Below, one piece after another: positions 1-64,000 of a DNA stretch of 64,000 bases. The stretch lies in assembly GCA_947490615.1 (NCBI GenBank), contig CANLHK010000003.1, positions 124,001-188,000 of the forward strand. The letters run 5' to 3'. The notes below the pieces were generated by a model. The model was given only the letters and a program-made list of their open reading frames with translations, made no database searches and had not been told where the DNA came from. Both the position numbers and the translations under genes were made by a program. The DNA comes from Planctomycetaceae bacterium. GTDB lineage: Bacteria > Planctomycetota > Phycisphaerae > Phycisphaerales > SM1A02. Position 1 is the first letter of the stretch, and each line of letters starts with the position of its first letter.

Positions 1-85
1 GCCGCTTGCTCGGACTTTGTGCCAGATTTCACAAGTGAGTTCGCGCCCTCGCCCCACGGCGGCGCTCTGAAACCAGACCCGAAAC
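1..85 (+). other. 5' edge upstream of atpB; possible 3' end of a preceding gene
   Basis: The first 38 bases can be read in one frame as the last codons of a gene ending in the residues RLLGLCARFHK and a TGA stop at about 36-38. Another frame stays open to a TGA near position 70. Neither is long enough to identify. An AtpI-like subunit often precedes atpB, so a truncated atpI is possible, but nothing here proves it. The rest of the segment is the leader of atpB. Confidence 0.2.
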
Positions 86-1132
86 ATGAGCATCTCCCTT
101 CAACTTGCTCCGCTGGTCGACGCGATTCCCTCGATGCTGAGCGTCGACTTGGCGCGCGTGCTCGCCGAAGGAACGCCGCTGGACCATGTCCTCGACAAGC
201 CCTCCGCGCTGCACGGCGTGTTTGGAATCTCGGGACTGAAGCTCAGCGCCGTCTCGGTCGTGACCGCGGGCATTCTTGCCTTTGTCGCGCTCTACCTCGC
301 GGCTCGTCGCATTGAGACTGGGCCTGCCTCACAGGGCACCGACCGCTATGTGACCAAGGGTCGCCTCGCGCAGATCATCGAGACGATCGTGCAAGGGCTT
401 CGCGACGGCATGCTGGTTCCCTTGCTCGGCAAGGCCACGGCGAACTACTACCTGCCGTTCCTGCTCTCGCTCTTCTTCTTTGTGCTCACGCTGAACCTCC
501 TCGGGTTCATTCCCTTTGCGGACTTCCAAGAGCTCTTCCACAAGCTCAGCAGTGGCGGAGACGCGCACGCGGCGCCCTCGGCGCACGGCGAACACGCGGA
601 TGTCATCTACTTCGGCGGCACTGCAACGGCATCGATCTCGGTGACCGCAGGGCTCGCCGTGGTGTCGTTCTTTGCCATCATGTTCCAGTCGATGCGCGAC
701 CTCGGCATCAAGGGACTCCTCGAGCACATGTGTGGTGGCAAGGAACTCCTGAACGGACCCAAGGGTCTGCTTCTCGTGGTCCCCATCATCTTCGTCGTCG
801 AGATCCTCGGGCTCTTCATCAAGCCCAGCGCGCTGGCCATTCGTCTCTTTGCCAACATGCTCGCGGGTCACACGCTCTTGGCCACGATCTTCATGTTCAC
901 AGGCATGGCGCTCAAGTCGGGCGGTTGGGGTCTCGCGGCTCCGATCGGCATCGTCTCGGCGCTGTTTGCGCTGGCCATTTCCTTCCTTGAACTCTTCGTC
1001 GCGTTCCTTCAGGCGTTTGTCTTCATGTTCCTCACTGCGGTGTTCATCGGCATGATGAGCCACCACGGGGATCACGATGAGGAGCACGCACACGACGAGC
1101 ACGCCGCGCATGGGCACGCCCACGCGCACTGA
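86..1132 (+). CDS. atpB: F0F1 ATP synthase subunit a
   Basis: This is the membrane stator subunit that forms the proton half-channels against the c-ring. The 348-residue protein has about six hydrophobic segments. The family's key motif is visible as AIRLFANMLAGH (about residues 251-262), which holds the conserved channel arginine. An insertion of about 30 residues rich in His and Ala (near 155-170) lies between two membrane segments. The C-terminus ends in a 20-residue stretch full of His, Asp and Glu, which is unusual for the family. It opens the run atpB-E-F-H-A. Identity is firm. The His-rich tail may bind metal, but that is a guess. Confidence 0.96.
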   Translation: MSISLQLAPLVDAIPSMLSVDLARVLAEGTPLDHVLDKPSALHGVFGISGLKLSAVSVVTAGILAFVALYLAARRIETGPASQGTDRYVTKGRLAQIIETIVQGLRDGMLVPLLGKATANYYLPFLLSLFFFVLTLNLLGFIPFADFQELFHKLSSGGDAHAAPSAHGEHADVIYFGGTATASISVTAGLAVVSFFAIMFQSMRDLGIKGLLEHMCGGKELLNGPKGLLLVVPIIFVVEILGLFIKPSALAIRLFANMLAGHTLLATIFMFTGMALKSGGWGLAAPIGIVSALFALAISFLELFVAFLQAFVFMFLTAVFIGMMSHHGDHDEEHAHDEHAAHGHAHAH

Positions 1133-1248
1133 CAGAAAACCTCCGAGCCCGTGGGTGGCCCGGCTGCATGTTCAGACCAAACCAGCGGCGCGTCCCACGG
1201 CGTCCGACACTCAAGAATCACCTTTCTTCTCCAGGAGCACAGTTCGAA

Positions 1249-1566
1249 ATGCGCAAGATCAGCAAGCTCGTCCCCTTCCTCGCCCTCGCCGCTCTCATCG
1301 CCGCCCCAGCATTCGGCGCCGATGGTGAAGCCGCCGCTGCCGCAGGCAAGCCGCTCAGCGCGGGCATCGCAGCGATCGGTGCCGGCCTCGCCGTCATCGG
1401 CGCTGGCGTTGGCATCGGCCGCATCGGTGGAGGCGCCGTTGAGGCGACCGCCCGCCAGCCCGAGATGGCCAGCACCATCCAGAACCAGATGATCTTGACT
1501 GCAGCACTCATCGAAGGCGTCGCGCTCTTCGCCGTCGTCTGCGGCCTGCTCGTCATCCTCGGCTAA
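1249..1566 (+). CDS. atpE: F0F1 ATP synthase subunit c with signal-like N-terminal extension
   Basis: This is the c-ring subunit that carries protons through the membrane. The ATG at 1249 gives 105 residues; the usual c subunit has about 75-80. The extra N-terminal part (MRKISKLVPFLALAALIA, ending near AFGAD) looks like a signal peptide, which is known from some bacterial c subunits. The two transmembrane helices follow, with the Gly/Ala-rich first helix and the polar loop ARQPE. The carboxylate is the Glu in ALIEGVALF. The residue after that Glu is Gly rather than Ser/Thr, which fits proton rather than sodium coupling. An in-frame start at 1168 would add 27 residues unlike the family. Confidence 0.95.
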   Translation: MRKISKLVPFLALAALIAAPAFGADGEAAAAAGKPLSAGIAAIGAGLAVIGAGVGIGRIGGGAVEATARQPEMASTIQNQMILTAALIEGVALFAVVCGLLVILG

Positions 1567-1586
1567 TCCGAGGCGTTTCCGACTTC

Positions 1587-1620
1587 GGTCGTCGCTCGGG
1601 AAACTGAGCGACGACCTTTT
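1587..1620 (+). terminator. terminator-like stem-loop between atpE and atpF
   Basis: A perfect 11-bp stem (1587-1597 paired with 1606-1616) with an 8-nt loop is followed directly by TTTT. It lies inside the operon, 20 nt after the atpE stop and about 55 nt before atpF. It could terminate part of the transcripts or protect the 3' end of an atpBE message, which would raise c-subunit output. Confidence 0.6.
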
Positions 1621-1674
1621 GAACAGGGCGCACCTGCGCCACTTTGCACTTTATCCGCCTTCACTGGAAGAACC

Positions 1675-2190
1675 ATGACTGCCTTCCTCGCCAACAGCCC
1701 GCTCGATCCTGACATCGTCGGCTTTACCGTCACGATCGTCGTCTTCCTTGCCTTCTTCGCCCTCGCCAGTCTGATGATTTGGCCGAAGGTCGTGCGCGGA
1801 CTCGATGAGCGCGTCGCCAAGATCAAGCACGAAATCGACGCCGCTGAGAAGTCGCGTCGTGAGGCCGAGGGCGCGCAACGCAAGTTTGAAGAGAAGCTTC
1901 GTCAGGCTCAGGAAGAGGCGACTCGCACGATCGCCGAAGCCCAAGCCACCGCACGCAAGGCGGGCGATGAGCTGCGCGCGCGCAACGACGCAGAGCTCAC
2001 CGAGATGAAGTCTCGCGCCGTGGCCGACATCCAGGCGGCGCGCGAGAACGCGGTCAAGGAACTCAACGAGCAGGCGATCTCGCTTGCCACCGCCATGGCC
2101 ACCAAGATCCTGCGTCGCGAAGTCAGCGCTTCGGACCAGACCCGCATCGTGCATGAGAGCCTCGCCGAGCTGTCTCGCGCCCGCAACTGA
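1675..2190 (+). CDS. atpF: F0F1 ATP synthase subunit b
   Basis: This is the peripheral stalk subunit linking F0 to the delta and alpha subunits of F1. The 171-residue protein has one N-terminal membrane helix (about residues 15-37, including the IWPKVV boundary typical of b subunits). A long charged helical domain follows, rich in Glu, Lys, Arg and Ala, that would form the right-handed coiled coil. Only one b-type gene is present, so the stalk is presumably a homodimer. It follows atpE after a 108-nt gap holding a stem-loop and precedes atpH by 28 nt. Confidence 0.94.
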   Translation: MTAFLANSPLDPDIVGFTVTIVVFLAFFALASLMIWPKVVRGLDERVAKIKHEIDAAEKSRREAEGAQRKFEEKLRQAQEEATRTIAEAQATARKAGDELRARNDAELTEMKSRAVADIQAARENAVKELNEQAISLATAMATKILRREVSASDQTRIVHESLAELSRARN

Positions 2191-2218
2191 CCCCTGAAAG
2201 TTCGCCCGAGCAAGACCA

Positions 2219-2824
2219 ATGGCAGCAACACGAAACATCGACGAAATCGCCAGCGTCTACGCGCAGAGCCTCATCGAGGTCTGTGACAAGGCGGGCGGCA
2301 ACGCTGTGGCCGAAGCGTGCACGAGTGAGCTGCGCGAACTGGCCGAGCTCATTCGCGCCGACAAGCGCTTTGCGGAGTTCCTCCGTTCGCCGATCATCGG
2401 TGACTCGTTGCGCAACGCATCGCTCGCGCGCATCATCAAGGGTCGCGTGAGCGATCTCGTCTATCGCTTCGTCATGGTCCTCGCGAGCCATGGCCGCGCG
2501 GGTCGCATCGATGATGTGGCCGACGCTTTCGAGGCGCTCATGCAAGCGCGCTTTGGACGCATCGAAGTCGACCTCTTCACGCTTGATGGCAAGGCCTCGC
2601 CCGAAGTCATCGCCACCGTGAAGGCCCGCGTGAAGGAGGCGTTCTCGAAGGACGCCGTGCTTCACCAGTACAGCGACCCATCCATGATTGGCGGCGTGAA
2701 GCTTCGCATCGGCGACCAGCTCATCGACGCATCGATCGCGACCCAACTTCGCAGCATGCGCGAGACCGTCTCCAACGCAGGTACCCGTGCGATTCGCGCG
2801 CGGCCCAACGACTTTCTCGCCTAA
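2219..2824 (+). CDS. atpH: F0F1 ATP synthase subunit delta
   Basis: This is the F1 delta subunit (OSCP type), which caps the alpha3beta3 head and holds the b stalk. The 201-residue protein shows the family's N-terminal helical domain, with an AxxYAQSLIEV-type start (residues about 12-22). The C-terminal signature is visible as DPSMIGGVKLRIGDQLIDAS (about residues 158-177). It sits between atpF and atpA, the usual order. The length is slightly longer than the common 175-185 residues. Confidence 0.94.
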   Translation: MAATRNIDEIASVYAQSLIEVCDKAGGNAVAEACTSELRELAELIRADKRFAEFLRSPIIGDSLRNASLARIIKGRVSDLVYRFVMVLASHGRAGRIDDVADAFEALMQARFGRIEVDLFTLDGKASPEVIATVKARVKEAFSKDAVLHQYSDPSMIGGVKLRIGDQLIDASIATQLRSMRETVSNAGTRAIRARPNDFLA

Positions 2825-2893
2825 ACCCACCGAACCGACCAACCAGATTCTGATTCAGCTCGGCTGCAGGCCGACACCCACGAGGAACCATCC

Positions 2894-4441
2894 GTGAAGA
2901 TCAAGAGCGACGAGATCACGACAGTCATCCGCCAGGAGATCGAGCAGTACTCGGGCAAGCTCGAGATTTCCGAGGTCGGCCAAGTGGTCGAAGTCGGTGA
3001 CGGTATCGCCCGCGTCTACGGGCTTTCGAAGGCCATGGCCGGCGAGCTCATTGAGTTCCAAGGATCGGCAGGTCCCGTGATGGGACAGGTCATGAACCTC
3101 GAGCTCGACACCGTTGGTTGCGTGCTCTACGGCGACGCGACCTCGATCCGCGAAGGCGCCACCGCGCGCGCGACGGGCAATCTGCTCGAAGTGCCCGTTG
3201 GTCCTGAGTTGCTCGGCCGCGTTGTCGATCCGCTGGGAAACGCCATCGATGGTGGTCCCGCGATCAACGCCTCGGGGCGTCAGAAGGTCGACATCGTTGC
3301 TCCTGGTATCGCCGCGCGTCAGCCGGTGACCGAGCCGCTGCAGTTTGGCATCAAGGCCGTTGACTCGATGGTCCCCGTGGGCCGCGGTCAGCGCGAACTC
3401 GTCATCGGTGACCGCAAGACGGGTAAGACCGCGGTCTGCCTTGACGCGATCATCAACCAGAAGCAGTACTGGGGCACCGAGCACGCCGTCGTCTGCATCT
3501 ATGTCGCCGTCGGACAGAAGGATTCAACCGTCGCGGGTGTCGTCGAGACGCTTCGCAAGAACGGTGCGCTCGAGTACACCATCATCGTCAACGCAGGCGC
3601 CTCGAGCGCTGCGCCGCTGCAGTACATCGCTCCCTACGCGGGCTGCGCGATGGGCGAGTACTTCATGTGGCTCGGTAAGCAAGGCAAGAGCCCAAAGCAT
3701 GTGCTCTGCGTCTACGACGACCTTTCGAAGCAGGCCGTCGCGTACCGCGAGCTTTCGCTGCTCCTTCGTCGTCCACCAGGACGCGAGGCCTACCCAGGTG
3801 ACGTCTTCTATCTGCACTCCCGCCTCCTCGAGCGCGCCACCAAGTTGTCCAAGGACAACGGCGGCGGCTCGCTGACGGCGCTTCCCATCATCGAGACGCA
3901 GGAAGGCGACGTGTCGGCATACATCCCGACCAATGTGATCTCCATCACCGACGGACAGATCTACCTGCAGCCCGAGCTCTTCAGCGCGGGTATTCGTCCC
4001 GCCATCAACGTCGGCATCTCGGTGTCGCGCGTCGGTGGAAACGCGCAGATCAAGGCGATGAAGGAAGTCGCTGGCTCGCTCCGTCTTGACCTCGCGGCCT
4101 ACCGCGAACTCGAAGCGTTTGCGCAGCTCGGTACCGATCTCGACGCTGCATCGAAGCGTCAGCTCGACCGCGGCGCGCGCATGGTCGAACTCCTCAAGCA
4201 AGGCCAGTACCGTCCGTTCGATGTCATCGACCAGTGTCTCTCGCTCTTCGCAGCGTCGCGCGGATTCCTCGACGATGTCGCGATCACCGCGGTCTCGAAG
4301 TTCGAGGCAGGCATGCTTGAGCACTTCAAGACCGTGAAGAAGGATCTCCGCGACAAACTCGTCGCGAGCAAGAGCTTCAAGGGCATCGAAGACGAGTTCA
4401 AGGCCGCCGTCGGCGCGTACAAGGCTGGTTTCCGCGCCTAA
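2894..4441 (+). CDS. atpA: F0F1 ATP synthase subunit alpha
   Basis: This is the regulatory nucleotide-binding subunit of the F1 head. The GTG at 2894 gives 515 residues, normal for the family, and the N-terminus resembles known AtpA. The P-loop GDRKTGKT lies at residues 172-179. The alpha-specific [10 protein letters not shown] motif holds the conserved arginine that reaches into the beta catalytic site. The DELSEED-type C-terminal helical domain follows. This is the last gene of the run: a terminator follows 28 nt later, and gamma, beta and epsilon must be encoded elsewhere. Confidence 0.97.
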
Positions 4442-4468
4442 ACGCGCGCTGACCTCATGAGCAATCCC

Positions 4469-4504
4469 ACGACGGGCGCCCACGCGGTGCCCGTCGTTTC
4501 TTTT
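4469..4504 (+). terminator. rho-independent terminator after atpA
   Basis: A 9-bp perfect stem (4469-4477 with 4489-4497) extends by further pairs including a G-T, leaving a small loop. It is followed by TTTCTTTT. It closes the atpBEFHA unit. On the other strand it lies just after the end of the epimerase gene, so it may serve both directions. Confidence 0.8.
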
Positions 4505-4513
4505 GGCGTCGGT

Positions 4514-5494
4514 TCACCTGTCGTCGCGTGCAGCGCGCTCGAGCATCGTGCGCAAGCCGTCGAAGAGCGCGGTCGTCGCCTTGAATCCAAGGAGTCGTTC
4601 GGCGCGAGCAACCGTTGCGACGCTGTGACGGACTTCGCCCTCGCGCGCGGGAGCATGAGTGACCGTCACGCGCTTACCAAGCACAAGCCCAACTTGCTTG
4701 GCGAGCTCCAGCACCGTCGTCGCGTTCCCTGTGCCGATGTTGATGACCGCGCCACTGAGGCGAACCTTGGCGTCAAGTGCAGCGACCACGGCGCGCGCGG
4801 TGTCGGCGGCGTGAACGAAATCCCGCGTCTGCAGCCCATCACTGAAGACCGTCAGCGTTTCGTTGGCGGCAACGCGCGCCATGAAGCGGGCGATGACGGC
4901 GGCGTACGCGCTCGAAGGATCCTGTCGTGGACCGTAGATGTTGAAGAAGCGCAACGCGACAGCGTCAACGGCCGACGACTGTGCGAGTGCGTGCACCAGC
5001 GCCTCGCCCTCAAGCTTGGTCGCCGCGTAGGGCGAGGTCGGATCGGGCGCGTCGGTTTCATCGTGCGGCGGCGGACGCAAGCCATACGCGCTCGAACTCG
5101 CTGCAAACACGAGACGCTTGATGTCGGCGCGTTGCGCGGCAGTGCACACCATGGCCGTGCCCTCGACATTCACGCGCTGGTAGAGCGCTGGCGCGCCGAC
5201 GCTTTCCGCCACCGAGGTCTTGGCAGCAAGATGAACGATCTCGCTGACTTCACGCATCGCCTCGGTGAGCAGATTGGCGTCGAGGATCGAGCCTTCGACA
5301 ACCTCAAGGCGCGGCTCGCGCCCGACACTGAGGTGCGCGAGATTCTCAAGGTGTCCCGTGCTGAGATCGTCAAGCACGCGCACGCGCCGTCCGCATGCGA
5401 GCAGCGCCGTGCACACATGCGAGCCAATGAATCCCGCGCCACCCGTGACGAGCACGATGCCGCGAGAAGTCGACGCCTCACTGCGCGCAGTCAC
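4514..5494 (-). CDS. NAD-dependent epimerase/dehydratase, UDP-glucose 4-epimerase-like (extended SDR)
   Basis: This is a nucleotide-sugar epimerase or dehydratase of the extended short-chain dehydrogenase family. The 326-residue protein has the NAD-binding TGGAGFIGSH at residues 17-26. It has the catalytic pair in SPYAATK (Tyr156, Lys160), with an upstream Ser cluster AASSSAYG. The FFNIYGPRQ motif is typical of GalE/WbpP-like enzymes. It starts at a GTG that overlaps the stop of the upstream peptidase gene by 4 nt (GTGA), so it is translationally coupled as the last gene of a three-gene unit. The exact substrate (UDP-Glc, UDP-GlcNAc or other) cannot be fixed from sequence. Confidence 0.88.
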   Translation of the reverse strand: MTARSEASTSRGIVLVTGGAGFIGSHVCTALLACGRRVRVLDDLSTGHLENLAHLSVGREPRLEVVEGSILDANLLTEAMREVSEIVHLAAKTSVAESVGAPALYQRVNVEGTAMVCTAAQRADIKRLVFAASSSAYGLRPPPHDETDAPDPTSPYAATKLEGEALVHALAQSSAVDAVALRFFNIYGPRQDPSSAYAAVIARFMARVAANETLTVFSDGLQTRDFVHAADTARAVVAALDAKVRLSGAVINIGTGNATTVLELAKQVGLVLGKRVTVTHAPAREGEVRHSVATVARAERLLGFKATTALFDGLRTMLERAARDDR

Positions 5495-6144
5495 GCGAGG
5501 ACTCCTGTCGCGAGTCGTGCCGCGAGTACTTCGAGTGCAGCATGGACACCACGCGCACTCGTCTCGGCCTCCATCGAAGGACCGCCGCGCGCCTGCGCCT
5601 GCTCAGGAAGCTGCGGAACATGCAGGAATCCGCTCACGCGTGGAGTTCCATGCTCGAGCAGGCGGAACATCACTTCGTTACAGAGGAAGGTCCCCGCGCT
5701 GAGAGAGAGCTGAGCCGCAACGCCTTCGGACGCGCAGGCTGCGAGCATCTCGCGCAACGGGATCGTCGCAAAGTGCGCGTCGGCGGCGCCGTCGATCACC
5801 CGTGCATCGGTGATCTGCACGCCCGCGTTGTCGGGAATGCGCGCGTCCAACAAGTTGAGGGCGACGCGTTCGAAGTTCAGTTGGTCGGCGCGCGCACTTT
5901 CGCCCAGTGCAACGACTGCGTCAGGCGCGAACTCTTCGAGCGCGCGCTTCAAGGCAGCCCACGCGCTTGTTGGACCAGTGCCCGACACCACAGGAAGCGT
6001 GGCAAAGACGCGCCGACCAAGCGCGCACGGCAGCGTGCCGAGGATGCGCAGGATCTCGATGGTCGGATTCAGCGGGCTCCCACCAAACGGCTCAAACGCG
6101 GTGACGAGAATCGTCGGTGCATGGGCGCGCACGGCAGTTCTCAC
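5491..6144 (-). CDS. pcp: pyrrolidone-carboxylate peptidase (C15 family)
   Basis: This is a cytosolic cysteine peptidase that removes N-terminal pyroglutamate from peptides. The 217-residue protein shows the three catalytic positions of family C15. These are Glu92 in NFERVALN, Cys155 in GTFLCNEVMF and His175 in GFLHVPQLPEQ. The N-terminal motif ILVTAFEPFGG is also typical. It starts at GTG and overlaps the upstream deaminase stop by 4 nt (GTGA); its own stop overlaps the epimerase start the same way. The pairing with a cytosine deaminase has no obvious metabolic logic, and co-transcription is inferred from the overlaps only. Confidence 0.93.
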   Translation of the reverse strand: MRTAVRAHAPTILVTAFEPFGGSPLNPTIEILRILGTLPCALGRRVFATLPVVSGTGPTSAWAALKRALEEFAPDAVVALGESARADQLNFERVALNLLDARIPDNAGVQITDARVIDGAADAHFATIPLREMLAACASEGVAAQLSLSAGTFLCNEVMFRLLEHGTPRVSGFLHVPQLPEQAQARGGPSMEAETSARGVHAALEVLAARLATGVLA

Positions 6145-6593
6145 TCGCCGATGTCCTCGGCCCAGAGATCAGGCTTCTCTCGTTGCATCCGTTCCATGAG
6201 CGCGATGCAGCGGGCATCGTCGAGCACGAGGAGCTCCGCGCCATTCTCGCGCATCCACTTCTCTGCGCCAAGAAAGGTGCGGTTCTCGCCGATCACCACG
6301 CGCGGGATCTTGAAGAGGATCGCCGTGCCTGAGCACATGCAACAGGGTGAGAGTGTGGAGACCAGTGTGAGCTTCGGCCAATCGCGGCGACGACCTGCGC
6401 GACGAATGCAATCGACCTCGGCGTGCGCCGTGGGATCGCCCGACTGCACGCGCTGGTTGTGACCCGCCGCGACCACGACTCCGTTGGCATCGAGCAGCGA
6501 ACTCCCGATCGGGATGCCGCCCTCGCGCCAGCCCTTCTCAGCCATTTCGATGGCGGCATCGAGGCCGCGACGGATCCACTCGGGGTTCAGCAT
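6141..6593 (-). CDS. cytosine deaminase, yeast Fcy1-type (CDA fold)
   Basis: This is a zinc hydrolase of the cytidine-deaminase fold. The 150-residue protein has the zinc site HAE (residues 57-59, Glu59 the proton shuttle) and SPCCMC (Cys84, Cys87). The rest resembles yeast cytosine deaminase closely. It has EGGIPIGSSL near the start, then IPRVVIGENRTF, and an end of LWAEDIGE that matches the fungal enzyme's WFEDIGE ending. This differs from the bacterial CodA amidohydrolase type. It therefore probably converts cytosine to uracil for pyrimidine salvage; guanine or another base is less likely. It is the first gene of the three-gene overlapping unit. Confidence 0.85.
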   Translation of the reverse strand: MLNPEWIRRGLDAAIEMAEKGWREGGIPIGSSLLDANGVVVAAGHNQRVQSGDPTAHAEVDCIRRAGRRRDWPKLTLVSTLSPCCMCSGTAILFKIPRVVIGENRTFLGAEKWMRENGAELLVLDDARCIALMERMQREKPDLWAEDIGE

Positions 6594-6636
6594 GTCGTCC
6601 CTATCGGCCAAGCAATGGCCATTTCGCCACGGTCGT

Positions 6637-8430
6637 TCAGGGAAGCGTTCCCTGCACGGGCAGCAGCGCGCTTCCAGCGTAGTCGGTCGCGCGAAGCACA
6701 TAGAGCGCGTGTTGCGCGCGGCTGCAGGCGGTGAGGATCGCCTCATACGAGACATTCTCCGCACTGCCGCGCACATCATGGAGGATGACCACGGGTGTCT
6801 CGAGACCCTTGAAACGATGCAGCGTCTCATGACGAAGGCACTCGTCGGCCTCCCGCCCGCGGCGCGCCGCCTCTTCAAGCGAGAGAATGGGAAGGCCGCG
6901 GATTTCTTCGACACCCGCAAGCACGGTTCGATCGCGGCGAAAGGGCGAGAGCAACGCGATGTCGGCGCTGCGCACGCCTTCAGCTTCCACAAGATGGCGC
7001 ACGATGCGCGTCAACGCCTCGAGTTGCGCAGCGTTGTTGCCCGCCTCAAACTCAAAGACCACGACGGGTTGTCCATCGCGCGCCGATGGTGGCGGTCGAA
7101 GGCCGCGGAGGCGTTCAGGCGCGAGCGTGCCGAGAAACTCGCAGATGGCGCGGGAGTTCCGCAGGTTCTCTCGCAAGACATGCGGCTGTCCGTAACGGCG
7201 CACGAGTTCGTCTTCGCTGGCGGTCTGGTAGATGCGCTGGTTTGGATCGTGGAAGAAGGCGATGCGGCCAAGCGTGCCTGAGGTGTGGCAGGCGAGCGCG
7301 TCGACGGCATCAAGCATCGCTGAGGAGAAGTCCTGCCCCTCATCGACGATGACGGAATCGAAACGCCCGAACAAACCCGCGCGCGCCTGCTCGACAAGGA
7401 TGGGGAGCCGCGCGCGGAAGTAGTCGTCCTGCGTGGGGTCGCTCGGAAGATCGGTGCGCCCCGCGGCGGCAATGTCGGCCAGGGCGAAGATCCGCGCGAC
7501 GACGCAGGAACTCGCGCGGACCTCGGCCGCAGGAGTCGTGCTGCGGACCGCAGGCAATCGAAGTCGCGCAGTGAGCGAGGCAACCAGCGGGATGTTGAAG
7601 GCCAAGAGCAGCGTGCGGCGATCCTGCGCGCGATCGAGGTGCAATCGTTCGAGCGCCGCGAAAGTCTTGCCCGTTCCAGGAAAGCCGCGCACGCGGATGC
7701 GATCGATCTCCTGCGCCGTTTCCACGATGGAGCGCAACGGGCGCAGCGTGTCGCGCTCGACGAGGACCGAGTTGGAAATCTCCGTGCGAATCGCGCGGCG
7801 CGCCTGGGCTTCAGGGAGCAGGACCTCATCGAGAATGGCGCGCATTTCCGAGTCTTCGCCGCAGGGAACTTCGGTGTAGCGCTGCGCGAGCGCTGCGAAA
7901 TAGTCTTCGAGCAGCGCATGCAGGCGCGTTGGATCGGCGCAGGCCCGCGAGTCAAGCATACGACCTTGTGCCTCAAGCGGAAGCGTGTCCTGCACAATCA
8001 TCGCGTCAGGAAGCGCGACGCAGGCAGAGTGGAGGTAAGGCGGATGGACCGAGTCATGGAGCCGCCGCGTGGCAACGGTGCGCACGAGTATGTGCATCGC
8101 GCTCGTGGCCTGTTGCAGCGCGCCCGTGCGAAACTGCTCGACGCCGCCGCCCGACTTGCGATGCCAGCCCAGCTCGCGGCTGTATCCGTAGAGGCCGCCC
8201 TTCACCTCGATCACGATCATGCCGCGCGTGGGGTCGATGACGAGGAAATCGATCTCGCGCATGCCCACGCGATCGGACTCTTGCACGACGAGGTTCTGAA
8301 TGACGACCCACGGGAGGTCGTGGAGTGCCGCCTCGAGTTGGCGGCGAACCGTCCGCTCGCTTTCGTTGCCGAGGCGCTCGTCGCCGTCGACGCGGGGTTG
8401 CTCGATCTCGCGCGGGTAGAAGTCAGCCAT
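6637..8430 (-). CDS. NERD-domain nuclease fused to SF1-type helicase/ATPase
   Basis: The ATG at 8430 gives 597 residues. The N-terminal part (about 15-130) is a NERD domain, a restriction-endonuclease-like fold. Its likely acidic site is MREIDFLVID and then IVIEVKGG (Glu59, Asp61, Glu75, Lys77). The C-terminal two thirds is a UvrD/Rep-like ATPase. It has a Walker A of GFPGTGKT (249-256), a Walker B of VIVDEGQDF and a later helicase motif HRFKGLETPVVIL. NERD-helicases are linked to DNA processing and sometimes to phage defence. No partner gene is adjacent. A start 26 codons upstream is open but adds an unlikely Arg-rich leader. Confidence 0.85.
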   Translation of the reverse strand: MADFYPREIEQPRVDGDERLGNESERTVRRQLEAALHDLPWVVIQNLVVQESDRVGMREIDFLVIDPTRGMIVIEVKGGLYGYSRELGWHRKSGGGVEQFRTGALQQATSAMHILVRTVATRRLHDSVHPPYLHSACVALPDAMIVQDTLPLEAQGRMLDSRACADPTRLHALLEDYFAALAQRYTEVPCGEDSEMRAILDEVLLPEAQARRAIRTEISNSVLVERDTLRPLRSIVETAQEIDRIRVRGFPGTGKTFAALERLHLDRAQDRRTLLLAFNIPLVASLTARLRLPAVRSTTPAAEVRASSCVVARIFALADIAAAGRTDLPSDPTQDDYFRARLPILVEQARAGLFGRFDSVIVDEGQDFSSAMLDAVDALACHTSGTLGRIAFFHDPNQRIYQTASEDELVRRYGQPHVLRENLRNSRAICEFLGTLAPERLRGLRPPPSARDGQPVVVFEFEAGNNAAQLEALTRIVRHLVEAEGVRSADIALLSPFRRDRTVLAGVEEIRGLPILSLEEAARRGREADECLRHETLHRFKGLETPVVILHDVRGSAENVSYEAILTACSRAQHALYVLRATDYAGSALLPVQGTLP

Positions 8431-8488
8431 GCCAAGGCAGTCTAATTCACAGTCCGTCGCAGCAGGGCGCGCGCGGCGTGGCTGCCAG

Positions 8489-8525
8489 CCAAACAACGCG
8501 GCCCGCACGAGTGGTGCGGGCCGCG
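8489..8525 (-). terminator. terminator-like hairpin after ftsK
   Basis: A perfect 12-bp GC-rich stem (8497-8508 with 8514-8525) with a 5-nt loop lies between the ftsK stop and the NERD gene start. On the minus strand it is followed by TTGTTTGG, a weak T-tract. It probably ends or attenuates ftsK transcription. Confidence 0.6.
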
Positions 8526-8558
8526 GATTCTTGTGTGATGCGCCATCTTGGCGCGGCG

Positions 8559-11183
8559 TCAGTCGGCTTCGTCGTGAAAGCGCAACGCGTCGCTGTCGGC
8601 GTCGGAGTTGTCGACGAGGCTCTCAAAGACGGTGTTCGAGCGTTCGGCTTCGTCACGAATCTGCTTCATGCGCTGCCACTCGTCCATGGTGACCACGACC
8701 TCGCGGGCCTGCGAACCCTTGTGTTCACCGAGGATTCCCGCCAAACCCATGAGGTCGACGAGGCGCGATGCTCGCCCGTAGCCGATGGCGAGTCGGCGTT
8801 GCAGCAACGAAACGCTGCCGCGGCCCGACTCGATGATGACCTCGACAGCCTTGTCGAAGAGCGGGTCTTCCTTCGCTCCCGCCATGCCGCCATCGCCCTC
8901 GCCTGAGCCGTCGCCCTTGCCGGCGCTCTTGGCGCGAATGGTCATCAACTGTCGCTCAAAGTTCTGCGTCGCGACGGTCTTGAGAAACTTCACCACGCCG
9001 CGTGCTTCCTTGTCGTCGACAAGCGTGCCTTGGCAACGACGCGCTTCGGTCTGTGTTGGAGTGACCACGAGCATGTCGCCCTGGCCAAGCAGCAACTCCG
9101 CGCCCTTCTGATCGAGCACGATGCGGCTGTCGGTTCCTGACGCAACCTTGAAGGCGACACGGCAGGGCATGTTCGACTTGATGAGTCCCGTGACCACGGT
9201 CGCTTGCGGGCGCTGCGTCGCAAGAATCAGATGGATGCCGACGGCGCGTGCCTTCTGCGCGATGCGCACAATGAAGTGCTCGACTTCCTTGTCGGTCATC
9301 ATGAGATCGGCGAGCTCGTCGATCACGAAGACCATGTACGGCATCTTCTTGGGGATCTTCGCCCAGTCGGCATCGTCGGCTGGGCGCATCCGCTCGCGCA
9401 GTTCGACCTCGCCGAGTTCATTGAAGCTCTTGATGTCGCGCACGCCTGCTTCACGCAGGAGTTCGTAGCGCTCGTCCATCTTGGTCACGGCCCATTCCAA
9501 GATCGCGGCAGCGCGCGCCATCTCAGTGACGACGGGACAGGCGAGGTGCGGAATCTCCGCAAACTGCGCCATTTCCACCATCTTCGGATCCACGAGCACG
9601 AGCTTGAGCTCATCAGGACGCTTCGTGTAGAGGAAGCTCATGATGATCGTGTTCATGCACACGCTCTTGCCCGAACCCGTCGTGCCCGCGATGAGCATGT
9701 GCGGCATTCGCGCGAGGTCGAGCACCAAGGGCTCGCCCGCGGAGTCCTTGCCCATGAACATCGGGAGCATCATCGAAGCCGCGTGGCCGCTCGACATCAG
9801 TTCCTTGAGACGGACCTTTTCCTTTTGGCGGTTGGGCACTTCGATGCCGACCGCGGTGCGTCCCGCCATGTTGGGGATGATGCGAACATTCTGCACCGTG
9901 AGCGCGCGGGCAACATCCTTGGCGATCGTCTCAAGCCGCGCGACGCGCGTGCCTTCTTCGAGTTCGACCGAGTAGACCGTGACCACGGGGCCGCACTCCA
10001 TCTCGGAGATCTCGCCGTTGATGCCGTAGGTCTTGAGCGCCTTGGTGAGGATCACCGCTTGCTCTTGGACGAACTCCTCCATGCGCTGCGAGTAGTTGCC
10101 TTCGGGCTCTTCCAGGAGATCGAGCTTGGGGAAGAGGTAGCCCGTGTAGTCGGGTGTGCGCGGGATGTCGTTGTCGTTCGCCTTCTTCGCGGGCGACTTG
10201 GTGTTCATCTTGACGGGGAGCATGGCGATCTTCTGACGAAGCGCGTCGTCGGAGAGGGCTGTGCGCTCTTCGTCGTCATCGTCTTCAAGCTCGAGTTGTG
10301 GCTCGTCCTCGTCGTCGATCGAGTCTTCTTCCTCCTCGGCCTCTGCGTCTGCGATTTCGTTGGTCGTGTCGAGGTCGTCGTCGCTCTCGTTCGTGCAGTC
10401 CTCGGCTTCGTCATCGAGCACTGCAGTTGCCGAGCTCGTTGCCGTCGAGGCAGCGCTCTTGCGGGCACGCGAGGTGCGAGGACCCGCTGCCAGTGCAGGC
10501 TGCGGGAACATCGAACGCACGCGCTCTCGCAGCGCTCCAACCAGTCCTGCCCAGTCGGATTTCCACAGCGGCGAGAGGAAACTCAAGGAGTTCGTGATCG
10601 CGCTCGGAAGCATGGCCACGATCGTGTCGGCCATGACAATCGCGCCAATGGCGAGCATCATCAGAAAGAGCAGCGAAGCGCCCAGGCCGAAGTGTTCATG
10701 CAACTCGAGTGAGAGCGAAAGCGGAACCAATCCAGCTTGGTAGCCCGCGACAGGACCAACGCCAGGAAACCACTCGTGGTGCAGTCCGCCGATGGCCAAC
10801 ATCATCACGCTCGCGCCGATCAGACGCACAAAGGGATGCGTGAGCGTGCGTCCCATCGCGATGAAGCCGAGCAGCGTGCCGAGATAGCAGAGCGGGATCC
10901 ACACGCCGACACCAAGGACTTCGTAGAGGCGATGCGCGATCGCTGCGCCGAATCGCCCGCAGAGGTTGAGCGGTGGTTCGTTGGGAACCGCGACCGACAT
11001 CGAGGGCGGGTCCGCTGAGTTGAAGCTCGCGAGCGCAAGCACCACGATGGCGAATCCACCCGCGGCAAGAACCCACGCAGCACGAAGCCATGCGAGATCG
11101 ATACCGAGAAATGGTGAAGAGGAATCCGTAGCGTTCCCCGACGCGCGCGCGCGCGACGAGGCGTTCCGAGCAGGCGTAGACAT
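8559..11183 (-). CDS. ftsK: DNA translocase FtsK/SpoIIIE
   Basis: This is a septum-located hexameric motor that pumps DNA during cell division. The ATG at 11183 gives 874 residues. The N-terminal part (about 30-200) has four or so membrane helices. A strongly acidic linker (about 256-307, Asp/Glu runs) follows, and then the motor with Walker A AGTTGSGKS (499-507) and Walker B VFVIDELADLMM. The C-terminal winged-helix gamma domain is present (GRGSVSLLQRRLAIGYGRA), which reads KOPS-type sites. The acidic linker replaces the Pro/Gln-rich linker of E. coli. It is divergent from the fatty-acid genes with only about 60 nt between. Confidence 0.95.
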   Translation of the reverse strand: MSTPARNASSRARASGNATDSSSPFLGIDLAWLRAAWVLAAGGFAIVVLALASFNSADPPSMSVAVPNEPPLNLCGRFGAAIAHRLYEVLGVGVWIPLCYLGTLLGFIAMGRTLTHPFVRLIGASVMMLAIGGLHHEWFPGVGPVAGYQAGLVPLSLSLELHEHFGLGASLLFLMMLAIGAIVMADTIVAMLPSAITNSLSFLSPLWKSDWAGLVGALRERVRSMFPQPALAAGPRTSRARKSAASTATSSATAVLDDEAEDCTNESDDDLDTTNEIADAEAEEEEDSIDDEDEPQLELEDDDDEERTALSDDALRQKIAMLPVKMNTKSPAKKANDNDIPRTPDYTGYLFPKLDLLEEPEGNYSQRMEEFVQEQAVILTKALKTYGINGEISEMECGPVVTVYSVELEEGTRVARLETIAKDVARALTVQNVRIIPNMAGRTAVGIEVPNRQKEKVRLKELMSSGHAASMMLPMFMGKDSAGEPLVLDLARMPHMLIAGTTGSGKSVCMNTIIMSFLYTKRPDELKLVLVDPKMVEMAQFAEIPHLACPVVTEMARAAAILEWAVTKMDERYELLREAGVRDIKSFNELGEVELRERMRPADDADWAKIPKKMPYMVFVIDELADLMMTDKEVEHFIVRIAQKARAVGIHLILATQRPQATVVTGLIKSNMPCRVAFKVASGTDSRIVLDQKGAELLLGQGDMLVVTPTQTEARRCQGTLVDDKEARGVVKFLKTVATQNFERQLMTIRAKSAGKGDGSGEGDGGMAGAKEDPLFDKAVEVIIESGRGSVSLLQRRLAIGYGRASRLVDLMGLAGILGEHKGSQAREVVVTMDEWQRMKQIRDEAERSNTVFESLVDNSDADSDALRFHDEAD

Positions 11184-11244
11184 GGCCGAGATATCGGCGT
11201 TTGACGCGGGAACAGGCCAGTTCTCGTCGTGGTACCTTCTCGCC

Positions 11245-11652
11245 ATGCACTTCCAACTCGTCGACCAGTTCCTCGAGCTCACCGAGACTTCGGCTGTGGC
11301 GATCAAGAATGTGACCGCCGCGGAGGAGTACCTGCAGGATCACTTCCCTGGCTTCCCCGTGTTGCCTGGTGTGTTCATGGTGGAAGCGCTCACCCAAGCC
11401 GCGCGCGCGGTGCTCGAGAAGCGCGGGCTTGATCGGATGGTGCTCGGCGAGGTCAAGGCGCTCCGCTACGGCAGCTTCGTTCGCCCTGGCGAGAGCCTCA
11501 AAGTCGAGGTGACGCTTGAGAAAGTCACCACGGAAGGCCGCGCGGTCTTCAAGGCGCAAGGTACTGTCCTAAAGGGACTTGCCACAGACCAGCCGCGCAG
11601 CGAAACGGCTGTTTCGGGTCGCCTTATACTGCGCCCCCTTCAGAACGGCTAG
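11245..11652 (+). CDS. fabZ: FabZ-like (3R)-hydroxyacyl-ACP dehydratase (hotdog fold)
   Basis: This probable dehydratase acts on acyl chains bound to carrier protein. The 135-residue protein has the core motif HFPGFPVLPGVFMVEALTQA. His33 and Glu47 sit at the catalytic positions of FabZ. The usual N-terminal HRYPFLLVDR is reduced to FQLVDQFLEL, so it is divergent. An earlier ATG at 11182 is in frame but would overlap the ftsK start region. It is followed 47 nt later by an acyl carrier protein and then a second hotdog dehydratase, suggesting one lipid-making unit. Confidence 0.8.
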   Translation: MHFQLVDQFLELTETSAVAIKNVTAAEEYLQDHFPGFPVLPGVFMVEALTQAARAVLEKRGLDRMVLGEVKALRYGSFVRPGESLKVEVTLEKVTTEGRAVFKAQGTVLKGLATDQPRSETAVSGRLILRPLQNG

Positions 11653-11699
11653 CCGCAGGACGCAGCTGGCAGAGGACTAAGTGACGGGAGCCCCGACCG

Positions 11700-12116
11700 A
11701 TGGAGACCATGATGGCCAAGAGCCGCGAAGATATCGAAGCCGATGTGCGTGATGTGCTTGTGGATGCCCTCGGCGTCGACGAGGACGATGTGGTGCCGAC
11801 GGCAACCCTCAAGGGTGACCTCGGCGCAGAGAGCATTGATTACCTCGACATCGTCTTCCGACTCGAGAAGAAGTTCTCGCTGCCCGAGAAGCCCTTCAAG
11901 ATCGCGCAAGGCGAATTGTTCCCTGAGAACCTGATGACCGATCCCTCGCTCGTCGAGGGAGGCAAGGTCACCGCCAAGGGCATCGCGCTCCTGAAGACCA
12001 AGGTTCCGCATGTCGATGTGTCCGAGTTCGAGAAGAACCCCGAGATCTCCAAGCTCCCCAATCACTTCACGGTGAAGAGCCTGTGCGATTTCACGCAGCG
12101 CAAGCTGTCGGCGTAA
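11700..12116 (+). CDS. acyl carrier protein, long form
   Basis: This is a carrier protein that would hold acyl chains on a phosphopantetheine arm. The 138-residue protein is clearly longer than AcpP (about 78). The attachment motif is DLGAESIDYLD, with Ser45 as the modified residue. The N-terminal helix EDIEADVRDVLVDALGVDEDDV is typical. An insertion of roughly 50 residues between helix II and the C-terminal segment TVKSLCDFTQRKL makes it unusual. An alternative ATG at 11709 would remove three residues. Its position between two dehydratase-like genes implies a dedicated partner role, though that is inference. Confidence 0.82.
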   Translation: METMMAKSREDIEADVRDVLVDALGVDEDDVVPTATLKGDLGAESIDYLDIVFRLEKKFSLPEKPFKIAQGELFPENLMTDPSLVEGGKVTAKGIALLKTKVPHVDVSEFEKNPEISKLPNHFTVKSLCDFTQRKLSA

Positions 12117-12174
12117 GCCGCGCGACACCGCGCGGGTCCCTCTTCTTGCCTTCGATCGAGCGGAGTTCTCTCGC

Positions 12175-12693
12175 ATGCGTTGGATGTGGATCGATCAAGT
12201 CATCGCCTTCGAGCCGCGCAAGCGACTCGTTGCTGTGAAGTGCGTTTCGCTCGCCGAAGAGCATCTGCACCAGCACTTCGCGGCCAAAGGTGACCTGCCG
12301 CCACGCCCTGTGATGCCGAGCTCGCTCTTGCTTGAGGGCATGGCGCAAACCGCAGGAATCCTCGTGGGAAGCGTGCACGACTTCCGTGAGAAGGTCGTGC
12401 TGGCCAAGGTGGCCTCCGCCGTCTTTGACCGCGACATCCTGCCTGGCGAGACGGTTCGCTACGACGCCACCATTGAGCGCATGGATGACATGGGTGCGAG
12501 CGCCGTTGGCGTGATCGATCGATTTTCCTTCGTCGACAACAGTTGGGCGCCCGTTGGTCGCGTCGAGTTGATGTTCAGCCACCTTGATCAGAATCGCGCA
12601 GGGACGGAGTTCCCCGAGGAGAACTTCGTCTTCGGTGAGAACTTCCGCACGCTCCTTGAAGGAGCTGGGCTGAAGCGTTTCACGGCACGCTGA
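12175..12693 (+). CDS. second FabZ/FabA-type hotdog dehydratase-like protein
   Basis: The 172-residue hotdog protein carries EHLHQHF, then PRPVMPSSLLLEGMAQTAG. This puts His34 and Glu54 at the FabZ-type catalytic positions. The Gly-Pro-Gly segment of FabZ is altered (LPPRPVMPSS), and the motif spacing is six residues longer than in the first dehydratase. It may therefore process a different chain or act as a heterodimer partner of the upstream protein. It follows the carrier protein by 58 nt and ends the small unit. No ketosynthase or reductase lies beside it. Confidence 0.75.
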   Translation: MRWMWIDQVIAFEPRKRLVAVKCVSLAEEHLHQHFAAKGDLPPRPVMPSSLLLEGMAQTAGILVGSVHDFREKVVLAKVASAVFDRDILPGETVRYDATIERMDDMGASAVGVIDRFSFVDNSWAPVGRVELMFSHLDQNRAGTEFPEENFVFGENFRTLLEGAGLKRFTAR

Positions 12694-13066
12694 GTGCCGC
12701 GCGCTGCCATTCTTGAAAGCCAAAAACGACACGACCCCGCGCGTCGACGGGGTCGTGTCCAGCTGTCAAAGCGGGACGGGGTGCTCCTCAGCCGCCCCGT
12801 CCCGACGGAGTCGTTGGAGCCCTGTCCGGGGAGGCAATCCGGTGCAGGGCCGATCCAAGATTCGAGTTCGTCCACAGGTCCGTTTCAACCAGTGGGCGCC
12901 GCCGAAGTCGTCGGGGGTCGCGGAGTCCCTTACGCAACCGTCGACCTTGAAACATCGAATGCTCAGGCATGCGAAGCAAGCGCATGACTCGATGAGGTCA
13001 ACACCGAGTTCCAGTCGTGCGGTCTGTGCGGGTTGCGGCGGGGGGAGGCTGCCTTAGTATGCGTCG
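12694..13066. other. intergenic region with two strong hairpins
   Basis: This 373-nt gap holds a perfect 12-bp stem (12728-12739 with 12748-12759). A 10-bp GC stem follows (12772-12781 with 12795-12804). The first has an A5 run on its left side, so as a terminator it reads better on the minus strand; neither has a T-tract on the + strand. From 12805 to 13066 I see no coding frame with a good start and no known RNA motif. The region probably ends the dehydratase unit and carries the coaD promoter. Confidence 0.5.
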
Positions 13067-13624
13067 GTGGCCCGACACTTTGCCATCTACACCGGCTCGT
13101 TTGATCCCATCAGCTACGGCCACCTCGACATCCTGCGTCGCAGCCGAGGGCTGTTCGACGAGGTCGTCCTAGCCATCGGCCGCAACCCCAACAAGGAAGC
13201 GCTCTTTAGCTTTGATGAACGCATGGCGCTTGCCCGCGCGCTTGTCGCGGAGCTCATGGCCAAAGAACCAGCAGGGGCTCCTGTGCGCGTCGAGCACTAC
13301 ACGGGGCTGACGGTGGACTACGCCAGGTCCGTCGGCGCCTGCGCGATCGTGCGGGGCATTCGCAACATCACCGACCTCGCTTCCGAGTGCCAACTCGCGA
13401 TCACCAACCGACAAGTCGCAGGGATCGAGACTGTCTTCATCGTCACGGGCGAGAGCTTCGCTTACACGAGCTCAAGCCTCATCAAGCAGATCGCCGCGCT
13501 CGGCGGTTCACTCGATGCGCTCGCGACCTTGGTTCCGCCCGCCGTCGTCGAAGCGCTGCGCGCCAAGCGTTCCGATCCCACCAATCCCATCGGCAAACTC
13601 GCCCGTGATGGGCTCGTGGAGTAG
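13067..13624 (+). CDS. coaD: phosphopantetheine adenylyltransferase
   Basis: This enzyme makes dephospho-CoA from 4'-phosphopantetheine and ATP, the fourth step of CoA synthesis. The GTG start gives 185 residues, about 20 longer than most CoaD at the C-terminus. The nucleotidyltransferase motif is YTGSFDPISYGHLDIL, with the T/HxGH-type active site. VRGIRNITDLASE and the YTSSSLIKQIA segment also match CoaD. It is 60 nt upstream of the degenerate metallo-beta-lactamase gene and near panB, so two CoA-pathway genes lie in one cluster. Confidence 0.94.
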   Translation: MARHFAIYTGSFDPISYGHLDILRRSRGLFDEVVLAIGRNPNKEALFSFDERMALARALVAELMAKEPAGAPVRVEHYTGLTVDYARSVGACAIVRGIRNITDLASECQLAITNRQVAGIETVFIVTGESFAYTSSSLIKQIAALGGSLDALATLVPPAVVEALRAKRSDPTNPIGKLARDGLVE

Positions 13625-13683
13625 CGCGAGGGCGCCCGTGCGCCGTTCCGATCTTCGCCCGTTCCTTCTGATTGCTTCTCCTC

Positions 13684-14367
13684 ATGTCTGCCACCGTTCG
13701 CGTCATCTCTCTTGGCACTCTCGCAGCGAATCCCCATTGGGGTGAACGGGGCGCTGTGCGGCCCGCGCATGCGACGACCTCGCTCGTGGTGGCGGGAAAT
13801 GCGAAGATCTTGGTCGATCCATCGCTTCCTCCGCAAGTGATCGTGCCGCGGCTTGTCGAGCGCGCGGGCATCGGACCTGATGAGATCACCCATGTCTTTC
13901 TCACCTGCCTCCATCCGACGCATCGGCGTGGGATTCTCGCGTTTGAGAAGGCGCAGTGGCTCGTCTGTGAGCGCGAGCGCGAGGCGATCGGCATTCAGTT
14001 GGTCGCGTCGCTCAAGGAAGCGCACGCCGCTGGCGACGACGACTTGGTCAAGACGCTTGGTCACGAAGTCGCCGTCGTGCAGCGCACCGTCGCAGCGCCC
14101 GATCGGATCGCGGCGGGTGTTGACCTCTTTCCACTTCCAGGCGCCACACCAGGACTCGCGGGATTGCTGCTTCCAACGACGGGCGCCACGACGCTCATTG
14201 CGGGTGATGCCGTCGCCACCGTGGAGCACCTCGCGGCGGGACAGGTGATTTCGCCTTGTTACGACCTCGAAGCCGCGCGTGAGAGCTTCTCGGAAGCACT
14301 CGAGATCGCGGACTGGATTGTCTGCGGACGCGACAACATCGTGCCCAACCAGTCGCGCCGCTTCTAG
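13684..14367 (+). CDS. metallo-beta-lactamase-fold protein with altered metal site
   Basis: The 227-residue protein has the overall MBL order: a leader strand, the HxHxDH region, GxTPG and GD motifs. Key residues are changed. The usual T-H-x-H-x-D-H reads TCLHPTH (residues 74-80), so the first His is Cys75 and the Asp is Thr79. The His of the next motif is Ala154 in LPGATPG. Asp175 in IAGDAV is kept. It therefore probably lacks a normal two-zinc centre or binds metal differently. It lies between coaD and panB on the same strand with short gaps. The function is unknown. Confidence 0.72.
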   Translation: MSATVRVISLGTLAANPHWGERGAVRPAHATTSLVVAGNAKILVDPSLPPQVIVPRLVERAGIGPDEITHVFLTCLHPTHRRGILAFEKAQWLVCEREREAIGIQLVASLKEAHAAGDDDLVKTLGHEVAVVQRTVAAPDRIAAGVDLFPLPGATPGLAGLLLPTTGATTLIAGDAVATVEHLAAGQVISPCYDLEAARESFSEALEIADWIVCGRDNIVPNQSRRF

Positions 14368-14399
14368 AAGCGTGCGGACCACGGGTATCATCGCCGCCC

Positions 14400-15320
14400 A
14401 TGAAGCCGAGCAGCACGAGTCCTTCTCCAGTGAGCGCTCCAGCAGACTCGCGCGACGCGTGGGCAGGTCCCGATCCGACCAAGGCTCCCGTTACGGTGCG
14501 GTCACTCCTGCGCGCGATGCGCGAGAAGAAGACCTTTGCCGCGCTGACTTGTTACGACGCCACAATGGCGCGCTGGCTCGAGCGCGCGGGCGTTCCAGTT
14601 CTGCTCGTGGGCGATACGGCTGCTGAGGTCATTCTCGGCTATCCCAACACACTGCACGCGCCGCTGGATTTCCTCATCACGCTGACGGCCGCGGTGAAGC
14701 GGGGCGCGCCGCGTTGTCTGGTCATGGCCGACATGCCGTTCATGAGCTATCAAGCGTGCGAAGCCGAAGGCGTGCGCAATGCGGGACGGTTCATGACCGA
14801 GGGGACCGCCGACGCCGTGAAGCTTGAGGTCGACGCCTCGTTCGCGCCATTGGTGAAGAGCATGGCGCGCGCGGGAATCCCCGTCGTCGCGCACATCGGC
14901 TCGCGTCCGCAGCATGCCAAGCAGGTCGGTGGCTATGTCTCGGCGGGCAAGACTGCCGACGACGCCGTGAAGATTCTCGCCGACGCCGACGCGATGCTTG
15001 GTGCGGGTGCCACGATGCTGCTCGTCGAGGCGACGCCCGTCGAAGTCACCGAGGAAATCGTCCGCCGCTCAAGCGTCCCCGTGATCGGTTGCGGCGCTGG
15101 TCCTGTATGCCACGGTCAGGTGGTCGTGACCCACGACCTTCTCGGGCTCACCGATCGGCAGCCGCCGTTTGCGCTGCCCATCGTCGCGCTCGGGAAGCAG
15201 CTTGCCGAGATGGCCGATACATGGAAGCAGCGCGTCAAGTCAGGGACGCTCGGCGAGCATCCCTACGCCTTGGCAGACGACGAGCGGATTGAGTTCTTCA
15301 GACGGATCGGGCGCGCGTAG
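14400..15320 (+). CDS. panB: 3-methyl-2-oxobutanoate hydroxymethyltransferase
   Basis: This enzyme transfers a hydroxymethyl group from methylene-THF to ketoisovalerate, the first committed step to pantothenate. The 306-residue protein has the PanB signatures ALTCYDATMARWLERAG, VLLVGDTAAEVILGY and MADMPFMSYQ. It also has KLEVDA, AHIGSRPQH and IGCGAGPVCHGQVVV, with the magnesium and catalytic residues in place. About 30 N-terminal residues rich in Ser/Pro precede the domain. Its linkage to coaD suggests local grouping of CoA genes. The methylene-THF need links to the folate-type enzyme at 22.2 kb only in a general metabolic sense. Confidence 0.95.
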   Translation: MKPSSTSPSPVSAPADSRDAWAGPDPTKAPVTVRSLLRAMREKKTFAALTCYDATMARWLERAGVPVLLVGDTAAEVILGYPNTLHAPLDFLITLTAAVKRGAPRCLVMADMPFMSYQACEAEGVRNAGRFMTEGTADAVKLEVDASFAPLVKSMARAGIPVVAHIGSRPQHAKQVGGYVSAGKTADDAVKILADADAMLGAGATMLLVEATPVEVTEEIVRRSSVPVIGCGAGPVCHGQVVVTHDLLGLTDRQPPFALPIVALGKQLAEMADTWKQRVKSGTLGEHPYALADDERIEFFRRIGRA

Positions 15321-15479
15321 TCATCCGTTGCAACCGCCGCCGCGCCGCCCGCAAAGAAGCGCGTCCTGAACGGGACCATGTCAGAGTTGCTCGACGCGCG
15401 TGGCGAACCAGATCGATGAAACCGCAGTAGGCCCGCGGCGTGAAACACAGACCGTGATGGAAAGACCGAAGGACAGCCC

Positions 15480-17141
15480 ATGAAGAATTTCCCATTCGTT
15501 GGTCCAAGCGTTGTCGTGGTGGTCGCAGGAGGAGTGGCCCTCGTCGCCTCGCCGATGATTGTGCGCCGCTCGCACGATGCGCAAGCGTCGGCGCAGATTG
15601 CCCAGGCCTCACTCGTGCTCGCGCAAGACGCGCTTCCCGACGACGAGACCAGCCCAAGTGCCACGCCGCGCGACGGCGAGACCTCCGCGCCAACCGCGCG
15701 CACGCCGAATCGTGCGCCGGTGCATGAACCGATTCTTGAGCAGATCAACCGCGCCAATCGCGCCATCGCCAAACTCGTCGAGCCCAGCGTGGTCCATGTG
15801 AGCGCGCAAAACGAACAGCGCCGCGGCAACTACATCGCTCCCTACGCCTCAAGCGGATCAGGTTGGATCTGGGATGAGGCTGGGCACATTGTCACCAACG
15901 CCCATGTGATCGAAGGCGCGAATCGCTTGCAAGTGCAGTTCTTTGACGGAGAGTTGCGCGATGCCGAGCTCGTCGGGCTTGATCTGCGCACCGACATCGC
16001 CGTGATCAAGGTTTCGTCGGAAGGCATTCATCCATCGTTGCGCGGCGATTCGGCGTTCGTGGAGCAAGGTGACATGGTCTACGCCTTTGGCTCACCCTTT
16101 GACTTTCGCTTCTCGATGTCCGCAGGCATCGTGTCGGGACTCGGGCGCAGCACTGCGCTCGACAACATCGACTACCAGAACTTCATCCAGACCGACGCAG
16201 CGATCAATCCAGGAAACTCAGGTGGTCCGCTCACCGATGTTCGTGGGCGCGTGATCGGTATGAACACCGCGATCGCGACCAATCCAGGGAGCACCGCAGG
16301 GCAGGCGCAGTTTGCAGGCATCGGCTTGGCGATTCCGATGTCGATGATTGAGTCGACTGTCACGCAGCTCATCGAGACGGGCGAAGTCCGCAAGGGCTAC
16401 CTCGGTGTCGAGGTGCTCTCGCTTGACCAAGTTCGCTTTGGCCGCACGCCCTATCGAAGCGTCCTCGACCACTTCAAGGGTGAGGGTGCGATGCTTGGTC
16501 GCGTGACCGAAGGATCTCCTGCGGAAGCCGCGGGCTTTCACCCTGGCGACATCATTCTCTCCATTGACGGCCAGAAGGTCGGCAGCGATCGAGCCGTGCG
16601 TGCCATCGTGAGTTCGCGCAGTCCTGGTGATGCGGTGCGCTTTGAACTCTGGCGCATCGCCGAAGACGCGCCTTCCGCGTCGACCGAGCCGAGTGCCACT
16701 TCAAACACAGCATCCGAGGGGCAACGACTCGAACTCACCGCCACGCTCGCGCAGCTTGATGTGAGCGCGAATCTCGCCCCGACGCTTCCAGGTGCGCTGG
16801 CCACGGCGGGCGCCACCGAATTCGTCACCGCGACGGCCGATCGCGCCAAAGCGCTCGGCGTGCCGTTTCGCCGCGGAGTCCTGATCGAACAAGTCACGCA
16901 AGGAAGCGATCTCGCCTCGGCGGTCCCGCCAGGCAGCGCGATCACCGCGATCTTCAACCAACCCATCGGTAGTGTCGACGAGATGTACACGCGGTTTGCC
17001 CGCGCGCTCGACGGCATGAGCATGCGCCGCATGCGCAACGGTGGCCCAAGCATGGTGGAAGTTCCGCTGACCATCACCGTTCCTGATGGGCGGATGCTGC
17101 AGATCCTCGTGCCCTGTCCACTCCGACTCCCGAACGGGTAG
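15480..17141 (+). CDS. htrA: HtrA/DegQ-type periplasmic serine protease with PDZ domains
   Basis: This is an exported quality-control protease. The 553-residue protein has an N-terminal hydrophobic segment (about 8-24) that anchors or exports it. A trypsin-like domain follows with His142 (TNAHVI), Asp172 (LRTDIAVI) and Ser247 (NPGNSGGPL). A PDZ domain covers about residues 330-400. A second, weaker PDZ-like part comes after a Ser/Thr-rich stretch (about 395-430), with [14 protein letters not shown] and [15 protein letters not shown]. The final part is divergent. It precedes the OppF-like gene by 14 nt. Confidence 0.92.
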
Positions 17142-17155
17142 CATCGCGCGTGCTC

Positions 17156-18013
17156 ATGAGCACCGCCAAGACTGACCAACCGATTCTGCTCGAGGTGAAG
17201 AACCTCAAGACCTGGTTCCCTGTGCGCCGCGGCTTGCTGCAGCGCACCGTTGGTCATGTGAAGGCCGTCGACGATGTGAGCTTCTTCGTGCGTCGCGGCG
17301 AGACGCTCGGTCTCGTTGGCGAGTCGGGCTGTGGAAAGACCACGGTCGGTCGCACCATCCTGCGACTCATTAGCAACAGCGGCGGCGAAGTGCGCTTCGA
17401 CGGTAAGGATGTCCTTGCTGCGGGCGCGCTCGAGTTGCGCAACCTGCGTCGGCAGATGCAGATCATCTTCCAGGATCCAGGCGGCAGCCTCAATCCGCGC
17501 ATGCGCGTTGGTCGCATCATCGGTGAGCCACTTGAAGTGCACGGTCTGACTAAGAGTGACGACGAGACGCGCGAGCGTGTCGGTGAGCTCCTCGTGAAGT
17601 GTGGATTGTGGAAGCAGGCCGCGGATCGATATCCCCACGAGTTCAGCGGCGGGCAACGGCAACGCATCGGGATCGCCCGCGCGCTCTCGCTGAACCCGCG
17701 GCTCATCGTCTGCGACGAGCCGACGAGCGCGCTTGATGTCTCGATCCAATCGCAGATCCTCAATCTGCTCTCGGATCTGCAGCAGGAAATGGGCTTGTCC
17801 TACCTCTTCATCTCCCATGACATGGCGGTGATTCACCACATCTGCGATCGAATCGCCGTCATGTACAACGGCAAGATCGTCGAGGAGGGATCGCGCGAGC
17901 AGATCATCTCGTCACCGCAGCACGAGTACACGCAGGCGTTGTTGTCCGCCGTGCCTGAAGCGGATCCTCGCAGCAAGAAGCAGCGGATCAAATCCGCCAA
18001 CGCTCGGATGTGA
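17156..18013 (+). CDS. oligopeptide/dipeptide ABC transporter ATPase, OppF type
   Basis: This is the ATP-binding subunit of a peptide import ABC system. The ATG at 17156 gives 285 residues. Walker A is GESGCGKTT (55-63), the signature is [14 protein letters not shown] and Walker B is [12 protein letters not shown]. The OppF-specific sections are [30 protein letters not shown] and the [16 protein letters not shown] ending. No permease, binding protein or OppD gene is adjacent, so the partners must be elsewhere. A GTG two codons upstream is also possible. The next gene overlaps its stop by 4 nt (GTGA). Confidence 0.9.
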
Positions 18014-18486
18014 GAACGATCATGCGGCAACGAATGGCGTTCTGGATCATCGTGACCGTTCTGACGGTCCCTGCGATTGGCATGTCGATTTTCGCGTGGA
18101 GCGTCGTCGGCGGCGTGCGCGCCGAAGCGGCGGTGACCGACGCACGCCTGCGTGAACTGGCGTGGACGATGTTGGCCTACGCCGACACCTACGGCGGGTT
18201 TCCGATGAGCGAGTCCGAGGTGCGCGCCTTCACGGTGCCTCTTGAACTGCGCAGCCGTGACGGCGTGGGCTTTCCGCACACGCGAGCCGAAGCGACCGAA
18301 GCATCGGCTGTGCAGAGCCTTGACGCGTGCCTCACCGCCGTTGAGGTGGAGTGGCCCGCCGTGCGCGATGTGCAACCCATTCTGCGGTCGAAGGGGAAAC
18401 CAACCTTGCAGGGAACGATGCCGACGATTGGGCAGTGGTTGTTCGCGATGACGCAGCGGATTCGCGCGGCGCAATCGACAGGCTGA
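18010..18486 (+). CDS. small single-pass membrane protein of unknown function
   Basis: The 158-residue protein has one N-terminal membrane helix (about residues 8-34) followed by a soluble domain. I do not recognise the family. The soluble part has a helix with [26 protein letters not shown], a pattern like the conserved region after the membrane helix in pseudopilin-like proteins. However, there is no prepilin G-F-x-x-x-E cleavage motif. It starts at a GTG that overlaps the OppF-like stop (GTGA); an ATG at 18022 is possible. A coupling to the transporter is suggested only by the overlap. Confidence 0.6.
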
Positions 18487-18537
18487 ATCTCGCGGTCGCC
18501 GCCGCCGCTTGTGGGGGTTTTTCGCTAGATTCACGCC

Positions 18538-19443
18538 ATGTCCGATGCCACGCTTTCCGCGCCCGTTGCGGCACCAATCCGCGTCCAAGTCTCCCAACCC
18601 GAGACGCCGTTGCGCGATGTGATGGCGGGCGCGAGTCGTTGGAACATCCCCATTCACGAGCATGGTTTCATCGCGCTCGTCGATGCCATGCCGCGCCTGG
18701 TTCCTGAGGGTCAAACCGCCGACAGCGCGATCGTGCAGTCGGCGCGGGTGAGCTACGGACAGGGCACGAGGATGGTCAGCGAGGACCGCGGTCTGGTGCG
18801 CTACCTCATGCGCCATCGTCACTCGACGCCCTTTGAGATGGTGGAGTTCAAGTTCCACATCGCCATGCCGATCTTCATCGCGCGGCAGTGGATTCGCCAT
18901 CGCACCGCGAATGTGAACGAGTACAGCGCGCGCTACTCGATCATGCCCGATCGCTTCTATCGCCCCGACATCGAGAATGTGCGCAAGCAGTCGAAGTCGA
19001 ATCGCCAAGGCGGCGAGGGACCGATCGAGGCAGGCACCGCCGAAGAGTTCCTCAGATTGCTTGAGGGCGCCGAAGCGAACTACCAGAAGTACCTCGAACT
19101 CACCGAGCGTGGCGTGGCCCGCGAGCTCGCCCGAGCCGTGCTGCCTGTGTCGGTCTACACCGAGTGGTATTGGAAGTGTGACCTTCACAACATCTTCCAC
19201 TTCCTCTCGCTGCGCATGGATCCGCACGCGCAGATTGAGATTCAAGACTACGCCAAGGCGATGTACGAGCTCATCAAGCCGATCGTGCCCACGGCCTGCG
19301 AGGCCTTCGAGGATTACCGCTTGAACGCGATGCATCTCACGGGACTTGAGATCGAAGCGATTCGCAGCGGCAAGCCCCTTGCGACAGAAAACAAGCGCGA
19401 GACCGCCGAGTGGGAAGCGAAGAAGGTTCAGCTCGGGCTCTAA
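18538..19443 (+). CDS. thyX: flavin-dependent thymidylate synthase
   Basis: This FAD enzyme makes dTMP from dUMP using methylene-THF and NADPH. The 301-residue protein has the ThyX motif RHRTANVNEYSARYS, with the usual Arg-His-Arg and later Ser. It also has ELARAVLPVSVYTEWYWKCDL and NIFHFLSLRMDPHAQ. The N-terminal 45 residues before DAMPRLV are longer than usual. There is no clear Shine-Dalgarno sequence. ThyX, rather than ThyA, is frequent in bacteria with low folate-reductase dependence. Confidence 0.95.
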   Translation: MSDATLSAPVAAPIRVQVSQPETPLRDVMAGASRWNIPIHEHGFIALVDAMPRLVPEGQTADSAIVQSARVSYGQGTRMVSEDRGLVRYLMRHRHSTPFEMVEFKFHIAMPIFIARQWIRHRTANVNEYSARYSIMPDRFYRPDIENVRKQSKSNRQGGEGPIEAGTAEEFLRLLEGAEANYQKYLELTERGVARELARAVLPVSVYTEWYWKCDLHNIFHFLSLRMDPHAQIEIQDYAKAMYELIKPIVPTACEAFEDYRLNAMHLTGLEIEAIRSGKPLATENKRETAEWEAKKVQLGL

Positions 19444-19458
19444 GTTCGAGAGCGCCGA

Positions 19459-20148
19459 TCAGACATCCTCAAGCGAGCGAAGTGTCGCGTTGGCGTCACT
19501 CGCCGAGGCACCGCTTGGCGTGAGAGCGATGCTGCGTGCACCGGCGTTGCGCGCGGCGCTGGCTCCTGCAGGGCTGTCATCGATGAGGACAAGGTCTTCG
19601 GTGCGCTCGAGTCCCAATCGCCGTGAGGCCTCGAAGATTCCCCATGGTTCTGGCGCAGGCTCGCAGGTCTCGTCCGCCGTCAGCACACAGTCGATGGGGA
19701 GTCCAGCGCGTGCGAGTGCCTCGAGTTGCGGCCCGAGCAGGCGCCGCGGCGTGCAGCAGATCACTGCCGTTTGCAGGCCGCGAGCGCGCAGTCGCTCGAG
19801 CAGGGCGCACGCATCGCGATTGGGTTCGGCAGCCACTGTGGCCGCCACGATCAGTCGCGGTTCGAGATCGCGTGTCATTGCGGCAAGATCTTCACTCGTC
19901 GCCCAACGGCCATGCGCGGTTCGAAACGCCTCGGCGACACGCGGCAAGGCAAAGAGCCGATCGATCTGCGGGCGGCCTGTCGGGCCTCGTGTCGCGACGA
20001 GTTCGCTCTCCGTCACGATGACGGTCCAACGCGCGAACGTCTCGGCGAGCGCTGCGTGAATCGCGCGTCGATCGCGATCGAAGAGCACGCCGTGCCAAGA
20101 GAAGGCAACCGCCTTCGCGTTGTGAAGAAGTGCCCCTGGATCAGGCAT
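19459..20148 (-). CDS. PhnX-like HAD-superfamily protein lacking the nucleophile
   Basis: The 229-residue protein aligns by eye with phosphonoacetaldehyde hydrolase: the cap motif TRGPTGRPQIDRL, then PRVAEAFRTAHG, and the end DLVLIDDSPAGASAARNAG. However, the nucleophile Asp of motif I is Ser17 (AFSWHGVLFD), and the PhnX Schiff-base Lys position reads Gly55 (TRGP for RKP). Asp-Asp of motif IV is kept. Without the nucleophile and the lysine, normal phosphonatase chemistry is not expected. It may be a non-catalytic binding protein or a related enzyme with other chemistry. No phosphonate genes are nearby. Confidence 0.7.
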   Translation of the reverse strand: MPDPGALLHNAKAVAFSWHGVLFDRDRRAIHAALAETFARWTVIVTESELVATRGPTGRPQIDRLFALPRVAEAFRTAHGRWATSEDLAAMTRDLEPRLIVAATVAAEPNRDACALLERLRARGLQTAVICCTPRRLLGPQLEALARAGLPIDCVLTADETCEPAPEPWGIFEASRRLGLERTEDLVLIDDSPAGASAARNAGARSIALTPSGASASDANATLRSLEDV

Positions 20149-20238
20149 GAGGTCAGGCGTGGAGATCAGGCATCCAAAGGTGCCCGTTGGAATCGTCGGT
20201 CGGGTCGTGGAGTTGGCGCTGCACCATGCAGCGACCTC

Positions 20239-20724
20239 TCACGACTTCTTCAGCTGAGAGAGATCAAGTTCGCGTTCGGTTGGAATGGCCTTGAGGCCGA
20301 CCAGCGGCGCGTCGGGCGCGGTCTGAATCTGCACGAGGCGGATTGGCGTGGGTGGGTAGTAGCGCAGAAGCCCGCCAGGAAATGGTCCCTCTCCGCGGAC
20401 ATCCCAGAATTGGTCGAGTGGGATGCGAAGCGTCTGGCCCGCGTTGAGCGAGTCGATGTGGTGCAAGTAGCGCTGGTTGAGCCAGAGTTCAGCGTTGGAC
20501 CAGCGCTCGACCGTCGCGTTGACGATGAGCATCGCGTCGCCGTCATTGAAGACCTGGATGTCCGCCACGCGCTCCTGCGGAAGGTTGAAGGGGTAGACCC
20601 GCGTGGCCTTGGTCGGATCGCTGCGCACCGTCTCACAGCCGACACTCAGAAGCAGACTCGCGAACAGGCTTCCGATGAAGACGCCGAGCGCCGCGGGGAC
20701 GAGTGAAACGGTGGGGGCGCGCAC
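20239..20724 (-). CDS. putative lipoprotein
   Basis: The 161-residue protein has a signal peptide with a lipobox-like LLSVGC, placing Cys30 as the lipid-modified residue. The mature part looks like a beta-rich domain (FNDGDAMLIVNATVERWSNAELWLN), perhaps of immunoglobulin type. I do not recognise the family. It lies 14 nt downstream of the phosphoglucosamine mutase-like gene on the same strand, so the two are probably co-transcribed. Confidence 0.65.
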   Translation of the reverse strand: MRAPTVSLVPAALGVFIGSLFASLLLSVGCETVRSDPTKATRVYPFNLPQERVADIQVFNDGDAMLIVNATVERWSNAELWLNQRYLHHIDSLNAGQTLRIPLDQFWDVRGEGPFPGGLLRYYPPTPIRLVQIQTAPDAPLVGLKAIPTERELDLSQLKKS

Positions 20725-20736
20725 GGAGAAAGCCTA

Positions 20737-22128
20737 TCAGAGTCCCGCGGCTTTCGTGCAGAGCGCGATGAGCTCCTTGGCGCGTTCGCGCGTCGGTGCC
20801 TCAGCGATGATGCGGGCAATCGGTTCGGTGTTGGAGGCGCGCAAATGCACCCATCCATCAGCGAAGTCAATGCGCACGCCGTCGAGCGCGCTGGTGCGCT
20901 CGGAGGCGAAGGCCGACTTCAGTTTTCCAAGTGCGCCTTCGACGGCTGCCAGACCGCCGATCGCGGCGAGGTCGACTTTCGTCTTCTCGATGGCGTAACG
21001 CGGAAGCGCATCGACGATCTTCGACAAGGGCTCCGTGCGGCTCGCGAGAAGATCGAGCACGAGCGCCATCGCGCTGAGCGAGTCACGCACCCAGCAGACT
21101 TCGGGCACGATGACGCCGCCGTTGCCTTCTCCGCCGAGCAGTCCTTTCGCGGGTTTCAGCGCGCTCACAACATTCGCTTCACCAACAGCGGTGCGATGAA
21201 CGACGGCGCCTGGAAAGCGCGCGGCGATGTCGTCAATCATGCGCGAGGTCGAAAGGTTGGCCGCCAACGCGAACGGCCCACGCAATTCGAGCATGCGTTG
21301 CGCCGCGAGAACAAGCGTGTACTCCTCACCGATGTAGCGACCGTTCTCGTCGACGATCGCGAGACGATCTGCGTCAGGATCCTGCGCAAACCCGCAGGCT
21401 GCACCCGCGGTGGATCGCACCTTGGCCGCGAGTTCCACAAGATTCTCCGCCGTCGGTTCGGGCGTGTGACCGAAGATGCCCGTCATCTCACCGAAGAGAT
21501 GCGTGACTTTGCAGCCGAGGGCTTCAAGCAGAAGTCGGCCGCCTTCGCAGCCTGAGGCATTCACGCTGTCGAGGACGACATGGAGGTTGCGCGCGCGCAC
21601 GCGCTCGGCCACTCCCGTGACGGCGAGAACGCGATCGACATGCCTTTGCGCCGCCGAGGCGTCGGTGGTGATCGATCCGATCTCAAGCGGCTTCACGAAC
21701 GCAATGTCCGCAGCCTTGAAGCGCGCGATGATCGCGTCGGCCACAGGCTTGGGTGGAGCGAGGCCATCGCCGTCGAGACACTTGAGGCCGTTCCACTCGA
21801 TCGGATTGTGACTTGCGGTGACCGCCATGCCACCGTCGGCGCCGAGCGCCTTGATCATGAGCCCAACGGTTGGCGTCATCGCCACACCGATGTCGAGGAC
21901 ATCGCAACCGACCGACGCAAGCGCGCCATGCACCGCGCGTGCGAGAGATTCACCGCCAAAGCGTCCGTCCCGAGCCACCACAAGCTTGGGGCGTCGATCC
22001 TGAACCAGCGTTCGGATGTACGACCCGAAGGCTCCAGCAAAGGTCGCAGCAACCACGGGGGTCATGGTGCGACCCACGATGCCGCGGGCGCCAGAAACAG
22101 AGAGCATCAGGGGTGCGTCGTTTGCCAT
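20737..22128 (-). CDS. glmM: phosphoglucosamine mutase / phosphohexomutase
   Basis: This is an alpha-D-phosphohexomutase, most likely the step from GlcN-6-P to GlcN-1-P for cell-wall sugars. The ATG at 22128 gives 463 residues. The phosphoserine loop is VTASHNP with Ser106, the metal loop is QDPDADRLAI, the sugar loop is GGEGNGGVI and the phosphate-binding loop is RASNTEPIARI. A match to GlmM or to phosphomannomutase is possible, as the GEGNGG form occurs in several subfamilies; the symbol is the best guess. It is divergent from the PTPS-like gene with about 68 nt between. Confidence 0.85.
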   Translation of the reverse strand: MANDAPLMLSVSGARGIVGRTMTPVVAATFAGAFGSYIRTLVQDRRPKLVVARDGRFGGESLARAVHGALASVGCDVLDIGVAMTPTVGLMIKALGADGGMAVTASHNPIEWNGLKCLDGDGLAPPKPVADAIIARFKAADIAFVKPLEIGSITTDASAAQRHVDRVLAVTGVAERVRARNLHVVLDSVNASGCEGGRLLLEALGCKVTHLFGEMTGIFGHTPEPTAENLVELAAKVRSTAGAACGFAQDPDADRLAIVDENGRYIGEEYTLVLAAQRMLELRGPFALAANLSTSRMIDDIAARFPGAVVHRTAVGEANVVSALKPAKGLLGGEGNGGVIVPEVCWVRDSLSAMALVLDLLASRTEPLSKIVDALPRYAIEKTKVDLAAIGGLAAVEGALGKLKSAFASERTSALDGVRIDFADGWVHLRASNTEPIARIIAEAPTRERAKELIALCTKAAGL

Positions 22129-22196
22129 AACGCGCGAGTGTAAGCCACTCCACGCGCGCGCGGACCGTTGGAACTTCCGCGTTACACTCGCTGCCA

Positions 22197-22637
22197 ATGT
22201 CTTCCTCGCAGGCCTCCCACGCTGGTCCCATCGAGTGCGCTCCGTTCGCGCTCGAGGTCGAGGCCGAGTTCGCGGCAGCGCATGCGATTCTTCTCGGTGG
22301 AGTGCGGGAGCGACTGCACGGTCACAACTGGCGCGTCGTGGTCTCTGTCGGTGGCGAGAAGCTTGATCGCGAAGAGCTCCTCTGCGACTTTCACGCCGTC
22401 GAGCGATTGCTCGCCGCGATCCTCGCGCCGTGGCGCGATGGCAACCTCAACGAGATTCATCCTTTCGATCGCATCAATCCAACCGCCGAAGCGGTCGCGC
22501 GTCACATCGCCAACGAACTCGCCGCCGCGCTCCAACGCGTTCATCCGTCTGTGTGGATCGAGTTTGTTCGCGTCACCGAGGCGCCGCGGTGCACGGCGAT
22601 CGTGCGCATTCCCCGCCGTTGCGCGAGCACACCATGA
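22197..22637 (+). CDS. 6-pyruvoyltetrahydropterin synthase family, PTPS-III-like
   Basis: The 146-residue protein has the zinc ligands His29 (FAAAH), His41 and His43 (LHGHNW). The usual catalytic Cys of QueD/PTPS before HGH is absent. Instead the motif is RERLHGHNW, which puts Glu38 in the E-x-x-H-G-H arrangement described for PTPS-III. That group cleaves dihydroneopterin triphosphate to hydroxymethyl-dihydropterin and can replace FolB in folate synthesis. A later Glu in RVTEAPRC fits the second active-site acid. It overlaps ppk by 4 nt (ATGA). Substrate assignment rests on the motif alone. Confidence 0.75.
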   Translation: MSSSQASHAGPIECAPFALEVEAEFAAAHAILLGGVRERLHGHNWRVVVSVGGEKLDREELLCDFHAVERLLAAILAPWRDGNLNEIHPFDRINPTAEAVARHIANELAAALQRVHPSVWIEFVRVTEAPRCTAIVRIPRRCASTP

Positions 22638-24808
22638 GCGAGCTCATCAAGCCCATGAACGACAAGCGTCCTACCTCGCCCAACGAGATCGTCCCCATTG
22701 GCCCCGATGATCCCGCGCGGTTTCTCAACCGCGACTTGCAGTGGCTCGAGTTCAACCGCCGAGTGCTCGCACAGGCGCTCGATGTTCGCAATCCGCTGTT
22801 GGAGCGTGTGCGATTCCTGGCGATCTTCGGCTCAAACCTCGATGAGTTCTTCATGAAGCGCGTGGGTGGCTTGCGTCGGCAGATTGACGCAGGAGTCGGA
22901 AGTCCGCAGTGGGAACCGCTTTCGCCGCAGGAGCAGCTGGTGCTCATTCGTGAGCGCGTACTCGAACAGACCACCATGGCGACGCGGGTGTTTCGCGACA
23001 CGCTCTTGCCCGCGTTGCGACGCGAGTCCATCGCCCTTCTGCGTTGGCATGAACTCAACGAGGCCGAGTGCGCCGAGGCGGAGCAGTGGTATCGCCGCAA
23101 CATCTTTCCGATTCTCACGCCGCTGGCGGTCGATCCTGGCCACCGATTCCCGTTCATCTCCAACATGTCGATCTCGCTCGGCGTGTTGTTGCGTCGGCCT
23201 GGTGAGAGCGAGGCGCTCTTCGCGCGGGTCAAGGTTCCCGAACTCGGCGGCAAGCTCTTTCGCTTCGGCACCACGCATCGTTTTGTCTCGCTGCAGGAGA
23301 TCATCGCCCACAACCTCGATGATCTCTTTCCTGGCATGGAGATCATCGAAGTGCTCCCGTTCCGCGTGACGCGCAACGCCGAGACCGAGCGTGACAACGA
23401 AGACGCGGAAGACTTGCTTGAGCAGATCCAGCAGCAGTTGCGGGAGCGACGCTTCGCGCGCGTGGTGCGGCTCGATGTCGGGTCGCGTCCCAACGATCGG
23501 ATCATGCGCTTTCTCGAAGAGGAATTGCAGCTCGGCGAAGAAGACCTCTACGAAACCGACGGCATGCTTGATTGGGGCACGGTGAGCGAGATCGCGGATC
23601 TTGAGATTCCCGAACTCCGTTGGCCAAAGTGGACGCCCGTCGCACCCGCTGGGCTCGAGGACGACGACTCCGACATCTTCTCGCTCATTCGCGATGGCGA
23701 TGTGCTGCTGCACCATCCCTACGAAAGCTTTGATCACTCGGTCGAACGGTTTATCGAAGCGGCGGCGGTCGATCCCAAGGTTCTCGCGATCAAGCAGGCG
23801 CTCTACCGCACCAGCGGTGACTCGCCGTTCATTCCGTCACTCATTCGCGCTGCCGAAAGTGGCAAGCAAGTCGCGGTGCTCGTTGAGTTGCGCGCGCGCT
23901 TTGATGAAGCGCGCAACATTCTCTGGGCGCGCAAACTTGAAGACGCGGGCGTGCATGTCGCGTACGGAGTCGTCGGCTACAAGACCCACACGAAGGTGGC
24001 GTTGGTGGTGCGACAGGAACACGGCGGCATTCGTTCCTACGCGCATGTCGGCACGGGCAACTACAACTCCAAGACCGCGAGGATCTACGAGGATGTGGGC
24101 ATTCTCACCTGTGATCCAGCGATCACCGACGATCTCATCGGCCTCTTCAATTACATGACGGGACGAAGTCGGCAGACCGAGTACCAGAAGTTGCTCGTCG
24201 CGCCCGTGGCGATGAAGCGCCGCTTCATCGAGCTGATCGAACGCGAAGGCGAACTCGCCAAGGCAGGGAAGCAGGGCAGGATCATCGTGAAGATGAACCA
24301 ACTGGAAGATCGAAGCGTGACCGACGCGCTGTATCAGGCAGGTCGCGCGGGCGCCTCGATCGATCTGATCGTGCGTGGGTTCTGCTGCCTGCGACCTGGC
24401 GTGAAGGGTCTCAGCGAGAACATCCGCGTGTGCTCGACGATCGGACGATTCCTCGAGCACAGTCGCTTGTTCTGGTTTGGGAACGGCAAGGCTGATCCGC
24501 TCGACGGCGACTTCTACATCGGCAGCGCTGACTGGATGTACCGCAACCTCAACACGCGCGTGGAGTGTGCCGCACCGATTGAGGGTCGACGGCATCGCGA
24601 GCGACTCTGGGAGACGCTGCAGTTTCATCTGACCGATCGCAGGCAGCGATGGGTGATGCATGCGGATGGCAGCTATACGCCAACCGACGATCCGACGACG
24701 GCGAATCTCTCGGTCGACGATCCTGATTCGCAGGGCACGCACCAGCGGCTCATGCGCTTGACGATGGAGCGACACGCTCGCGCGCGGGCTGCGCGATTCG
24801 AGAGCTGA
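22634..24808 (+). CDS. ppk: polyphosphate kinase 1
   Basis: This enzyme makes inorganic polyphosphate from ATP at the membrane or in the cytosol. The 724-residue protein has the N-terminal motif RFLNRDLQWLEFNRRVL, then FLAIFGSNLDEFFMKRV. The histidines involved in autophosphorylation are His452 (YKTHTK) and His471 (YAHVGTGNYN). The C-terminal domain keeps NGKADPLDGDFYIGSADWMYRNLN-type residues of the PPK1 family. It starts at an ATG overlapping the PTPS-like stop (ATGA). Its 3' end meets the prepilin operon end 12 nt later. Confidence 0.95.
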   Translation: MSELIKPMNDKRPTSPNEIVPIGPDDPARFLNRDLQWLEFNRRVLAQALDVRNPLLERVRFLAIFGSNLDEFFMKRVGGLRRQIDAGVGSPQWEPLSPQEQLVLIRERVLEQTTMATRVFRDTLLPALRRESIALLRWHELNEAECAEAEQWYRRNIFPILTPLAVDPGHRFPFISNMSISLGVLLRRPGESEALFARVKVPELGGKLFRFGTTHRFVSLQEIIAHNLDDLFPGMEIIEVLPFRVTRNAETERDNEDAEDLLEQIQQQLRERRFARVVRLDVGSRPNDRIMRFLEEELQLGEEDLYETDGMLDWGTVSEIADLEIPELRWPKWTPVAPAGLEDDDSDIFSLIRDGDVLLHHPYESFDHSVERFIEAAAVDPKVLAIKQALYRTSGDSPFIPSLIRAAESGKQVAVLVELRARFDEARNILWARKLEDAGVHVAYGVVGYKTHTKVALVVRQEHGGIRSYAHVGTGNYNSKTARIYEDVGILTCDPAITDDLIGLFNYMTGRSRQTEYQKLLVAPVAMKRRFIELIEREGELAKAGKQGRIIVKMNQLEDRSVTDALYQAGRAGASIDLIVRGFCCLRPGVKGLSENIRVCSTIGRFLEHSRLFWFGNGKADPLDGDFYIGSADWMYRNLNTRVECAAPIEGRRHRERLWETLQFHLTDRRQRWVMHADGSYTPTDDPTTANLSVDDPDSQGTHQRLMRLTMERHARARAARFES

Positions 24809-24820
24809 CTGGTCGCTCGA

Positions 24821-25414
24821 TCACCAGATGATGCGCCGCGGCGCGGTCGAACCGATGAGTCGAATCGGGACAACATCATCGCCTTCGATGGCGAGCTGCG
24901 CGTTGTCGTCGGCCGCGACGGTGAGGTCAAAGCTTGCGCGGAGCAGTTTGACACCGTTCTCGTATTCCAACTGAAACGCGCCCAACTGCGTGCCGTCGGT
25001 ATCGATCGGTCCGCGCACGCCTTCGAGAAGTACCTGCTCAGCACTGGTTCCGACCTGCATGAAGAGGATCGAGTTGGCCCGATCGAGTCGCAGGGTGATC
25101 TCGCGATCGAGATCGTCAAGGAAGGTCATCTCGTCGGTGGCGATCGAATTGTCGCGCGGGTCTTCAGGCAGCGGACCGAAGCCGACGCCGTTGCGCACCA
25201 GTGCCATGACGCGATGCATGACCACGCGTCCAACGATGTGCGTGGAAGCCTGCTCGGTCGTCGATTGGTAGGCGCGGAAGCTCGCATGAAGCGAGACGAG
25301 CGTCGCCGTCAAGAGCGCTGAGCAGATGCTCAACGCCACCAGCATTTCGATAAGCGAGAAGCCACGACGCGTGCGGCGCAGACGGGTGGAACGGCGGAGT
25401 ACGAACTGATTCAC
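24821..25414 (-). CDS. PilW/GspJ-like minor prepilin
   Basis: This is a type IV filament minor subunit. The GTG at 25414 gives 197 residues and overlaps the upstream stop as GTGA; this coupling decides the start. The prepilin motif is RRGFSLIEMLVAL, with Glu at +5, followed by a hydrophobic helix. The rest is a beta-rich domain with no clear family match. It is the last gene of the PilT/PilC operon. The Pil-like layout (W after X and V) suggests the minor pilin set of type IV pili, though GspJ of type II secretion is also similar. Confidence 0.75.
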   Translation of the reverse strand: MNQFVLRRSTRLRRTRRGFSLIEMLVALSICSALLTATLVSLHASFRAYQSTTEQASTHIVGRVVMHRVMALVRNGVGFGPLPEDPRDNSIATDEMTFLDDLDREITLRLDRANSILFMQVGTSAEQVLLEGVRGPIDTDGTQLGAFQLEYENGVKLLRASFDLTVAADDNAQLAIEGDDVVPIRLIGSTAPRRIIW

Positions 25415-27855
25415 GAGCGACCTCCCTCGCGGTAGGTGTCTGAAACGACTTCGACGGACGCTGGCCACGGAATGCCATCGGGCAGCTTCGCGTTCGGGTC
25501 ATAGCGAAGACGAATCTCTCCGAAGCCGCTGAATCCAGAGCCACCAGGCAACGCGCCTTCGCCGTCGCCATCCAGCGCGCCGAAGTAGCCAAGCGTGGTG
25601 TTGAACATCTCACACTGTCCGTTGTAGTACAGCGGTCCAATGCCCGGCATCGGACGGAAGGTCATGAGCATCGTGCCAAGCACATCGGCCGTGCCGCGGA
25701 TGTCCATGACGCCCGCGATGATCGTGCCCTTGAGCTTGACGCGCGCGGTGAGATCGGGATCCGCCGCGACTTCGTTGGTGAAGTTGCCGACATCGACCGA
25801 CCAGCCAGGCATCATGATCGAGCTGCGCTGCAAGCGATCGAGCTTCTCGGCTCCGAGCGATTCCAACGCACTGCGCAACTGAGCACCATCGGGCTGCAGC
25901 GCCAGCTCAGCGTCCTCGGGATCGCTGTAGAAGCGCGTGGCGCCGGTGAGCTGAATCTTGTTGCGCCAGTGGGTGTACTGGTTGGGAGTGTCGCCTGCGA
26001 TCGAACCGAGGAAGGTGCAACCATCAAAGCGCGTCGAGTTGGAGACGGTGCGCGTGTCGGTGATCTCCGCGCCTGCGAGCGTCGAAACGAGTCCTGGGAA
26101 GCGGGGCTCGTACACCGTGGTGCCGTTTCCAAGAGGAATCGCCTTGAGCGCGCCGGTGTAGTTCCAGTTCTCGTGGACACACGCGGTCTCGGTCGCGATG
26201 TACACAGTTCCCTCGAAGCGACAGTTCTTGAAGAGCGCGTTGGTTCCCTTGGGGATGCGCACATCGCGGAAGGTCATGTTCTCGTAGATCGGGCGGCGGT
26301 AGTAGTCGTACGCGGCGCTCGATCCAAAGGGGACAGCTTCGTAGGGCGCGGACGCAACGGGCGTGTAGGTGCCGCCCGCGGAGACGCCCGCAGAAGCTTG
26401 CGCTGCAAAGTTGTCGGTGACATTCGTCGTGAACCAAGTGGCGCTGTCGGCGAAGTCGGCCGTAGTCACGACGCGAAGTTCTTCCTCGGTCGCTCCAAAC
26501 TGCACGGGCGTGTCGTTCACCGCTGCGCGCACGGGTCCCTGCGCGATGCCGCGCCAGTCTTCGCCAGCGACAGCTTCCCACGCGGACTCCTCGACCGCGA
26601 AGACGAGTCGACCGGTGACCTTCGCGTAGTTGTCGAACACATTGAGCACGCCGTCGGAGTAACCGAGGCGCACATCACGGCTGTCGACGACTCCATCTTC
26701 GTTGCGATCGGGATGCGCGAGGTCGAGCAGGCGCGCGAGTTGGTCGTCGATGCCAGAGAACTCCGCGGCGCCAACGGGAAGTCCGGCCGCTGCAGCGCGC
26801 GCTGGATCCCAGACGATCATCGCGTTGCCGTCGGAGTCGAACTCGCTCAAGAAGCAGTCGAAGTCGTCGACATACTCGTCGCCATCGATATCGCCAACGC
26901 CGACGCTCGCAAGGCCAGGGGCTTCGCCGAGGTGGCCAGGACGCAAGCGGCCGTCGCCATCGAGGTCGTGGCTGGCCACGCCCGCAGCAAGCGCGTCGAT
27001 CTTGGCGGTGAGCGCATCCGAGAGGTAACGGAAGTCCGAGCGCATCACCAGCGGATCGCCGTTCTCTGACGAGAGCTCGCCATCGTTGATGCCGTAGCGC
27101 GTTCCGAGCGGACCCTCGATGAGCACGTTCTTACCGATCATGATGCGGTTCGGGCTGATGACCGCGAACTCGATCTTCTTGCCGAGCTTGAACTCCATCG
27201 ACAGCGTGCGGCGGATCTCGCCGTCGATGCCGAGGCTCGTCACGCGCACATGCGAGGTGTTGGGAATCAATTCGTAGATCAGCTGGAACCAGAGGCGATC
27301 GTTCGCGGGCTCGAGGCGCATCGGCGATGCGATGATGGTGCCATCCTGCAGAATCTCAGGGAGTCCCTGGTGTTCTGCGTACGGCGCGAACGAGCTTCCG
27401 TCGGCCAAGTGCGCGTCACGAATCGCAGCGGCAACGCCATCGGGAGTCGCGGGACCATTGAATCCGTTGGCGGGTGCCACGGTGACGGAGCCATCGCTGC
27501 CTGACCAAGATCCCATCCACAAGCGCTCGGCGAACCCAGGATCGACCACACCCTTGGCGATCACGAAGCGTCGCGATTCACTCTCAAGACGGCGGGCCGC
27601 AAAGACCAGCCCGCTCTCGGCAGCGCTCTGCGCGCGTGAGACCTTCAGTGAACTATCCGCGGTGCGAAGGTTGCCTTGCGCGACGATTGCCATTGCCGCT
27701 GCGAGTGCGCCGAAGATCACGAGGAACAGCATCGCCAGCACGCTCGCGACGCCGCGGCGCTTCGAGGCGCGGCGCGAACTCCTGTTGTCCAGGCGATTCG
27801 AAGAGCGCAGCGCCTGCGCCGCGTGACCCGTGTGGTGCTTGTAGTGAGAAAGCAT
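25411..27855 (-). CDS. giant PilX/GspK-like pseudopilin with EF-hand/dockerin-like motifs
   Basis: The ATG at 27855 gives 814 residues (a TTG two codons upstream is also open). Near the start KRRGVASVLAMLFLVIFG forms a prepilin-like helix but lacks the Glu at +5, as in PilX and GspK. The body is very large. It carries three calcium-type loops, about residues 297-308 (DLDGDGRLRPGH), 322-333 (DIDGDEYVDDFD) and 383-394 (DRNEDGVVDSRD). The later half has a beta-helix-like pattern with repeated short strands. It is probably the tip subunit of the filament, exposed outside. The family is not recognised. Confidence 0.72.
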   Translation of the reverse strand: MLSHYKHHTGHAAQALRSSNRLDNRSSRRASKRRGVASVLAMLFLVIFGALAAAMAIVAQGNLRTADSSLKVSRAQSAAESGLVFAARRLESESRRFVIAKGVVDPGFAERLWMGSWSGSDGSVTVAPANGFNGPATPDGVAAAIRDAHLADGSSFAPYAEHQGLPEILQDGTIIASPMRLEPANDRLWFQLIYELIPNTSHVRVTSLGIDGEIRRTLSMEFKLGKKIEFAVISPNRIMIGKNVLIEGPLGTRYGINDGELSSENGDPLVMRSDFRYLSDALTAKIDALAAGVASHDLDGDGRLRPGHLGEAPGLASVGVGDIDGDEYVDDFDCFLSEFDSDGNAMIVWDPARAAAAGLPVGAAEFSGIDDQLARLLDLAHPDRNEDGVVDSRDVRLGYSDGVLNVFDNYAKVTGRLVFAVEESAWEAVAGEDWRGIAQGPVRAAVNDTPVQFGATEEELRVVTTADFADSATWFTTNVTDNFAAQASAGVSAGGTYTPVASAPYEAVPFGSSAAYDYYRRPIYENMTFRDVRIPKGTNALFKNCRFEGTVYIATETACVHENWNYTGALKAIPLGNGTTVYEPRFPGLVSTLAGAEITDTRTVSNSTRFDGCTFLGSIAGDTPNQYTHWRNKIQLTGATRFYSDPEDAELALQPDGAQLRSALESLGAEKLDRLQRSSIMMPGWSVDVGNFTNEVAADPDLTARVKLKGTIIAGVMDIRGTADVLGTMLMTFRPMPGIGPLYYNGQCEMFNTTLGYFGALDGDGEGALPGGSGFSGFGEIRLRYDPNAKLPDGIPWPASVEVVSDTYREGGRS

Positions 27856-27898
27856 GTTCAACTCCCGCTCCTTTGCCTCGCCGCAATGCTCGATTCGA

Positions 27899-28465
27899 TC
27901 AGCCTGGCGCGATCCAGGTCACGCGAGTGATCTCGCGTGGCGCAGGATCGCCGACACCTTGGTACTCGACGATGACGCGCATGCGAACCATGTCGGTCGC
28001 GCCATCGCCAACCACCGTCGTGAGGTCGAAGGGATCGACATTCTCGACGAACACGCGTTGTGACCATCCAGCCATGTCGGTCATTGGATAGCCCAGCGCG
28101 CTGATTGGTCCGTTGCCCATCGCTTCGGAGAAGACGATGCCCGTGCCATCTTCGCCGTCGAAGTCATCGAGATCATCGAAGTCCTCGACCTCGAACTCAG
28201 TCGGCTCGGGACCCCAGTACGAGATGCCCGTGACTGGATCGTGGCGTGGCAAGTGGAGCGTGAGCTCGCGAATCTCGTTGCCAAGCCGCTGCCCAGTGCT
28301 CGCGTGGGTTGACCACTCGTTCTGCTTGTAGAACGCCTGGTGTGCCGACACGATCGCTAGGACGCCTGTGCCAATGATGATCGTCGCCAGCGCTGTCTCG
28401 ATGAGGGTGAAGCCGCGCGCGTTGGTGCCGCGCAGAGTTCCTCGTGCGGATCGAACCTTCTCCAT
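27899..28465 (-). CDS. PilV/GspI-like minor prepilin
   Basis: The 188-residue protein has the cleavage motif ARGFTLIETALATIIIG, with Glu at +5, and a hydrophobic N-terminal helix. A soluble domain follows that contains an acidic stretch VEDFDDLDDFDGEDG. The position between PilC-like and the giant pseudopilin matches the PilV place in minor pilin gene orders. It follows the PilC-like gene by 10 nt. The acidic stretch could bind calcium. Family assignment beyond prepilin is uncertain. Confidence 0.75.
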   Translation of the reverse strand: MEKVRSARGTLRGTNARGFTLIETALATIIIGTGVLAIVSAHQAFYKQNEWSTHASTGQRLGNEIRELTLHLPRHDPVTGISYWGPEPTEFEVEDFDDLDDFDGEDGTGIVFSEAMGNGPISALGYPMTDMAGWSQRVFVENVDPFDLTTVVGDGATDMVRMRVIVEYQGVGDPAPREITRVTWIAPG

Positions 28466-28475
28466 GGTGATACTC

Positions 28476-29711
28476 CTAGCGTCCTGAAACCAAACTGGAC
28501 ATCTTGAAGATCGGAAGGATGACGGCCATAGCGATGAAGCCGACGACCGAACCCATCACGACGATCATGATCGGTTCGATCATGCTCGTGACGGTCTTGA
28601 TCGCGTCCTTGAGTGCCTTGGAATAGAAGACGGAGATCTCGTCGAGCACTTCGCCGAGCTTGCCCGACTCTTCGCCCGCAGAAATCATCTGAATGACCGA
28701 GCGCGGCAGCAGTGGGCTGCGCGAAAGCTGGGTCTGCACCTTCTTACCTTGCTTCACCGCGCCATACACCGAACGCCAGAGGCGCTTGTAGTGGCGATTG
28801 CCTGAGACATCGCCGGTGATGGCGATGGTGTCGAGCATCGGAACGCCCGCGTTGAGCAGCTCGCCCATGGTCTGTAGCGAACGGCTGATGTAGAGCGCGC
28901 GGAACATGCGACGGATCAGCGGTGCCGAGATCTTGAAGCGATCCCACCACAGGCCACCGACTTCAGTGCGAATGAAGAACACGAACGCGATGATTCCCGC
29001 GACCGCAGCCGCGAGGAGCAACCACCACCACTCGACCATGAAGGTCGACAGCGACATGAGGAAACGCGTCGGTCCAGGCAGGGCGTCCTCTTTCCCCTTG
29101 AACACGCCCGCGAAACGCGGCAGCACAAAGGTGAGAAGGAAGACGGTCGTCGAGATCGCCATGAGCGCGATGATGCCTGGATAGATCGAGGCGCCGATCA
29201 CCATCTTGCGCGTCTCGATCTCCTGCGTCAGGTAGGTCGCGATGCGGTCGAGCATGCGCGGGAACGAGCCCGACATTTCCGACGCCTTGACCATGTTCAC
29301 ATAGAGCGGGCCGAACAACTTGGGATGGCGAGCGATCGCCTCCGAAAATTGCTTGCCGCTCTCGACATCGGTCTTGATCTGCAAGAGGATCTTGCGGAAC
29401 TTCTGGTTCTGCACCTGATCGGAGATGCCTTCGAGCGCCGCGCGGATGGAGATACCCGCGCGGATCATGACCGCGAGTTGCGTCGTGAAGTCGAGGATGT
29501 CCTTCTGCGAGGGACCTGACGCGTAGTTGAGCTTCTTGAGGACCGCGCGGAAGTCTTCGCCAGCCGCGACCATGGGCACGAGTTGCACGACATGGTCGCC
29601 GCGCGCGCGCAAGAGTGCCGCCGCGTCTGCGACGGTGTCGGCCTGAAGAACTCCCGCGACGAGTTCGCCGCGTTCGTTTCGAGCTTGGAATCGGTAGTGC
29701 TGGGTAGCCAT
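28476..29711 (-). CDS. PilC/GspF-type inner membrane platform protein
   Basis: This is the polytopic membrane protein that couples the filament ATPase to pilin addition or removal. The 411-residue protein has two T2SSF domains, each with AGISIRAALEG-type or AGVPMLDTIAI-type helices. The membrane segments lie near residues 170-190, 225-250 and 380-400. It lies 30 nt downstream of the PilT-like gene. A second GspF is present at 48.6 kb, so two platforms serve two machines in this window. The PilT linkage suggests a retractable pilus. Confidence 0.88.
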   Translation of the reverse strand: MATQHYRFQARNERGELVAGVLQADTVADAAALLRARGDHVVQLVPMVAAGEDFRAVLKKLNYASGPSQKDILDFTTQLAVMIRAGISIRAALEGISDQVQNQKFRKILLQIKTDVESGKQFSEAIARHPKLFGPLYVNMVKASEMSGSFPRMLDRIATYLTQEIETRKMVIGASIYPGIIALMAISTTVFLLTFVLPRFAGVFKGKEDALPGPTRFLMSLSTFMVEWWWLLLAAAVAGIIAFVFFIRTEVGGLWWDRFKISAPLIRRMFRALYISRSLQTMGELLNAGVPMLDTIAITGDVSGNRHYKRLWRSVYGAVKQGKKVQTQLSRSPLLPRSVIQMISAGEESGKLGEVLDEISVFYSKALKDAIKTVTSMIEPIMIVVMGSVVGFIAMAVILPIFKMSSLVSGR

Positions 29712-29741
29712 CGGGTGAACCGCCTCAAATGAATTCGCGGA

Positions 29742-30809
29742 TTAGGCCGCCAGGGTGCGATCAAGCTTGTCGGGGAACGCCGCTTGGGCGATGGCGTCCT
29801 CGCGTGAAATCATGCCGTTGAAGTAGAGCTCGGCGATCGAGTTGTCCAGCGTCGTCATGCCGATCGAACGGCTGGTCTCGATGACGTTGGGAATCTCGTA
29901 GGTGCGCGCTTCGCGGATGATGTTGCGCACGGCGGGCGTGCAGAGCATCACTTCGATTGCAGGCACCATGCCCGCCTTGTCGACGCGGCGGAACAGCGTC
30001 TGCGAGATCACCGCCTGCAGCGTGTTGGCAAGCATGGCGCGGATCTGATTCTGCTGGTTCGCTGGGTACATATCCACGATGCGCTCGACGGTCTGCGACG
30101 CGTTGACGGTGTGCAGCGTTGAGAGCACGAGGTGGCCGGTTTCTGCAGCGGTGATCGCCAGCGCGGTGGTCTCGAGGTCGCGCATTTCGCCGACGAGAAT
30201 GATGTCGGGATCCTGACGCAGCGCGTGCTTCAAGCCGCTGGAGAAGGTCGGCATGTCGGCGCCGAGTTCGCGCTGCTCGATGAGGCACTTCTGGCTTTGG
30301 AACGTGTACTCGACGGGATCTTCGAGCGTGATGATGTGCTTCTTGTAGCGCTCATTCATCGCCTGGATCATCGCGGCGAGCGTCGTCGACTTACCTGAAC
30401 CCGTGTCACCCGTGACGAGCACGAGTCCGCGGGGGAGGTAGGTGAGACGAGTGATGACTTCGGGGAGATTCAGCGCAGCGAGCGGCGGAACCTTGGTGCG
30501 GATGGCGCGCATCGCCAATCCCACGAGCCCGCGCTGCATGTGCGCGTTGACGCGGTAGCGCTTGAAGCCAGGGATTTCGTAGGAGAAATCGAGGTCAAGG
30601 TGCTGCTCGAAGTGGCGGCGCTGGTGTTCGTTGGTGATCGCAGCGAGGATCTGCCACATGTCCTCACCAGTGAGGAGCGGCATTTCCATCGGTTGCATGA
30701 TGGTGTGCGAGCGCACCATCGGTGCGTGGTTGGCGACGAGGTGGACATCCGACGCATCGGAATCGTTTGCTTTGCGCAGGATGTCGTTCAGAAATGCAGA
30801 TTCAGCCAC
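29742..30809 (-). CDS. pilT: PilT-like retraction ATPase
   Basis: This hexameric ATPase powers filament disassembly. The GTG at 30809 is chosen because GGAGG lies 8 nt upstream; an ATG at 30842 has no ribosome-binding site. The 355-residue protein has Walker A TGDTGSGKSTT, the Asp box ITLEDPVEYTF, the Walker B-like QDPDIILVGEMRDLET and the His box LSTLHTVNAS. The AIRTKVPPL segment near residue 110 is the PilT AIRTK hallmark. No PilB-type assembly ATPase is present beside it, so it might act with the GspE at 49.9 kb or with a distant PilB. Confidence 0.9.
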   Translation of the reverse strand: MAESAFLNDILRKANDSDASDVHLVANHAPMVRSHTIMQPMEMPLLTGEDMWQILAAITNEHQRRHFEQHLDLDFSYEIPGFKRYRVNAHMQRGLVGLAMRAIRTKVPPLAALNLPEVITRLTYLPRGLVLVTGDTGSGKSTTLAAMIQAMNERYKKHIITLEDPVEYTFQSQKCLIEQRELGADMPTFSSGLKHALRQDPDIILVGEMRDLETTALAITAAETGHLVLSTLHTVNASQTVERIVDMYPANQQNQIRAMLANTLQAVISQTLFRRVDKAGMVPAIEVMLCTPAVRNIIREARTYEIPNVIETSRSIGMTTLDNSIAELYFNGMISREDAIAQAAFPDKLDRTLAA

Positions 30810-30974
30810 AGCGCGTCCCTCCGAATTTGGACAGAGGGACATCGACGGGGAATGTGCCCGAGGTGAGTCTCACCCTCCAAGAGGGTTGCGATGGGGTTGA
30901 TCTGCGGGGGAAGCGACGGGTTCGCGACCGACGAGTCGGGTCACGACGCGGTTTCGGGACCTGCCTGCACAGAC
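30810..30974. other. leader between lipoprotein and pilT
   Basis: These 165 bases contain a 6-bp stem with a 3-nt loop (30872-30877 with 30881-30886) preceding the pilT start on the minus strand. The pilT ribosome-binding site (GGAGG) lies just upstream of 30809. No other feature is seen. Confidence 0.4.
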
Positions 30975-31445
30975 CTACTTGGGCTTCGCAGCTTCGGCGA
31001 GGATTCCTGTGCCGCCAAAGCTGGCTTGGGTCTTGAGGAGCCCCGCCTCGTAGAGGATTCGCGCGAACGACTGTGGGTCGCGGTAGGACGCGGTGCCGCT
31101 GACGGTCCAGCGCGCACCCACACGCGCGCTCGATGCGGGCACAATCGCGGGCACGGAGGCAACGATGGTTTGTCCTGGCGGAAGCGCGCGCAGCGCGGCC
31201 CATCGACCGTCGTAGCTGCTGCCGTCTTCAAGGGTGATGAGATAGTCGTAGGTCACCAACTCGATCTCCGTCGATCCCGTGTTTGACAGTTCCAAGGTGA
31301 TGTCGACTTCGGCCGCGCCTCCCGACTGCATGCCGAGGTGCGCCGCCGACGCGCGCGCGTTGGGGCGCACCACCGTGCAACCACCAGCGACGATGCTGCA
31401 GGCGATCGCTGTGGAAATCGACAGGTTCAGTGGGCTCCGCGGCAT
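30975..31445 (-). CDS. putative lipoprotein with LEA/WHy-like domain
   Basis: The ATG at 31445 gives 156 residues with a lipobox-like VAGGC (Cys23) after a hydrophobic segment. The mature part (AEVDITLELSNTGSTEIELVTYDYLITLED) has the pattern of the LEA14/WHy fold seen in some bacterial lipoproteins, but the match is by eye. It is divergent from the large propeller protein with about 78 nt between and may share a promoter region. It could be co-transcribed with pilT downstream, after a gap of 165 nt. Confidence 0.6.
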   Translation of the reverse strand: MPRSPLNLSISTAIACSIVAGGCTVVRPNARASAAHLGMQSGGAAEVDITLELSNTGSTEIELVTYDYLITLEDGSSYDGRWAALRALPPGQTIVASVPAIVPASSARVGARWTVSGTASYRDPQSFARILYEAGLLKTQASFGGTGILAEAAKPK

Positions 31446-31523
31446 GCGCGGAAATGTAGCAGGACCACGCAGCAACCTCGCGCACCGTGCCACGCCATGC
31501 TTCCCGCGCGCTACTCTTGAAGC

Positions 31524-34500
31524 GTGCATCACTTTGCCGTGCCGCCATCATCCACACGACTGCGGCTGACACTTGCGGCGCTGGTTGCCGTGGGCGTGAT
31601 GAGCTCGACTCTCGTCGGACAACAGACCACGACGCCTGCGATTTCGGATTCTCCAACGGCGCAGACGCTGTTCGATGACATCCGCAGTCAGGCGAAAGAG
31701 AATCCAAGCCAAAGCGCTCGATTGGCCCGACGGTTGCTTGATGAATACGGCCATCGGGTGGTGCGCGTGGGCGCCGAGAGCGACGATCTCTTTACCTCGG
31801 TCGCCGCGCAAACCGAACAGTTCTTGCTCGCTCATCCAATCGTGCTCGCACGCTTTCGCGAGATGGAGTCGCGTGCGGCGGAGCGCATGTTGCGCGAAGA
31901 GGGCGCGGGTCCGACGGCCGCACGGCGCAGGCTCACGGCGGCGGGACTTTCCGCGACCTTGATGCTCGCCCAAGAGTCGGTGCGCGCCGACCGTCCGCTC
32001 GAGGCCCTTGCGATGCTCGCCCTCGTGGTTGGTCATCCCGATTTGTTGGGTACGGAGGCCGCGAGTCACGCCACGCTTGAATCGATGGCGCGGCTGCGAC
32101 TCGGTGATGCCGCGGGATCGGAGACCGCACTGGCGCGACTGGCGGCTTTGCCTGGGATCGACGCTGAGTTTCTTGCACGCGCTCGTGCGGCTGCAGCGCG
32201 CACTGCGCGCGCGACCGGCGCGGGCATCGGTCGTTCCCCCATGGCGACCTCGCCTGACGGTGGCGACCCTGACGAAACCTGGCGACAGATCTGGGCGCTC
32301 GATCTCGATCAGAGCCTGTTTCACCGCATCTTTGGCGGAGTGTTTTCAGCCAGACAACAGCGCGATGTCGATCGCGCTCGTTCCGACGGTTCGTTCATGA
32401 CTGCGGTGCCGACGGTGCTGGGCAATCAGATTTTTGTCTGCGAGGGACATCGAGTGCGCGCCGTCGACATCGACTCGCGCGATGAACGCTGGGCCCGCGA
32501 AATCGGCAGCCTCGGACTCGAGCGCGAAAGCGGCGCAGTGGCCGACCTCTCAGCGATCGCCGTCGACGAAGGCGTGCTCGTGGTGTACGAAGGTCACGCC
32601 TTTGCCAACGGTCGCAGCGCAACGGCGCGGGTCTGGTGTCTTGATCCGCAGACGGGTGCGACCGAGTGGAGCACCGTCGTCGATGGATGCGACGGTCGCA
32701 CCGATCTCGCAGGGCTCTTTCCCGTGGGCACGCCACTCCTCGTGTCGGATGTCGTGATCGTCGCTGCGCGCAAGCCCACGCAGCGCCTCGAGCAGGTGGA
32801 CTGGCTGTTGGCACTTGATCGGCGCGATGGCAGTTTGCGTTGGGCGACCTCGATCGCGGGCGCGCCAGGAAACCGTGGCGCGATTGGGCGAAAGAACGCT
32901 GGTCTGGCGACCGATGGATCGATGGTCATCGACGCGACTCCGCTCGGAGTGGTCGTGAGCGTGCGCGCCAACGATGGCGCGATTGAGTGGCTGCGTCGAT
33001 TCCCCGTTCCGCTGCGAGAGCCTCGCTATCTCGCGGAGCCGTGGGAGGCGGGCAGCCCAGCGATTTGCGGCGATCGCATCGTCGCGCTCACTCCCGACGA
33101 ACTTGAAATCGTTTCGTTGGAACGCGACAGCGGCCGCTTACTCGAGGCCAAGCCGATCGGCCCCGACACCGCGTGGATGTCGCCGAACTACCTCATCAGC
33201 GCCACGGCTGAAGACGGCACGGCGCTGGTCCTTGGCGTTGGCAGCAACATCACCGCCTTTGCTGCGCGCGACTTAGGCAAGCGTCTGTGGACGCTCTCTG
33301 AGGCGACCGCCGAGATCACACCGCCACGCGTGGGAATCGCCACGCGCAACGGAGTGCGCGGCCGCGTCAGCGTCGCGGGCCAGTATGTGGTGGTTCCTGG
33401 TGTCGAAGAGATCTTGCTCCTCGACCTCAACACGGGGCGTCTGAAGGCGCGCATTCCCAGCGAGAGGCCGTGCAATCCGCTCCTGCTGTCGGATCGCATC
33501 GTGGCCGCGGGCGACGAGGCGTTGCGCGTGATCATGCCTTCCGAACGAGCCGAAGCGATGTTGCGCGCGCGATTGGCCGCTGCCCCCGACGACCCGAGTG
33601 CGGCCATCGCGTTGCTCGAACTCGCGCAGGCGACGGGACGGCCCGAGGTCGCGCTCGACGCTGCGCGCACGGCGCAAGGATCATTGCTGCGCGGCCGTGG
33701 AAGTCCTTCACTGCGCGGAGAACTCATCGACAAGCTCGTGCTGCTTGCCGAGCAGCATCCTGCCAAGGGCGATGAGGTCTACGCCATCGTCAGTAAAGTC
33801 AGCGACACACCGATGCTTCGCGTGCGAGGTGAGATCGCCCGTGGCGAATTCCTGCGCACCGCGGGTCGCGCGTCGGATGCCGTGCAGTGTTGGCGCGCGC
33901 TTGCGGCGGATCCGCTCTTGTGCACCCAACTCATCGGTCTCGAAGAGACTGGGAGACAAGTTCGACTCGAGGCACTCGGGCGTATCGCGCAGCTGTCGTC
34001 GCGTGACCGCGACATTGCGGGAGAACTTGAAAGTGCGGCGCGTTCAGCGGCACAGCGACTCGGAGCGAATCCCTCGCAGAACGCCGTCGCGGCGATCTTG
34101 CGTGCGCATCCACGGACGGTGGCCTCGATCGATGCCATGGCTGCGGCGACCAACCTCGAACTTGCGCCGTTTCTCACGCTCGCCAACGCGGCCATCGGCG
34201 ACTGTCTCGTTCCGCCCGCGCGCGTGGAGCTCATCGATGCGCTGCGCGCCGAGATGACGCGCCGCGGCGTTCTCGCACGCGACCGCGCGGCCATCGATGA
34301 CCGCATCGCCGACCTCCTCATCGCCAGCGGCGTTGATCGCGCTGCGTGGCGTAGCGCGCCGACCAAGCGTGCGCAGCTCGGGACGACCGCGGTGAGCGGC
34401 ATGGATCTGCGCCCACGACTCGTCGTCGAGACCGCGCCCTCGCGCGAGGGACGAGATCCTGAACTCGTGTTCGGTCTCCACGATGGTGCGTTGGTGCGCA

Positions 34501-35783
34501 TGTCGGGGCCCGTGCTCGCGACGCAGTGGCGGCTTCGGCTCGACGATCGCGAACCGATCCTGTTGTGGGCAAACAAACGCGCCGTGCTCTGGCAGACGAT
34601 TCCGACGGGTGGCCGCAACAACGGTGAAGACAACGCGATCATCGTGGATGTCGAGGCGGGCAGCGTGATCTACGCCTCGCCGCGCGGAAGTGAGATCTGG
34701 CCTGGTCCCGCGAACCAGGCCGAACCTCCACGGCTCCGCCAAGGCGGGCTCGGTGAGGGCGCGCCTCAGCCGCGCGTTCCCACGATGCCGACGCTGGTTG
34801 TTCCAGCCTGTGATGGCGAGTCGCTCGTGTTGGCCAGGCGCAACGGCGACATCGCCCGCATCGGCGTGATGGATGAGAAGCCAGCGCCGATCATCGCACG
34901 GCAAGTCCTCGACCAGGTCTTCTCCGAGAGCCTGCACGATGGTCTGCTGACGCTTGGTGGACGCGAGACGGTTGGAGAGACGACGCGAACCGTCGTCGTC
35001 GTGCTCGACGCGCGGACGCTGCAACGGCGTGCGCGCATCGAACCTGTCACAGCGAGCGATGTGAAGTGGGCATTCGCCACGGCGCTGGGCGAGATCTTCA
35101 TCGGGACCCACGCGGGAGTGGAGCGCTGGACGACGGGGTTCGATGGTGAGTCGCTTCCCACGCTCGCATCGCAATCTTCCGAGAGCTCAGGATCCCATCA
35201 GCCGTTCCTGCTCGGCGGCCACCTCTTCACGCTTGACTCCTCCGAACGCCCCATTCTGACGCCCCTCTTTGCGGGGGCGCCGCGGACTTTCATCTATCCC
35301 GACAGCCCCGACGCGCGGGAATTGCGCGACATCCATCAGCTGCCTGAGGGGCTTCTTCTCCAAGCCGACGACCGGTTCACGCTCCTTGGTCGGCAGGGTG
35401 AGGCGATCGGACTCGATAGCACTTCACGCGAGGCCAACCTCGCCTTTGGGATTCCGGTTGACGGCGCGGTCCTTCAGGTCAATGCGCTCGAGCCCGACAC
35501 CGAAGCGGGAAAACTCCGCTATCAGATTGGTTGCGTCATAGAGCGGCTCGATCCGTCCAAGGGTCTTCGCAACGAAGGCAGGCCGTTTGAGGTCAAGTCG
35601 AGAGATTCGCGGGTGAACCGCGTCCTTGCGGCCAATGGCTGGCTGCTCCTGTCCAATTCACAGGGAACCATGGCGGTGTCGATGCCGATCAACCCTGAGG
35701 GGGCGGCGCTGCCTCCCGAGTCGCCACCAGGGAGTGGCGGCGGTGCCCCAAGAGATCCAAAGGTTGCGCCTCCAACACCTTGA
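31524..35783 (+). CDS. giant secreted PQQ-type propeller protein with TPR-like region
   Basis: The 1419-residue protein has a signal peptide (hydrophobic stretch about 14-30). An N-terminal helical region (about 40-230) resembles TPR. A PQQ/WD-type propeller part follows, with repeats such as VRAVDIDSRDERWA, CLDPQTGATEWST, ALDRRDGSLRWAT and VRANDGAIEWLRR. A second helical part (about 675-960) precedes a further propeller-like part. The C-terminus ends in a Pro/Gly-rich tail. Such proteins are common in planctomycetes and may be outer-surface scaffolds; no enzyme residues can be named. The GTG start lacks a clear ribosome-binding site. Confidence 0.75.
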   Translation: MHHFAVPPSSTRLRLTLAALVAVGVMSSTLVGQQTTTPAISDSPTAQTLFDDIRSQAKENPSQSARLARRLLDEYGHRVVRVGAESDDLFTSVAAQTEQFLLAHPIVLARFREMESRAAERMLREEGAGPTAARRRLTAAGLSATLMLAQESVRADRPLEALAMLALVVGHPDLLGTEAASHATLESMARLRLGDAAGSETALARLAALPGIDAEFLARARAAAARTARATGAGIGRSPMATSPDGGDPDETWRQIWALDLDQSLFHRIFGGVFSARQQRDVDRARSDGSFMTAVPTVLGNQIFVCEGHRVRAVDIDSRDERWAREIGSLGLERESGAVADLSAIAVDEGVLVVYEGHAFANGRSATARVWCLDPQTGATEWSTVVDGCDGRTDLAGLFPVGTPLLVSDVVIVAARKPTQRLEQVDWLLALDRRDGSLRWATSIAGAPGNRGAIGRKNAGLATDGSMVIDATPLGVVVSVRANDGAIEWLRRFPVPLREPRYLAEPWEAGSPAICGDRIVALTPDELEIVSLERDSGRLLEAKPIGPDTAWMSPNYLISATAEDGTALVLGVGSNITAFAARDLGKRLWTLSEATAEITPPRVGIATRNGVRGRVSVAGQYVVVPGVEEILLLDLNTGRLKARIPSERPCNPLLLSDRIVAAGDEALRVIMPSERAEAMLRARLAAAPDDPSAAIALLELAQATGRPEVALDAARTAQGSLLRGRGSPSLRGELIDKLVLLAEQHPAKGDEVYAIVSKVSDTPMLRVRGEIARGEFLRTAGRASDAVQCWRALAADPLLCTQLIGLEETGRQVRLEALGRIAQLSSRDRDIAGELESAARSAAQRLGANPSQNAVAAILRAHPRTVASIDAMAAATNLELAPFLTLANAAIGDCLVPPARVELIDALRAEMTRRGVLARDRAAIDDRIADLLIASGVDRAAWRSAPTKRAQLGTTAVSGMDLRPRLVVETAPSREGRDPELVFGLHDGALVRMSGPVLATQWRLRLDDREPILLWANKRAVLWQTIPTGGRNNGEDNAIIVDVEAGSVIYASPRGSEIWPGPANQAEPPRLRQGGLGEGAPQPRVPTMPTLVVPACDGESLVLARRNGDIARIGVMDEKPAPIIARQVLDQVFSESLHDGLLTLGGRETVGETTRTVVVVLDARTLQRRARIEPVTASDVKWAFATALGEIFIGTHAGVERWTTGFDGESLPTLASQSSESSGSHQPFLLGGHLFTLDSSERPILTPLFAGAPRTFIYPDSPDARELRDIHQLPEGLLLQADDRFTLLGRQGEAIGLDSTSREANLAFGIPVDGAVLQVNALEPDTEAGKLRYQIGCVIERLDPSKGLRNEGRPFEVKSRDSRVNRVLAANGWLLLSNSQGTMAVSMPINPEGAALPPESPPGSGGGAPRDPKVAPPTP

Positions 35784-35976
35784 CAGGGCACTTCAGAGGC
35801 ACGACAACACCGCCCGCCCTTTGCTTCCTGCCCCTGAAGGATGGAATGCGGATAGAAGTTGAGCGGGCTTGCGGGAAGTGATGGAACTCTTCAGACCTCG
35901 CGGGACTTCGTCCGATAGAGGGCGGCGCGAGGTTTGGGCCTTCCGAGATGTTGCCCGGCGCGACAGGACACGATCC

Positions 35977-36465
<489 letters not shown>

Positions 36466-36501
36466 TCCGTCTTCTCCCACGGACAACCAAGACACTCCAA
36501 G

Positions 36502-36524
36502 CCCCGCCTCGCGGGGTTTTTCTT
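36502..36524 (+). terminator. rho-independent terminator after the acidic protein gene
   Basis: A 6-bp GC stem (36502-36507 with 36511-36516) with a 3-nt loop is followed by five T. Flanking bases 36484-36490 and 36524-36530 are also complementary and could form an outer stem. It sits 36 nt after the stop codon. Confidence 0.8.
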
Positions 36525-36546
36525 TGGTTGCATGGCTGCGGTGCGC

Positions 36547-37743
36547 TTACGACCCGAGAATGCGCGCCATCAAGAGGCGCACGCCCGTGGGCTCAGGTAC
36601 GAAGATCAAGAGGGCGGGCTGGTTCTCAACGAGCCCAAGTGCCCGTGGAACGCCGAGCTGTTCAATGACCACGGTTCCAAGGTCGCTTCCGCTGGTTGGA
36701 AGCACTCCGCTGGCAGGCCTCACGCGCACCTTTCCGCCAACGAGAACCGCGTTGCGCGACTCATCGACGCGTGCCATCGCCAGGACGCCGCCCGCCTCGA
36801 CGCGCAGTCCATCGGCATCGTTCCAGCGCGCGAGCGATCCCGCGGCGCGGTGATAGAGAATCCAATCGCGACCGTCGACGCCATCGCGAACTCCTTGCGC
36901 GGAGTTCATGAAGAGCGCGAGCTCGTCGTCGCCGCGATCGGTCACGAACGCGCGAACGACGGATTGCACCAAGGTCTGTTCGCTCGTCGGATCCGCCGAC
37001 GCGAGCTCGAGAATTCCATCGCGCAGCGAGATCGCAAAGACCCGCGAAGCATCGCTGTTCAAGCAGGGCATCACATAGCTTCGCGTGTCGTTGCTTGAGA
37101 GCCTGTGCGCCGTGCCATCCTTGCGCACCACAAGGTCAAAGCAGCGATCAGTGATCCCGCGTGAGGAGTACGCCAGCGTTCCTCCGCTGCCGAGCGCGCC
37201 GAAGGCGTTCACGCGTCCATCTTGCACGAGCCACTCAGTCTCATGCGTGTTCCAATCGACGCGCCCAATCCAGCGCGCGCCGTCGGGTCGCACGCTCTCC
37301 ACGAGAAACCCCGCGTTGTCGGCATTGCGTCCGAGGAGCAGTCCGCCGTCGGTCTCGCCGAGTCGCACGAGAGCGCGCGGGTCGAGGCGATACATCGCCA
37401 CGCGGGAACCCAACGGAGCGCGCTGCCCCGGACGCGCGAGTGCCGTCGCGAGCTCGGGCGCGGTCCCTGTTTGCACAGCAATGTGTCGGCCGTCTGGGCT
37501 CAAGACGGGAAGCGTCACACCATCACTTGGGACTACACCCATGGGTCGAAAGTCCAACGACAGTCCGCTCCCTGTGATGGCGCTCGTGGTCGGTGTGAGC
37601 GGCGGCAGCGGCGCGCGTGGTCCGCTCTTTCCTGCACTGCCTCCAACGCAGGCCGTCAGTGCGCAACAGGCGCCAAGAAACACCGCACCCGCAACGCGGA
37701 GGCGCTGCGGGTGCGGGAAGATGCGTTGCAAAGGACACGGCAT
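36547..37743 (-). CDS. putative lipoprotein with TolB-like propeller
   Basis: The ATG at 37743 gives 398 residues with a lipobox ALTAC (Cys31). The body shows repeated blades such as LPVLSPDGRHIAVQ and LNSDASRVFAISLRDG, as in TolB/WD40-type propellers. It follows gspD by 50 nt on the same strand and may be the last gene of the secretion operon. An accessory role at the outer membrane would fit, but the sequence does not prove it. The exact family is not recognised. Confidence 0.65.
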   Translation of the reverse strand: MPCPLQRIFPHPQRLRVAGAVFLGACCALTACVGGSAGKSGPRAPLPPLTPTTSAITGSGLSLDFRPMGVVPSDGVTLPVLSPDGRHIAVQTGTAPELATALARPGQRAPLGSRVAMYRLDPRALVRLGETDGGLLLGRNADNAGFLVESVRPDGARWIGRVDWNTHETEWLVQDGRVNAFGALGSGGTLAYSSRGITDRCFDLVVRKDGTAHRLSSNDTRSYVMPCLNSDASRVFAISLRDGILELASADPTSEQTLVQSVVRAFVTDRGDDELALFMNSAQGVRDGVDGRDWILYHRAAGSLARWNDADGLRVEAGGVLAMARVDESRNAVLVGGKVRVRPASGVLPTSGSDLGTVVIEQLGVPRALGLVENQPALLIFVPEPTGVRLLMARILGS

Positions 37744-37793
37744 GGTGTGGCGCCAGCGCGCGTGGTTCCGAGGGAACCTGTGGATCGATTCGC

Positions 37794-40550
37794 TCAAGGC
37801 TCTTCTGCGGGAGCCGTTCCTGGCGCGGGCTCTTCCTTCTTGCCAATGAGGTTGGGATCAACAGGCTTCGCCTGCTTGATGTCCTGGAAGAACTTGCTCT
37901 CCTTGAGCAACACCTCAGAACTCTTGTCCAACGGTTCCTGCAGGCGCTGCAGGCGATCGCGTTCGGTGAGGTTGAAGTTGGTGTCGTTGGCGTCGGGATT
38001 CTCGACGACGACGGGAACGAGGAACACCACGAGCTCCACGACTTCCTTCGCTCGCTCCGTAGAGCTGAAGGCCGCGCCGAGCAGTGGAATGTCGCCGAGG
38101 AACGGGAGACGACGATCAATGGTCGTCTCTTGCTCGCGCCGAATGCCCGAGATCACGATGGTCTGGCCGTTCTTCACGGTGACATTCGTGTTGGTCTGGC
38201 GGCGATCGATGGTGGGATTGCCGTTGAAGCTGCCGGCCGCAACATTGGAGAGGAGGATCTCGACCTCCATCGCCACATTGTTGTCCTGGGTGATGCGCGG
38301 ACGCACATTGATGCCCACGCCGACGAACACCTGCTCGAAGGTCTGGGTGGAACCGCCCGAGTTGAGGCTGCCCGAAGTGTTGCCCGTGATGAGCGAGACA
38401 TCTTGACCAGCGACGAACTTCGCTTCCTTGTTGTCGCGGGTAAAGACGCGCGGCTGCTGCAGGATGCGCACCGAGTTGTCGGTCGAGAGCGCTTGCAAGA
38501 AGAAGCCGAGGCTGTCAGAGGTCTGCACATTGAGCAAGCTCGAGTCAAACCACGGCGACGCGAAGTTGTCACCGAGCGTCGTCGGGATGTTGCCCTTGTT
38601 CGCTTCGAGCGAGATGGATCCGCCGATGCCGTTGTCGCCGCCGTTGATCGGCGCCGAAAGGTCGCTACCCACGCGAGCACCCCAAGAGAAGCCGTCGCCG
38701 ACCTTCACTTCGGCCAGGACCGCGGTGATCATCACCTGGCGACCAGGCTTGTCGAGTTCGTGAATGATCTCGATGACCTTCTTCTCGACTTCTGGCGGTG
38801 CCATCACGAGGACAGAGTTCTGCTCGGGATTCGGCACGACGCGGCTGCGTCCAATGAGCGCGCTCACTTCTTGTGGGGCTCCACCGCCCGCACTCTGACC
38901 CGCGCGACCACCCTGCCACGGGAAGCGCAGCTGGTTGTCCTGCCCGCTGCCGCCTGGATTGAAACTCGAACTTGAGCCGCCGTCCTCGCCACCCGCCTGG
39001 AAGCTCGAGCTCAGTCCTTCGATGCCCTCTTGCGGCGCTCGAAGGCTGCCGCCCTCCGAGCCTGACGCTGCAAGGAGCGTGTTGAGGATCTCGCTCAACT
39101 CCACCGCGCCCGCGTGCTTCAGCGGCACATTGACGGGAAGCCCCGAGGTGAACGGCTGATCGAGATCAGTGATCCACTTGTCGAGCCACTCGTAGTTGTC
39201 GGGAGTCTTCGAGATCACGACGAGGCGATTCGAATCGGGATAGGCCTCGATGGAGAAGATGTTGGCGACTGCCGATTGCGGCGAGCCCTCACCTCCGCCT
39301 TGACCACCCATTTGTGGAACACGACCGCCCGCGAAGGCGCGGTTGGTTTGTCCGCCCGATCGATTCGCTCCACTCGTACCGCCGCCAAGCAGCGTGCCCA
39401 GGAGATCGCGCACCTTGGTGGGATCCGCGAACTTCAGGTCGTAGGTTCGAAAGATGCTGCCCGCCGAGTTTGGTGGAAGGTCCCAGGCGCTCGCGACCAG
39501 TCGTCGAATCTCTGCGAGCGCAGTCGGCGAGGCGCGCACGGTGAGCGAGTTCATCGACTGCAGCACAGTCACGATTAGTCCGCTGCTGTCGCCGCCGCCA
39601 CCACCGCTCGGCGCGCCAGGCTGTTGCGGTGCACCACGGTTCTGTCGGTTTTGCGGGGTTCGTGCACCGCCCACCGATCGGCCGCCCGCAGAACCATCGT
39701 CTTGGAAGAGCTCCTCGATGATGGTCGCGACGGTGCCCGCGTCCTGGTACTGCAGGCGGAAGGTTTCGGTCGCGTAATCCTCCCACGATGGGACATCGAG
39801 CATATTGATCAGCGTCTGGACCTTCTTGGCCAGACCAATGTCGCCCGAGAGGAGGAGTTGGTTCGAGTCGCCGTCCGCGGTGAGCGTGGCGTACTCCTCA
39901 GGAATCAGCGGCTCGATTCGCTCGAGCAGGTCGTTGGCCTTCGACTTGGTGAGGCGAAAGATCTTGGTGACGAAGAGGCCATTGTCGGCGATCTCCATGA
40001 CATCTTCTTCGGGCCCAAGCACAACGCCAGGCTGGATCTTCTTCTGCTGCGTGGAAAGGCCGATGTAGATGATGTCCTCGGTCTCGGTGACGGCGAGGTC
40101 TTCTGCTTTCAGCGCCTGGAAGATGTAGTCGAGCGCCTGACTCTTATGAATCTCGCGGTCACCCACGATGGTGATCTTCTTGCTCGAAATGTCCGTCGGC
40201 TTGTAGAAGACATACTTGCCAGTCCACTCGAAGATGAGTGGCATCACCACTTCGATGCTCTCACCCTTGAAGACGAGCTTGACCTTCGCGTCATCGACAA
40301 CGCGACGGCCTTCGCGTCCACCGCGAAGTTGCGAGGGCGGAACCGAAGTGGGTGCATTGGGTGGGAAGCTCGCGACATCGCGCGGGTCTGGCTTCTTGGC
40401 GTCGCCGTTGGTGGCCTGCGCTGCGGTGGTGTTCTGCATCGCATGGGCGATCGAGAGCGGAGCAGCGGCGCCAGTCAGGGCAAGGATCGCCGAGGTCCGA
40501 ACGATGTCGGTGAGGCTCGACGAGCGGAAGAAGGATCGGTAAGGACGCAA
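37794..40550 (-). CDS. gspD: type II secretion secretin GspD
   Basis: This is the outer-membrane channel of the type II secretion system. A TTG at 40550 with GGAG 7 nt upstream is the only start that keeps the signal peptide; it gives 918 residues, long for the family. The N-domains run to about residue 560 and include Gly/Gln-rich insertions. The secretin core begins near VPNPEQNSVLVMAPPEVEKK and has IRREQETTIDRRLPFLGDIPLLGAAFS, the classic end-of-core motif. No S-domain-type C-terminus is seen, and no pilotin gene is adjacent. It sits after GspC, as in gsp operons. Confidence 0.93.
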   Translation of the reverse strand: MRPYRSFFRSSSLTDIVRTSAILALTGAAAPLSIAHAMQNTTAAQATNGDAKKPDPRDVASFPPNAPTSVPPSQLRGGREGRRVVDDAKVKLVFKGESIEVVMPLIFEWTGKYVFYKPTDISSKKITIVGDREIHKSQALDYIFQALKAEDLAVTETEDIIYIGLSTQQKKIQPGVVLGPEEDVMEIADNGLFVTKIFRLTKSKANDLLERIEPLIPEEYATLTADGDSNQLLLSGDIGLAKKVQTLINMLDVPSWEDYATETFRLQYQDAGTVATIIEELFQDDGSAGGRSVGGARTPQNRQNRGAPQQPGAPSGGGGGDSSGLIVTVLQSMNSLTVRASPTALAEIRRLVASAWDLPPNSAGSIFRTYDLKFADPTKVRDLLGTLLGGGTSGANRSGGQTNRAFAGGRVPQMGGQGGGEGSPQSAVANIFSIEAYPDSNRLVVISKTPDNYEWLDKWITDLDQPFTSGLPVNVPLKHAGAVELSEILNTLLAASGSEGGSLRAPQEGIEGLSSSFQAGGEDGGSSSSFNPGGSGQDNQLRFPWQGGRAGQSAGGGAPQEVSALIGRSRVVPNPEQNSVLVMAPPEVEKKVIEIIHELDKPGRQVMITAVLAEVKVGDGFSWGARVGSDLSAPINGGDNGIGGSISLEANKGNIPTTLGDNFASPWFDSSLLNVQTSDSLGFFLQALSTDNSVRILQQPRVFTRDNKEAKFVAGQDVSLITGNTSGSLNSGGSTQTFEQVFVGVGINVRPRITQDNNVAMEVEILLSNVAAGSFNGNPTIDRRQTNTNVTVKNGQTIVISGIRREQETTIDRRLPFLGDIPLLGAAFSSTERAKEVVELVVFLVPVVVENPDANDTNFNLTERDRLQRLQEPLDKSSEVLLKESKFFQDIKQAKPVDPNLIGKKEEPAPGTAPAEEP

Positions 40551-40798
40551 GTGCAGACTCCGGTTCTAGTGCGGCTGAGGCCGCGTGTGCAACTCTTTGA
40601 TGTTCTCGATCAGCTCAGAGAGACGAGTCGTCGCTCGACGCTCTCTCTCGCGAGATCAGCCAATTCATATCTCCAGCGCGGTCTCCAAGATGTGCTCCAT
40701 CGTGGGCTCCGCGTCGAGGTCGCTTCCTATCGCTTCAATCGGCAACCGATGCTCAAAGCGGTCAATTGCCAGAGGTGAATTTCGTGTCGCGATGATCC

Positions 40799-41869
40799 TC
40801 ACGGCCTGCGGCCGAGCCGAGCACGGAGGAGCGCCCTCTCGTGATCGAGCCGAGCGCGGCTGTGATCATCGACTTGGAGCGAGTCGGTCGCGTCGATCGC
40901 CTGGAGGGCGGCGCGCGCTCGCTCGGTCGTCATCCCAGCGATTTCGTCGTCTTGAAGCCGCTGTGGAAGCGTTTCGCGGTCCACGAAATCCTGACCAGGG
41001 GTACTCGTTCCCGATCCAGGGGCAGGAATCCGCTGCGGAAGCATGGCCGCCGAGGGCAACTGTTGTGGCTCGCCTTCGGGGCCTGGACCTGAAGGGACAT
41101 CGCCGCCTGGCTGATCGCCTGGTGGCTCGGTGAGCGGATTCGAGGTGGGCGAGCGGCGCGGCATCGGCCGAGCTGCCTGCCCTGGAGTCGTGATCGGGTT
41201 GGCTGACCCAGCCGTTCCACCAGTTGTTCCGCCGCTGCCGAGTCCCGCTGTGGCGCCCGCGCTCCCTGAGGCCGAGGCAACACTCTGGACGCCGCCCACG
41301 CGCGATGGCGCGAGCTCGCCCTTGGTCAGTCGCTCTTCAGCTTTGGCCCACAATGGAACGGTGTATTCACCGCGCAAATAGCCAAGTTTGACCGAGTAGG
41401 GAGGCTCGACGGCGATGACAGTGATGCCACTCTTGGTCTCGCCGACTTTGATGATCTTGTTGTCCTCGCCGAGGCTCGCGAAGAAGACGAAGTTCCCGAC
41501 CGCACTCGTTGGCGCGGGTCCCGTGTAGGTCGCGGGTGGCGGCGGGGGGCCAAGATCGACCTTGGGTGGCTCGATCGGCTTCGTCGCCTCAACGACGCGC
41601 GTCTTGCGCGGCGGCATCGGTGGAAGCGTGTACATCGATCGACCTTCGAAACGCTTGCGGCTTGTTTCGAGCAGCTTGAGGCTGTCCGCGGCGAGTGCCT
41701 TCAGCGGATCAGCGTCTTCTGGCGCAATCGACGGTTGCAGCAGCGACTGAACCACGGTGGTCACGCCGAAGCCGATGACCACAGCGGAGATGCCCACCGC
41801 CACAGCCGACACCAAAACAGGCTTGCTGAAGCGGGTATTGGTGGAGATTCGATTGAGCACCGACTTCAT
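40799..41869 (-). CDS. gspC: GspC-like inner membrane subunit
   Basis: The ATG at 41869 overlaps the gspM stop by 4 nt (ATGA), which decides the start; the protein has 356 residues. An N-terminal membrane helix (about 18-38) is followed by a Pro-rich linker. A beta domain (NFVFFASLGEDNKIIKVGET to PPYSVKLGYLRGEYTVPL) resembles the HR domain that contacts the secretin. The C-terminal half is a Gly/Pro/Ser-rich low-complexity tail. The gspC placement before gspD agrees with this role. A PilP-like protein is the alternative. Confidence 0.72.
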   Translation of the reverse strand: MKSVLNRISTNTRFSKPVLVSAVAVGISAVVIGFGVTTVVQSLLQPSIAPEDADPLKALAADSLKLLETSRKRFEGRSMYTLPPMPPRKTRVVEATKPIEPPKVDLGPPPPPATYTGPAPTSAVGNFVFFASLGEDNKIIKVGETKSGITVIAVEPPYSVKLGYLRGEYTVPLWAKAEERLTKGELAPSRVGGVQSVASASGSAGATAGLGSGGTTGGTAGSANPITTPGQAARPMPRRSPTSNPLTEPPGDQPGGDVPSGPGPEGEPQQLPSAAMLPQRIPAPGSGTSTPGQDFVDRETLPQRLQDDEIAGMTTERARAALQAIDATDSLQVDDHSRARLDHERALLRARLGRRP

Positions 41870-42519
41870 GCACCACCTCTTGAAGTCTTGCGCGTGACTC
41901 CCCACTTCTCAAGACTCATGATGACGGTGACACGCTTGGTGAGGGGGCTGTAGTTCAACTTGAGGTCACTGATGGCGTCGATCGAATCAGAGGAATCAAG
42001 CTCCGCGAGCACGCCGAGCACCGCATCAGGCGATCCTTCGAAACGCACTTCAGCAACGGACTTTCCCATGGATCCGCCGAGCGGGCCTGCGATGGTGGGC
42101 AGGATGTTGGGCGGGAGTGATTGCGCGGAGCGCACATGCTGACCAGGGTTGATGCTGCGCTTCTTGAACGCCTCGGCGATGGCGGCAGCGAGTTTCTCTT
42201 TGCCCGCGGACTCGGTCTTCGGCACCGCAACGGGGCCGAGTGCGAGTGCGGATTGCACGACCTCGTCGGGCAGGCCTTCGGCGCGATCCGCAGCGCGCTG
42301 GAGCACCGCTTCAAGCCGATCAGAGCGCTGGTTCATGTCGTCGGCGATCTTCCAGAGCACGCCGTCGAGGAGATAGAAACCACCAAGTGCGAGCGCCGCA
42401 AGCACGCCCCAACGACTCGCTCGCTCCAACGCGTGGTAGCGCACGAGTGCCTGTTCGAGCAGATCGAAGAAGCGGGCAGAGGGACTGCGGGACGGAGCGT
42501 GTGCCCTGTGGATGGCCAT
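41866..42519 (-). CDS. gspM: GspM/PilO-like inner membrane subunit
   Basis: The 217-residue protein has one membrane helix (about 38-56). A coiled segment follows (KIADDMNQRSDRLEAVLQRAADRAEG), and then a small alpha/beta domain of the type seen in GspM and PilO. Its place after the GspL-like and before the GspC-like gene, with a 2-nt gap and a 4-nt overlap, supports the role. Sequence similarity to a specific family is weak, so the name rests partly on gene order. Confidence 0.65.
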   Translation of the reverse strand: MAIHRAHAPSRSPSARFFDLLEQALVRYHALERASRWGVLAALALGGFYLLDGVLWKIADDMNQRSDRLEAVLQRAADRAEGLPDEVVQSALALGPVAVPKTESAGKEKLAAAIAEAFKKRSINPGQHVRSAQSLPPNILPTIAGPLGGSMGKSVAEVRFEGSPDAVLGVLAELDSSDSIDAISDLKLNYSPLTKRVTVIMSLEKWGVTRKTSRGGA

Positions 42520-42521
42520 GG

Positions 42522-44525
42522 TTACTTCACTTCCTTCAGCCGCTCAAGGATCCGCTGGAAATCCTCCGTCAGGCGCTTTCGTGTGTCGGCATCGAGCTCT
42601 TCGCGACGGCGTGCTTTCGAGATCTCCGAAAGAAGCGTGCGTGCCTCTTCCTTTGACATCGCGCTGAGTTGCGCATCGGTGAAGGGTTCTGGAATCGCCA
42701 GATTCGCCTGTGCGGTTCCAGCAGGGCCGCCACCCGCGCCAGCGCCCGAGCCAGCGGTCGCTGGTTTGGTTGGATCAGCAGGCTTCGGCGTGGTGCCCGA
42801 ACCCGCCACCGTCGAGTTGGCAGCGGGTGGAGTCGTGTTTGGATCGCGGCGGCCGATGCCGCGCGAAGGAATGACGCCTGTCGTTCCACTACCGCTCGCG
42901 CTGTCGGTCGAAGCCGCACCAGAAGCAACTTCAGGTGGCGTGCTCTCACCATTGGGTGTTGCTGCGGCAGTCGCGGTCGGTGTCGGAGGCTGCGTAGAAG
43001 CGGTGGCGCCCGTCGCGGGTTCGTCGGTCTCTTCCGATTCACCCGATCCGTACTTGCGTTGCGAGAGCGTCTTGATTGCCCAGTCGCGCTCTTCGGGGAA
43101 ATCAGGCATGAGCGCTGGTCGGGCGATCACCGCGTCGAGATCAAACTTGAAGATCCCGCGACCGTCAGGCATGTTCCAGCGCCAGCCGGTCTTCTCGAAG
43201 ACGCCTGAGGAGTCCATGAGGCGGGCCATCGAATTCACGATCTCCGCGGCGGTGCGTTCGCCTTGCGCCTTGGCCGCGCCCTTGATGCTCACACCTTGCG
43301 TCTGCGAAAGCTCGATTGACTCGAGCTCCACGCCGTCGGGCGTGCAGCAGGCGAGGTCGCCGAGGATCTTGGCGATGGGAAGCGTGCGCATAGAGAGCTC
43401 TCCGTAGAGCGCGATTTGATGTTCGATCTCACGCTGCGCGGGTTCGAACTCACTGCGCGACGACGGGATCTTGAAGTCGAGCACGGTGCTCCGCACCCAC
43501 GCTGCGGCGATGGGCGCCACGCCGACGACGACAAATGCACCAAGCGCCAACGCCAATGCGTGTGAAGGCTGCGAGCAAGTTTCGATGAAGCGCTCGACGC
43601 GCGACGGAGCGTTGCGCTCTTCGACGCGGCGCAAACGAGTGAGCTCGCTGAGGGCCGAGCAAGCAGCGACGGTTGCGCCAAGGAGCACTGCCCACTCACG
43701 CCACCACTCTTCAGAGTCTGAGTCGGAGCATTGCGCCGTGACCTTCGAGCCAAGGATCTGTGCGATCGAGGGATCGAGCATCAAGACGCGGTCGCCATTA
43801 CGTGACGCGGTCGCTTCGGTCGCTGCGAGAAAGGCCTTGATCCGCGCGGGTTCGATGCCCGCGTTCAGTGCGGTTTCGACGAGCGCGCTGCGCAGGCCGT
43901 CATTCCACGCCGAATCGCCTTCGATCGCGCTGGCAGAAGTCTCACGCGTCGCACGCAGCACCATGCCGCTTGGGCCACGCATCGCAATGGCGATGGAGCC
44001 TTCCGCGCGGTCGGCCGCGATGGCGGGGTACTCCGCGGACGCGAGGGCCAGCATTGCTGCGGGCTCAGGTACATAGCGAGTGATCCGCTCGAGCTTGGGG
44101 CCGAGTGTGACACCAGCCTGCGAACTTGGCCACGCAACGATGACTCCCTGACGCTCAGCATCGGTCGCGCCATCGATCGTGCCGAGCCCAATGCGGGCCA
44201 TCGGGACCGAGTCGAGGAACATGCCTTCAGCGTGGAGTCGAAGTGCCGCCAACATTTGGGCTGGCGATGCGGCAGGAATCGGCATCGAGCGCACGATCGT
44301 CGCTGCGGCAGGAAGCACGATGCGCAGATCGCCGCAGCGCTCCGCGGTGAGCCAAGCCGCGATGTCGGCGCTGGTGCGGTCGTCGTCGGACCGAGCGAAC
44401 TCTCGAGCTTGCAGCACGGACGGGCGCTCACCGCGTCGAACCAAGAGCACGCGCCAGCACTGAGGCTGTCGCTCTGCGACGGCGAGCAGGGTGTCGTCGA
44501 TGGCATTGATCGGTTGGGACTTCAC
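42522..44525 (-). CDS. gspL: GspL/PilM-N-like assembly platform subunit
   Basis: A GTG at 44525 overlaps the gspK stop (GTGA). The 667-residue protein has an N-terminal cytoplasmic part (about 1-250) of actin-like GspL/PilM type. A membrane helix (about 325-350) comes next, and then a periplasmic ferredoxin-like part (GVELESIELSQTQGVSIKGAAK). A long Thr/Pro/Ala-rich linker (about 500-610) leads to a C-terminal helix (RKRLTEDFQRILERLKEVK). It is longer than typical GspL (about 400). Its neighbours support an inner-membrane platform role. Confidence 0.72.
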   Translation of the reverse strand: MKSQPINAIDDTLLAVAERQPQCWRVLLVRRGERPSVLQAREFARSDDDRTSADIAAWLTAERCGDLRIVLPAAATIVRSMPIPAASPAQMLAALRLHAEGMFLDSVPMARIGLGTIDGATDAERQGVIVAWPSSQAGVTLGPKLERITRYVPEPAAMLALASAEYPAIAADRAEGSIAIAMRGPSGMVLRATRETSASAIEGDSAWNDGLRSALVETALNAGIEPARIKAFLAATEATASRNGDRVLMLDPSIAQILGSKVTAQCSDSDSEEWWREWAVLLGATVAACSALSELTRLRRVEERNAPSRVERFIETCSQPSHALALALGAFVVVGVAPIAAAWVRSTVLDFKIPSSRSEFEPAQREIEHQIALYGELSMRTLPIAKILGDLACCTPDGVELESIELSQTQGVSIKGAAKAQGERTAAEIVNSMARLMDSSGVFEKTGWRWNMPDGRGIFKFDLDAVIARPALMPDFPEERDWAIKTLSQRKYGSGESEETDEPATGATASTQPPTPTATAAATPNGESTPPEVASGAASTDSASGSGTTGVIPSRGIGRRDPNTTPPAANSTVAGSGTTPKPADPTKPATAGSGAGAGGGPAGTAQANLAIPEPFTDAQLSAMSKEEARTLLSEISKARRREELDADTRKRLTEDFQRILERLKEVK

Positions 44526-45943
44526 TGTTCTCTGTACTCCAAGATCCGCGCAGGAAGCGTGGAACGATCCACCACCGCCGTGATTTCAACCTCCAGCCCA
44601 GTCGCCGCCGAACGGCCACGACTTGTGACTGTAAAGACGTAACTCTGCGTATCAGCCACCGGCGAGAGAGCTGAAAGCGCCTGTGGGGTTATTCGGTTCG
44701 ATCCGAGCAAATCTGAAATCGAGAGAAGCCCAGAAGAGGAAGCACTGCGCAGCGACACGATCGCGTCGGCACTAATCGGATCATCGGGCAGTAGGGCGCG
44801 AAGAACGGCGGGGGGCACCGTGTTGAGGTTGACCTTTCCGACGAGTGGGGCTCCGGCCGTAGTCAAACTCCCCTCTTGGAAGATCCGCCGCAGCTGCTGC
44901 TGATCGAGCGCCTGCACACGGTTGTTGCCACCCGACTGGTTTCCGGCTCCTGCAGAGCTCCGTCCACTTTGCCGTCCCGATGATGGGTTATTAGTCTTGC
45001 TCGAACCTTGCGGGTTGGCGCCTCGCTGCGGTGCATTCGCGCCGCCCGTGCTGAGGGTCTGCAGATCTTGGGTCAGGAGCATTTCGAGCTTGGCGCTCTG
45101 GCTCTTGGCGAATCCAGCAAGAGCGGTCGCTTGCTCGGCGGTGACACCGAAGCGTGACTGCATGTCTTCGGGAGTTCCCTCGCGCAGATCGAGTCGCGGT
45201 TCACCCGTCGCGCCGAGCAGACTTCCAGTGCTTCGTGCGGTGAGGACTCCAGACCAACCTGCATCGAGGAATCCGTCGGCATCGTCGGGTGGTTCACTCG
45301 CGGCGCCATCGTTCTCGTTGGGGTCAAGGCGGCCGTTGAGGTTCTGGTCTTCGCCACGCACATATTTGGGGAACGCGCCCGCGACGAGTTCGAGCTCCTG
45401 CACCGAACGGAAGGGCCCGTTGCGCGGCTCGTAGCCGAGGTCGCGGTTCACATAGAAGTCGTACTCCGCGCCCATCATGCCCGGCGTGTCATCGGTGTCA
45501 CGCCAATCGACGATCGCGTCAGCGACATCCATCGTCATCGCATCAAGCTCAAGAAGCGTCTCCTGCGTGACGGTGTTCACATTGAGTTTCGCGTGCTCAT
45601 CCTGCGGACCTTTGATCTCGACACCATTCTCGACATGGCGGATTTGCCAATCACCAGAGGTCAACTGTCCATCGGCAACCGTCTCGAGGTCGCGGAAGAG
45701 CTGTCGAGCGTTCGTCGCGTCGGGTTCTTCTGTGTGGTACTCAAGCACCGCGATCGTCTCTTCGATTCCCGCGCGCGCGGCCCAGCGTGCTTCGACCTTC
45801 GCGATGGATTCGCGTCCCATCGCCGCTTGCCGAAACGCGAGCACTTGCGCCGCACCAACGACGACCGCCGCAATCGCGATCGACCAGATCACGATGAGGA
45901 TGACAGACCCGCGTCGGGTGGGTGGAAAGGAAGCTCTGCGCAT
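44522..45943 (-). CDS. gspK: GspK-like pseudopilin
   Basis: The ATG at 45943 shares one base with the gspJ stop (TGATG) and gives 473 residues. The helix RRGSVILIVIWSIAIAAVVVG lacks the Glu at +5, as in GspK, and is followed by the GspK domain (KLNVNTVTQETLL, IVDWRDTDDTP). A calcium-type loop lies near DQNLNGRLDPNEND. GspK of other systems also binds calcium and forms the pseudopilus tip with GspI and GspJ. A Gln/Asn/Ser-rich linker lies at about 300-345, and a second helix-hairpin-helix-like part follows. Confidence 0.88.
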   Translation of the reverse strand: MRRASFPPTRRGSVILIVIWSIAIAAVVVGAAQVLAFRQAAMGRESIAKVEARWAARAGIEETIAVLEYHTEEPDATNARQLFRDLETVADGQLTSGDWQIRHVENGVEIKGPQDEHAKLNVNTVTQETLLELDAMTMDVADAIVDWRDTDDTPGMMGAEYDFYVNRDLGYEPRNGPFRSVQELELVAGAFPKYVRGEDQNLNGRLDPNENDGAASEPPDDADGFLDAGWSGVLTARSTGSLLGATGEPRLDLREGTPEDMQSRFGVTAEQATALAGFAKSQSAKLEMLLTQDLQTLSTGGANAPQRGANPQGSSKTNNPSSGRQSGRSSAGAGNQSGGNNRVQALDQQQLRRIFQEGSLTTAGAPLVGKVNLNTVPPAVLRALLPDDPISADAIVSLRSASSSGLLSISDLLGSNRITPQALSALSPVADTQSYVFTVTSRGRSAATGLEVEITAVVDRSTLPARILEYREQ

Positions 45944-47037
45944 CAACGGCCTCGTGCGCTCGACGAGAAACTCCCACGGCCGTTTATGAAGTTGGAGCCA
46001 TTGGTGGAGCCGCGGATTCCCGATGGTCGCGAGCCCGGTGCAGGTCGCGCGCTGCCGCCCGGCCGCCCGCCGCTGAAGCCGCCTGCGCCGCTTCCACCTT
46101 GGAAACCACCAGCGCCAGGGCGTCGCCCGCCCGGTCCGCGATCGCCGCCTGGACCTCTTCCGCCGCCGAGTCCTGCACCGCCGCCACCAATGAGCGTTCC
46201 GTCGCCAGAACCAGCGCCTGGCGGTAGGCCACCAGCACCGAGCGCCGCAGCGTCTTCAGGGGAGAGTTCGCCTTCAGCACCAGCGGCCGCTGGATCAGTC
46301 TCTTCTTCTTCTTCAGGAGGTGGCGGTGGTGGAACGATGCGGTCGATGGGGATCTGTGTGCGCAGCGTGATCAGCGAGTTCATCGGATCGACTGACTCAT
46401 GGCCGCTCGACTCGCCTGTGGCAGTGACGGTGACACGAAGCGCCCACGGAAGACCGAACACATCAGAGTCCCAGTCGGGATACCACGCCTCACCGTCGTA
46501 GGCCTCAACCTCGATGCCGACCACGCCATCGATCGAAGGCACCGCCATGCCGCCGCCTTCGCCGTTTTCATCAGGCACCGCGTCGCGGCGCATCCAAAGG
46601 ACGCTTCCGTCGCGGTCATCGTCGATGCGATACTGCGACTCGTACTCGCCGCCTTCACCGGCGTATTCATCGCGGTGCATCGGGCGGAGACGGTTGTTGA
46701 AGACCAGCACTTCGTCGCGGCTCATCGGCCCGTACTGGGTGTAGGTCGTTCCATCGAGGAGAAGCACGCGGGTATAGAAGAGATCGCTGTCGCGTACGAC
46801 TGAGATGAGGTCGCGGCGGACGGAATCAAGCGCCGCGTTGGCGCGGGTGACGGCTTCAAGTTGCGTGCGCGCCACATCGCGGGTGCGCGAAATGCGCGAC
46901 AGCGCCGTCGACACCGTCACGATGACAATCGCGCTCACGGCGATGGCGACGACGAGCTCGACGATCGTGAATCCGCGGCGCGTGGCGCGCGTGTCACGGT
47001 GCAGGGGGCGTCGTGCCTGAGGAAGCGGATGTTCCAT
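45943..47037 (-). CDS. gspJ: GspJ-like minor pseudopilin with Gly/Pro-rich tail
   Basis: The ATG at 47037 is inside the 3' end of gspI (44-nt overlap) and gives 364 residues. The cleavage motif is RRGFTIVELVVAIAVSA with Glu at +5. The GspJ domain follows (about 40-250). The last 110 residues are an unusual tail with PPPPPPEEEEE, followed by Gly-, Arg- and Pro-rich repeats. This tail is not found in classic GspJ and could bind cell-wall material. It forms the tip with GspI and GspK. Confidence 0.85.
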   Translation of the reverse strand: MEHPLPQARRPLHRDTRATRRGFTIVELVVAIAVSAIVIVTVSTALSRISRTRDVARTQLEAVTRANAALDSVRRDLISVVRDSDLFYTRVLLLDGTTYTQYGPMSRDEVLVFNNRLRPMHRDEYAGEGGEYESQYRIDDDRDGSVLWMRRDAVPDENGEGGGMAVPSIDGVVGIEVEAYDGEAWYPDWDSDVFGLPWALRVTVTATGESSGHESVDPMNSLITLRTQIPIDRIVPPPPPPEEEEETDPAAAGAEGELSPEDAAALGAGGLPPGAGSGDGTLIGGGGAGLGGGRGPGGDRGPGGRRPGAGGFQGGSGAGGFSGGRPGGSARPAPGSRPSGIRGSTNGSNFINGRGSFSSSARGR

Positions 47038-47530
47038 CACGTGCTTGTTGCTTCTGTGCATGTCGAGCCTCGCGGTCAATGGGTTCTGCTGGCATTCGGA
47101 TCGGATCGGTCTCTTCGCCACGCTTCTCCGCCAAACTCGTCTCGACGGAGTAGTCGCGCCCGCGGTCGTGGGTGACCCGCGCGACGACGCGCGCAGGAAC
47201 CCCAGAGCCGCCTGGTTCAATGGTGAGCATGAACTCAAAGTCCTCGTAAGGCGAGCCAGGTTCGAATCGGCCGCTCAGAGGATGGAGTTTTTCGTAGTCC
47301 GCGGGGCCTTCGGTCAGCACGCTTGACAGCAATTCGTCGAGTGCTGCCGCGGCGCGAACATCGATTTCGCCTCGACGCTGCATGGACATCGCCTGTCCAC
47401 CCACCGAGAGCACCGTGATCATGCCGATCGAAAGGAGCACTCCGCCAACAACCGCATCCATGAGGGCAAAGCCGCGGCGCGCGTGGCGGCGGTTGTCTGC
47501 TCGCAGGAGGGTGGTGGATGTGGTGCGCAT
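46994..47530 (-). CDS. gspI: GspI-like minor pseudopilin with Asp at +5
   Basis: The 178-residue protein has the prepilin motif RRGFALMDAVVGGVLL. The conserved Glu at +5 is Asp25, the only clear change among the E5-bearing pseudopilins in this operon. A short beta domain follows (YEDFEFMLTIEPGG), and the C-terminus is rich in Glu, Arg and Ala. Its 3' end overlaps the gspJ start by 44 nt, and it follows gspH by 17 nt. The gene order G-H-I-J-K agrees with the assignment. Confidence 0.82.
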   Translation of the reverse strand: MRTTSTTLLRADNRRHARRGFALMDAVVGGVLLSIGMITVLSVGGQAMSMQRRGEIDVRAAAALDELLSSVLTEGPADYEKLHPLSGRFEPGSPYEDFEFMLTIEPGGSGVPARVVARVTHDRGRDYSVETSLAEKRGEETDPIRMPAEPIDREARHAQKQQARDGTSASSGTTPPAP

Positions 47531-47547
47531 CAGGTTCGTATGGGTGT

Positions 47548-48144
47548 CTACCAGCGGTCGAGGGCGCGGCCTTCGTTGTCGAGATCGACGGGCATGCGAA
47601 TCGCGGTATCGGCGCGGTCCACGCGCACAGGAACGCTTGAGTAGCTGTCGAGCATGAGCGTGCCCGAGGCCGCCCTTCCCTTGAGCGACACGGCAATGCG
47701 TGGCCGACTGCCGTCAGGGTTCGAGGTGATGGTCCAAGTCTCTTCGCGAATCTCGATGTCGTCGCTCGCGGCGCCGTCGACGGTCATGAACTCGGGTAAC
47801 TCGACAGCGGAGCTCAATCGATCCTGTTGCCACACGCGCAAGCCCTCAGGGTCTTGCGGATTGAGATCAAGGATCCACAGCGTGAGCTCGCGCGCGGATT
47901 GATCGAAGTGCAGGCCGATCTGCTGAGTGCCCACCGCGTTGCGGAACGCGTACATGCGCAACAAGTCTTCGACTTCAACGATGGCCTTCTCTTCGCGCTG
48001 GCGTTCCACCGCAAGGAATTGCGGCATCGCCAGTCCGCCGATGATCACGAGCATGATGCACACGATGATCACCTCAAGCAGCGAGAAGCCGCGCGAGATG
48101 ACGCGCGGCTTTCGAAGAAGTGGTTGGATCGATGGAGTGCGCAC
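47548..48144 (-). CDS. gspH: GspH-like minor pseudopilin
   Basis: The 198-residue protein starts at GTG and has the prepilin motif SRGFSLLEVIIVCIMLV with Glu at +5. The rest is a beta-rich domain. Position between gspG (8-nt gap) and gspI supports GspH. The N-terminal leader before the cleavage site is about 19 residues long, typical for these subunits. Direct family similarity is weak, as usual for GspH. Confidence 0.78.
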   Translation of the reverse strand: MRTPSIQPLLRKPRVISRGFSLLEVIIVCIMLVIIGGLAMPQFLAVERQREEKAIVEVEDLLRMYAFRNAVGTQQIGLHFDQSARELTLWILDLNPQDPEGLRVWQQDRLSSAVELPEFMTVDGAASDDIEIREETWTITSNPDGSRPRIAVSLKGRAASGTLMLDSYSSVPVRVDRADTAIRMPVDLDNEGRALDRW

Positions 48145-48152
48145 GAGGTGAA

Positions 48153-48590
48153 CTACTCAGTCTTCTTGGGTGCCTTGCCGTGGGTGATGTCGCCGTTTTC
48201 GCCTTCGCCGCCAGGCGTCCCGTCTTTTCCGTAGCTCACGATGTCAAAGTCGCGGCCGTTGGTGCCCTCGAGGATCGCGTACTTGTTGCCCCACGGATCG
48301 AGGAGGTCATCCTCGGACTCGAGGTACTCAGGCACGAGGTTCGACAGTTCGAAGTCGGTGCCGAGGCTGGTCTCGTGCTTGTTCGTGAGGAAGATCTTCA
48401 CCTGCGCCGCGATCGCGTTGGCCTCGGTGCGTGCTTGATCCTGCTTCGCGCCCGAGAGACGCTTGAGCAGTTGCGGCGCGATCAAACCAGCAAAGATTGC
48501 GATGATGGTCACCGCGACGATGACTTCGATCAAGCTGAAGCCGCGGCGCAGTCGGCGTTGGGTGGACTTTCGTGGCTGCGTTGAGTGCAT
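48153..48590 (-). CDS. gspG: major pseudopilin GspG
   Basis: This is the main subunit of the pseudopilus. The ATG at 48590 has GGAG upstream and gives 145 residues. The motif RRGFSLIEVIVAVTIIAIF has Glu at +5 and continues with FAGLIAPQLLKRLSGAKQDQARTEANAIA, typical of GspG. The C-terminal part YLESEDDLLDPWGNKYAIL has the calcium-site residues of GspG (DPWGNxY). The final tail is Lys/Glu-rich. It sits 37 nt after gspF. Confidence 0.94.
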   Translation of the reverse strand: MHSTQPRKSTQRRLRRGFSLIEVIVAVTIIAIFAGLIAPQLLKRLSGAKQDQARTEANAIAAQVKIFLTNKHETSLGTDFELSNLVPEYLESEDDLLDPWGNKYAILEGTNGRDFDIVSYGKDGTPGGEGENGDITHGKAPKKTE

Positions 48591-48627
48591 GGTGTTCTCC
48601 AAGAGTATGAGGGCTGCTCGAGTGCGC

Positions 48628-49845
48628 TTAGGCGCCTGCAGCCTGCTGAAGTTTGATGATCGGGAGCAAGATCGCCGCGAGGACGAAGCTCGCGACAAGC
48701 GCCATGACTACCAGCAGAATGGTGGGCAGGATGCGCGTAAAGAGTTTGAGCGAGTTGTTGACTTGCCGATCGAACGACCCTGCGGCGTGGAGCAGCATCT
48801 GCTCGAGGCGTCCTGAGCGCTCGCCGATATTCACGATCTGCACGAGAAGCGGAGGGAAGTGCCCAGAGCGCTCGAGCGGATCGGCGAGGGACTGGCCTGT
48901 CGAGACCTTGTCCGACACTTGGTCAATCGCCTGCATGAGCGCTTGGTTCCCGAGCGTGTCGCGCACGATGCGCAGCGCGCTGAGGATGGGAATGCCCGCA
49001 GAAACCAGCGTGCCGAGCGTGCGGGTGAAGCGCGCCACGGCGATGTCTCGCACGAGACGACCAACGACAGGGAGTCCAAGCAGCGCGGTATCGAAGCGAA
49101 GTCGATTCGCTGGCTTGGCGACCCAGTTGCGGCAGGAAACACCAGCGAGCAGCATGGCCGCGATGATCACCAACCACCAGCTGCTCACGAAATCGGAGAT
49201 ACCCATCAGGATCTGCGTTGGCAGCGGAAGTTCGAGATTGGCCTGCAGGATCGGCTTCATCACGCGGGGAAGCACGAAGGCAATGAGCACGACGACGCTC
49301 GCCGAAATCAGGATTGCGATCATCAACGGGTAGACGATCGCGCCCACGACTTCGCGGCGCAACTCCACCGATCGCTCGAGCAGATCGCCGAGTTGGTGGA
49401 GGATCTCTGCGGTGCGTCCCGAGGCATCGGCTGCGCGCAGCATGCCCGTGGTCATGTCATCAAAGGGCGGACCGTACTCTTTGGCTGCGGTGTGAAAGGG
49501 AACGCCTGCTTCGACGCGCTCGATGATGAAATCGAGAATGACGCGCATGTTCTTGCTCGCTGCTTGACGACGAACGGTGCGCAACGCCTGCATGAGCGGG
49601 AGTCCCGCTTCGAGCGCCGTCGCGAGTTCGCGCACAAGATCGGCCAGTTCAGAACGCGGGACCGACGGGCGCGCTGCGGCGCGGGCAGCGTCGCTTGCGT
49701 GTTCCACATCGTTGGTGGCGAGGTCGACTGGCGTCTCACCCTTGGCCGCGATCATGCGCATGGCCGACGCGCGGTCGGGTGCGACGAGCGTGCCGTTGTG
49801 AACGGCGCCGTCGGCAGTAAGGGCTTGGTAGCGAAACGAAGGCAT
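48628..49845 (-). CDS. gspF: GspF inner membrane platform protein
   Basis: The 405-residue protein has two T2SSF domains, with motifs ELADLVRELATALEAGLPLMQALR and ARFTRTLGTLVSAGIPILSALRIV. Three membrane segments lie near residues 165-190, 215-240 and 375-400. It follows gspE by 9 nt. It is a paralogue of the PilC-like protein at 28.5 kb but belongs to the secretion operon. Confidence 0.93.
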   Translation of the reverse strand: MPSFRYQALTADGAVHNGTLVAPDRASAMRMIAAKGETPVDLATNDVEHASDAARAAARPSVPRSELADLVRELATALEAGLPLMQALRTVRRQAASKNMRVILDFIIERVEAGVPFHTAAKEYGPPFDDMTTGMLRAADASGRTAEILHQLGDLLERSVELRREVVGAIVYPLMIAILISASVVVLIAFVLPRVMKPILQANLELPLPTQILMGISDFVSSWWLVIIAAMLLAGVSCRNWVAKPANRLRFDTALLGLPVVGRLVRDIAVARFTRTLGTLVSAGIPILSALRIVRDTLGNQALMQAIDQVSDKVSTGQSLADPLERSGHFPPLLVQIVNIGERSGRLEQMLLHAAGSFDRQVNNSLKLFTRILPTILLVVMALVASFVLAAILLPIIKLQQAAGA

Positions 49846-49854
49846 GATTCGAGA

Positions 49855-51597
49855 TCAACTCGTCGAGGCAGCGTTGCCGCTGGCTTTCTGTGCGGCGCGC
49901 TCGCTGGCGCGTTCGCGTGCCTTGAGTTCACTCGAGAAGTCCTCGACATCCTGCGTGGCGCGGAGAACTTCTTCCACGGTGGTGATCCCTTGCTCAACCT
50001 TGCGCATGCCATCTTCGCGCATGGTGATGAAGTCAGGATCGAGGAGTGACTTGAGCTCGTGCACGGGTCGGTTCTGCGCGATCGCAGCGCGCAAGGCCGA
50101 GGTGACTCGGACGATTTCAAAGAAGCCAAGTCGCCCGCGGAAGCCGCTGTTGTTGCACTTTTCGCAGCCGCGTCCCTGCATCTGCGTGCCACCAAGGCGC
50201 GCGCGCTCTTCAGGATTCAGACGATTCTGCGTATCTTCGCTGATCGGACGACGCGACTTGCAGACTTCGCAGAGTCGACGACCAAGGCGCTGAGCGATCA
50301 GTCCTTCGAGGACGCTCGCAGCGAGATACGGTTCGGCACCCATGTCCACGAGTCGGCCGACCGACGAGATGGCGTCGTTGGTGTGGAGCGTCGAGAAGAT
50401 GAGGTGGCCGGTGAGCGCGGAGCGAATCGCGATGTCGACCGTTTCGGTATCGCGGACTTCGCCGACGAAGACGATGTCGGGATCCTGACGAAGGATGGCG
50501 CGCAAGCCTGTGGCGAAACTCAGTCCGCGCTTCGCGTTGACGGGGATCTGGTTGATGCCGTTGAGTTCGTACTCAACAGGATCCTCAATCGTGATGATCT
50601 TCTTGCGTGGGTCGTAGAGCTTGGAGAGTGCCGCGTAGAGGGTCGTGGTCTTGCCCGAGCCCGTGGGACCCGTGACGAGCACAAGACCGTGCGGCTTTTC
50701 GATCATGCGATCGACGACCGCGCGGTGCGACTCGCTCATGCCGAGGCTCTTGAGATCGAGCGGCAGCGAGCTCTTGTCGAGGATACGCATCACCACCGAC
50801 TCGCCGTAAAGCGTCGGCACGGTCGAGACGCGGATGTCAACCTTGCGTCCTTCAAAGCGGAGCGTGATGTGGCCGTCCTGTGGCACATACCGCTCCGCGA
50901 TGTTCATGCCCGCCATGATCTTGATGCGGCCGATGAGCGCGGCCTGCAGGTGCTTGGGCGGTTGCGGCTGCGAGACCAGCACGCCGTCCACGCGGTACTT
51001 CACACGCAGTTCGCTCTCGAAGGGCTCGATGTGCACGTCGCTGGTTCGACCTTGGATCGCCTCGAGCAGAATGAGATTCACCAGGTTGATCAGCGTCGGC
51101 TGCTCAGCCATGCGGTGCACATCGTCGGCCTCGATAGCGTCGAGGTTGTGCTCGTTGTCAGGACTCGCGGCGAGACCGCCATCGGTGGCGAGCGTCTCGG
51201 CCATGCGCGCGGCAGTCGTGCCGTATCGATCGCGCATGAGCTCGCGGAACGCGGGAGCGTCGAGTCCAATGCGGCGGACGCTGCGCGCCGTGACAGCGCC
51301 AATCTCGTCTACCGCGGCGGTGTCGAGTGGATCGAGCATCGCCACGAGCAATCGGCCGCCGTCAAAGCTCACGGGAACTGCGCCAAGTCGCACGGCGATT
51401 TCTGGCGCGAGAAGCTCCGCTGCAGCTGGGTCGGATGCCGGCGCCTTGTCGAGCCACTCGATGCCGAGCATGGTGCAGCGTTCGCGAACACCCGCATCCT
51501 GAGACATCGGTGTCGCCGCGGCACGCGCGTCCTTGACGGGCGCGGAGATCTCGGTGACGGTCGTCGCTACGGGCATGCCGTTGTTTCCAATCTGCAC
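49855..51597 (-). CDS. gspE: type II secretion ATPase GspE
   Basis: This is the ATPase that drives pseudopilus assembly. The GTG at 51597 gives 580 residues; an ATG seven codons later is possible. An MshEN-type N-domain lies at about 60-150. Walker A is VTGPTGSGKTTTLY, and the Asp and His boxes are ITIEDPVEYE and FSTLHTND. The zinc-binding tetracysteine motif is present (CEVCKSR and later GCEKCNNSGF), which is typical for GspE/PilB and absent from PilT. It is the first machine gene of the operon. Confidence 0.96.
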   Translation of the reverse strand: MQIGNNGMPVATTVTEISAPVKDARAAATPMSQDAGVRERCTMLGIEWLDKAPASDPAAAELLAPEIAVRLGAVPVSFDGGRLLVAMLDPLDTAAVDEIGAVTARSVRRIGLDAPAFRELMRDRYGTTAARMAETLATDGGLAASPDNEHNLDAIEADDVHRMAEQPTLINLVNLILLEAIQGRTSDVHIEPFESELRVKYRVDGVLVSQPQPPKHLQAALIGRIKIMAGMNIAERYVPQDGHITLRFEGRKVDIRVSTVPTLYGESVVMRILDKSSLPLDLKSLGMSESHRAVVDRMIEKPHGLVLVTGPTGSGKTTTLYAALSKLYDPRKKIITIEDPVEYELNGINQIPVNAKRGLSFATGLRAILRQDPDIVFVGEVRDTETVDIAIRSALTGHLIFSTLHTNDAISSVGRLVDMGAEPYLAASVLEGLIAQRLGRRLCEVCKSRRPISEDTQNRLNPEERARLGGTQMQGRGCEKCNNSGFRGRLGFFEIVRVTSALRAAIAQNRPVHELKSLLDPDFITMREDGMRKVEQGITTVEEVLRATQDVEDFSSELKARERASERAAQKASGNAASTS

Positions 51598-51658
51598 ACG
51601 GAGTCCTATTCGCGTTGAAGGGAGCTGTCGACTTCTGCGGTTCGTTGTCTCTCAACGC

Positions 51659-53053
51659 TCAATCAATGGGCTTGTTGCTCTTCGGTGGTTTTCCGACAGC
51701 ACTCTTGGTCTGGTTGAGCTTTGTCGAGTCGGGCTGCCGTGGCGACTTGGCGGGATCTCCCACGCTGTCGATCGCTCCAGAGTTTGGCGCGCGCTTCTCA
51801 CCGCCGCCGCTGCCGAGGTGCACAGCGTCGTTGTACTTTTGTCCGTTGCCTAGATCAGCGCCGGGCTTGCCGAAACCAGGCACGAGTTCCTTCTGCTCGT
51901 CGTTGAGAATGTCGGCGATCAGCGCGCGGTAGCGCGTGTAGAGCTCGCCGCGCTCGCCCTTGATGGCGTCCATCTCGGGAGCCTCGGTCATCGTTGCCGT
52001 TCCGCCAGCCATCTTTTGCTCAAGCGCGCTGGCGCGTCGACGCGGCTCGTTGGGTTCGGTGGTGCGGATCACATCCGCGTAGCGACTCTGGAGCGCGCCA
52101 TGATCGGTGTCGAATCGTGCGCGCAACTCAGCGAGCTTGGTCTTCTGCTCGGGGGTCAAGTCAGGCAGGGCGTTCGCGGCTTCGAACAGCGGAGTGACTG
52201 GATCGGGGCCGTAGACCTGAGGGAAGGCGCGACGCAACGCGCGCTTCTCAAATCCTGGACCGTACTCAGCGCCGAGTGCGTCGCGGATCGCCAAGAGCGA
52301 CGCGTCCTGCACGGCGCGGACGGCGACACGAGTGCGCATGGTGCGCTCGGAGATCGTGAGCAGTTTCTTTGGGTCATTCGGCACCATCGCGGCAAGTTGC
52401 GCGCCGATGGCGGCCTCAAGCTCGGCCTCACGCGCTTCGAGGGCGGCATCGAGCTTGATTTCGTACTCCTCGATCGCGGGTCGGGCGTTTTCGGCGACAA
52501 GCGGCGAAGCATCGGTCTCGCGGGCGATCATCACGAGGTTCAGTGACTCGCCCGAGAGCTCGCCATTGGGCAGGGCCTTCTCGCGGCGGAGCGCGCGCTC
52601 AAGGCGAGGCCAGGATTCGGCCTGCACATCGCTGAGCTGGCTCTTGACGCTCTCAAGGAAGTCTGCGCGGAGTGCCTTCTTTTCGGCGCCCCAGGTGATG
52701 AGCGGCTTCGTGATGAGCTCGACGATCTTGTTCGGATCGGTGTTGGCGGCTACATCCTTCAGCTGCCCCATGCTCGAGCGCACGCCGTCGGCGGCCGTCG
52801 CGAAGTTGGTGCCGTAGTCCTCAAGGAGAGCCTCAAGGATCGGGCGCTGCCACTCCTCAAGACCGAGCGAGTCGACGAAGACGGGCAGGTCGCGAGGAAG
52901 GAAGTCTGGGATGAACATCGCAGCCATGCCGCCGCGCGAATTCTGGGCAGACGCGGCGGGGGCGGAGACGAGCGCGAGCCCTACAGCGACCACGGCGGCA
53001 GCTACGGGGGCGCGGAGTACGGCGAGGGCACGGGCGGCGGTAACGCGGATCAC
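51659..53053 (-). CDS. secreted helical protein with LTxEQ-type motifs
   Basis: A GTG at 53053 has AGGAG upstream (spacing 6) and gives 464 residues. A signal peptide (about 1-36, cleavage near ASA-Q) precedes a long charged helical body. DLTPEQKTKLAELRARFD and LNDEQKEL segments recall the LTxxQ/CpxP-type proteins common in planctomycetes. It lies 61 nt upstream of gspE and may be co-transcribed with the operon. Periplasmic location is likely; the function is unknown. Confidence 0.65.
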   Translation of the reverse strand: MIRVTAARALAVLRAPVAAAVVAVGLALVSAPAASAQNSRGGMAAMFIPDFLPRDLPVFVDSLGLEEWQRPILEALLEDYGTNFATAADGVRSSMGQLKDVAANTDPNKIVELITKPLITWGAEKKALRADFLESVKSQLSDVQAESWPRLERALRREKALPNGELSGESLNLVMIARETDASPLVAENARPAIEEYEIKLDAALEAREAELEAAIGAQLAAMVPNDPKKLLTISERTMRTRVAVRAVQDASLLAIRDALGAEYGPGFEKRALRRAFPQVYGPDPVTPLFEAANALPDLTPEQKTKLAELRARFDTDHGALQSRYADVIRTTEPNEPRRRASALEQKMAGGTATMTEAPEMDAIKGERGELYTRYRALIADILNDEQKELVPGFGKPGADLGNGQKYNDAVHLGSGGGEKRAPNSGAIDSVGDPAKSPRQPDSTKLNQTKSAVGKPPKSNKPID

Positions 53054-53222
53054 AGTCGTCTCCTAGGCGGTTCGATGCAGGGGCGATTCGGGCGGTTCCG
53101 CACACAGCCAGTGCGCGGCGGCGAAGGGTGCCATTGTTCCACATCTCCGCGGACTCGTTGCCCATTCCGATAGGGGGTTGGTGAAGTCGCGGTGATTCTC
53201 AAACTCGGTGTTGGCACGAGGT
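53054..53222. other. intergenic leader of the secreted helical protein gene
   Basis: These 169 bases lie between the small ORF at 53223 and the GTG start at 53053. They contain the ribosome-binding site AGGAG (53060-53064 on the minus strand). No hairpin with a T-tract and no coding frame with a good start are seen. Confidence 0.4.
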
Positions 53223-53390
53223 TCACGGCTCGGAGGTGCGGGGACGGGAGTTGGCAGTGATCCAACGAACGAACTCGCGCAGCCGATGCGCGAAGTCTTG
53301 CAGGCGAGTGAAGATCGGCCGTTCGTCGGCGCGGCTGCACAACCACTTCACGAACGCGCCGTCGCAGGCGAGAGTCGTACGCGGAGGCAT
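53223..53390 (-). CDS. small ORF, 55 residues, unknown
   Basis: An ATG at 53390 opens a 55-residue frame with a Trp/Phe/Arg-containing sequence (for example FVKWLCSRADERPIF and RLREFVRWITANSR) that ends at a TGA. It lies 39 nt downstream of the CoA-transferase gene on the same strand, and its codons have the local GC preference. There is no clear Shine-Dalgarno sequence. It is a plausible short gene but could be chance. It is the only coding-like frame in the gap between the CoA-transferase and the secreted protein. Confidence 0.3.
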   Translation of the reverse strand: MPPRTTLACDGAFVKWLCSRADERPIFTRLQDFAHRLREFVRWITANSRPRTSEP

Positions 53391-53429
53391 GAATCTCGGC
53401 CAATAACCAGACCGCGGAGCGCGCTGCGC

Positions 53430-54131
53430 TCAAGTGCGAGTGCGCACCGTGCGTTGCTCGATGCGCTTCTCCGAGACGGTCTTGACGACGCGGTCTACGA
53501 AGATTCCTGGCGTGTGAATCTGATCGGGATCGAGTGCGCCGAGCGGCACAATCTCTTCGACCTCTGCCACGCAGGCGGCGCCGCACATCGCGACCATCGG
53601 ATTGAAGTTCCGTGCGGTCTTGCGGAAGACGAGGTTTCCAAACGGGTCGGCCTTCCACGCCTTGACCAACGAGAGGTCGGCGCGGATGCCGCGTTCGAGC
53701 ACATAGGTCTCGCCGTCAAACTCCTTGGTTTCCTTGCCATCAGCGACGACGGTGCCAACACCCGTCTTGGTGTAGAAGCCCGCGACTCCCGCGCCGCCCG
53801 CGCGCATGCGCTCAGCAAGTGTGCCTTGGGGGTTGAACTCGAGTTCGAGCTCGCCCGACATGTACTGCCGCTCGAATTCGGCGTTCTCGCCCACATAGCT
53901 CGAGACCATCTTGCGGATCTGTCGGCTCTGCAGCAGGAGCCCCAAACCCCAAGCGTCAACGCCTGCGTTGTTGCTGATCGCCGTGAGACCAGTCACTCCC
54001 GAATCGCGGAGCGCGAGGATGAGCTGTTCGGGGATTCCGCAGAGTCCGAACCCGCCGACGGCGACCGAGATGTCGTTGCGTGTGAGTCCGGCGAGTGCGG
54101 CGCGGGGTGATTCGTAGACCTTGCTCTGCAT
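53430..54131 (-). CDS. scoA: 3-oxoacid CoA-transferase, alpha subunit
   Basis: The alpha subunit of succinyl-CoA:3-ketoacid CoA-transferase moves CoA between acids in ketone-body-type metabolism. The ATG at 54131 gives 233 residues. The motifs [31 protein letters not shown] and [21 protein letters not shown] match ScoA/Ato[14 protein letters not shown] and [15 protein letters not shown] are also family-typical. The beta subunit normally lies next to it but is missing here, so it must be elsewhere or another protein substitutes. It follows the sigma factor gene on the same strand. Confidence 0.9.
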
Positions 54132-54180
54132 GGGGCGGCGAGTGTAGCGGAGGCGCACGACGCCCTGCGGAAGGCGTCAG

Positions 54181-54228
54181 CCCTGTCATGCAACAGGGCG
54201 CGCAACCGATGGCTGGTTGGCGCGCCCT
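54181..54228 (-). other. overlapping alternative hairpins in the sigma-scoA gap
   Basis: A 13-bp near-perfect stem with one bulge (54195-54207 with 54215-54228) overlaps a smaller stem (54181-54186 with 54193-54198). They share bases and cannot both form. No T-tract follows on the minus strand. It may terminate the sigma factor transcript or act as an attenuator for scoA. Confidence 0.45.
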
Positions 54229-54306
54229 GATGCTGAGGAGATGCTGTGGGAGTTCTGATTTCAGCGGCGGCGGGGGTGAAAGCGCCACACGCTGGAGCAC
54301 CGATGC

Positions 54307-55497
54307 TTAGTTCGTCAGCGAACTGGTTCGTCCCTCGCGCGCCCTGAGTTCGGCCCGCATTTCGTTTGATGCGGTGGGATTCGCAGCGGCGAGTGCAGAG
54401 CGAATCTTCTCAAGGGCCTTGTTCTGAATCTGACGCACACGCTCTTTTGTGACGCCGATGACTTGGCCGACTTGCTCCAAGGTCAGCGGCTCCGCCGGCA
54501 CCGTGGAAACCCGCGCATCCACGGTGAATTCAACGGGTGCCGAGACATCAAGGCCGAAGCGGTGGCTGAGCACTTGGATCTCAAGTTCGGAGAGCTCGGC
54601 CTTGTTGGCCACGACGATGTGCTTGACTTCGCTCGCGCACTCACGCTCGTGGGTCGCACGAACGGTTTCGATGTGGTTCGAGCGCTCGAGCAAGGGGTCG
54701 AACTCTGCTCCGAAGCGCTTGCGCTGTGTGGTGATCTTCATGCCGTGTCGGCTGAAGGCCTTCAGAATCGCGCGGCATCCATAGGTGGAGAACTTGAAAC
54801 CGCGCGCGCAGTCAAACTTGTCGACCGAACGCATCAGCGCCATGTTTCCTTCACCGATGAGGTCGGCGAAGTCTGCATCCGACAGGTGCACGCGCCGAGC
54901 CATGGCCAAGACGAGCGCGAGGTTCGTCTCGACGAGCTGCTCGCGATACTGCTTAGCGATGGAGTTCCAGCGAAGGAGTTCTCGCGCCTCGCTCGCCGTC
55001 AACGCGCGCGAAGCCACGCTCTTTTGGATCTCCGACATGCTGAAGCGAGCGAAGTTGTACTTCATGAAGAGGATGCACTCTTGGGCGCCCGTCAGAAGCA
55101 CGGTCGAATGGGACTTCGCTGGGCGTGGAGTTCTGTCTCTCGACGCAACGAAATCGTCCATCAACGGGTGGTACCACGTGACATCGGGGCGGGTGATTTC
55201 CGCGGCGGCGTAAATGCGCGCTGCGGCACCAGGCAGGTGGTATTCGGGGTGATCGATGTAGTCGATCGGATCGGCGAGGAGTTCCGTCACCAAGCGGGAC
55301 TCAGCGGCGGAAAGCGTCCGCTGCTTTGTGCTCGCCACCTGCGTGCCCGACGTCGCTGGCGAGGGCGTGCTCAGCGGCCTCGAGGCGTTGTGCCGAGTTC
55401 GCAGGGCGGTAGCGCTTCGATGCCGAACGCGATCAAGTGGCGACTCTCGGCCGAGAACCGAGGGGTCGAATCTAGGTTGGGTTGAGAGCTGGCGCAT
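54307..55497 (-). CDS. RNA polymerase sigma-70 family factor
   Basis: This is a transcription initiation factor. The ATG at 55497 is chosen because GGGAGG lies about 10 nt upstream; an ATG at 55614 is also possible and would add 39 residues. From 55497 it has 396 residues. Region 2 is clear (NLALVLAMARRVHLSDADFADLIGEG and SVDKFDCARGFKFSTYGCRAI). Region 3 is short, and region 4 is LTLEQVGQVIGVTKERVRQIQNKALEKIR. The N-terminus has a Ser/Thr/Arg-rich leader and a middle section (RPDVTWYHPLMDDFV) that I do not recognise. It is a divergent member, not the housekeeping RpoD. Confidence 0.88.
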   Translation of the reverse strand: MRQLSTQPRFDPSVLGRESPLDRVRHRSATALRTRHNASRPLSTPSPATSGTQVASTKQRTLSAAESRLVTELLADPIDYIDHPEYHLPGAAARIYAAAEITRPDVTWYHPLMDDFVASRDRTPRPAKSHSTVLLTGAQECILFMKYNFARFSMSEIQKSVASRALTASEARELLRWNSIAKQYREQLVETNLALVLAMARRVHLSDADFADLIGEGNMALMRSVDKFDCARGFKFSTYGCRAILKAFSRHGMKITTQRKRFGAEFDPLLERSNHIETVRATHERECASEVKHIVVANKAELSELEIQVLSHRFGLDVSAPVEFTVDARVSTVPAEPLTLEQVGQVIGVTKERVRQIQNKALEKIRSALAAANPTASNEMRAELRAREGRTSSLTN

Positions 55498-56249
55498 CAG
55501 ACTTGGTCCTCCCACGAATAGCGGTCTTTCGTTGCATGCCAGCTGGGCGAGGCTGCGCATCGCGACGACTTGATCTTGCTCCTGCATCCACCTCGTAAAC
55601 GGTCGTTCTGCCATGATTTCAGAGCAGTTCGGTGCTGGTTGGCGCGTGTTTGAACTTGTTGCGCCTCGGATCACTTTCACAACTCGGTTTCGAGATCCCC
55701 CTCTATAAAACGGGCTCTCAGCACCATGGCCATCGAGTCATCCTTCGGGTCGGGTTCCAATCCGAAACGACAATCCGAAACGACAATCCATGGCACATGT
55801 CGCGCCACTAAGGTATCGCGTTTCCCTGCAAAATTCCAGCCATCTCCACTCGCGGAGCCGAAGCTCCCAGCGTTGCCGAGGCGAGACGCTGTACGCGTCC
55901 CCAAGTTCGCGCTTGGTCGCCTCCGATTTCCAACATTCGCAAGCGGCCATCCAACCGACTGCTCGCCTGCCCGTTGCGGCAGGCGATTCTGCCTGTCGTG
56001 AGGCGTCGGGAGTTCCCCTGTTGCGAGCGCCTGACGCAGACGCAATTGATGTCGCGACCGTACCGACGCGACAGCCTCACTACGCAGAGGGAATGTCCTT
56101 GTCTGCGGCGTTTGGATCGTTCTAGGCGAATGCCCTAGCAGCACGCCGAAAGCGGAGGTGGAACTGGGGCGTCAAGGCCCTGAAACCTGCTGCAAGGTCC
56201 GAATTCCGACGTCAGGCACCGGAGTGGGCGCTCGGAATCGTCGGTTGGA
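55498..56249. other. long leader between ndk and the sigma factor gene
   Basis: About 750 bases lack a convincing gene. Two perfect 13-bp units and a 5-bp partial unit stand in tandem at 55759-55789. A 9-bp hairpin lies at 55963-55971 with 55978-55986. A 155-codon minus-strand frame (55677-56144) has no family match and an unlikely composition. It probably carries the promoter and regulatory leader of the sigma factor. Confidence 0.45.
55759..55789. repeat. two perfect 13-bp tandem repeats plus partial copy
   Basis: The unit AATCCGAAACGAC occurs twice in a row (55759-55771 and 55772-55784), followed by its first five bases. It lies in the leader of the sigma factor and may be a protein binding site or chance. 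No further copies were noticed nearby. Confidence 0.6.
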
Positions 56250-56720
56250 TCATTCAGCCTTACCCGAGCTGGAGTCGTAAACCCATCGATCGCCCGCGCG
56301 GCCGAAGTCGAGGACCTCGCCAGCCTTGAAGAAGAGACCGAGCTCTCGGGCGGCAGCTTCGGGGCTATCGGAGCCATGGATCAGGTTGAACGAGTTCGAC
56401 ACGCCGAAGTCGCCGCGGATGGTGCCGGCAGCGGCCTTCGAGCCAAAGGTCGCACCCATCATCGAACGAGCAATGGTGATCGCGCCGACGCCGCGGACGG
56501 CCATCACGAGCACGGGTGAGCTCGTCATGAAGCCGACGAGGCCGTTGTAGAAGCCCTTGCCTTGATGATCCTTGTAGTGCGTCGCGGCGAGCTCGGGCGA
56601 AATCACAGTCAGCTTGGCGCCGACGATTTGCAGGCCCTTCTCTTCGAAGCGCGTGATGATCCGTCCCATGAGCCCGCGTTGGACGGCGTCGGGCTTCAGG
56701 ATGATGAGCGTGGTTTCCAT
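56250..56720 (-). CDS. ndk: nucleoside diphosphate kinase
   Basis: This enzyme transfers phosphate between nucleoside tri- and diphosphates. The ATG at 56720 has GGAG upstream and gives 156 residues, slightly longer than the usual 140-150. The catalytic His is His115 in NLIHGSDSPEAA. METTLIILKPDAVQRGL and GTIRGDFG are also typical. The substrate-loop section before TIRGDF is altered (FGSKAAAG for NPxxAxPG). It is divergent from the topoisomerase VI genes. Confidence 0.94.
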   Translation of the reverse strand: METTLIILKPDAVQRGLMGRIITRFEEKGLQIVGAKLTVISPELAATHYKDHQGKGFYNGLVGFMTSSPVLVMAVRGVGAITIARSMMGATFGSKAAAGTIRGDFGVSNSFNLIHGSDSPEAAARELGLFFKAGEVLDFGRAGDRWVYDSSSGKAE

Positions 56721-56881
56721 GTCGATTCTCCGTGGGTGCGTTGTTGGAAGGGGGGGAGAGTGTAGCGAACCGCGCAATTCTTGGGGGGCAGCGTATGGTG
56801 CGCGGGAGTTCTTCGTCGCTTGACCGAGAGCGTTCAGGCGTGCGAAGGACCATGGGCGATGGAACGCCCGGAGATACCCCG

Positions 56882-58981
56882 ATGGAGAGCGCAGTGAAGG
56901 AACGGAATCCACGGTCGGAGAAGCGACGAGGCGCGACCGCTGAAGAGATGGCCGCGCGTCAGAAGGATGTCTCGGTCAGCGAGTTCTTCGTGAAGAACCG
57001 CCATCTCCTAGGGTTTGACAACGCGCGCAAGGCGCTGCTAACGACGGTGAAAGAGGCCGTCGACAACGCCCTCGATGCATGTGAAGAAGCGGGGATCCTG
57101 CCCGATTTGGCCGTGGTGATCGAAGACCTCGATCCACGAAGGCCCGCGACTGCCAAGAGCTCGCGCTACCGCGTGACCGTCATCGACAACGGACCTGGCA
57201 TCGTTCGTAAGCAGGTGGAGAACATCTTTGGTCGCCTGCTGTACGGCTCGAAGTTCCATCGCTTGAAGATGTCGCGCGGCCAGCAGGGGATCGGCATCTC
57301 CGCCGCAGGCATGAACGGTCTCATCACCACGGGTAAGCCGATGGTGATTCACACGAAGCCCAACGCCAAAGAGCGAGCGCATCACATTGAGCTCGCCATG
57401 AACACCAAGAGCAATCGCGCGGAAGTGACGCTCGACAAGGAGACGAAGGACTTTCCTCCCGAGCGATTCCGCGCTCTGTCGGCGGGCACGCGACAGCTCG
57501 CGCAGGAAGGCGTGTTTCTTTCGGCTGAGAGTTTCGCCACGGGCACGAGCGTTTCGATCGAGCTCGAAGGGAAGTACCAACGCGGTCGCGGTTCGGTCGA
57601 CGAGTTCCTCGAGTTGACGGCGATTGCCAATCCGCATGCGCGCATCGTGTTTGTTCCGCCCTCGCGTGTGGCGCAGGACGACGCGGATGACTTACTCCCA
57701 GGCACCAGCGCTGCGGTCGCGCAGGATGTTCGATCGGATGCGCCCGCACAGACCTCGGAAACGGGCGGCGTCGTCGTGTTTCCGCGCGGCGTCAACGAGC
57801 TCCCGCCTGAGACCAAGGAGATTCAGCCGCACCCAAAGGGCATTGAGCTCGGCATTCTTCTGCAGATGCTGAAGGACTATCAAGCCAAGAACAAGTCGGG
57901 GACGCTCTACGACTTCCTCCAAGAGGACTTCTGTCGTGTGAGTGCCACGACAGCCGCCAAGTTCTGCAAGACCATCGGCGTGACCAGTCGCACCAAGGTC
58001 AGCGACATCGAACCTCCGCAGGCCGAATTGCTCTTCAAAGCGTTCGGCGAAGAGAAGCTCGCGCCTCCGCCGACCGACTGCCTGGCACCCATCGGCGTGC
58101 GACAAATGCTCGCGGGCATGCTGAAGGGCGTGAAGGCTGAGTTCTACGCAGCTTCGACGCGCGAGGCCGAGGTCTACCGCGGTCGTCCATTTCAGATTGA
58201 GGCCGCGATCGCCTTCGGTGGTGATCTCCCCGGCGATCAGGCGAGCCGCGTGATTCGCTTTGCGAATCGCGTTCCGTTGCTCTTTCAGCAAAGCGCTTGC
58301 TCGTCGTTCAAGGCCGTCACGGAGACTCCGTGGAAGAACTACGCGATGCAACAGCCGCGCGCGAGTCTTCCGGTGGGACCGCTCGTCGTGATGATCCACA
58401 TGGCCAGCGTGTGGGTTCCGTTCACCAGCGAGTCCAAAGAAGCCATCGCCGACTACGACGAGATCCGTAAAGAGATGCGACTCGCGCTCATGGAGTGTGG
58501 GCGCAAGCTTGGCGTGTATCTCCGCAAACGGCAGAAGATGCGACGCGAAGGTGAGCGGCGCGATGTCTTTGAGCGCTACATCGGTGAGATCGCCAAGGCG
58601 CTCCACGCCATCACAGGCACCGAGGCCAAGGCGCTCTACGACGCGCTGCTCGAACAGGCGCGCGCCAAGACGGCCGTCGCCGATCAGGAACTCGATGAAG
58701 ATGGTCGCGTGAAGAGGCAGCAAGAGGCCGACTCCGATGACGAGGGCGTCATCATCATCGACAGTGCCATCGCGCCCGTGGAAGTCGCCGCGCCGATTGA
58801 AGCGCCGCAGTTTGAGACGCACAAGAGTGCTGCGCCGTCACGCACTCGCGCGACGCCGCCAGCGATCAAGACGCGCAAGGATCTTGACGCGCGTGCGACG
58901 ACGAAGAGTGCTTCACCAGCGAGTCCGCCACCAAAGCCTCGCTCCAAACCGCTCGACCGCGACGATCCCCGACTGTTCTGA
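56882..58981 (+). CDS. top6B: DNA topoisomerase VI subunit B
   Basis: This is the GHKL ATPase subunit of a type IIB topoisomerase. The ATG at 56882 has GGAG 8 nt upstream and gives 699 residues; an ATG at 56852 is possible. The Bergerat-fold motifs are the N-box KEAVDNALDACEEAG (Glu58, Asn62), IDNGPGI (residues 101-107) and GQQGIGIS (133-140). The H2TH region (about 385-430) and a transducer domain with TPWKNYAMQQPR follow. The C-terminal 80 residues are a charged Pro/Ala/Ser-rich tail not typical of archaeal proteins. It precedes the A subunit by 57 nt. Bacterial Topo VI is uncommon; the likely role is decatenation. Confidence 0.95.
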   Translation: MESAVKERNPRSEKRRGATAEEMAARQKDVSVSEFFVKNRHLLGFDNARKALLTTVKEAVDNALDACEEAGILPDLAVVIEDLDPRRPATAKSSRYRVTVIDNGPGIVRKQVENIFGRLLYGSKFHRLKMSRGQQGIGISAAGMNGLITTGKPMVIHTKPNAKERAHHIELAMNTKSNRAEVTLDKETKDFPPERFRALSAGTRQLAQEGVFLSAESFATGTSVSIELEGKYQRGRGSVDEFLELTAIANPHARIVFVPPSRVAQDDADDLLPGTSAAVAQDVRSDAPAQTSETGGVVVFPRGVNELPPETKEIQPHPKGIELGILLQMLKDYQAKNKSGTLYDFLQEDFCRVSATTAAKFCKTIGVTSRTKVSDIEPPQAELLFKAFGEEKLAPPPTDCLAPIGVRQMLAGMLKGVKAEFYAASTREAEVYRGRPFQIEAAIAFGGDLPGDQASRVIRFANRVPLLFQQSACSSFKAVTETPWKNYAMQQPRASLPVGPLVVMIHMASVWVPFTSESKEAIADYDEIRKEMRLALMECGRKLGVYLRKRQKMRREGERRDVFERYIGEIAKALHAITGTEAKALYDALLEQARAKTAVADQELDEDGRVKRQQEADSDDEGVIIIDSAIAPVEVAAPIEAPQFETHKSAAPSRTRATPPAIKTRKDLDARATTKSASPASPPPKPRSKPLDRDDPRLF

Positions 58982-59038
58982 ATCCACGGCGTTTCCACAG
59001 CCGCGCGCGACACCAGAGTTTGAAGGACACGCATCATC

Positions 59039-60211
59039 ATGGCTAAGAAGAACGAGAAAGCACCAGCAGAATCTCCTCAGAGCTCCAAGGGACCCTCGGG
59101 CGCTGCGGGTCGCGTGAAAGAGCGTGACGCTAAGACGCAGAAGAAGATCGAAGCGCTGGCGCAGAACCTCGTGAAGCGCACGCTCTCGGGTCGCGAGCCG
59201 ATCGTTGAGATTCCGCTGCGCACGAAGTCGAACACCAACTGGAACAAGAAGTCGGGCATCCTCGAAATGGGTGGCGCCATCGCGGAGCGCCCGCTCTTTG
59301 ACTTGAAGTCGGCCAAGCAGTTCATGCAGACGACGCTGCACGCGAGCACGATTCGCGATCTCATCGATGCGCAGAAGACCAGCAGCCTTCGTGGTGTCTA
59401 CTACAAGGCCAAGCACACCGTCGCGGGAACGAAGGAGAACACCTTCGACAACCAGGAGGAGTCCGACCCGATCCTCGAGGACCTCGAGGTCACGCTCGGG
59501 TCGACCCGCGAAGAGCTCCATGTCTTTGCCGAAAACCGTGGCGCGATGGTGGGGAACATCACCATCATTGATCGCGGCGATGAGATCAATTGTCGGCGCA
59601 TGGGTTCGGGTGGATACTCGATGCCTTCGATCGTGGAGCCCGACATCATTGAGTTCCGCAAGTGTGAGGCGAAGTTCGTGCTGCATGTCGAGAAAGGCAC
59701 GGTCTGGGCCCGCTTCAACGAAGACCGCTTCTGGGAGAAGCACAACTGCATTCTCACCCACGGAGGCGGACAAGCCGCGCGCGGATGCAGGCGTCTTCTT
59801 CAGCGACTGAATCAGGAGCTTGGCCTTCCCGTCATCTGTTTGCTCGACAACGATCCGTACGGACACTACATCTACAGCGTCATCAAGCACGGCTCGATCT
59901 CGCTCGCGTTTGAGTCGTCGCGCCTGGCGATTCCGCAGGCGAAATACCTTGGCATTCGCGCGAAGGACTTCCGTCAGTGTGGCCTCGATGACGCGGTCAA
60001 GATCGATCTCACCGACAACGACATCAAGCGTGCTGGCGAAATCGCTGCGTACCCGTGGTTCGAATCGCACAAGGGCTGGCAGAAAGAAATCGGCGCGCTC
60101 CTGACCAACGGCTTCAAGATGGAAGTCGAGTCGCTCATCACCAAGGACATCTCCTATGTCACCGAGGTGTATGTCCCCGAGCGTCTCAAGGCGAAGGACT
60201 GGTTGGAGTAG
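59039..60211 (+). CDS. top6A: DNA topoisomerase VI subunit A (Spo11-like)
   Basis: This is the DNA-cleaving subunit of topoisomerase VI. The 390-residue protein has the winged-helix active-site motif TSSLRGVYYKAKHT, where Tyr122 is the expected nucleophile (Tyr121 is next to it). The Toprim metal site is VEKGT (Glu218) and LLDNDPYGHYIY (Asp270, Asp272). Downstream segments (YLGIRAKDFRQCGLD and LTDNDIKRAGEI) match the family. The N-terminal 30 residues are a Lys/Ser-rich extension. The gene pair B-A in this order supports a functional heterotetramer. Its 3' end meets the histidine kinase gene 9 nt later. Confidence 0.95.
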   Translation: MAKKNEKAPAESPQSSKGPSGAAGRVKERDAKTQKKIEALAQNLVKRTLSGREPIVEIPLRTKSNTNWNKKSGILEMGGAIAERPLFDLKSAKQFMQTTLHASTIRDLIDAQKTSSLRGVYYKAKHTVAGTKENTFDNQEESDPILEDLEVTLGSTREELHVFAENRGAMVGNITIIDRGDEINCRRMGSGGYSMPSIVEPDIIEFRKCEAKFVLHVEKGTVWARFNEDRFWEKHNCILTHGGGQAARGCRRLLQRLNQELGLPVICLLDNDPYGHYIYSVIKHGSISLAFESSRLAIPQAKYLGIRAKDFRQCGLDDAVKIDLTDNDIKRAGEIAAYPWFESHKGWQKEIGALLTNGFKMEVESLITKDISYVTEVYVPERLKAKDWLE

Positions 60212-60220
60212 TCGCGCGAA

Positions 60221-61129
60221 CTACTCGCGCTCCGCGCGCTTGAACAAGCGGTCGAGGATCGTCTTGCGCGCATCGTCATCGGCGCGTCCATCGGAGTCCG
60301 CGCTCTCGCCTGGACCTGTGATCGGCAGTCGCACCGCAAACTCGCTGCCTCGGCCGGGCTCGCTGTAGAGGTCGATGCGTCCGCCGTGCTCCTCCACGAT
60401 GCGACGAGTCACCGCGAGGCCCAGTCCCGATCCACCCTTTCGACCTGAGACATACGGTCGAAAAATCTCCGCGTGCTTCTCGGCGGGGATTCCTGGGCCG
60501 GTGTCCGCGACGCGAATGGTGACGGTGTCTGAGGTTGCTTCGAGTCGAACCATGAGTTCGCGCATCGAGGAGTCCGCTGCGGACATCGCCTGCGTGGCGT
60601 TGATGAGCAGATTGAGCAGCGCCTGTTTCACCAGCGCTGGATCCACGCGCGCGAGCACGGGGGTAGCGGGGAGGTCCGCGCGCAAGAGCACGCGATGGAG
60701 TTCGCACTGCGGGCGATAGAAATCAACAAGTTCTCCCACGAGCTCGCGGGTGTCGACCTCGGCGGGCGCGAGCTTCACGCGTCCAGCAAATCGAAGGAAG
60801 TCGTTCAAGATGTTCGCAAGGCGACTCGCCTCGCGTCCCACGGTCTCGACGCGGCGGATGAGTGTGCTCTTGTCTTCCTCGCTCAATGCGGAGTCGTGGA
60901 TCGCTTCGCTGGCGAGCTGCACATTGAGGCCGATCGTCGAGAGAGGATTCTTGATCTCATGCGCGAGGCCGCCCGTAAGCGCGCCGAGTTCGGCGAGTCG
61001 CTCCTGGCGTCGCGCGCGAACCTCAGCAGCGCGCAGGCGAACCGTGCGCTGCGCGATGAGCGAAGCAGTCACCAACAATGCAGCCGCACCGCCAGCGGAA
61101 GCTCCGAGTGCGAAAGAACCCCAATCCAT
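60221..61129 (-). CDS. sensor histidine kinase with a single membrane anchor
   Basis: The 302-residue protein has an N-terminal membrane helix (about 5-28). A short linker leads to a HisKA domain (LAHEIKNPLSTIGLN, phosphoacceptor His57). The HATPase_c domain has NLLINATQAM, DTGPGIP and GGSGLGLAVT. There is no sensor or PAS domain, so input may come from a partner protein. No response regulator lies nearby, so it is an orphan kinase. It resembles NtrB-type kinases in its DHp region. Confidence 0.9.
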   Translation of the reverse strand: MDWGSFALGASAGGAAALLVTASLIAQRTVRLRAAEVRARRQERLAELGALTGGLAHEIKNPLSTIGLNVQLASEAIHDSALSEEDKSTLIRRVETVGREASRLANILNDFLRFAGRVKLAPAEVDTRELVGELVDFYRPQCELHRVLLRADLPATPVLARVDPALVKQALLNLLINATQAMSAADSSMRELMVRLEATSDTVTIRVADTGPGIPAEKHAEIFRPYVSGRKGGSGLGLAVTRRIVEEHGGRIDLYSEPGRGSEFAVRLPITGPGESADSDGRADDDARKTILDRLFKRAERE

Positions 61130-61229
61130 GGTGCGTGGGTCTCAACGGACGACGCCGCGCTCTGGCGCAGCGCCGATGCATGATGAAGATCGCGTTCAGA
61201 GACCGCGGCCGTTCGTGCGCGGCGATTCG

Positions 61230-61511
61230 TTACTCGCCAGCGCGCACGCGATTGGTCGGACGATCGGCGGGCGCCACGCGACTGCCAAGACTCTTGGCCA
61301 TCGTTGCGGACCAACCCTTGTCGCCGTCGCTCGCGGAATAGGTCACGCGCTCGCCATCGCGAAGCGCGCGGAAGCCTTCGGTCTGTTGGATGACAGAGAA
61401 GTGCACGAAGATGTCCTGGTTCTCAGGACCGACGATGAAGCCGAACCCCTTACGGGCGTCGAACCACTTGACGACCCCTTCGACTTCGGTGAGTGTCTGT
61501 ACTCCAGCCAT
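61230..61511 (-). CDS. cold-shock domain protein
   Basis: This is a nucleic-acid-binding protein of the CspA family. The 93-residue protein carries RNP1-like KGFGFIV and RNP2-like DIFVHFS in a domain of about 70 residues. A C-terminal tail (about 73-93), rich in Arg and Pro, extends the usual CspA. It may act as RNA chaperone. It lies between pnp and the histidine kinase on the minus strand, downstream of a terminator for pnp, so it has its own promoter. Confidence 0.92.
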   Translation of the reverse strand: MAGVQTLTEVEGVVKWFDARKGFGFIVGPENQDIFVHFSVIQQTEGFRALRDGERVTYSASDGDKGWSATMAKSLGSRVAPADRPTNRVRAGE

Positions 61512-61632
61512 TACTGAGCTCCAAGAGCATGCGCTCGCGTGGTTCTAAGGACTGAACGGGGCCGCAGGCCTCATTGTGCGCGCCCCCGCAGATGCGTGCA
61601 AGGGTGTTGCACGGTCGTTGGGCGAATCGCGC

Positions 61633-61676
61633 AAAAACAAATCAGGAGCGACCGACGGGCGGCCGCTCCTGATTTT
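61633..61676 (-). terminator. rho-independent terminator after pnp
   Basis: A perfect 10-bp stem (61641-61650 with 61664-61673), extendable by two A-T pairs, is followed on the minus strand by TTGTTTTTG. It lies about 55 nt after the pnp stop and ends its transcript before the cold-shock gene. Confidence 0.82.
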
Positions 61677-61731
61677 CATCCTGCACCAGACTCCAACCGC
61701 GCATCACTGCGGCGGTTAGGGTCGGAGTAAC

Positions 61732-63882
61732 TCAGCTTCGAACCGCCTCAGGGGCGGGGAGCATGGCCTTGCGCGACAACTTGATGCGGCCGTTGTCATC
61801 GATGTTGATGACCTTCACGGTGACGACATCGCCGACCTTGACCTGCTCGTTCACATTCTTGACATAGCCGTGGGCGAGTTCGCTCACATGGACCATGCCG
61901 TCGGTTCCTGGCGCGAGTTCGACAAAGCAGCCGAACTCCTTGATCGCGACAACCTTGCCCGTGTAGACCGCGCCAACCTTGATCTCGGCGCCGAGCGCTT
62001 CGACCGCCGCGCGCGCCATGGCCGACTTCGCAGCGTCCGAGCACGCGATGAAGACGGTGCCGTCTTCTTCGACATTGATCTTGGCGCCCGTCATCTCCTG
62101 GATGCCGCGGATCGTCTTGCCGCCTGGTCCGATGAGCTTGCCGATCTTCTCCGGATCGATCTTGACGATCGTGATGCGCGGAGCCAATGGCGAGATGTCG
62201 GGCCGTGGCTTGGCGATGACCTTTTCCATTTGCTCGATGATCTGCAAGCGGCCGACCTTCGCCTGCTGGAAGATCTTCTCGATCTCCTCAACCGACAGTC
62301 CGCGTGCCTTGAGATCGAGCTGGATGCCCGTGATGCCTTCACGCGTACCCGAGACCTTGAAGTCCATCTCGCCGAAGAAGTCCTCTTCGCCGATGATGTC
62401 CATCACATGGGTGACCTTGCCGTCGGTGTCGGTGAACCGACCAACGGAGATACCCGCGCAGGTGTTGCGAATCGGAACGCCCGCATCCATGAGCGCAAGG
62501 CAACCACCACAGACGCTGGCCATCGACGACGAGCCGTTGCTCTCGGTGATGTCGCTGACGAGCCGTACCGTGTAGGGGAAGTCCTCGGTCGAGGGGAGAA
62601 TGCCGAGCAGCGAACGCTCGGCAAGCGCGCCGTGTCCGAGCTCGCGACGCCCTGGTCCCATGATGCGACCAGCTTCGCCCGTGCAGAACGGCGGGAAGTT
62701 GTAGTGGAGATAGAACTTCTTGGCGTACTCAGCCAAGAGTCCGTCCACGATCTGCTCGTCGTCGCCGGTGCCGAGGGTGCAGGTCACGAGGGACTGCGTC
62801 TCGCCGCGCTGGAAGAATGCGGAACCGTGGGTGCGGGGGAAGATCTCGACCGACATGTCGATGTCGCGGATCTGATCGAGTCGACGACCGTCGGCGCGGA
62901 TCGAGTGCTGGGCGACGAGGTAGTGGGTGACCTTCTTCTCGAGAATGCGCAGCGCTTCCTTGGCTTGCTTCTGCTTCTTCTCGGCTTCGAGGTGGTCGGA
63001 GTACGCAATGCCGGTTGGAATCGCAAAGTGGGTCTTGAGGACCTCGTTCTTGATCGCGTCGACGGCGTCGTTGCGCTCCTTCTTGCTCTTGATCTTGCGA
63101 GCGACGACGAGGCGGTCGTACGCGAGTTCCTTCACCTTCTTGGTGATCTCGTCGCTTGGAGTCGTGAGCTCGCCCATGCGCACGGCGGGTGCGCCGCACT
63201 TGGTGCGAAGCTCTTCGATGAGCTCAAGGATCGGCTTGATGCCCTCGTCGTAGCCGAAGCGGATCGCGCGGATCATCGTGGCTTCGTCGACTTCCGCAGC
63301 GCCAACTTCGATCATGTTCACGCCGTCCTTGTGGCCCGAAAGCACAAGGTCGAGGTCGCTGAACTCAATCTGCGCCTGCGTGGGATTGACCACGAAACGC
63401 TCGCCTTGCTCGGTGATGATGCGGCCGACACGCACGGTGGCGACTGGCCCGAGGTAGGGAGCGTCGGTGATCGCCAGCGCTGCCGAGGCAGCGGTGCAGG
63501 CGAGCACATCGGAGTCGTTCTGTCCGTCGTGGGACATGACGAACACTTGGAGCTGGATCTCGTCGCAGAACCCATCTGGAAAGAGCGGGCGGATCGGGCG
63601 ATCGATCATCCGCATCGTGAGAATTTCCTTCTCGTTGGGCGCGCCTTCACGCTTGCGGAATCCACCGGGGAACTTGCCAGCAGCGCCGGTCTTCTCGCGG
63701 TAATCGCAGGTGAGAGGGAAGAAGTCGATGCCCGCGCGGGGGTTGGCGCGGACGCAGGTGGCCAGGACCCAGGTGTCGGCGTAGCTCGCGATGACTGCGC
63801 CACTGGCGAGCTTTGCGACGCGACCTGTCTCGAAGCGGAGCGTGCGCCCGCCGATGACCTTCTCAACGATTGTGACTGCCAT
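61732..63882 (-). CDS. pnp: polyribonucleotide nucleotidyltransferase
   Basis: This phosphorolytic 3'-5' exoribonuclease is part of RNA turnover. The ATG at 63882 has GGAG upstream and gives 716 residues, the normal size. Two RNase PH domains lie at about 10-220 and 310-540, the second with GTGDDEQ and SDITESNGSSSMASVCGG. The KH domain (KIGKLIGPGGKTIRGI) and the S1 domain (GKVVAIKEFGCFVEL) follow in order. rpsO often lies upstream, but the window ends before it can be seen. Confidence 0.96.
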   Translation of the reverse strand: MAVTIVEKVIGGRTLRFETGRVAKLASGAVIASYADTWVLATCVRANPRAGIDFFPLTCDYREKTGAAGKFPGGFRKREGAPNEKEILTMRMIDRPIRPLFPDGFCDEIQLQVFVMSHDGQNDSDVLACTAASAALAITDAPYLGPVATVRVGRIITEQGERFVVNPTQAQIEFSDLDLVLSGHKDGVNMIEVGAAEVDEATMIRAIRFGYDEGIKPILELIEELRTKCGAPAVRMGELTTPSDEITKKVKELAYDRLVVARKIKSKKERNDAVDAIKNEVLKTHFAIPTGIAYSDHLEAEKKQKQAKEALRILEKKVTHYLVAQHSIRADGRRLDQIRDIDMSVEIFPRTHGSAFFQRGETQSLVTCTLGTGDDEQIVDGLLAEYAKKFYLHYNFPPFCTGEAGRIMGPGRRELGHGALAERSLLGILPSTEDFPYTVRLVSDITESNGSSSMASVCGGCLALMDAGVPIRNTCAGISVGRFTDTDGKVTHVMDIIGEEDFFGEMDFKVSGTREGITGIQLDLKARGLSVEEIEKIFQQAKVGRLQIIEQMEKVIAKPRPDISPLAPRITIVKIDPEKIGKLIGPGGKTIRGIQEMTGAKINVEEDGTVFIACSDAAKSAMARAAVEALGAEIKVGAVYTGKVVAIKEFGCFVELAPGTDGMVHVSELAHGYVKNVNEQVKVGDVVTVKVINIDDNGRIKLSRKAMLPAPEAVRS

Positions 63883-64000
63883 AAAGACTCCATCTGCCGC
63901 GTCGATCGCGGCGTGCGTGTGTGTCCATGGACGCATCCATGAACGCGTGGGCGCAGCGCGCCCGTTCTCAGGAAAAAGGTGTGTTCGATCTGCGGATGCC
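63883..64000. other. upstream leader of pnp and window end
   Basis: These 118 bases contain the pnp leader on the minus strand. No known RNA motif or further gene start is visible within the window. The promoter probably lies here or further upstream. Confidence 0.3.

Follow-up and report, generated by a model that had tools for sequence, protein, structure and literature searches.

The interval from 56882 to 60211 of the window (the whole 64,000-nucleotide stretch of DNA analysed here) encodes a complete type IIB enzyme, DNA topoisomerase VI, with its two subunits encoded separately. The topoisomerase VI family itself is already known, and planctomycete topoisomerase VI is already in print (Allen & Maxwell 2024, PMC11302465). 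What is new here is that the alternation of topoisomerase VI with ParC/ParE was counted within one order, and that subunit B (Top6B) bears a C-terminal tail with an unconserved linker yet a kept Leu-Phe. Judging from gene complement and sequence motifs, we consider it probable that the enzyme acts as a decatenase doing the job of topoisomerase IV, putatively tethered to the sliding clamp DnaN through motifs in Top6B.

The topoisomerase VI locus

Both open reading frames are intact and lie on the + strand with 57 nt between them: top6B (DNA topoisomerase VI subunit B, 699 aa, 56882..58981) and top6A (subunit A, 390 aa, 59039..60211). The start of top6B is the ATG at 56882, with which the N-termini of relatives agree. 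Top6B comprises a GHKL ATPase, H2TH, transducer, and disordered tail, and it matched the NCBIfam profiles PRK04184 (592.6 bits) and top6b (438.2 bits), the Pfam transducer profile (9.4e-56), and HATPase_c. Top6A matched PRK04342.1-2 (495.5 bits), TOP6A-Spo11_Toprim (1.4e-54), TP6A_N, and Topo_VI_alpha. Sequence matches to solved topoisomerase VI included 2zbk_A (1.1e-73) and 2q2e_B (2.7e-124). The Top6B model superposed on Methanosarcina mazei 9o0g_B over 495 residues (Z 34.7; model residues 30-614, with H2TH within the span), and the Top6A model on 1d3y_B over 209 residues (Z 23.2; residues 165-390), the latter model being weak around the catalytic tyrosine. Intact reading frames together with profile, sequence, and fold matches thus bear out the original prediction of a complete topoisomerase VI with both subunits on the + strand. 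The divergent neighbour at 56250..56720 (- strand), whose product we take from its sequence to be nucleoside diphosphate kinase (ndk), is kept in much of the order and is not part of the enzyme.

The GHKL motifs EAVDNALDA (residue 58), DNGPGI (102), and GQQGIGIS (133) of Top6B lie at 57053..57301 (+), and their core residues are invariant or nearly so in the alignment. The transducer motif SKEAIA (residues 518-523; 58433..58450, +) contains K519, presumably the switch lysine, which is invariant in the alignment. In Top6A, the catalytic Tyr122 (59402..59404, +), Toprim Glu218 (59690..59692, +), and Toprim Asp270 and Asp272 within LLDNDPYG (59846..59854, +) align with the archaeal motifs, and none of the four varies in the alignment of the window's Top6A with 15 relatives (16/16 sequences). 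The earlier numbering of these four residues was upheld by exact position, archaeal alignment, and invariance, and the GHKL boxes named earlier in B are present.

Two related identities were ruled out. The B partner of Spo11, known as topoisomerase VIB-like, has a degenerate or missing GHKL ATP site, whereas the GHKL motifs of Top6B are intact and conserved. Topoisomerase VIII, also of type IIB, is found on plasmids, whether free or integrated (PMC11302465), and the neighbourhood here consists of ndk and housekeeping genes common to many genomes of the order.

Distribution of topoisomerases VI and IV

The host genome (97% complete, 28 contigs) encodes a single PF00521 protein, a GyrA with the GyrA box QGRGGKG, and a single PF00204 protein, GyrB. 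ParC and ParE, sought in this 97% complete genome as a second PF00521 protein without the GyrA box and a second PF00204 protein, were not found. With one GyrA, one GyrB, and no ParC/ParE, the genome search does not support the assumption that the enzyme works beside both gyrase and topoisomerase IV in this host. Since the host has gyrase but no detectable topoisomerase IV, topoisomerase VI most likely performs the job of topoisomerase IV and, on gene complement, is most likely the host's decatenase. It is very improbable that the host possesses a topoisomerase IV missed at ~97% completeness. The division of the assembly into 28 contigs would allow for such an omission, but all 23 genomes of the order with topoisomerase VI in the phylum sample carry a single PF00521 gene, and three of these (G034, G095, and G368) are in one or two contigs.

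Topoisomerase VI had also been described as only sporadic in bacteria, which does not fit this phylum. Top6B was present in 191 of 392 sampled phylum genomes, and in the order to which the SM1A02 host belongs, 240 of the 301 genomes carried Top6A. The gap in the order is made up of one family (f4, 51/51 without Top6A) and ten scattered genomes, where absence from f4 means that no f4 row, picked by eye, was among the 240 listed Top6A matches. Members of f4 had at least two PF00521 (GyrA/ParC) genes in 43/51 genomes, and each of the seven inspected carried GyrA with the box, a ParC-like protein without it, GyrB, and a ParE-like protein. Eleven genomes of the order that carry Top6A gave two PF00521 matches; in seven of them the best E-value was no better than 1e-45 to 1e-93, which is what a gene divided between contigs would give. 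Among phylum genomes of ≥90% completeness and ≤5% contamination, a single PF00521 gene was found in 112/122 with topoisomerase VI (two or more in 10/122), versus 33/95 without it, by gene count. Bacterial occurrence of topoisomerase VI has been published, and the planctomycetes with topoisomerase VI examined there had no topoisomerase IV (PMC11302465). The alternation within one order is in effect a natural experiment, suggesting that the two enzymes share a job, and it bears on why some bacteria have retained a type II topoisomerase of archaeal type.

Some planctomycetes seem to manage with gyrase alone, namely the 33 of 95 near-complete genomes above and G172, a 98% complete member of the same order with no topoisomerase VI and no second PF00521 or PF00204 match, for which an assembly gap is possible. 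In an empty-site test, the regions round ndk in five f4 genomes and G172 contained neither top6 nor any of the window's other neighbours, and hence no scar is readable there.

A Top6B tree with a weak midpoint root (50 of 51 sequences, L257 being lost to trimming) grouped the order with families f53, f67, and f79 and placed the other Phycisphaerae-class families, f6-f8, elsewhere, so that the class does not form one lineage under this rooting. Placement relative to archaea was taken from published trees (PMC11302465). The records matched in the contig scan for Top6A were titled as planctomycetes or uncultured bacteria. L119-L198 were taken to be members of the order on the strength of their titles and a Top6A identity of 61% or more, and some of these titles disagree with the order (Planctomycetaceae, Kuenenia, and Singulisphaera).

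Terminal extensions and Leu-Phe motifs

Top6A begins with a basic extension of about residues 1-24 (59039..59110, +), in which MAKK is invariant in 16/16 order sequences. The extension had been predicted to be Lys-rich; it exists as described, but is Lys-rich only mildly in this species and strongly in many relatives. Lys-rich tails are common on both topoisomerase VI subunits.

The added tail of Top6B is likewise real. It extends past the canonical end over about residues 599-699 (58676..58978, +) with pLDDT of 38-67 per 10-residue block, is common to the order, and occurs in shorter or longer form in a few related families. At its extreme C-terminus is DDPRLF (58961..58978, +), a form of the QxxLF clamp-binding pattern in which the usual Gln is missing (DPRLF). 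An SSB-type C-terminal peptide, that is, an acidic tail ending in Pro-Phe, was set aside as a reading of DDPRLF because many relatives have residues past the Leu-Phe (LFGG, LFEG, LFEAD).

Of the 85 unique tails from the order (89 merged to 85, with the truncated L181 left out), 83 contained Leu-Phe, compared with a mean of 7.0 and a maximum of 15 in 1000 shuffles. It fell within the last six residues in 65/85, against a shuffled mean of 0.37 and maximum of 4. One of the two tails without Leu-Phe reads QYELY, and the other (L189) is without any such motif. In two tails the sole Leu-Phe lies far from the terminus (at 74 and 84 residues), and QPTLL and QGILL stand nearer to it. Gln occupied the first motif position in only 5/62 order tails with Leu-Phe, and Q..[LM]F was found in 5/63 order Top6B proteins; forms with Gln include QGNLF, QDSLF, QANLF, and QYELY. 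In the order tails an acidic residue is often found four positions ahead of the Leu, and Pro two positions ahead of it (Pro in 37/83).

Outside the order, a second planctomycete lineage carries QLDLF, QMDLF, QMELF, and QLNLF at the N-terminus of Top6B, the end opposite to that of the order's motif. Overall, Q..[LM]F occurred in 12 of 55 Top6B terminal extensions outside the order (500 shuffles: mean 0.14, maximum 2), where motifs also include QADLF, QRSLF, and QTTLF. Leu-Phe was absent from 38/55, many with nothing like it; among those without it, L031, L230, and L247-L249 have QTTMF or six-residue forms instead. These motif counts comprise only distinct loci with both ends readable (63 in the order and 55 outside). 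L252 and L262 were left out, with their motifs quoted separately, and the N-terminal motif of L227 is cut. For L252, L271, and L272 the C-terminal sequence follows the BLAST match past the stop codon, and no motif was counted in the overrun. The start codons of N-terminal Top6B extensions are provisional.

As controls, we examined the ends of gyrase and topoisomerase IV subunits from 29 of 30 loci (L097 left out), and Q..[LM]F or a terminal Leu-Phe was seen in 0/28 GyrA/ParC and 0/29 GyrB/ParE. The published clamp-motif consensus is QL[S/D]LF or, in its broader form, QxxLF; DnaE3 polymerases have xxxLF, and first-position changes weaken clamp binding in E. coli (PMC12309361). The host's Y-family polymerase carries QLPLF. 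By eye, its DnaE1 carries GQENFF, that of relatives GQMSLFG or GQGSLFG at the same place, and that of L293, in the order, the Gln-less DDFLF.

Proposed role and comparison with known systems

Enzymes of the topoisomerase VI family relax and decatenate DNA with ATP and cut it with two-nucleotide overhangs. In archaeal topoisomerase VI, ATP-driven closure of B captures a second duplex, A cuts the first, and the captured duplex passes through. The conserved residues and fold suggest the same course here. Top6A and Top6B would assemble as an A2B2 heterotetramer, ATP-driven closure of Top6B would capture the second duplex, Tyr122 of Top6A would cut the first while E218, D270, and D272 hold Mg2+, and the second duplex would then be passed through the cut. 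Gene complement suggests that the enzyme unlinks precatenanes and sister chromosomes in the stead of topoisomerase IV. Relative to the archaeal plan, both tails, the basic one at the N-terminus of Top6A and the disordered one of Top6B, are additions. Our best reading of the latter is a putative tether to the DnaN sliding clamp: the Leu-Phe of the Top6B tail, and the N-terminal QxxLF of the second lineage, probably dock on the hydrophobic cleft of DnaN and thereby bring topoisomerase VI to newly replicated DNA behind forks. More broadly, we tentatively propose that planctomycete topoisomerase VI, in at least two lineages, may have been wired into the replisome more than once by gained clamp motifs, C-terminal on Top6B in one lineage (the order and its relatives) and N-terminal in the second, giving a clamp-tethered decatenase behind the fork in place of topoisomerase IV.

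The missing Gln raises the question of whether topoisomerase VI replaces topoisomerase IV while its Leu-Phe binds a partner other than the clamp, such as another protein involved in replication or segregation, at least in the order's Gln-less lineage. The rarity of first-position Gln in the order (5/62), the preference for an acidic residue at -4 and Pro at -2 from the Leu (Pro in 37/83), and the retention of Gln in the host's other clamp-type motifs (QLPLF and QENFF) are all consistent with this account. We nonetheless regard it as unlikely, given that related topoisomerase VI of other planctomycetes bears textbook clamp motifs, some order tails have the Gln forms listed above, and Gln-less motifs occur both as the xxxLF class among DnaE3 (PMC12309361) and as DDFLF in a DnaE1 of the order.

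It is more doubtful still that topoisomerase VI is an ordinary accessory to gyrase with no special unlinking role, its tails being generic disordered DNA-binding appendages and Leu-Phe a by-product. Such a role would fit the planctomycetes that appear to live on gyrase alone (33/95; G172) and the frequency of Lys-rich tails on both subunits. However, it accounts poorly for the near-exclusive distribution of topoisomerase VI and ParC/ParE in the order, and for a Leu-Phe kept in 83/85 tails with an unconserved linker, far above shuffles.

If the terminal motifs do bind DnaN, they offer a concrete and inexpensive way to test how an enzyme of foreign origin was adapted to replication in bacteria. 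We know of no other bacterial type II topoisomerase bound to the clamp, and the enzyme would then be the first. Titles, abstracts, and passages of the literature yielded no report of one, and the bacterial clamp binders listed in Table 1 of PMC9690074 include no topoisomerase.

Archaeal topoisomerase VI (M. mazei 2q2e/9o0g and Saccharolobus shibatae 2zbk) shares the subunits, the ATPase/transducer and Toprim architecture, the catalytic residues, and the fold of the enzyme described here. Top6A in the window differs in its basic N-terminal extension, and Top6B ends in a disordered Leu-Phe tail where M. mazei has an Ig-like domain, a domain absent from the bacterial models presented in PMC11302465. 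The same paper mentions, as unpublished data, that an E. coli parE(ts) mutant is complemented by M. mazei topoisomerase VI. The bacterial enzymes of Allen & Maxwell 2024 (PMC11302465), from planctomycetes and others, likewise include planctomycete topoisomerase VI beside gyrase without topoisomerase IV, and the accessible passages of that paper mention no clamp-binding motif or such tail. Bacterial topoisomerase IV (ParC/ParE) has the same proposed job, unlinking daughter chromosomes, but belongs to a different, type IIA family; it was not found in the host and is present in f4 of the same order. Known clamp-motif proteins (PolC QLSLF and DnaE QMGLF; PMC12309361) likewise have their short QxxLF-type motif on a flexible end or linker; the window motif differs from theirs in having no Gln. 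Finally, eukaryotic topoisomerase II alpha and topoisomerase I are listed as PCNA binders (PMC9690074 Table 1); they belong to another enzyme family and bind another clamp than topoisomerase VI and DnaN, and topoisomerase II alpha would offer a parallel for a type II enzyme brought to a sliding clamp.

Topoisomerase VI beside gyrase

Both subunits of DNA topoisomerase VI are encoded on the + strand, B by top6B (56882-58981) and A by top6A (59039-60211), with a 57-nt gap between them. Family models and solved structures were concordant for each. The predicted Top6B structure best matched 9o0g_B (Z 34.7 over 495 residues), against Z 19.5 and lower for the next family (GyrB, MutL), and the predicted Top6A structure matched 1d3y_B at Z 23.2 over 209 residues; both resemble topo VI well beyond other families. 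The catalytic positions named in the original prediction matched the sequence exactly, and those of Top6A aligned with archaeal motifs and did not vary across 16 aligned sequences of the order (Phycisphaerales), the window's included. Model confidence in Top6A is low near Tyr122 (pLDDT < 50, residues 94-136), so the Tyr assignment rests on sequence. Taken together, sequence and model show that the topo VI is complete and its active sites intact.

The original prediction had also placed topo IV beside gyrase in this host, and here it failed: a genome search found no second PF00521 (GyrA/ParC) or PF00204 (GyrB/ParE) member. The sole PF00521 protein in the 3.26 Mb genome (28 contigs) has a GyrA box, QGRGGKG, and the sole PF00204 protein is GyrB-sized (914-aa open frame), leaving a host without detectable topo IV.

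The nearest titled relatives are uncultured planctomycete genomes, many named Phycisphaerales, with top Top6A identities of 83-84%. Relatives' loci whose sequence extends 1.8 kb or more beyond the start of Top6B numbered 43; a divergent ndk lay upstream in 32 of them, within 400 bp in 20 of those 32. Other neighbours were kept in a count taking in 80 loci of any length: histidine kinase (23/80), cold-shock (22/80), pnp (20/80) and sigma factor (19/80). The locus looks settled and chromosomal rather than newly arrived. The window's ndk (56250-56720, - strand) is itself a conserved divergent neighbour of top6B across much of the order.

Alternation with topoisomerase IV

Top6B was present in 191 of 392 genomes sampled across the phylum. 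Near-complete genomes (at least 90% complete, at most 5% contaminated) numbered 217, 122 with topo VI and 95 without. One PF00521 gene was found in 112/122 genomes bearing topo VI and two or more in 10/122, versus one in 33/95 and two or more in 62/95 of those without. This alternation is sharper in the order than phylum-wide. Within the order, Top6A occurred in 240 of 301 genomes and in 0 of the 51 genomes of family f4, 43 of which had two or more PF00521 genes; the remaining eight were all ≤ 83% complete. In 7/7 f4 genomes inspected, the second PF00521 gene was ParC-like, lacked the GyrA box and fell in a separate clade, and a ParE-like protein of 641-659 aa was present as well. The other 10 order genomes without Top6A are spread over further families, some are fragmented, and one (G364) carries Top6B.

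The most economical reading of this pattern has topo VI and topo IV sharing one job in the order, one standing in for the other, with genome counts that are not independent events since families have common ancestry. A strict need for a second type II enzyme is another matter. The 33 near-complete genomes without topo VI and with a single PF00521 gene count against it, as does G172, a 98% complete member of the order in which gyrase was found and neither topo VI nor topo IV.

Four planctomycete genomes (G019, G025, G100 and G203) carry topo VI, gyrase and a short diverged PF00521 protein (L086, L089, L088 and L087, respectively). These proteins (637-708 aa) have no GyrA box, retain the catalytic RY and lie near a diverged PF00204 protein; the pairs are possibly a third type II topoisomerase. 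A published survey placed sets of three type II enzymes in Pseudomonadota and Terrabacteria alone (PMC11302465), whereas these candidates are planctomycete.

Terminal motifs on Top6B

Most planctomycete Top6B proteins outside the order end a few residues past the canonical end, except for tails of ~45-159 residues in families f53, f55, f67 and f79 (L263, L264, L267, L270, L275) and of 35-39 residues in f62. Tails in the order have a median of 91 residues and are Ala/Lys/Asp/Pro-rich, with a linker that is not conserved; the window's was modelled with low confidence. Leu-Phe (LF) occurred in 83 of 85 unique order tails (shuffled mean 7.0) and lay ≤ 6 residues from the end in 65 (shuffled mean 0.37). 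LF away from the end was mostly 18-36 residues further inward, ahead of a Lys/Arg-rich end. In L051 and L053 the only LF precedes the C-terminus by 74 and 84 residues, with QPTLL and QGILL closer to it; LF is missing altogether from L050, which has QYELY, and from L189, which has nothing similar. By protein, LF was found in 63/63 of the order set (shuffle mean 6.0, max 14) and Q..[LM]F in 5/63 (mean 0.26, max 3), the first motif residue (n = 62) being Gly in 18, Asp in 12, Glu in 8, Ser in 7 and Gln in 5.

Outside the order, the motif sits mainly in N-terminal extensions of Top6B, as QLDLF (L272), QMDLF (L273), QMELF (L244), QLNLF (L269), QADLF (L252, L271), QRSLF (L261, L262), QTTLF (L030), QQGLF (L268) and the six-residue QLNLAF (L247, L248). 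These forms fit the bacterial clamp-binding consensus, QL[S/D]LF or QxxLF (PMC12309361). Q..[LM]F was found in 12/55 proteins, where shuffling averaged 0.14 (max 2, 500 shuffles), and LF in 17/55 (mean 1.2, max 5), being absent from 38/55. Yardsticks picked by eye were QLPLF in the host's Y-family polymerase, GQENFF in its DnaE1, and GQMSLFG, GQGSLFG and GQMNFF in relatives' DnaE1, with DDFLF in one order member. Clamp-type motifs occurred in 0/28 GyrA/ParC proteins (last 100 residues) and 0/29 GyrB/ParE proteins (first 100 and last 60 residues). At the level of sequence, these results show conserved terminal motifs on Top6B.

Two other kinds of extension were seen. L020 (G096) has QGSLF in the N-terminal extension of its Top6A frame, with none seen in Top6B there. 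In family f63, Top6B N-terminal extensions (L003, L023, L025, L028) are very Lys/Ala/Arg-rich and histone-H1-like, as are those of Top6A where readable (L023, L025, L028).

In a Top6B tree with a weak midpoint root, the order (22 rows, support 100/100) grouped with f53, f67 and f79 at 97/88, and two of these three families bear a C-terminal motif (L263, L267). Rows with N-terminal Gln motifs fall in the opposite half. Because the two kinds of carrier are split in this way, the motif probably arose in separate events at opposite protein ends.

A possible link to the sliding clamp

We propose that topo VI most likely serves as a decatenase in this host and that the Top6B terminal motif would dock on the DnaN clamp, so that the enzyme would act behind replication forks. 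The weakest step is that Gln is rare at the first motif residue in the window's own lineage. Because DnaE3 polymerases likewise retain just xxxLF, and Gln-to-Ala lowers the affinity of the motif of an E. coli polymerase about five-fold (QADMF 0.8 uM to AADMF 4.2 uM; PMC12309361), weak or modified clamp binding by the Gln-less order motif is plausible but not assured.

Topo VI has been reported in 17 bacterial families, planctomycete ones without topo IV among them (PMC11302465). Searches of open-licence papers on topoisomerases and clamps yielded, in the titles and displayed abstracts, no earlier report of this motif, and gave no match for topo VI together with Phycisphaer. The bacterial clamp binders tabulated in PMC9690074 include no topoisomerase. 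PCNA binders include topo II alpha and topo I (PMC9690074), and a NucS pull-down from Pyrococcus abyssi contained PCNA and two topo VI subunits (PMC4929162).
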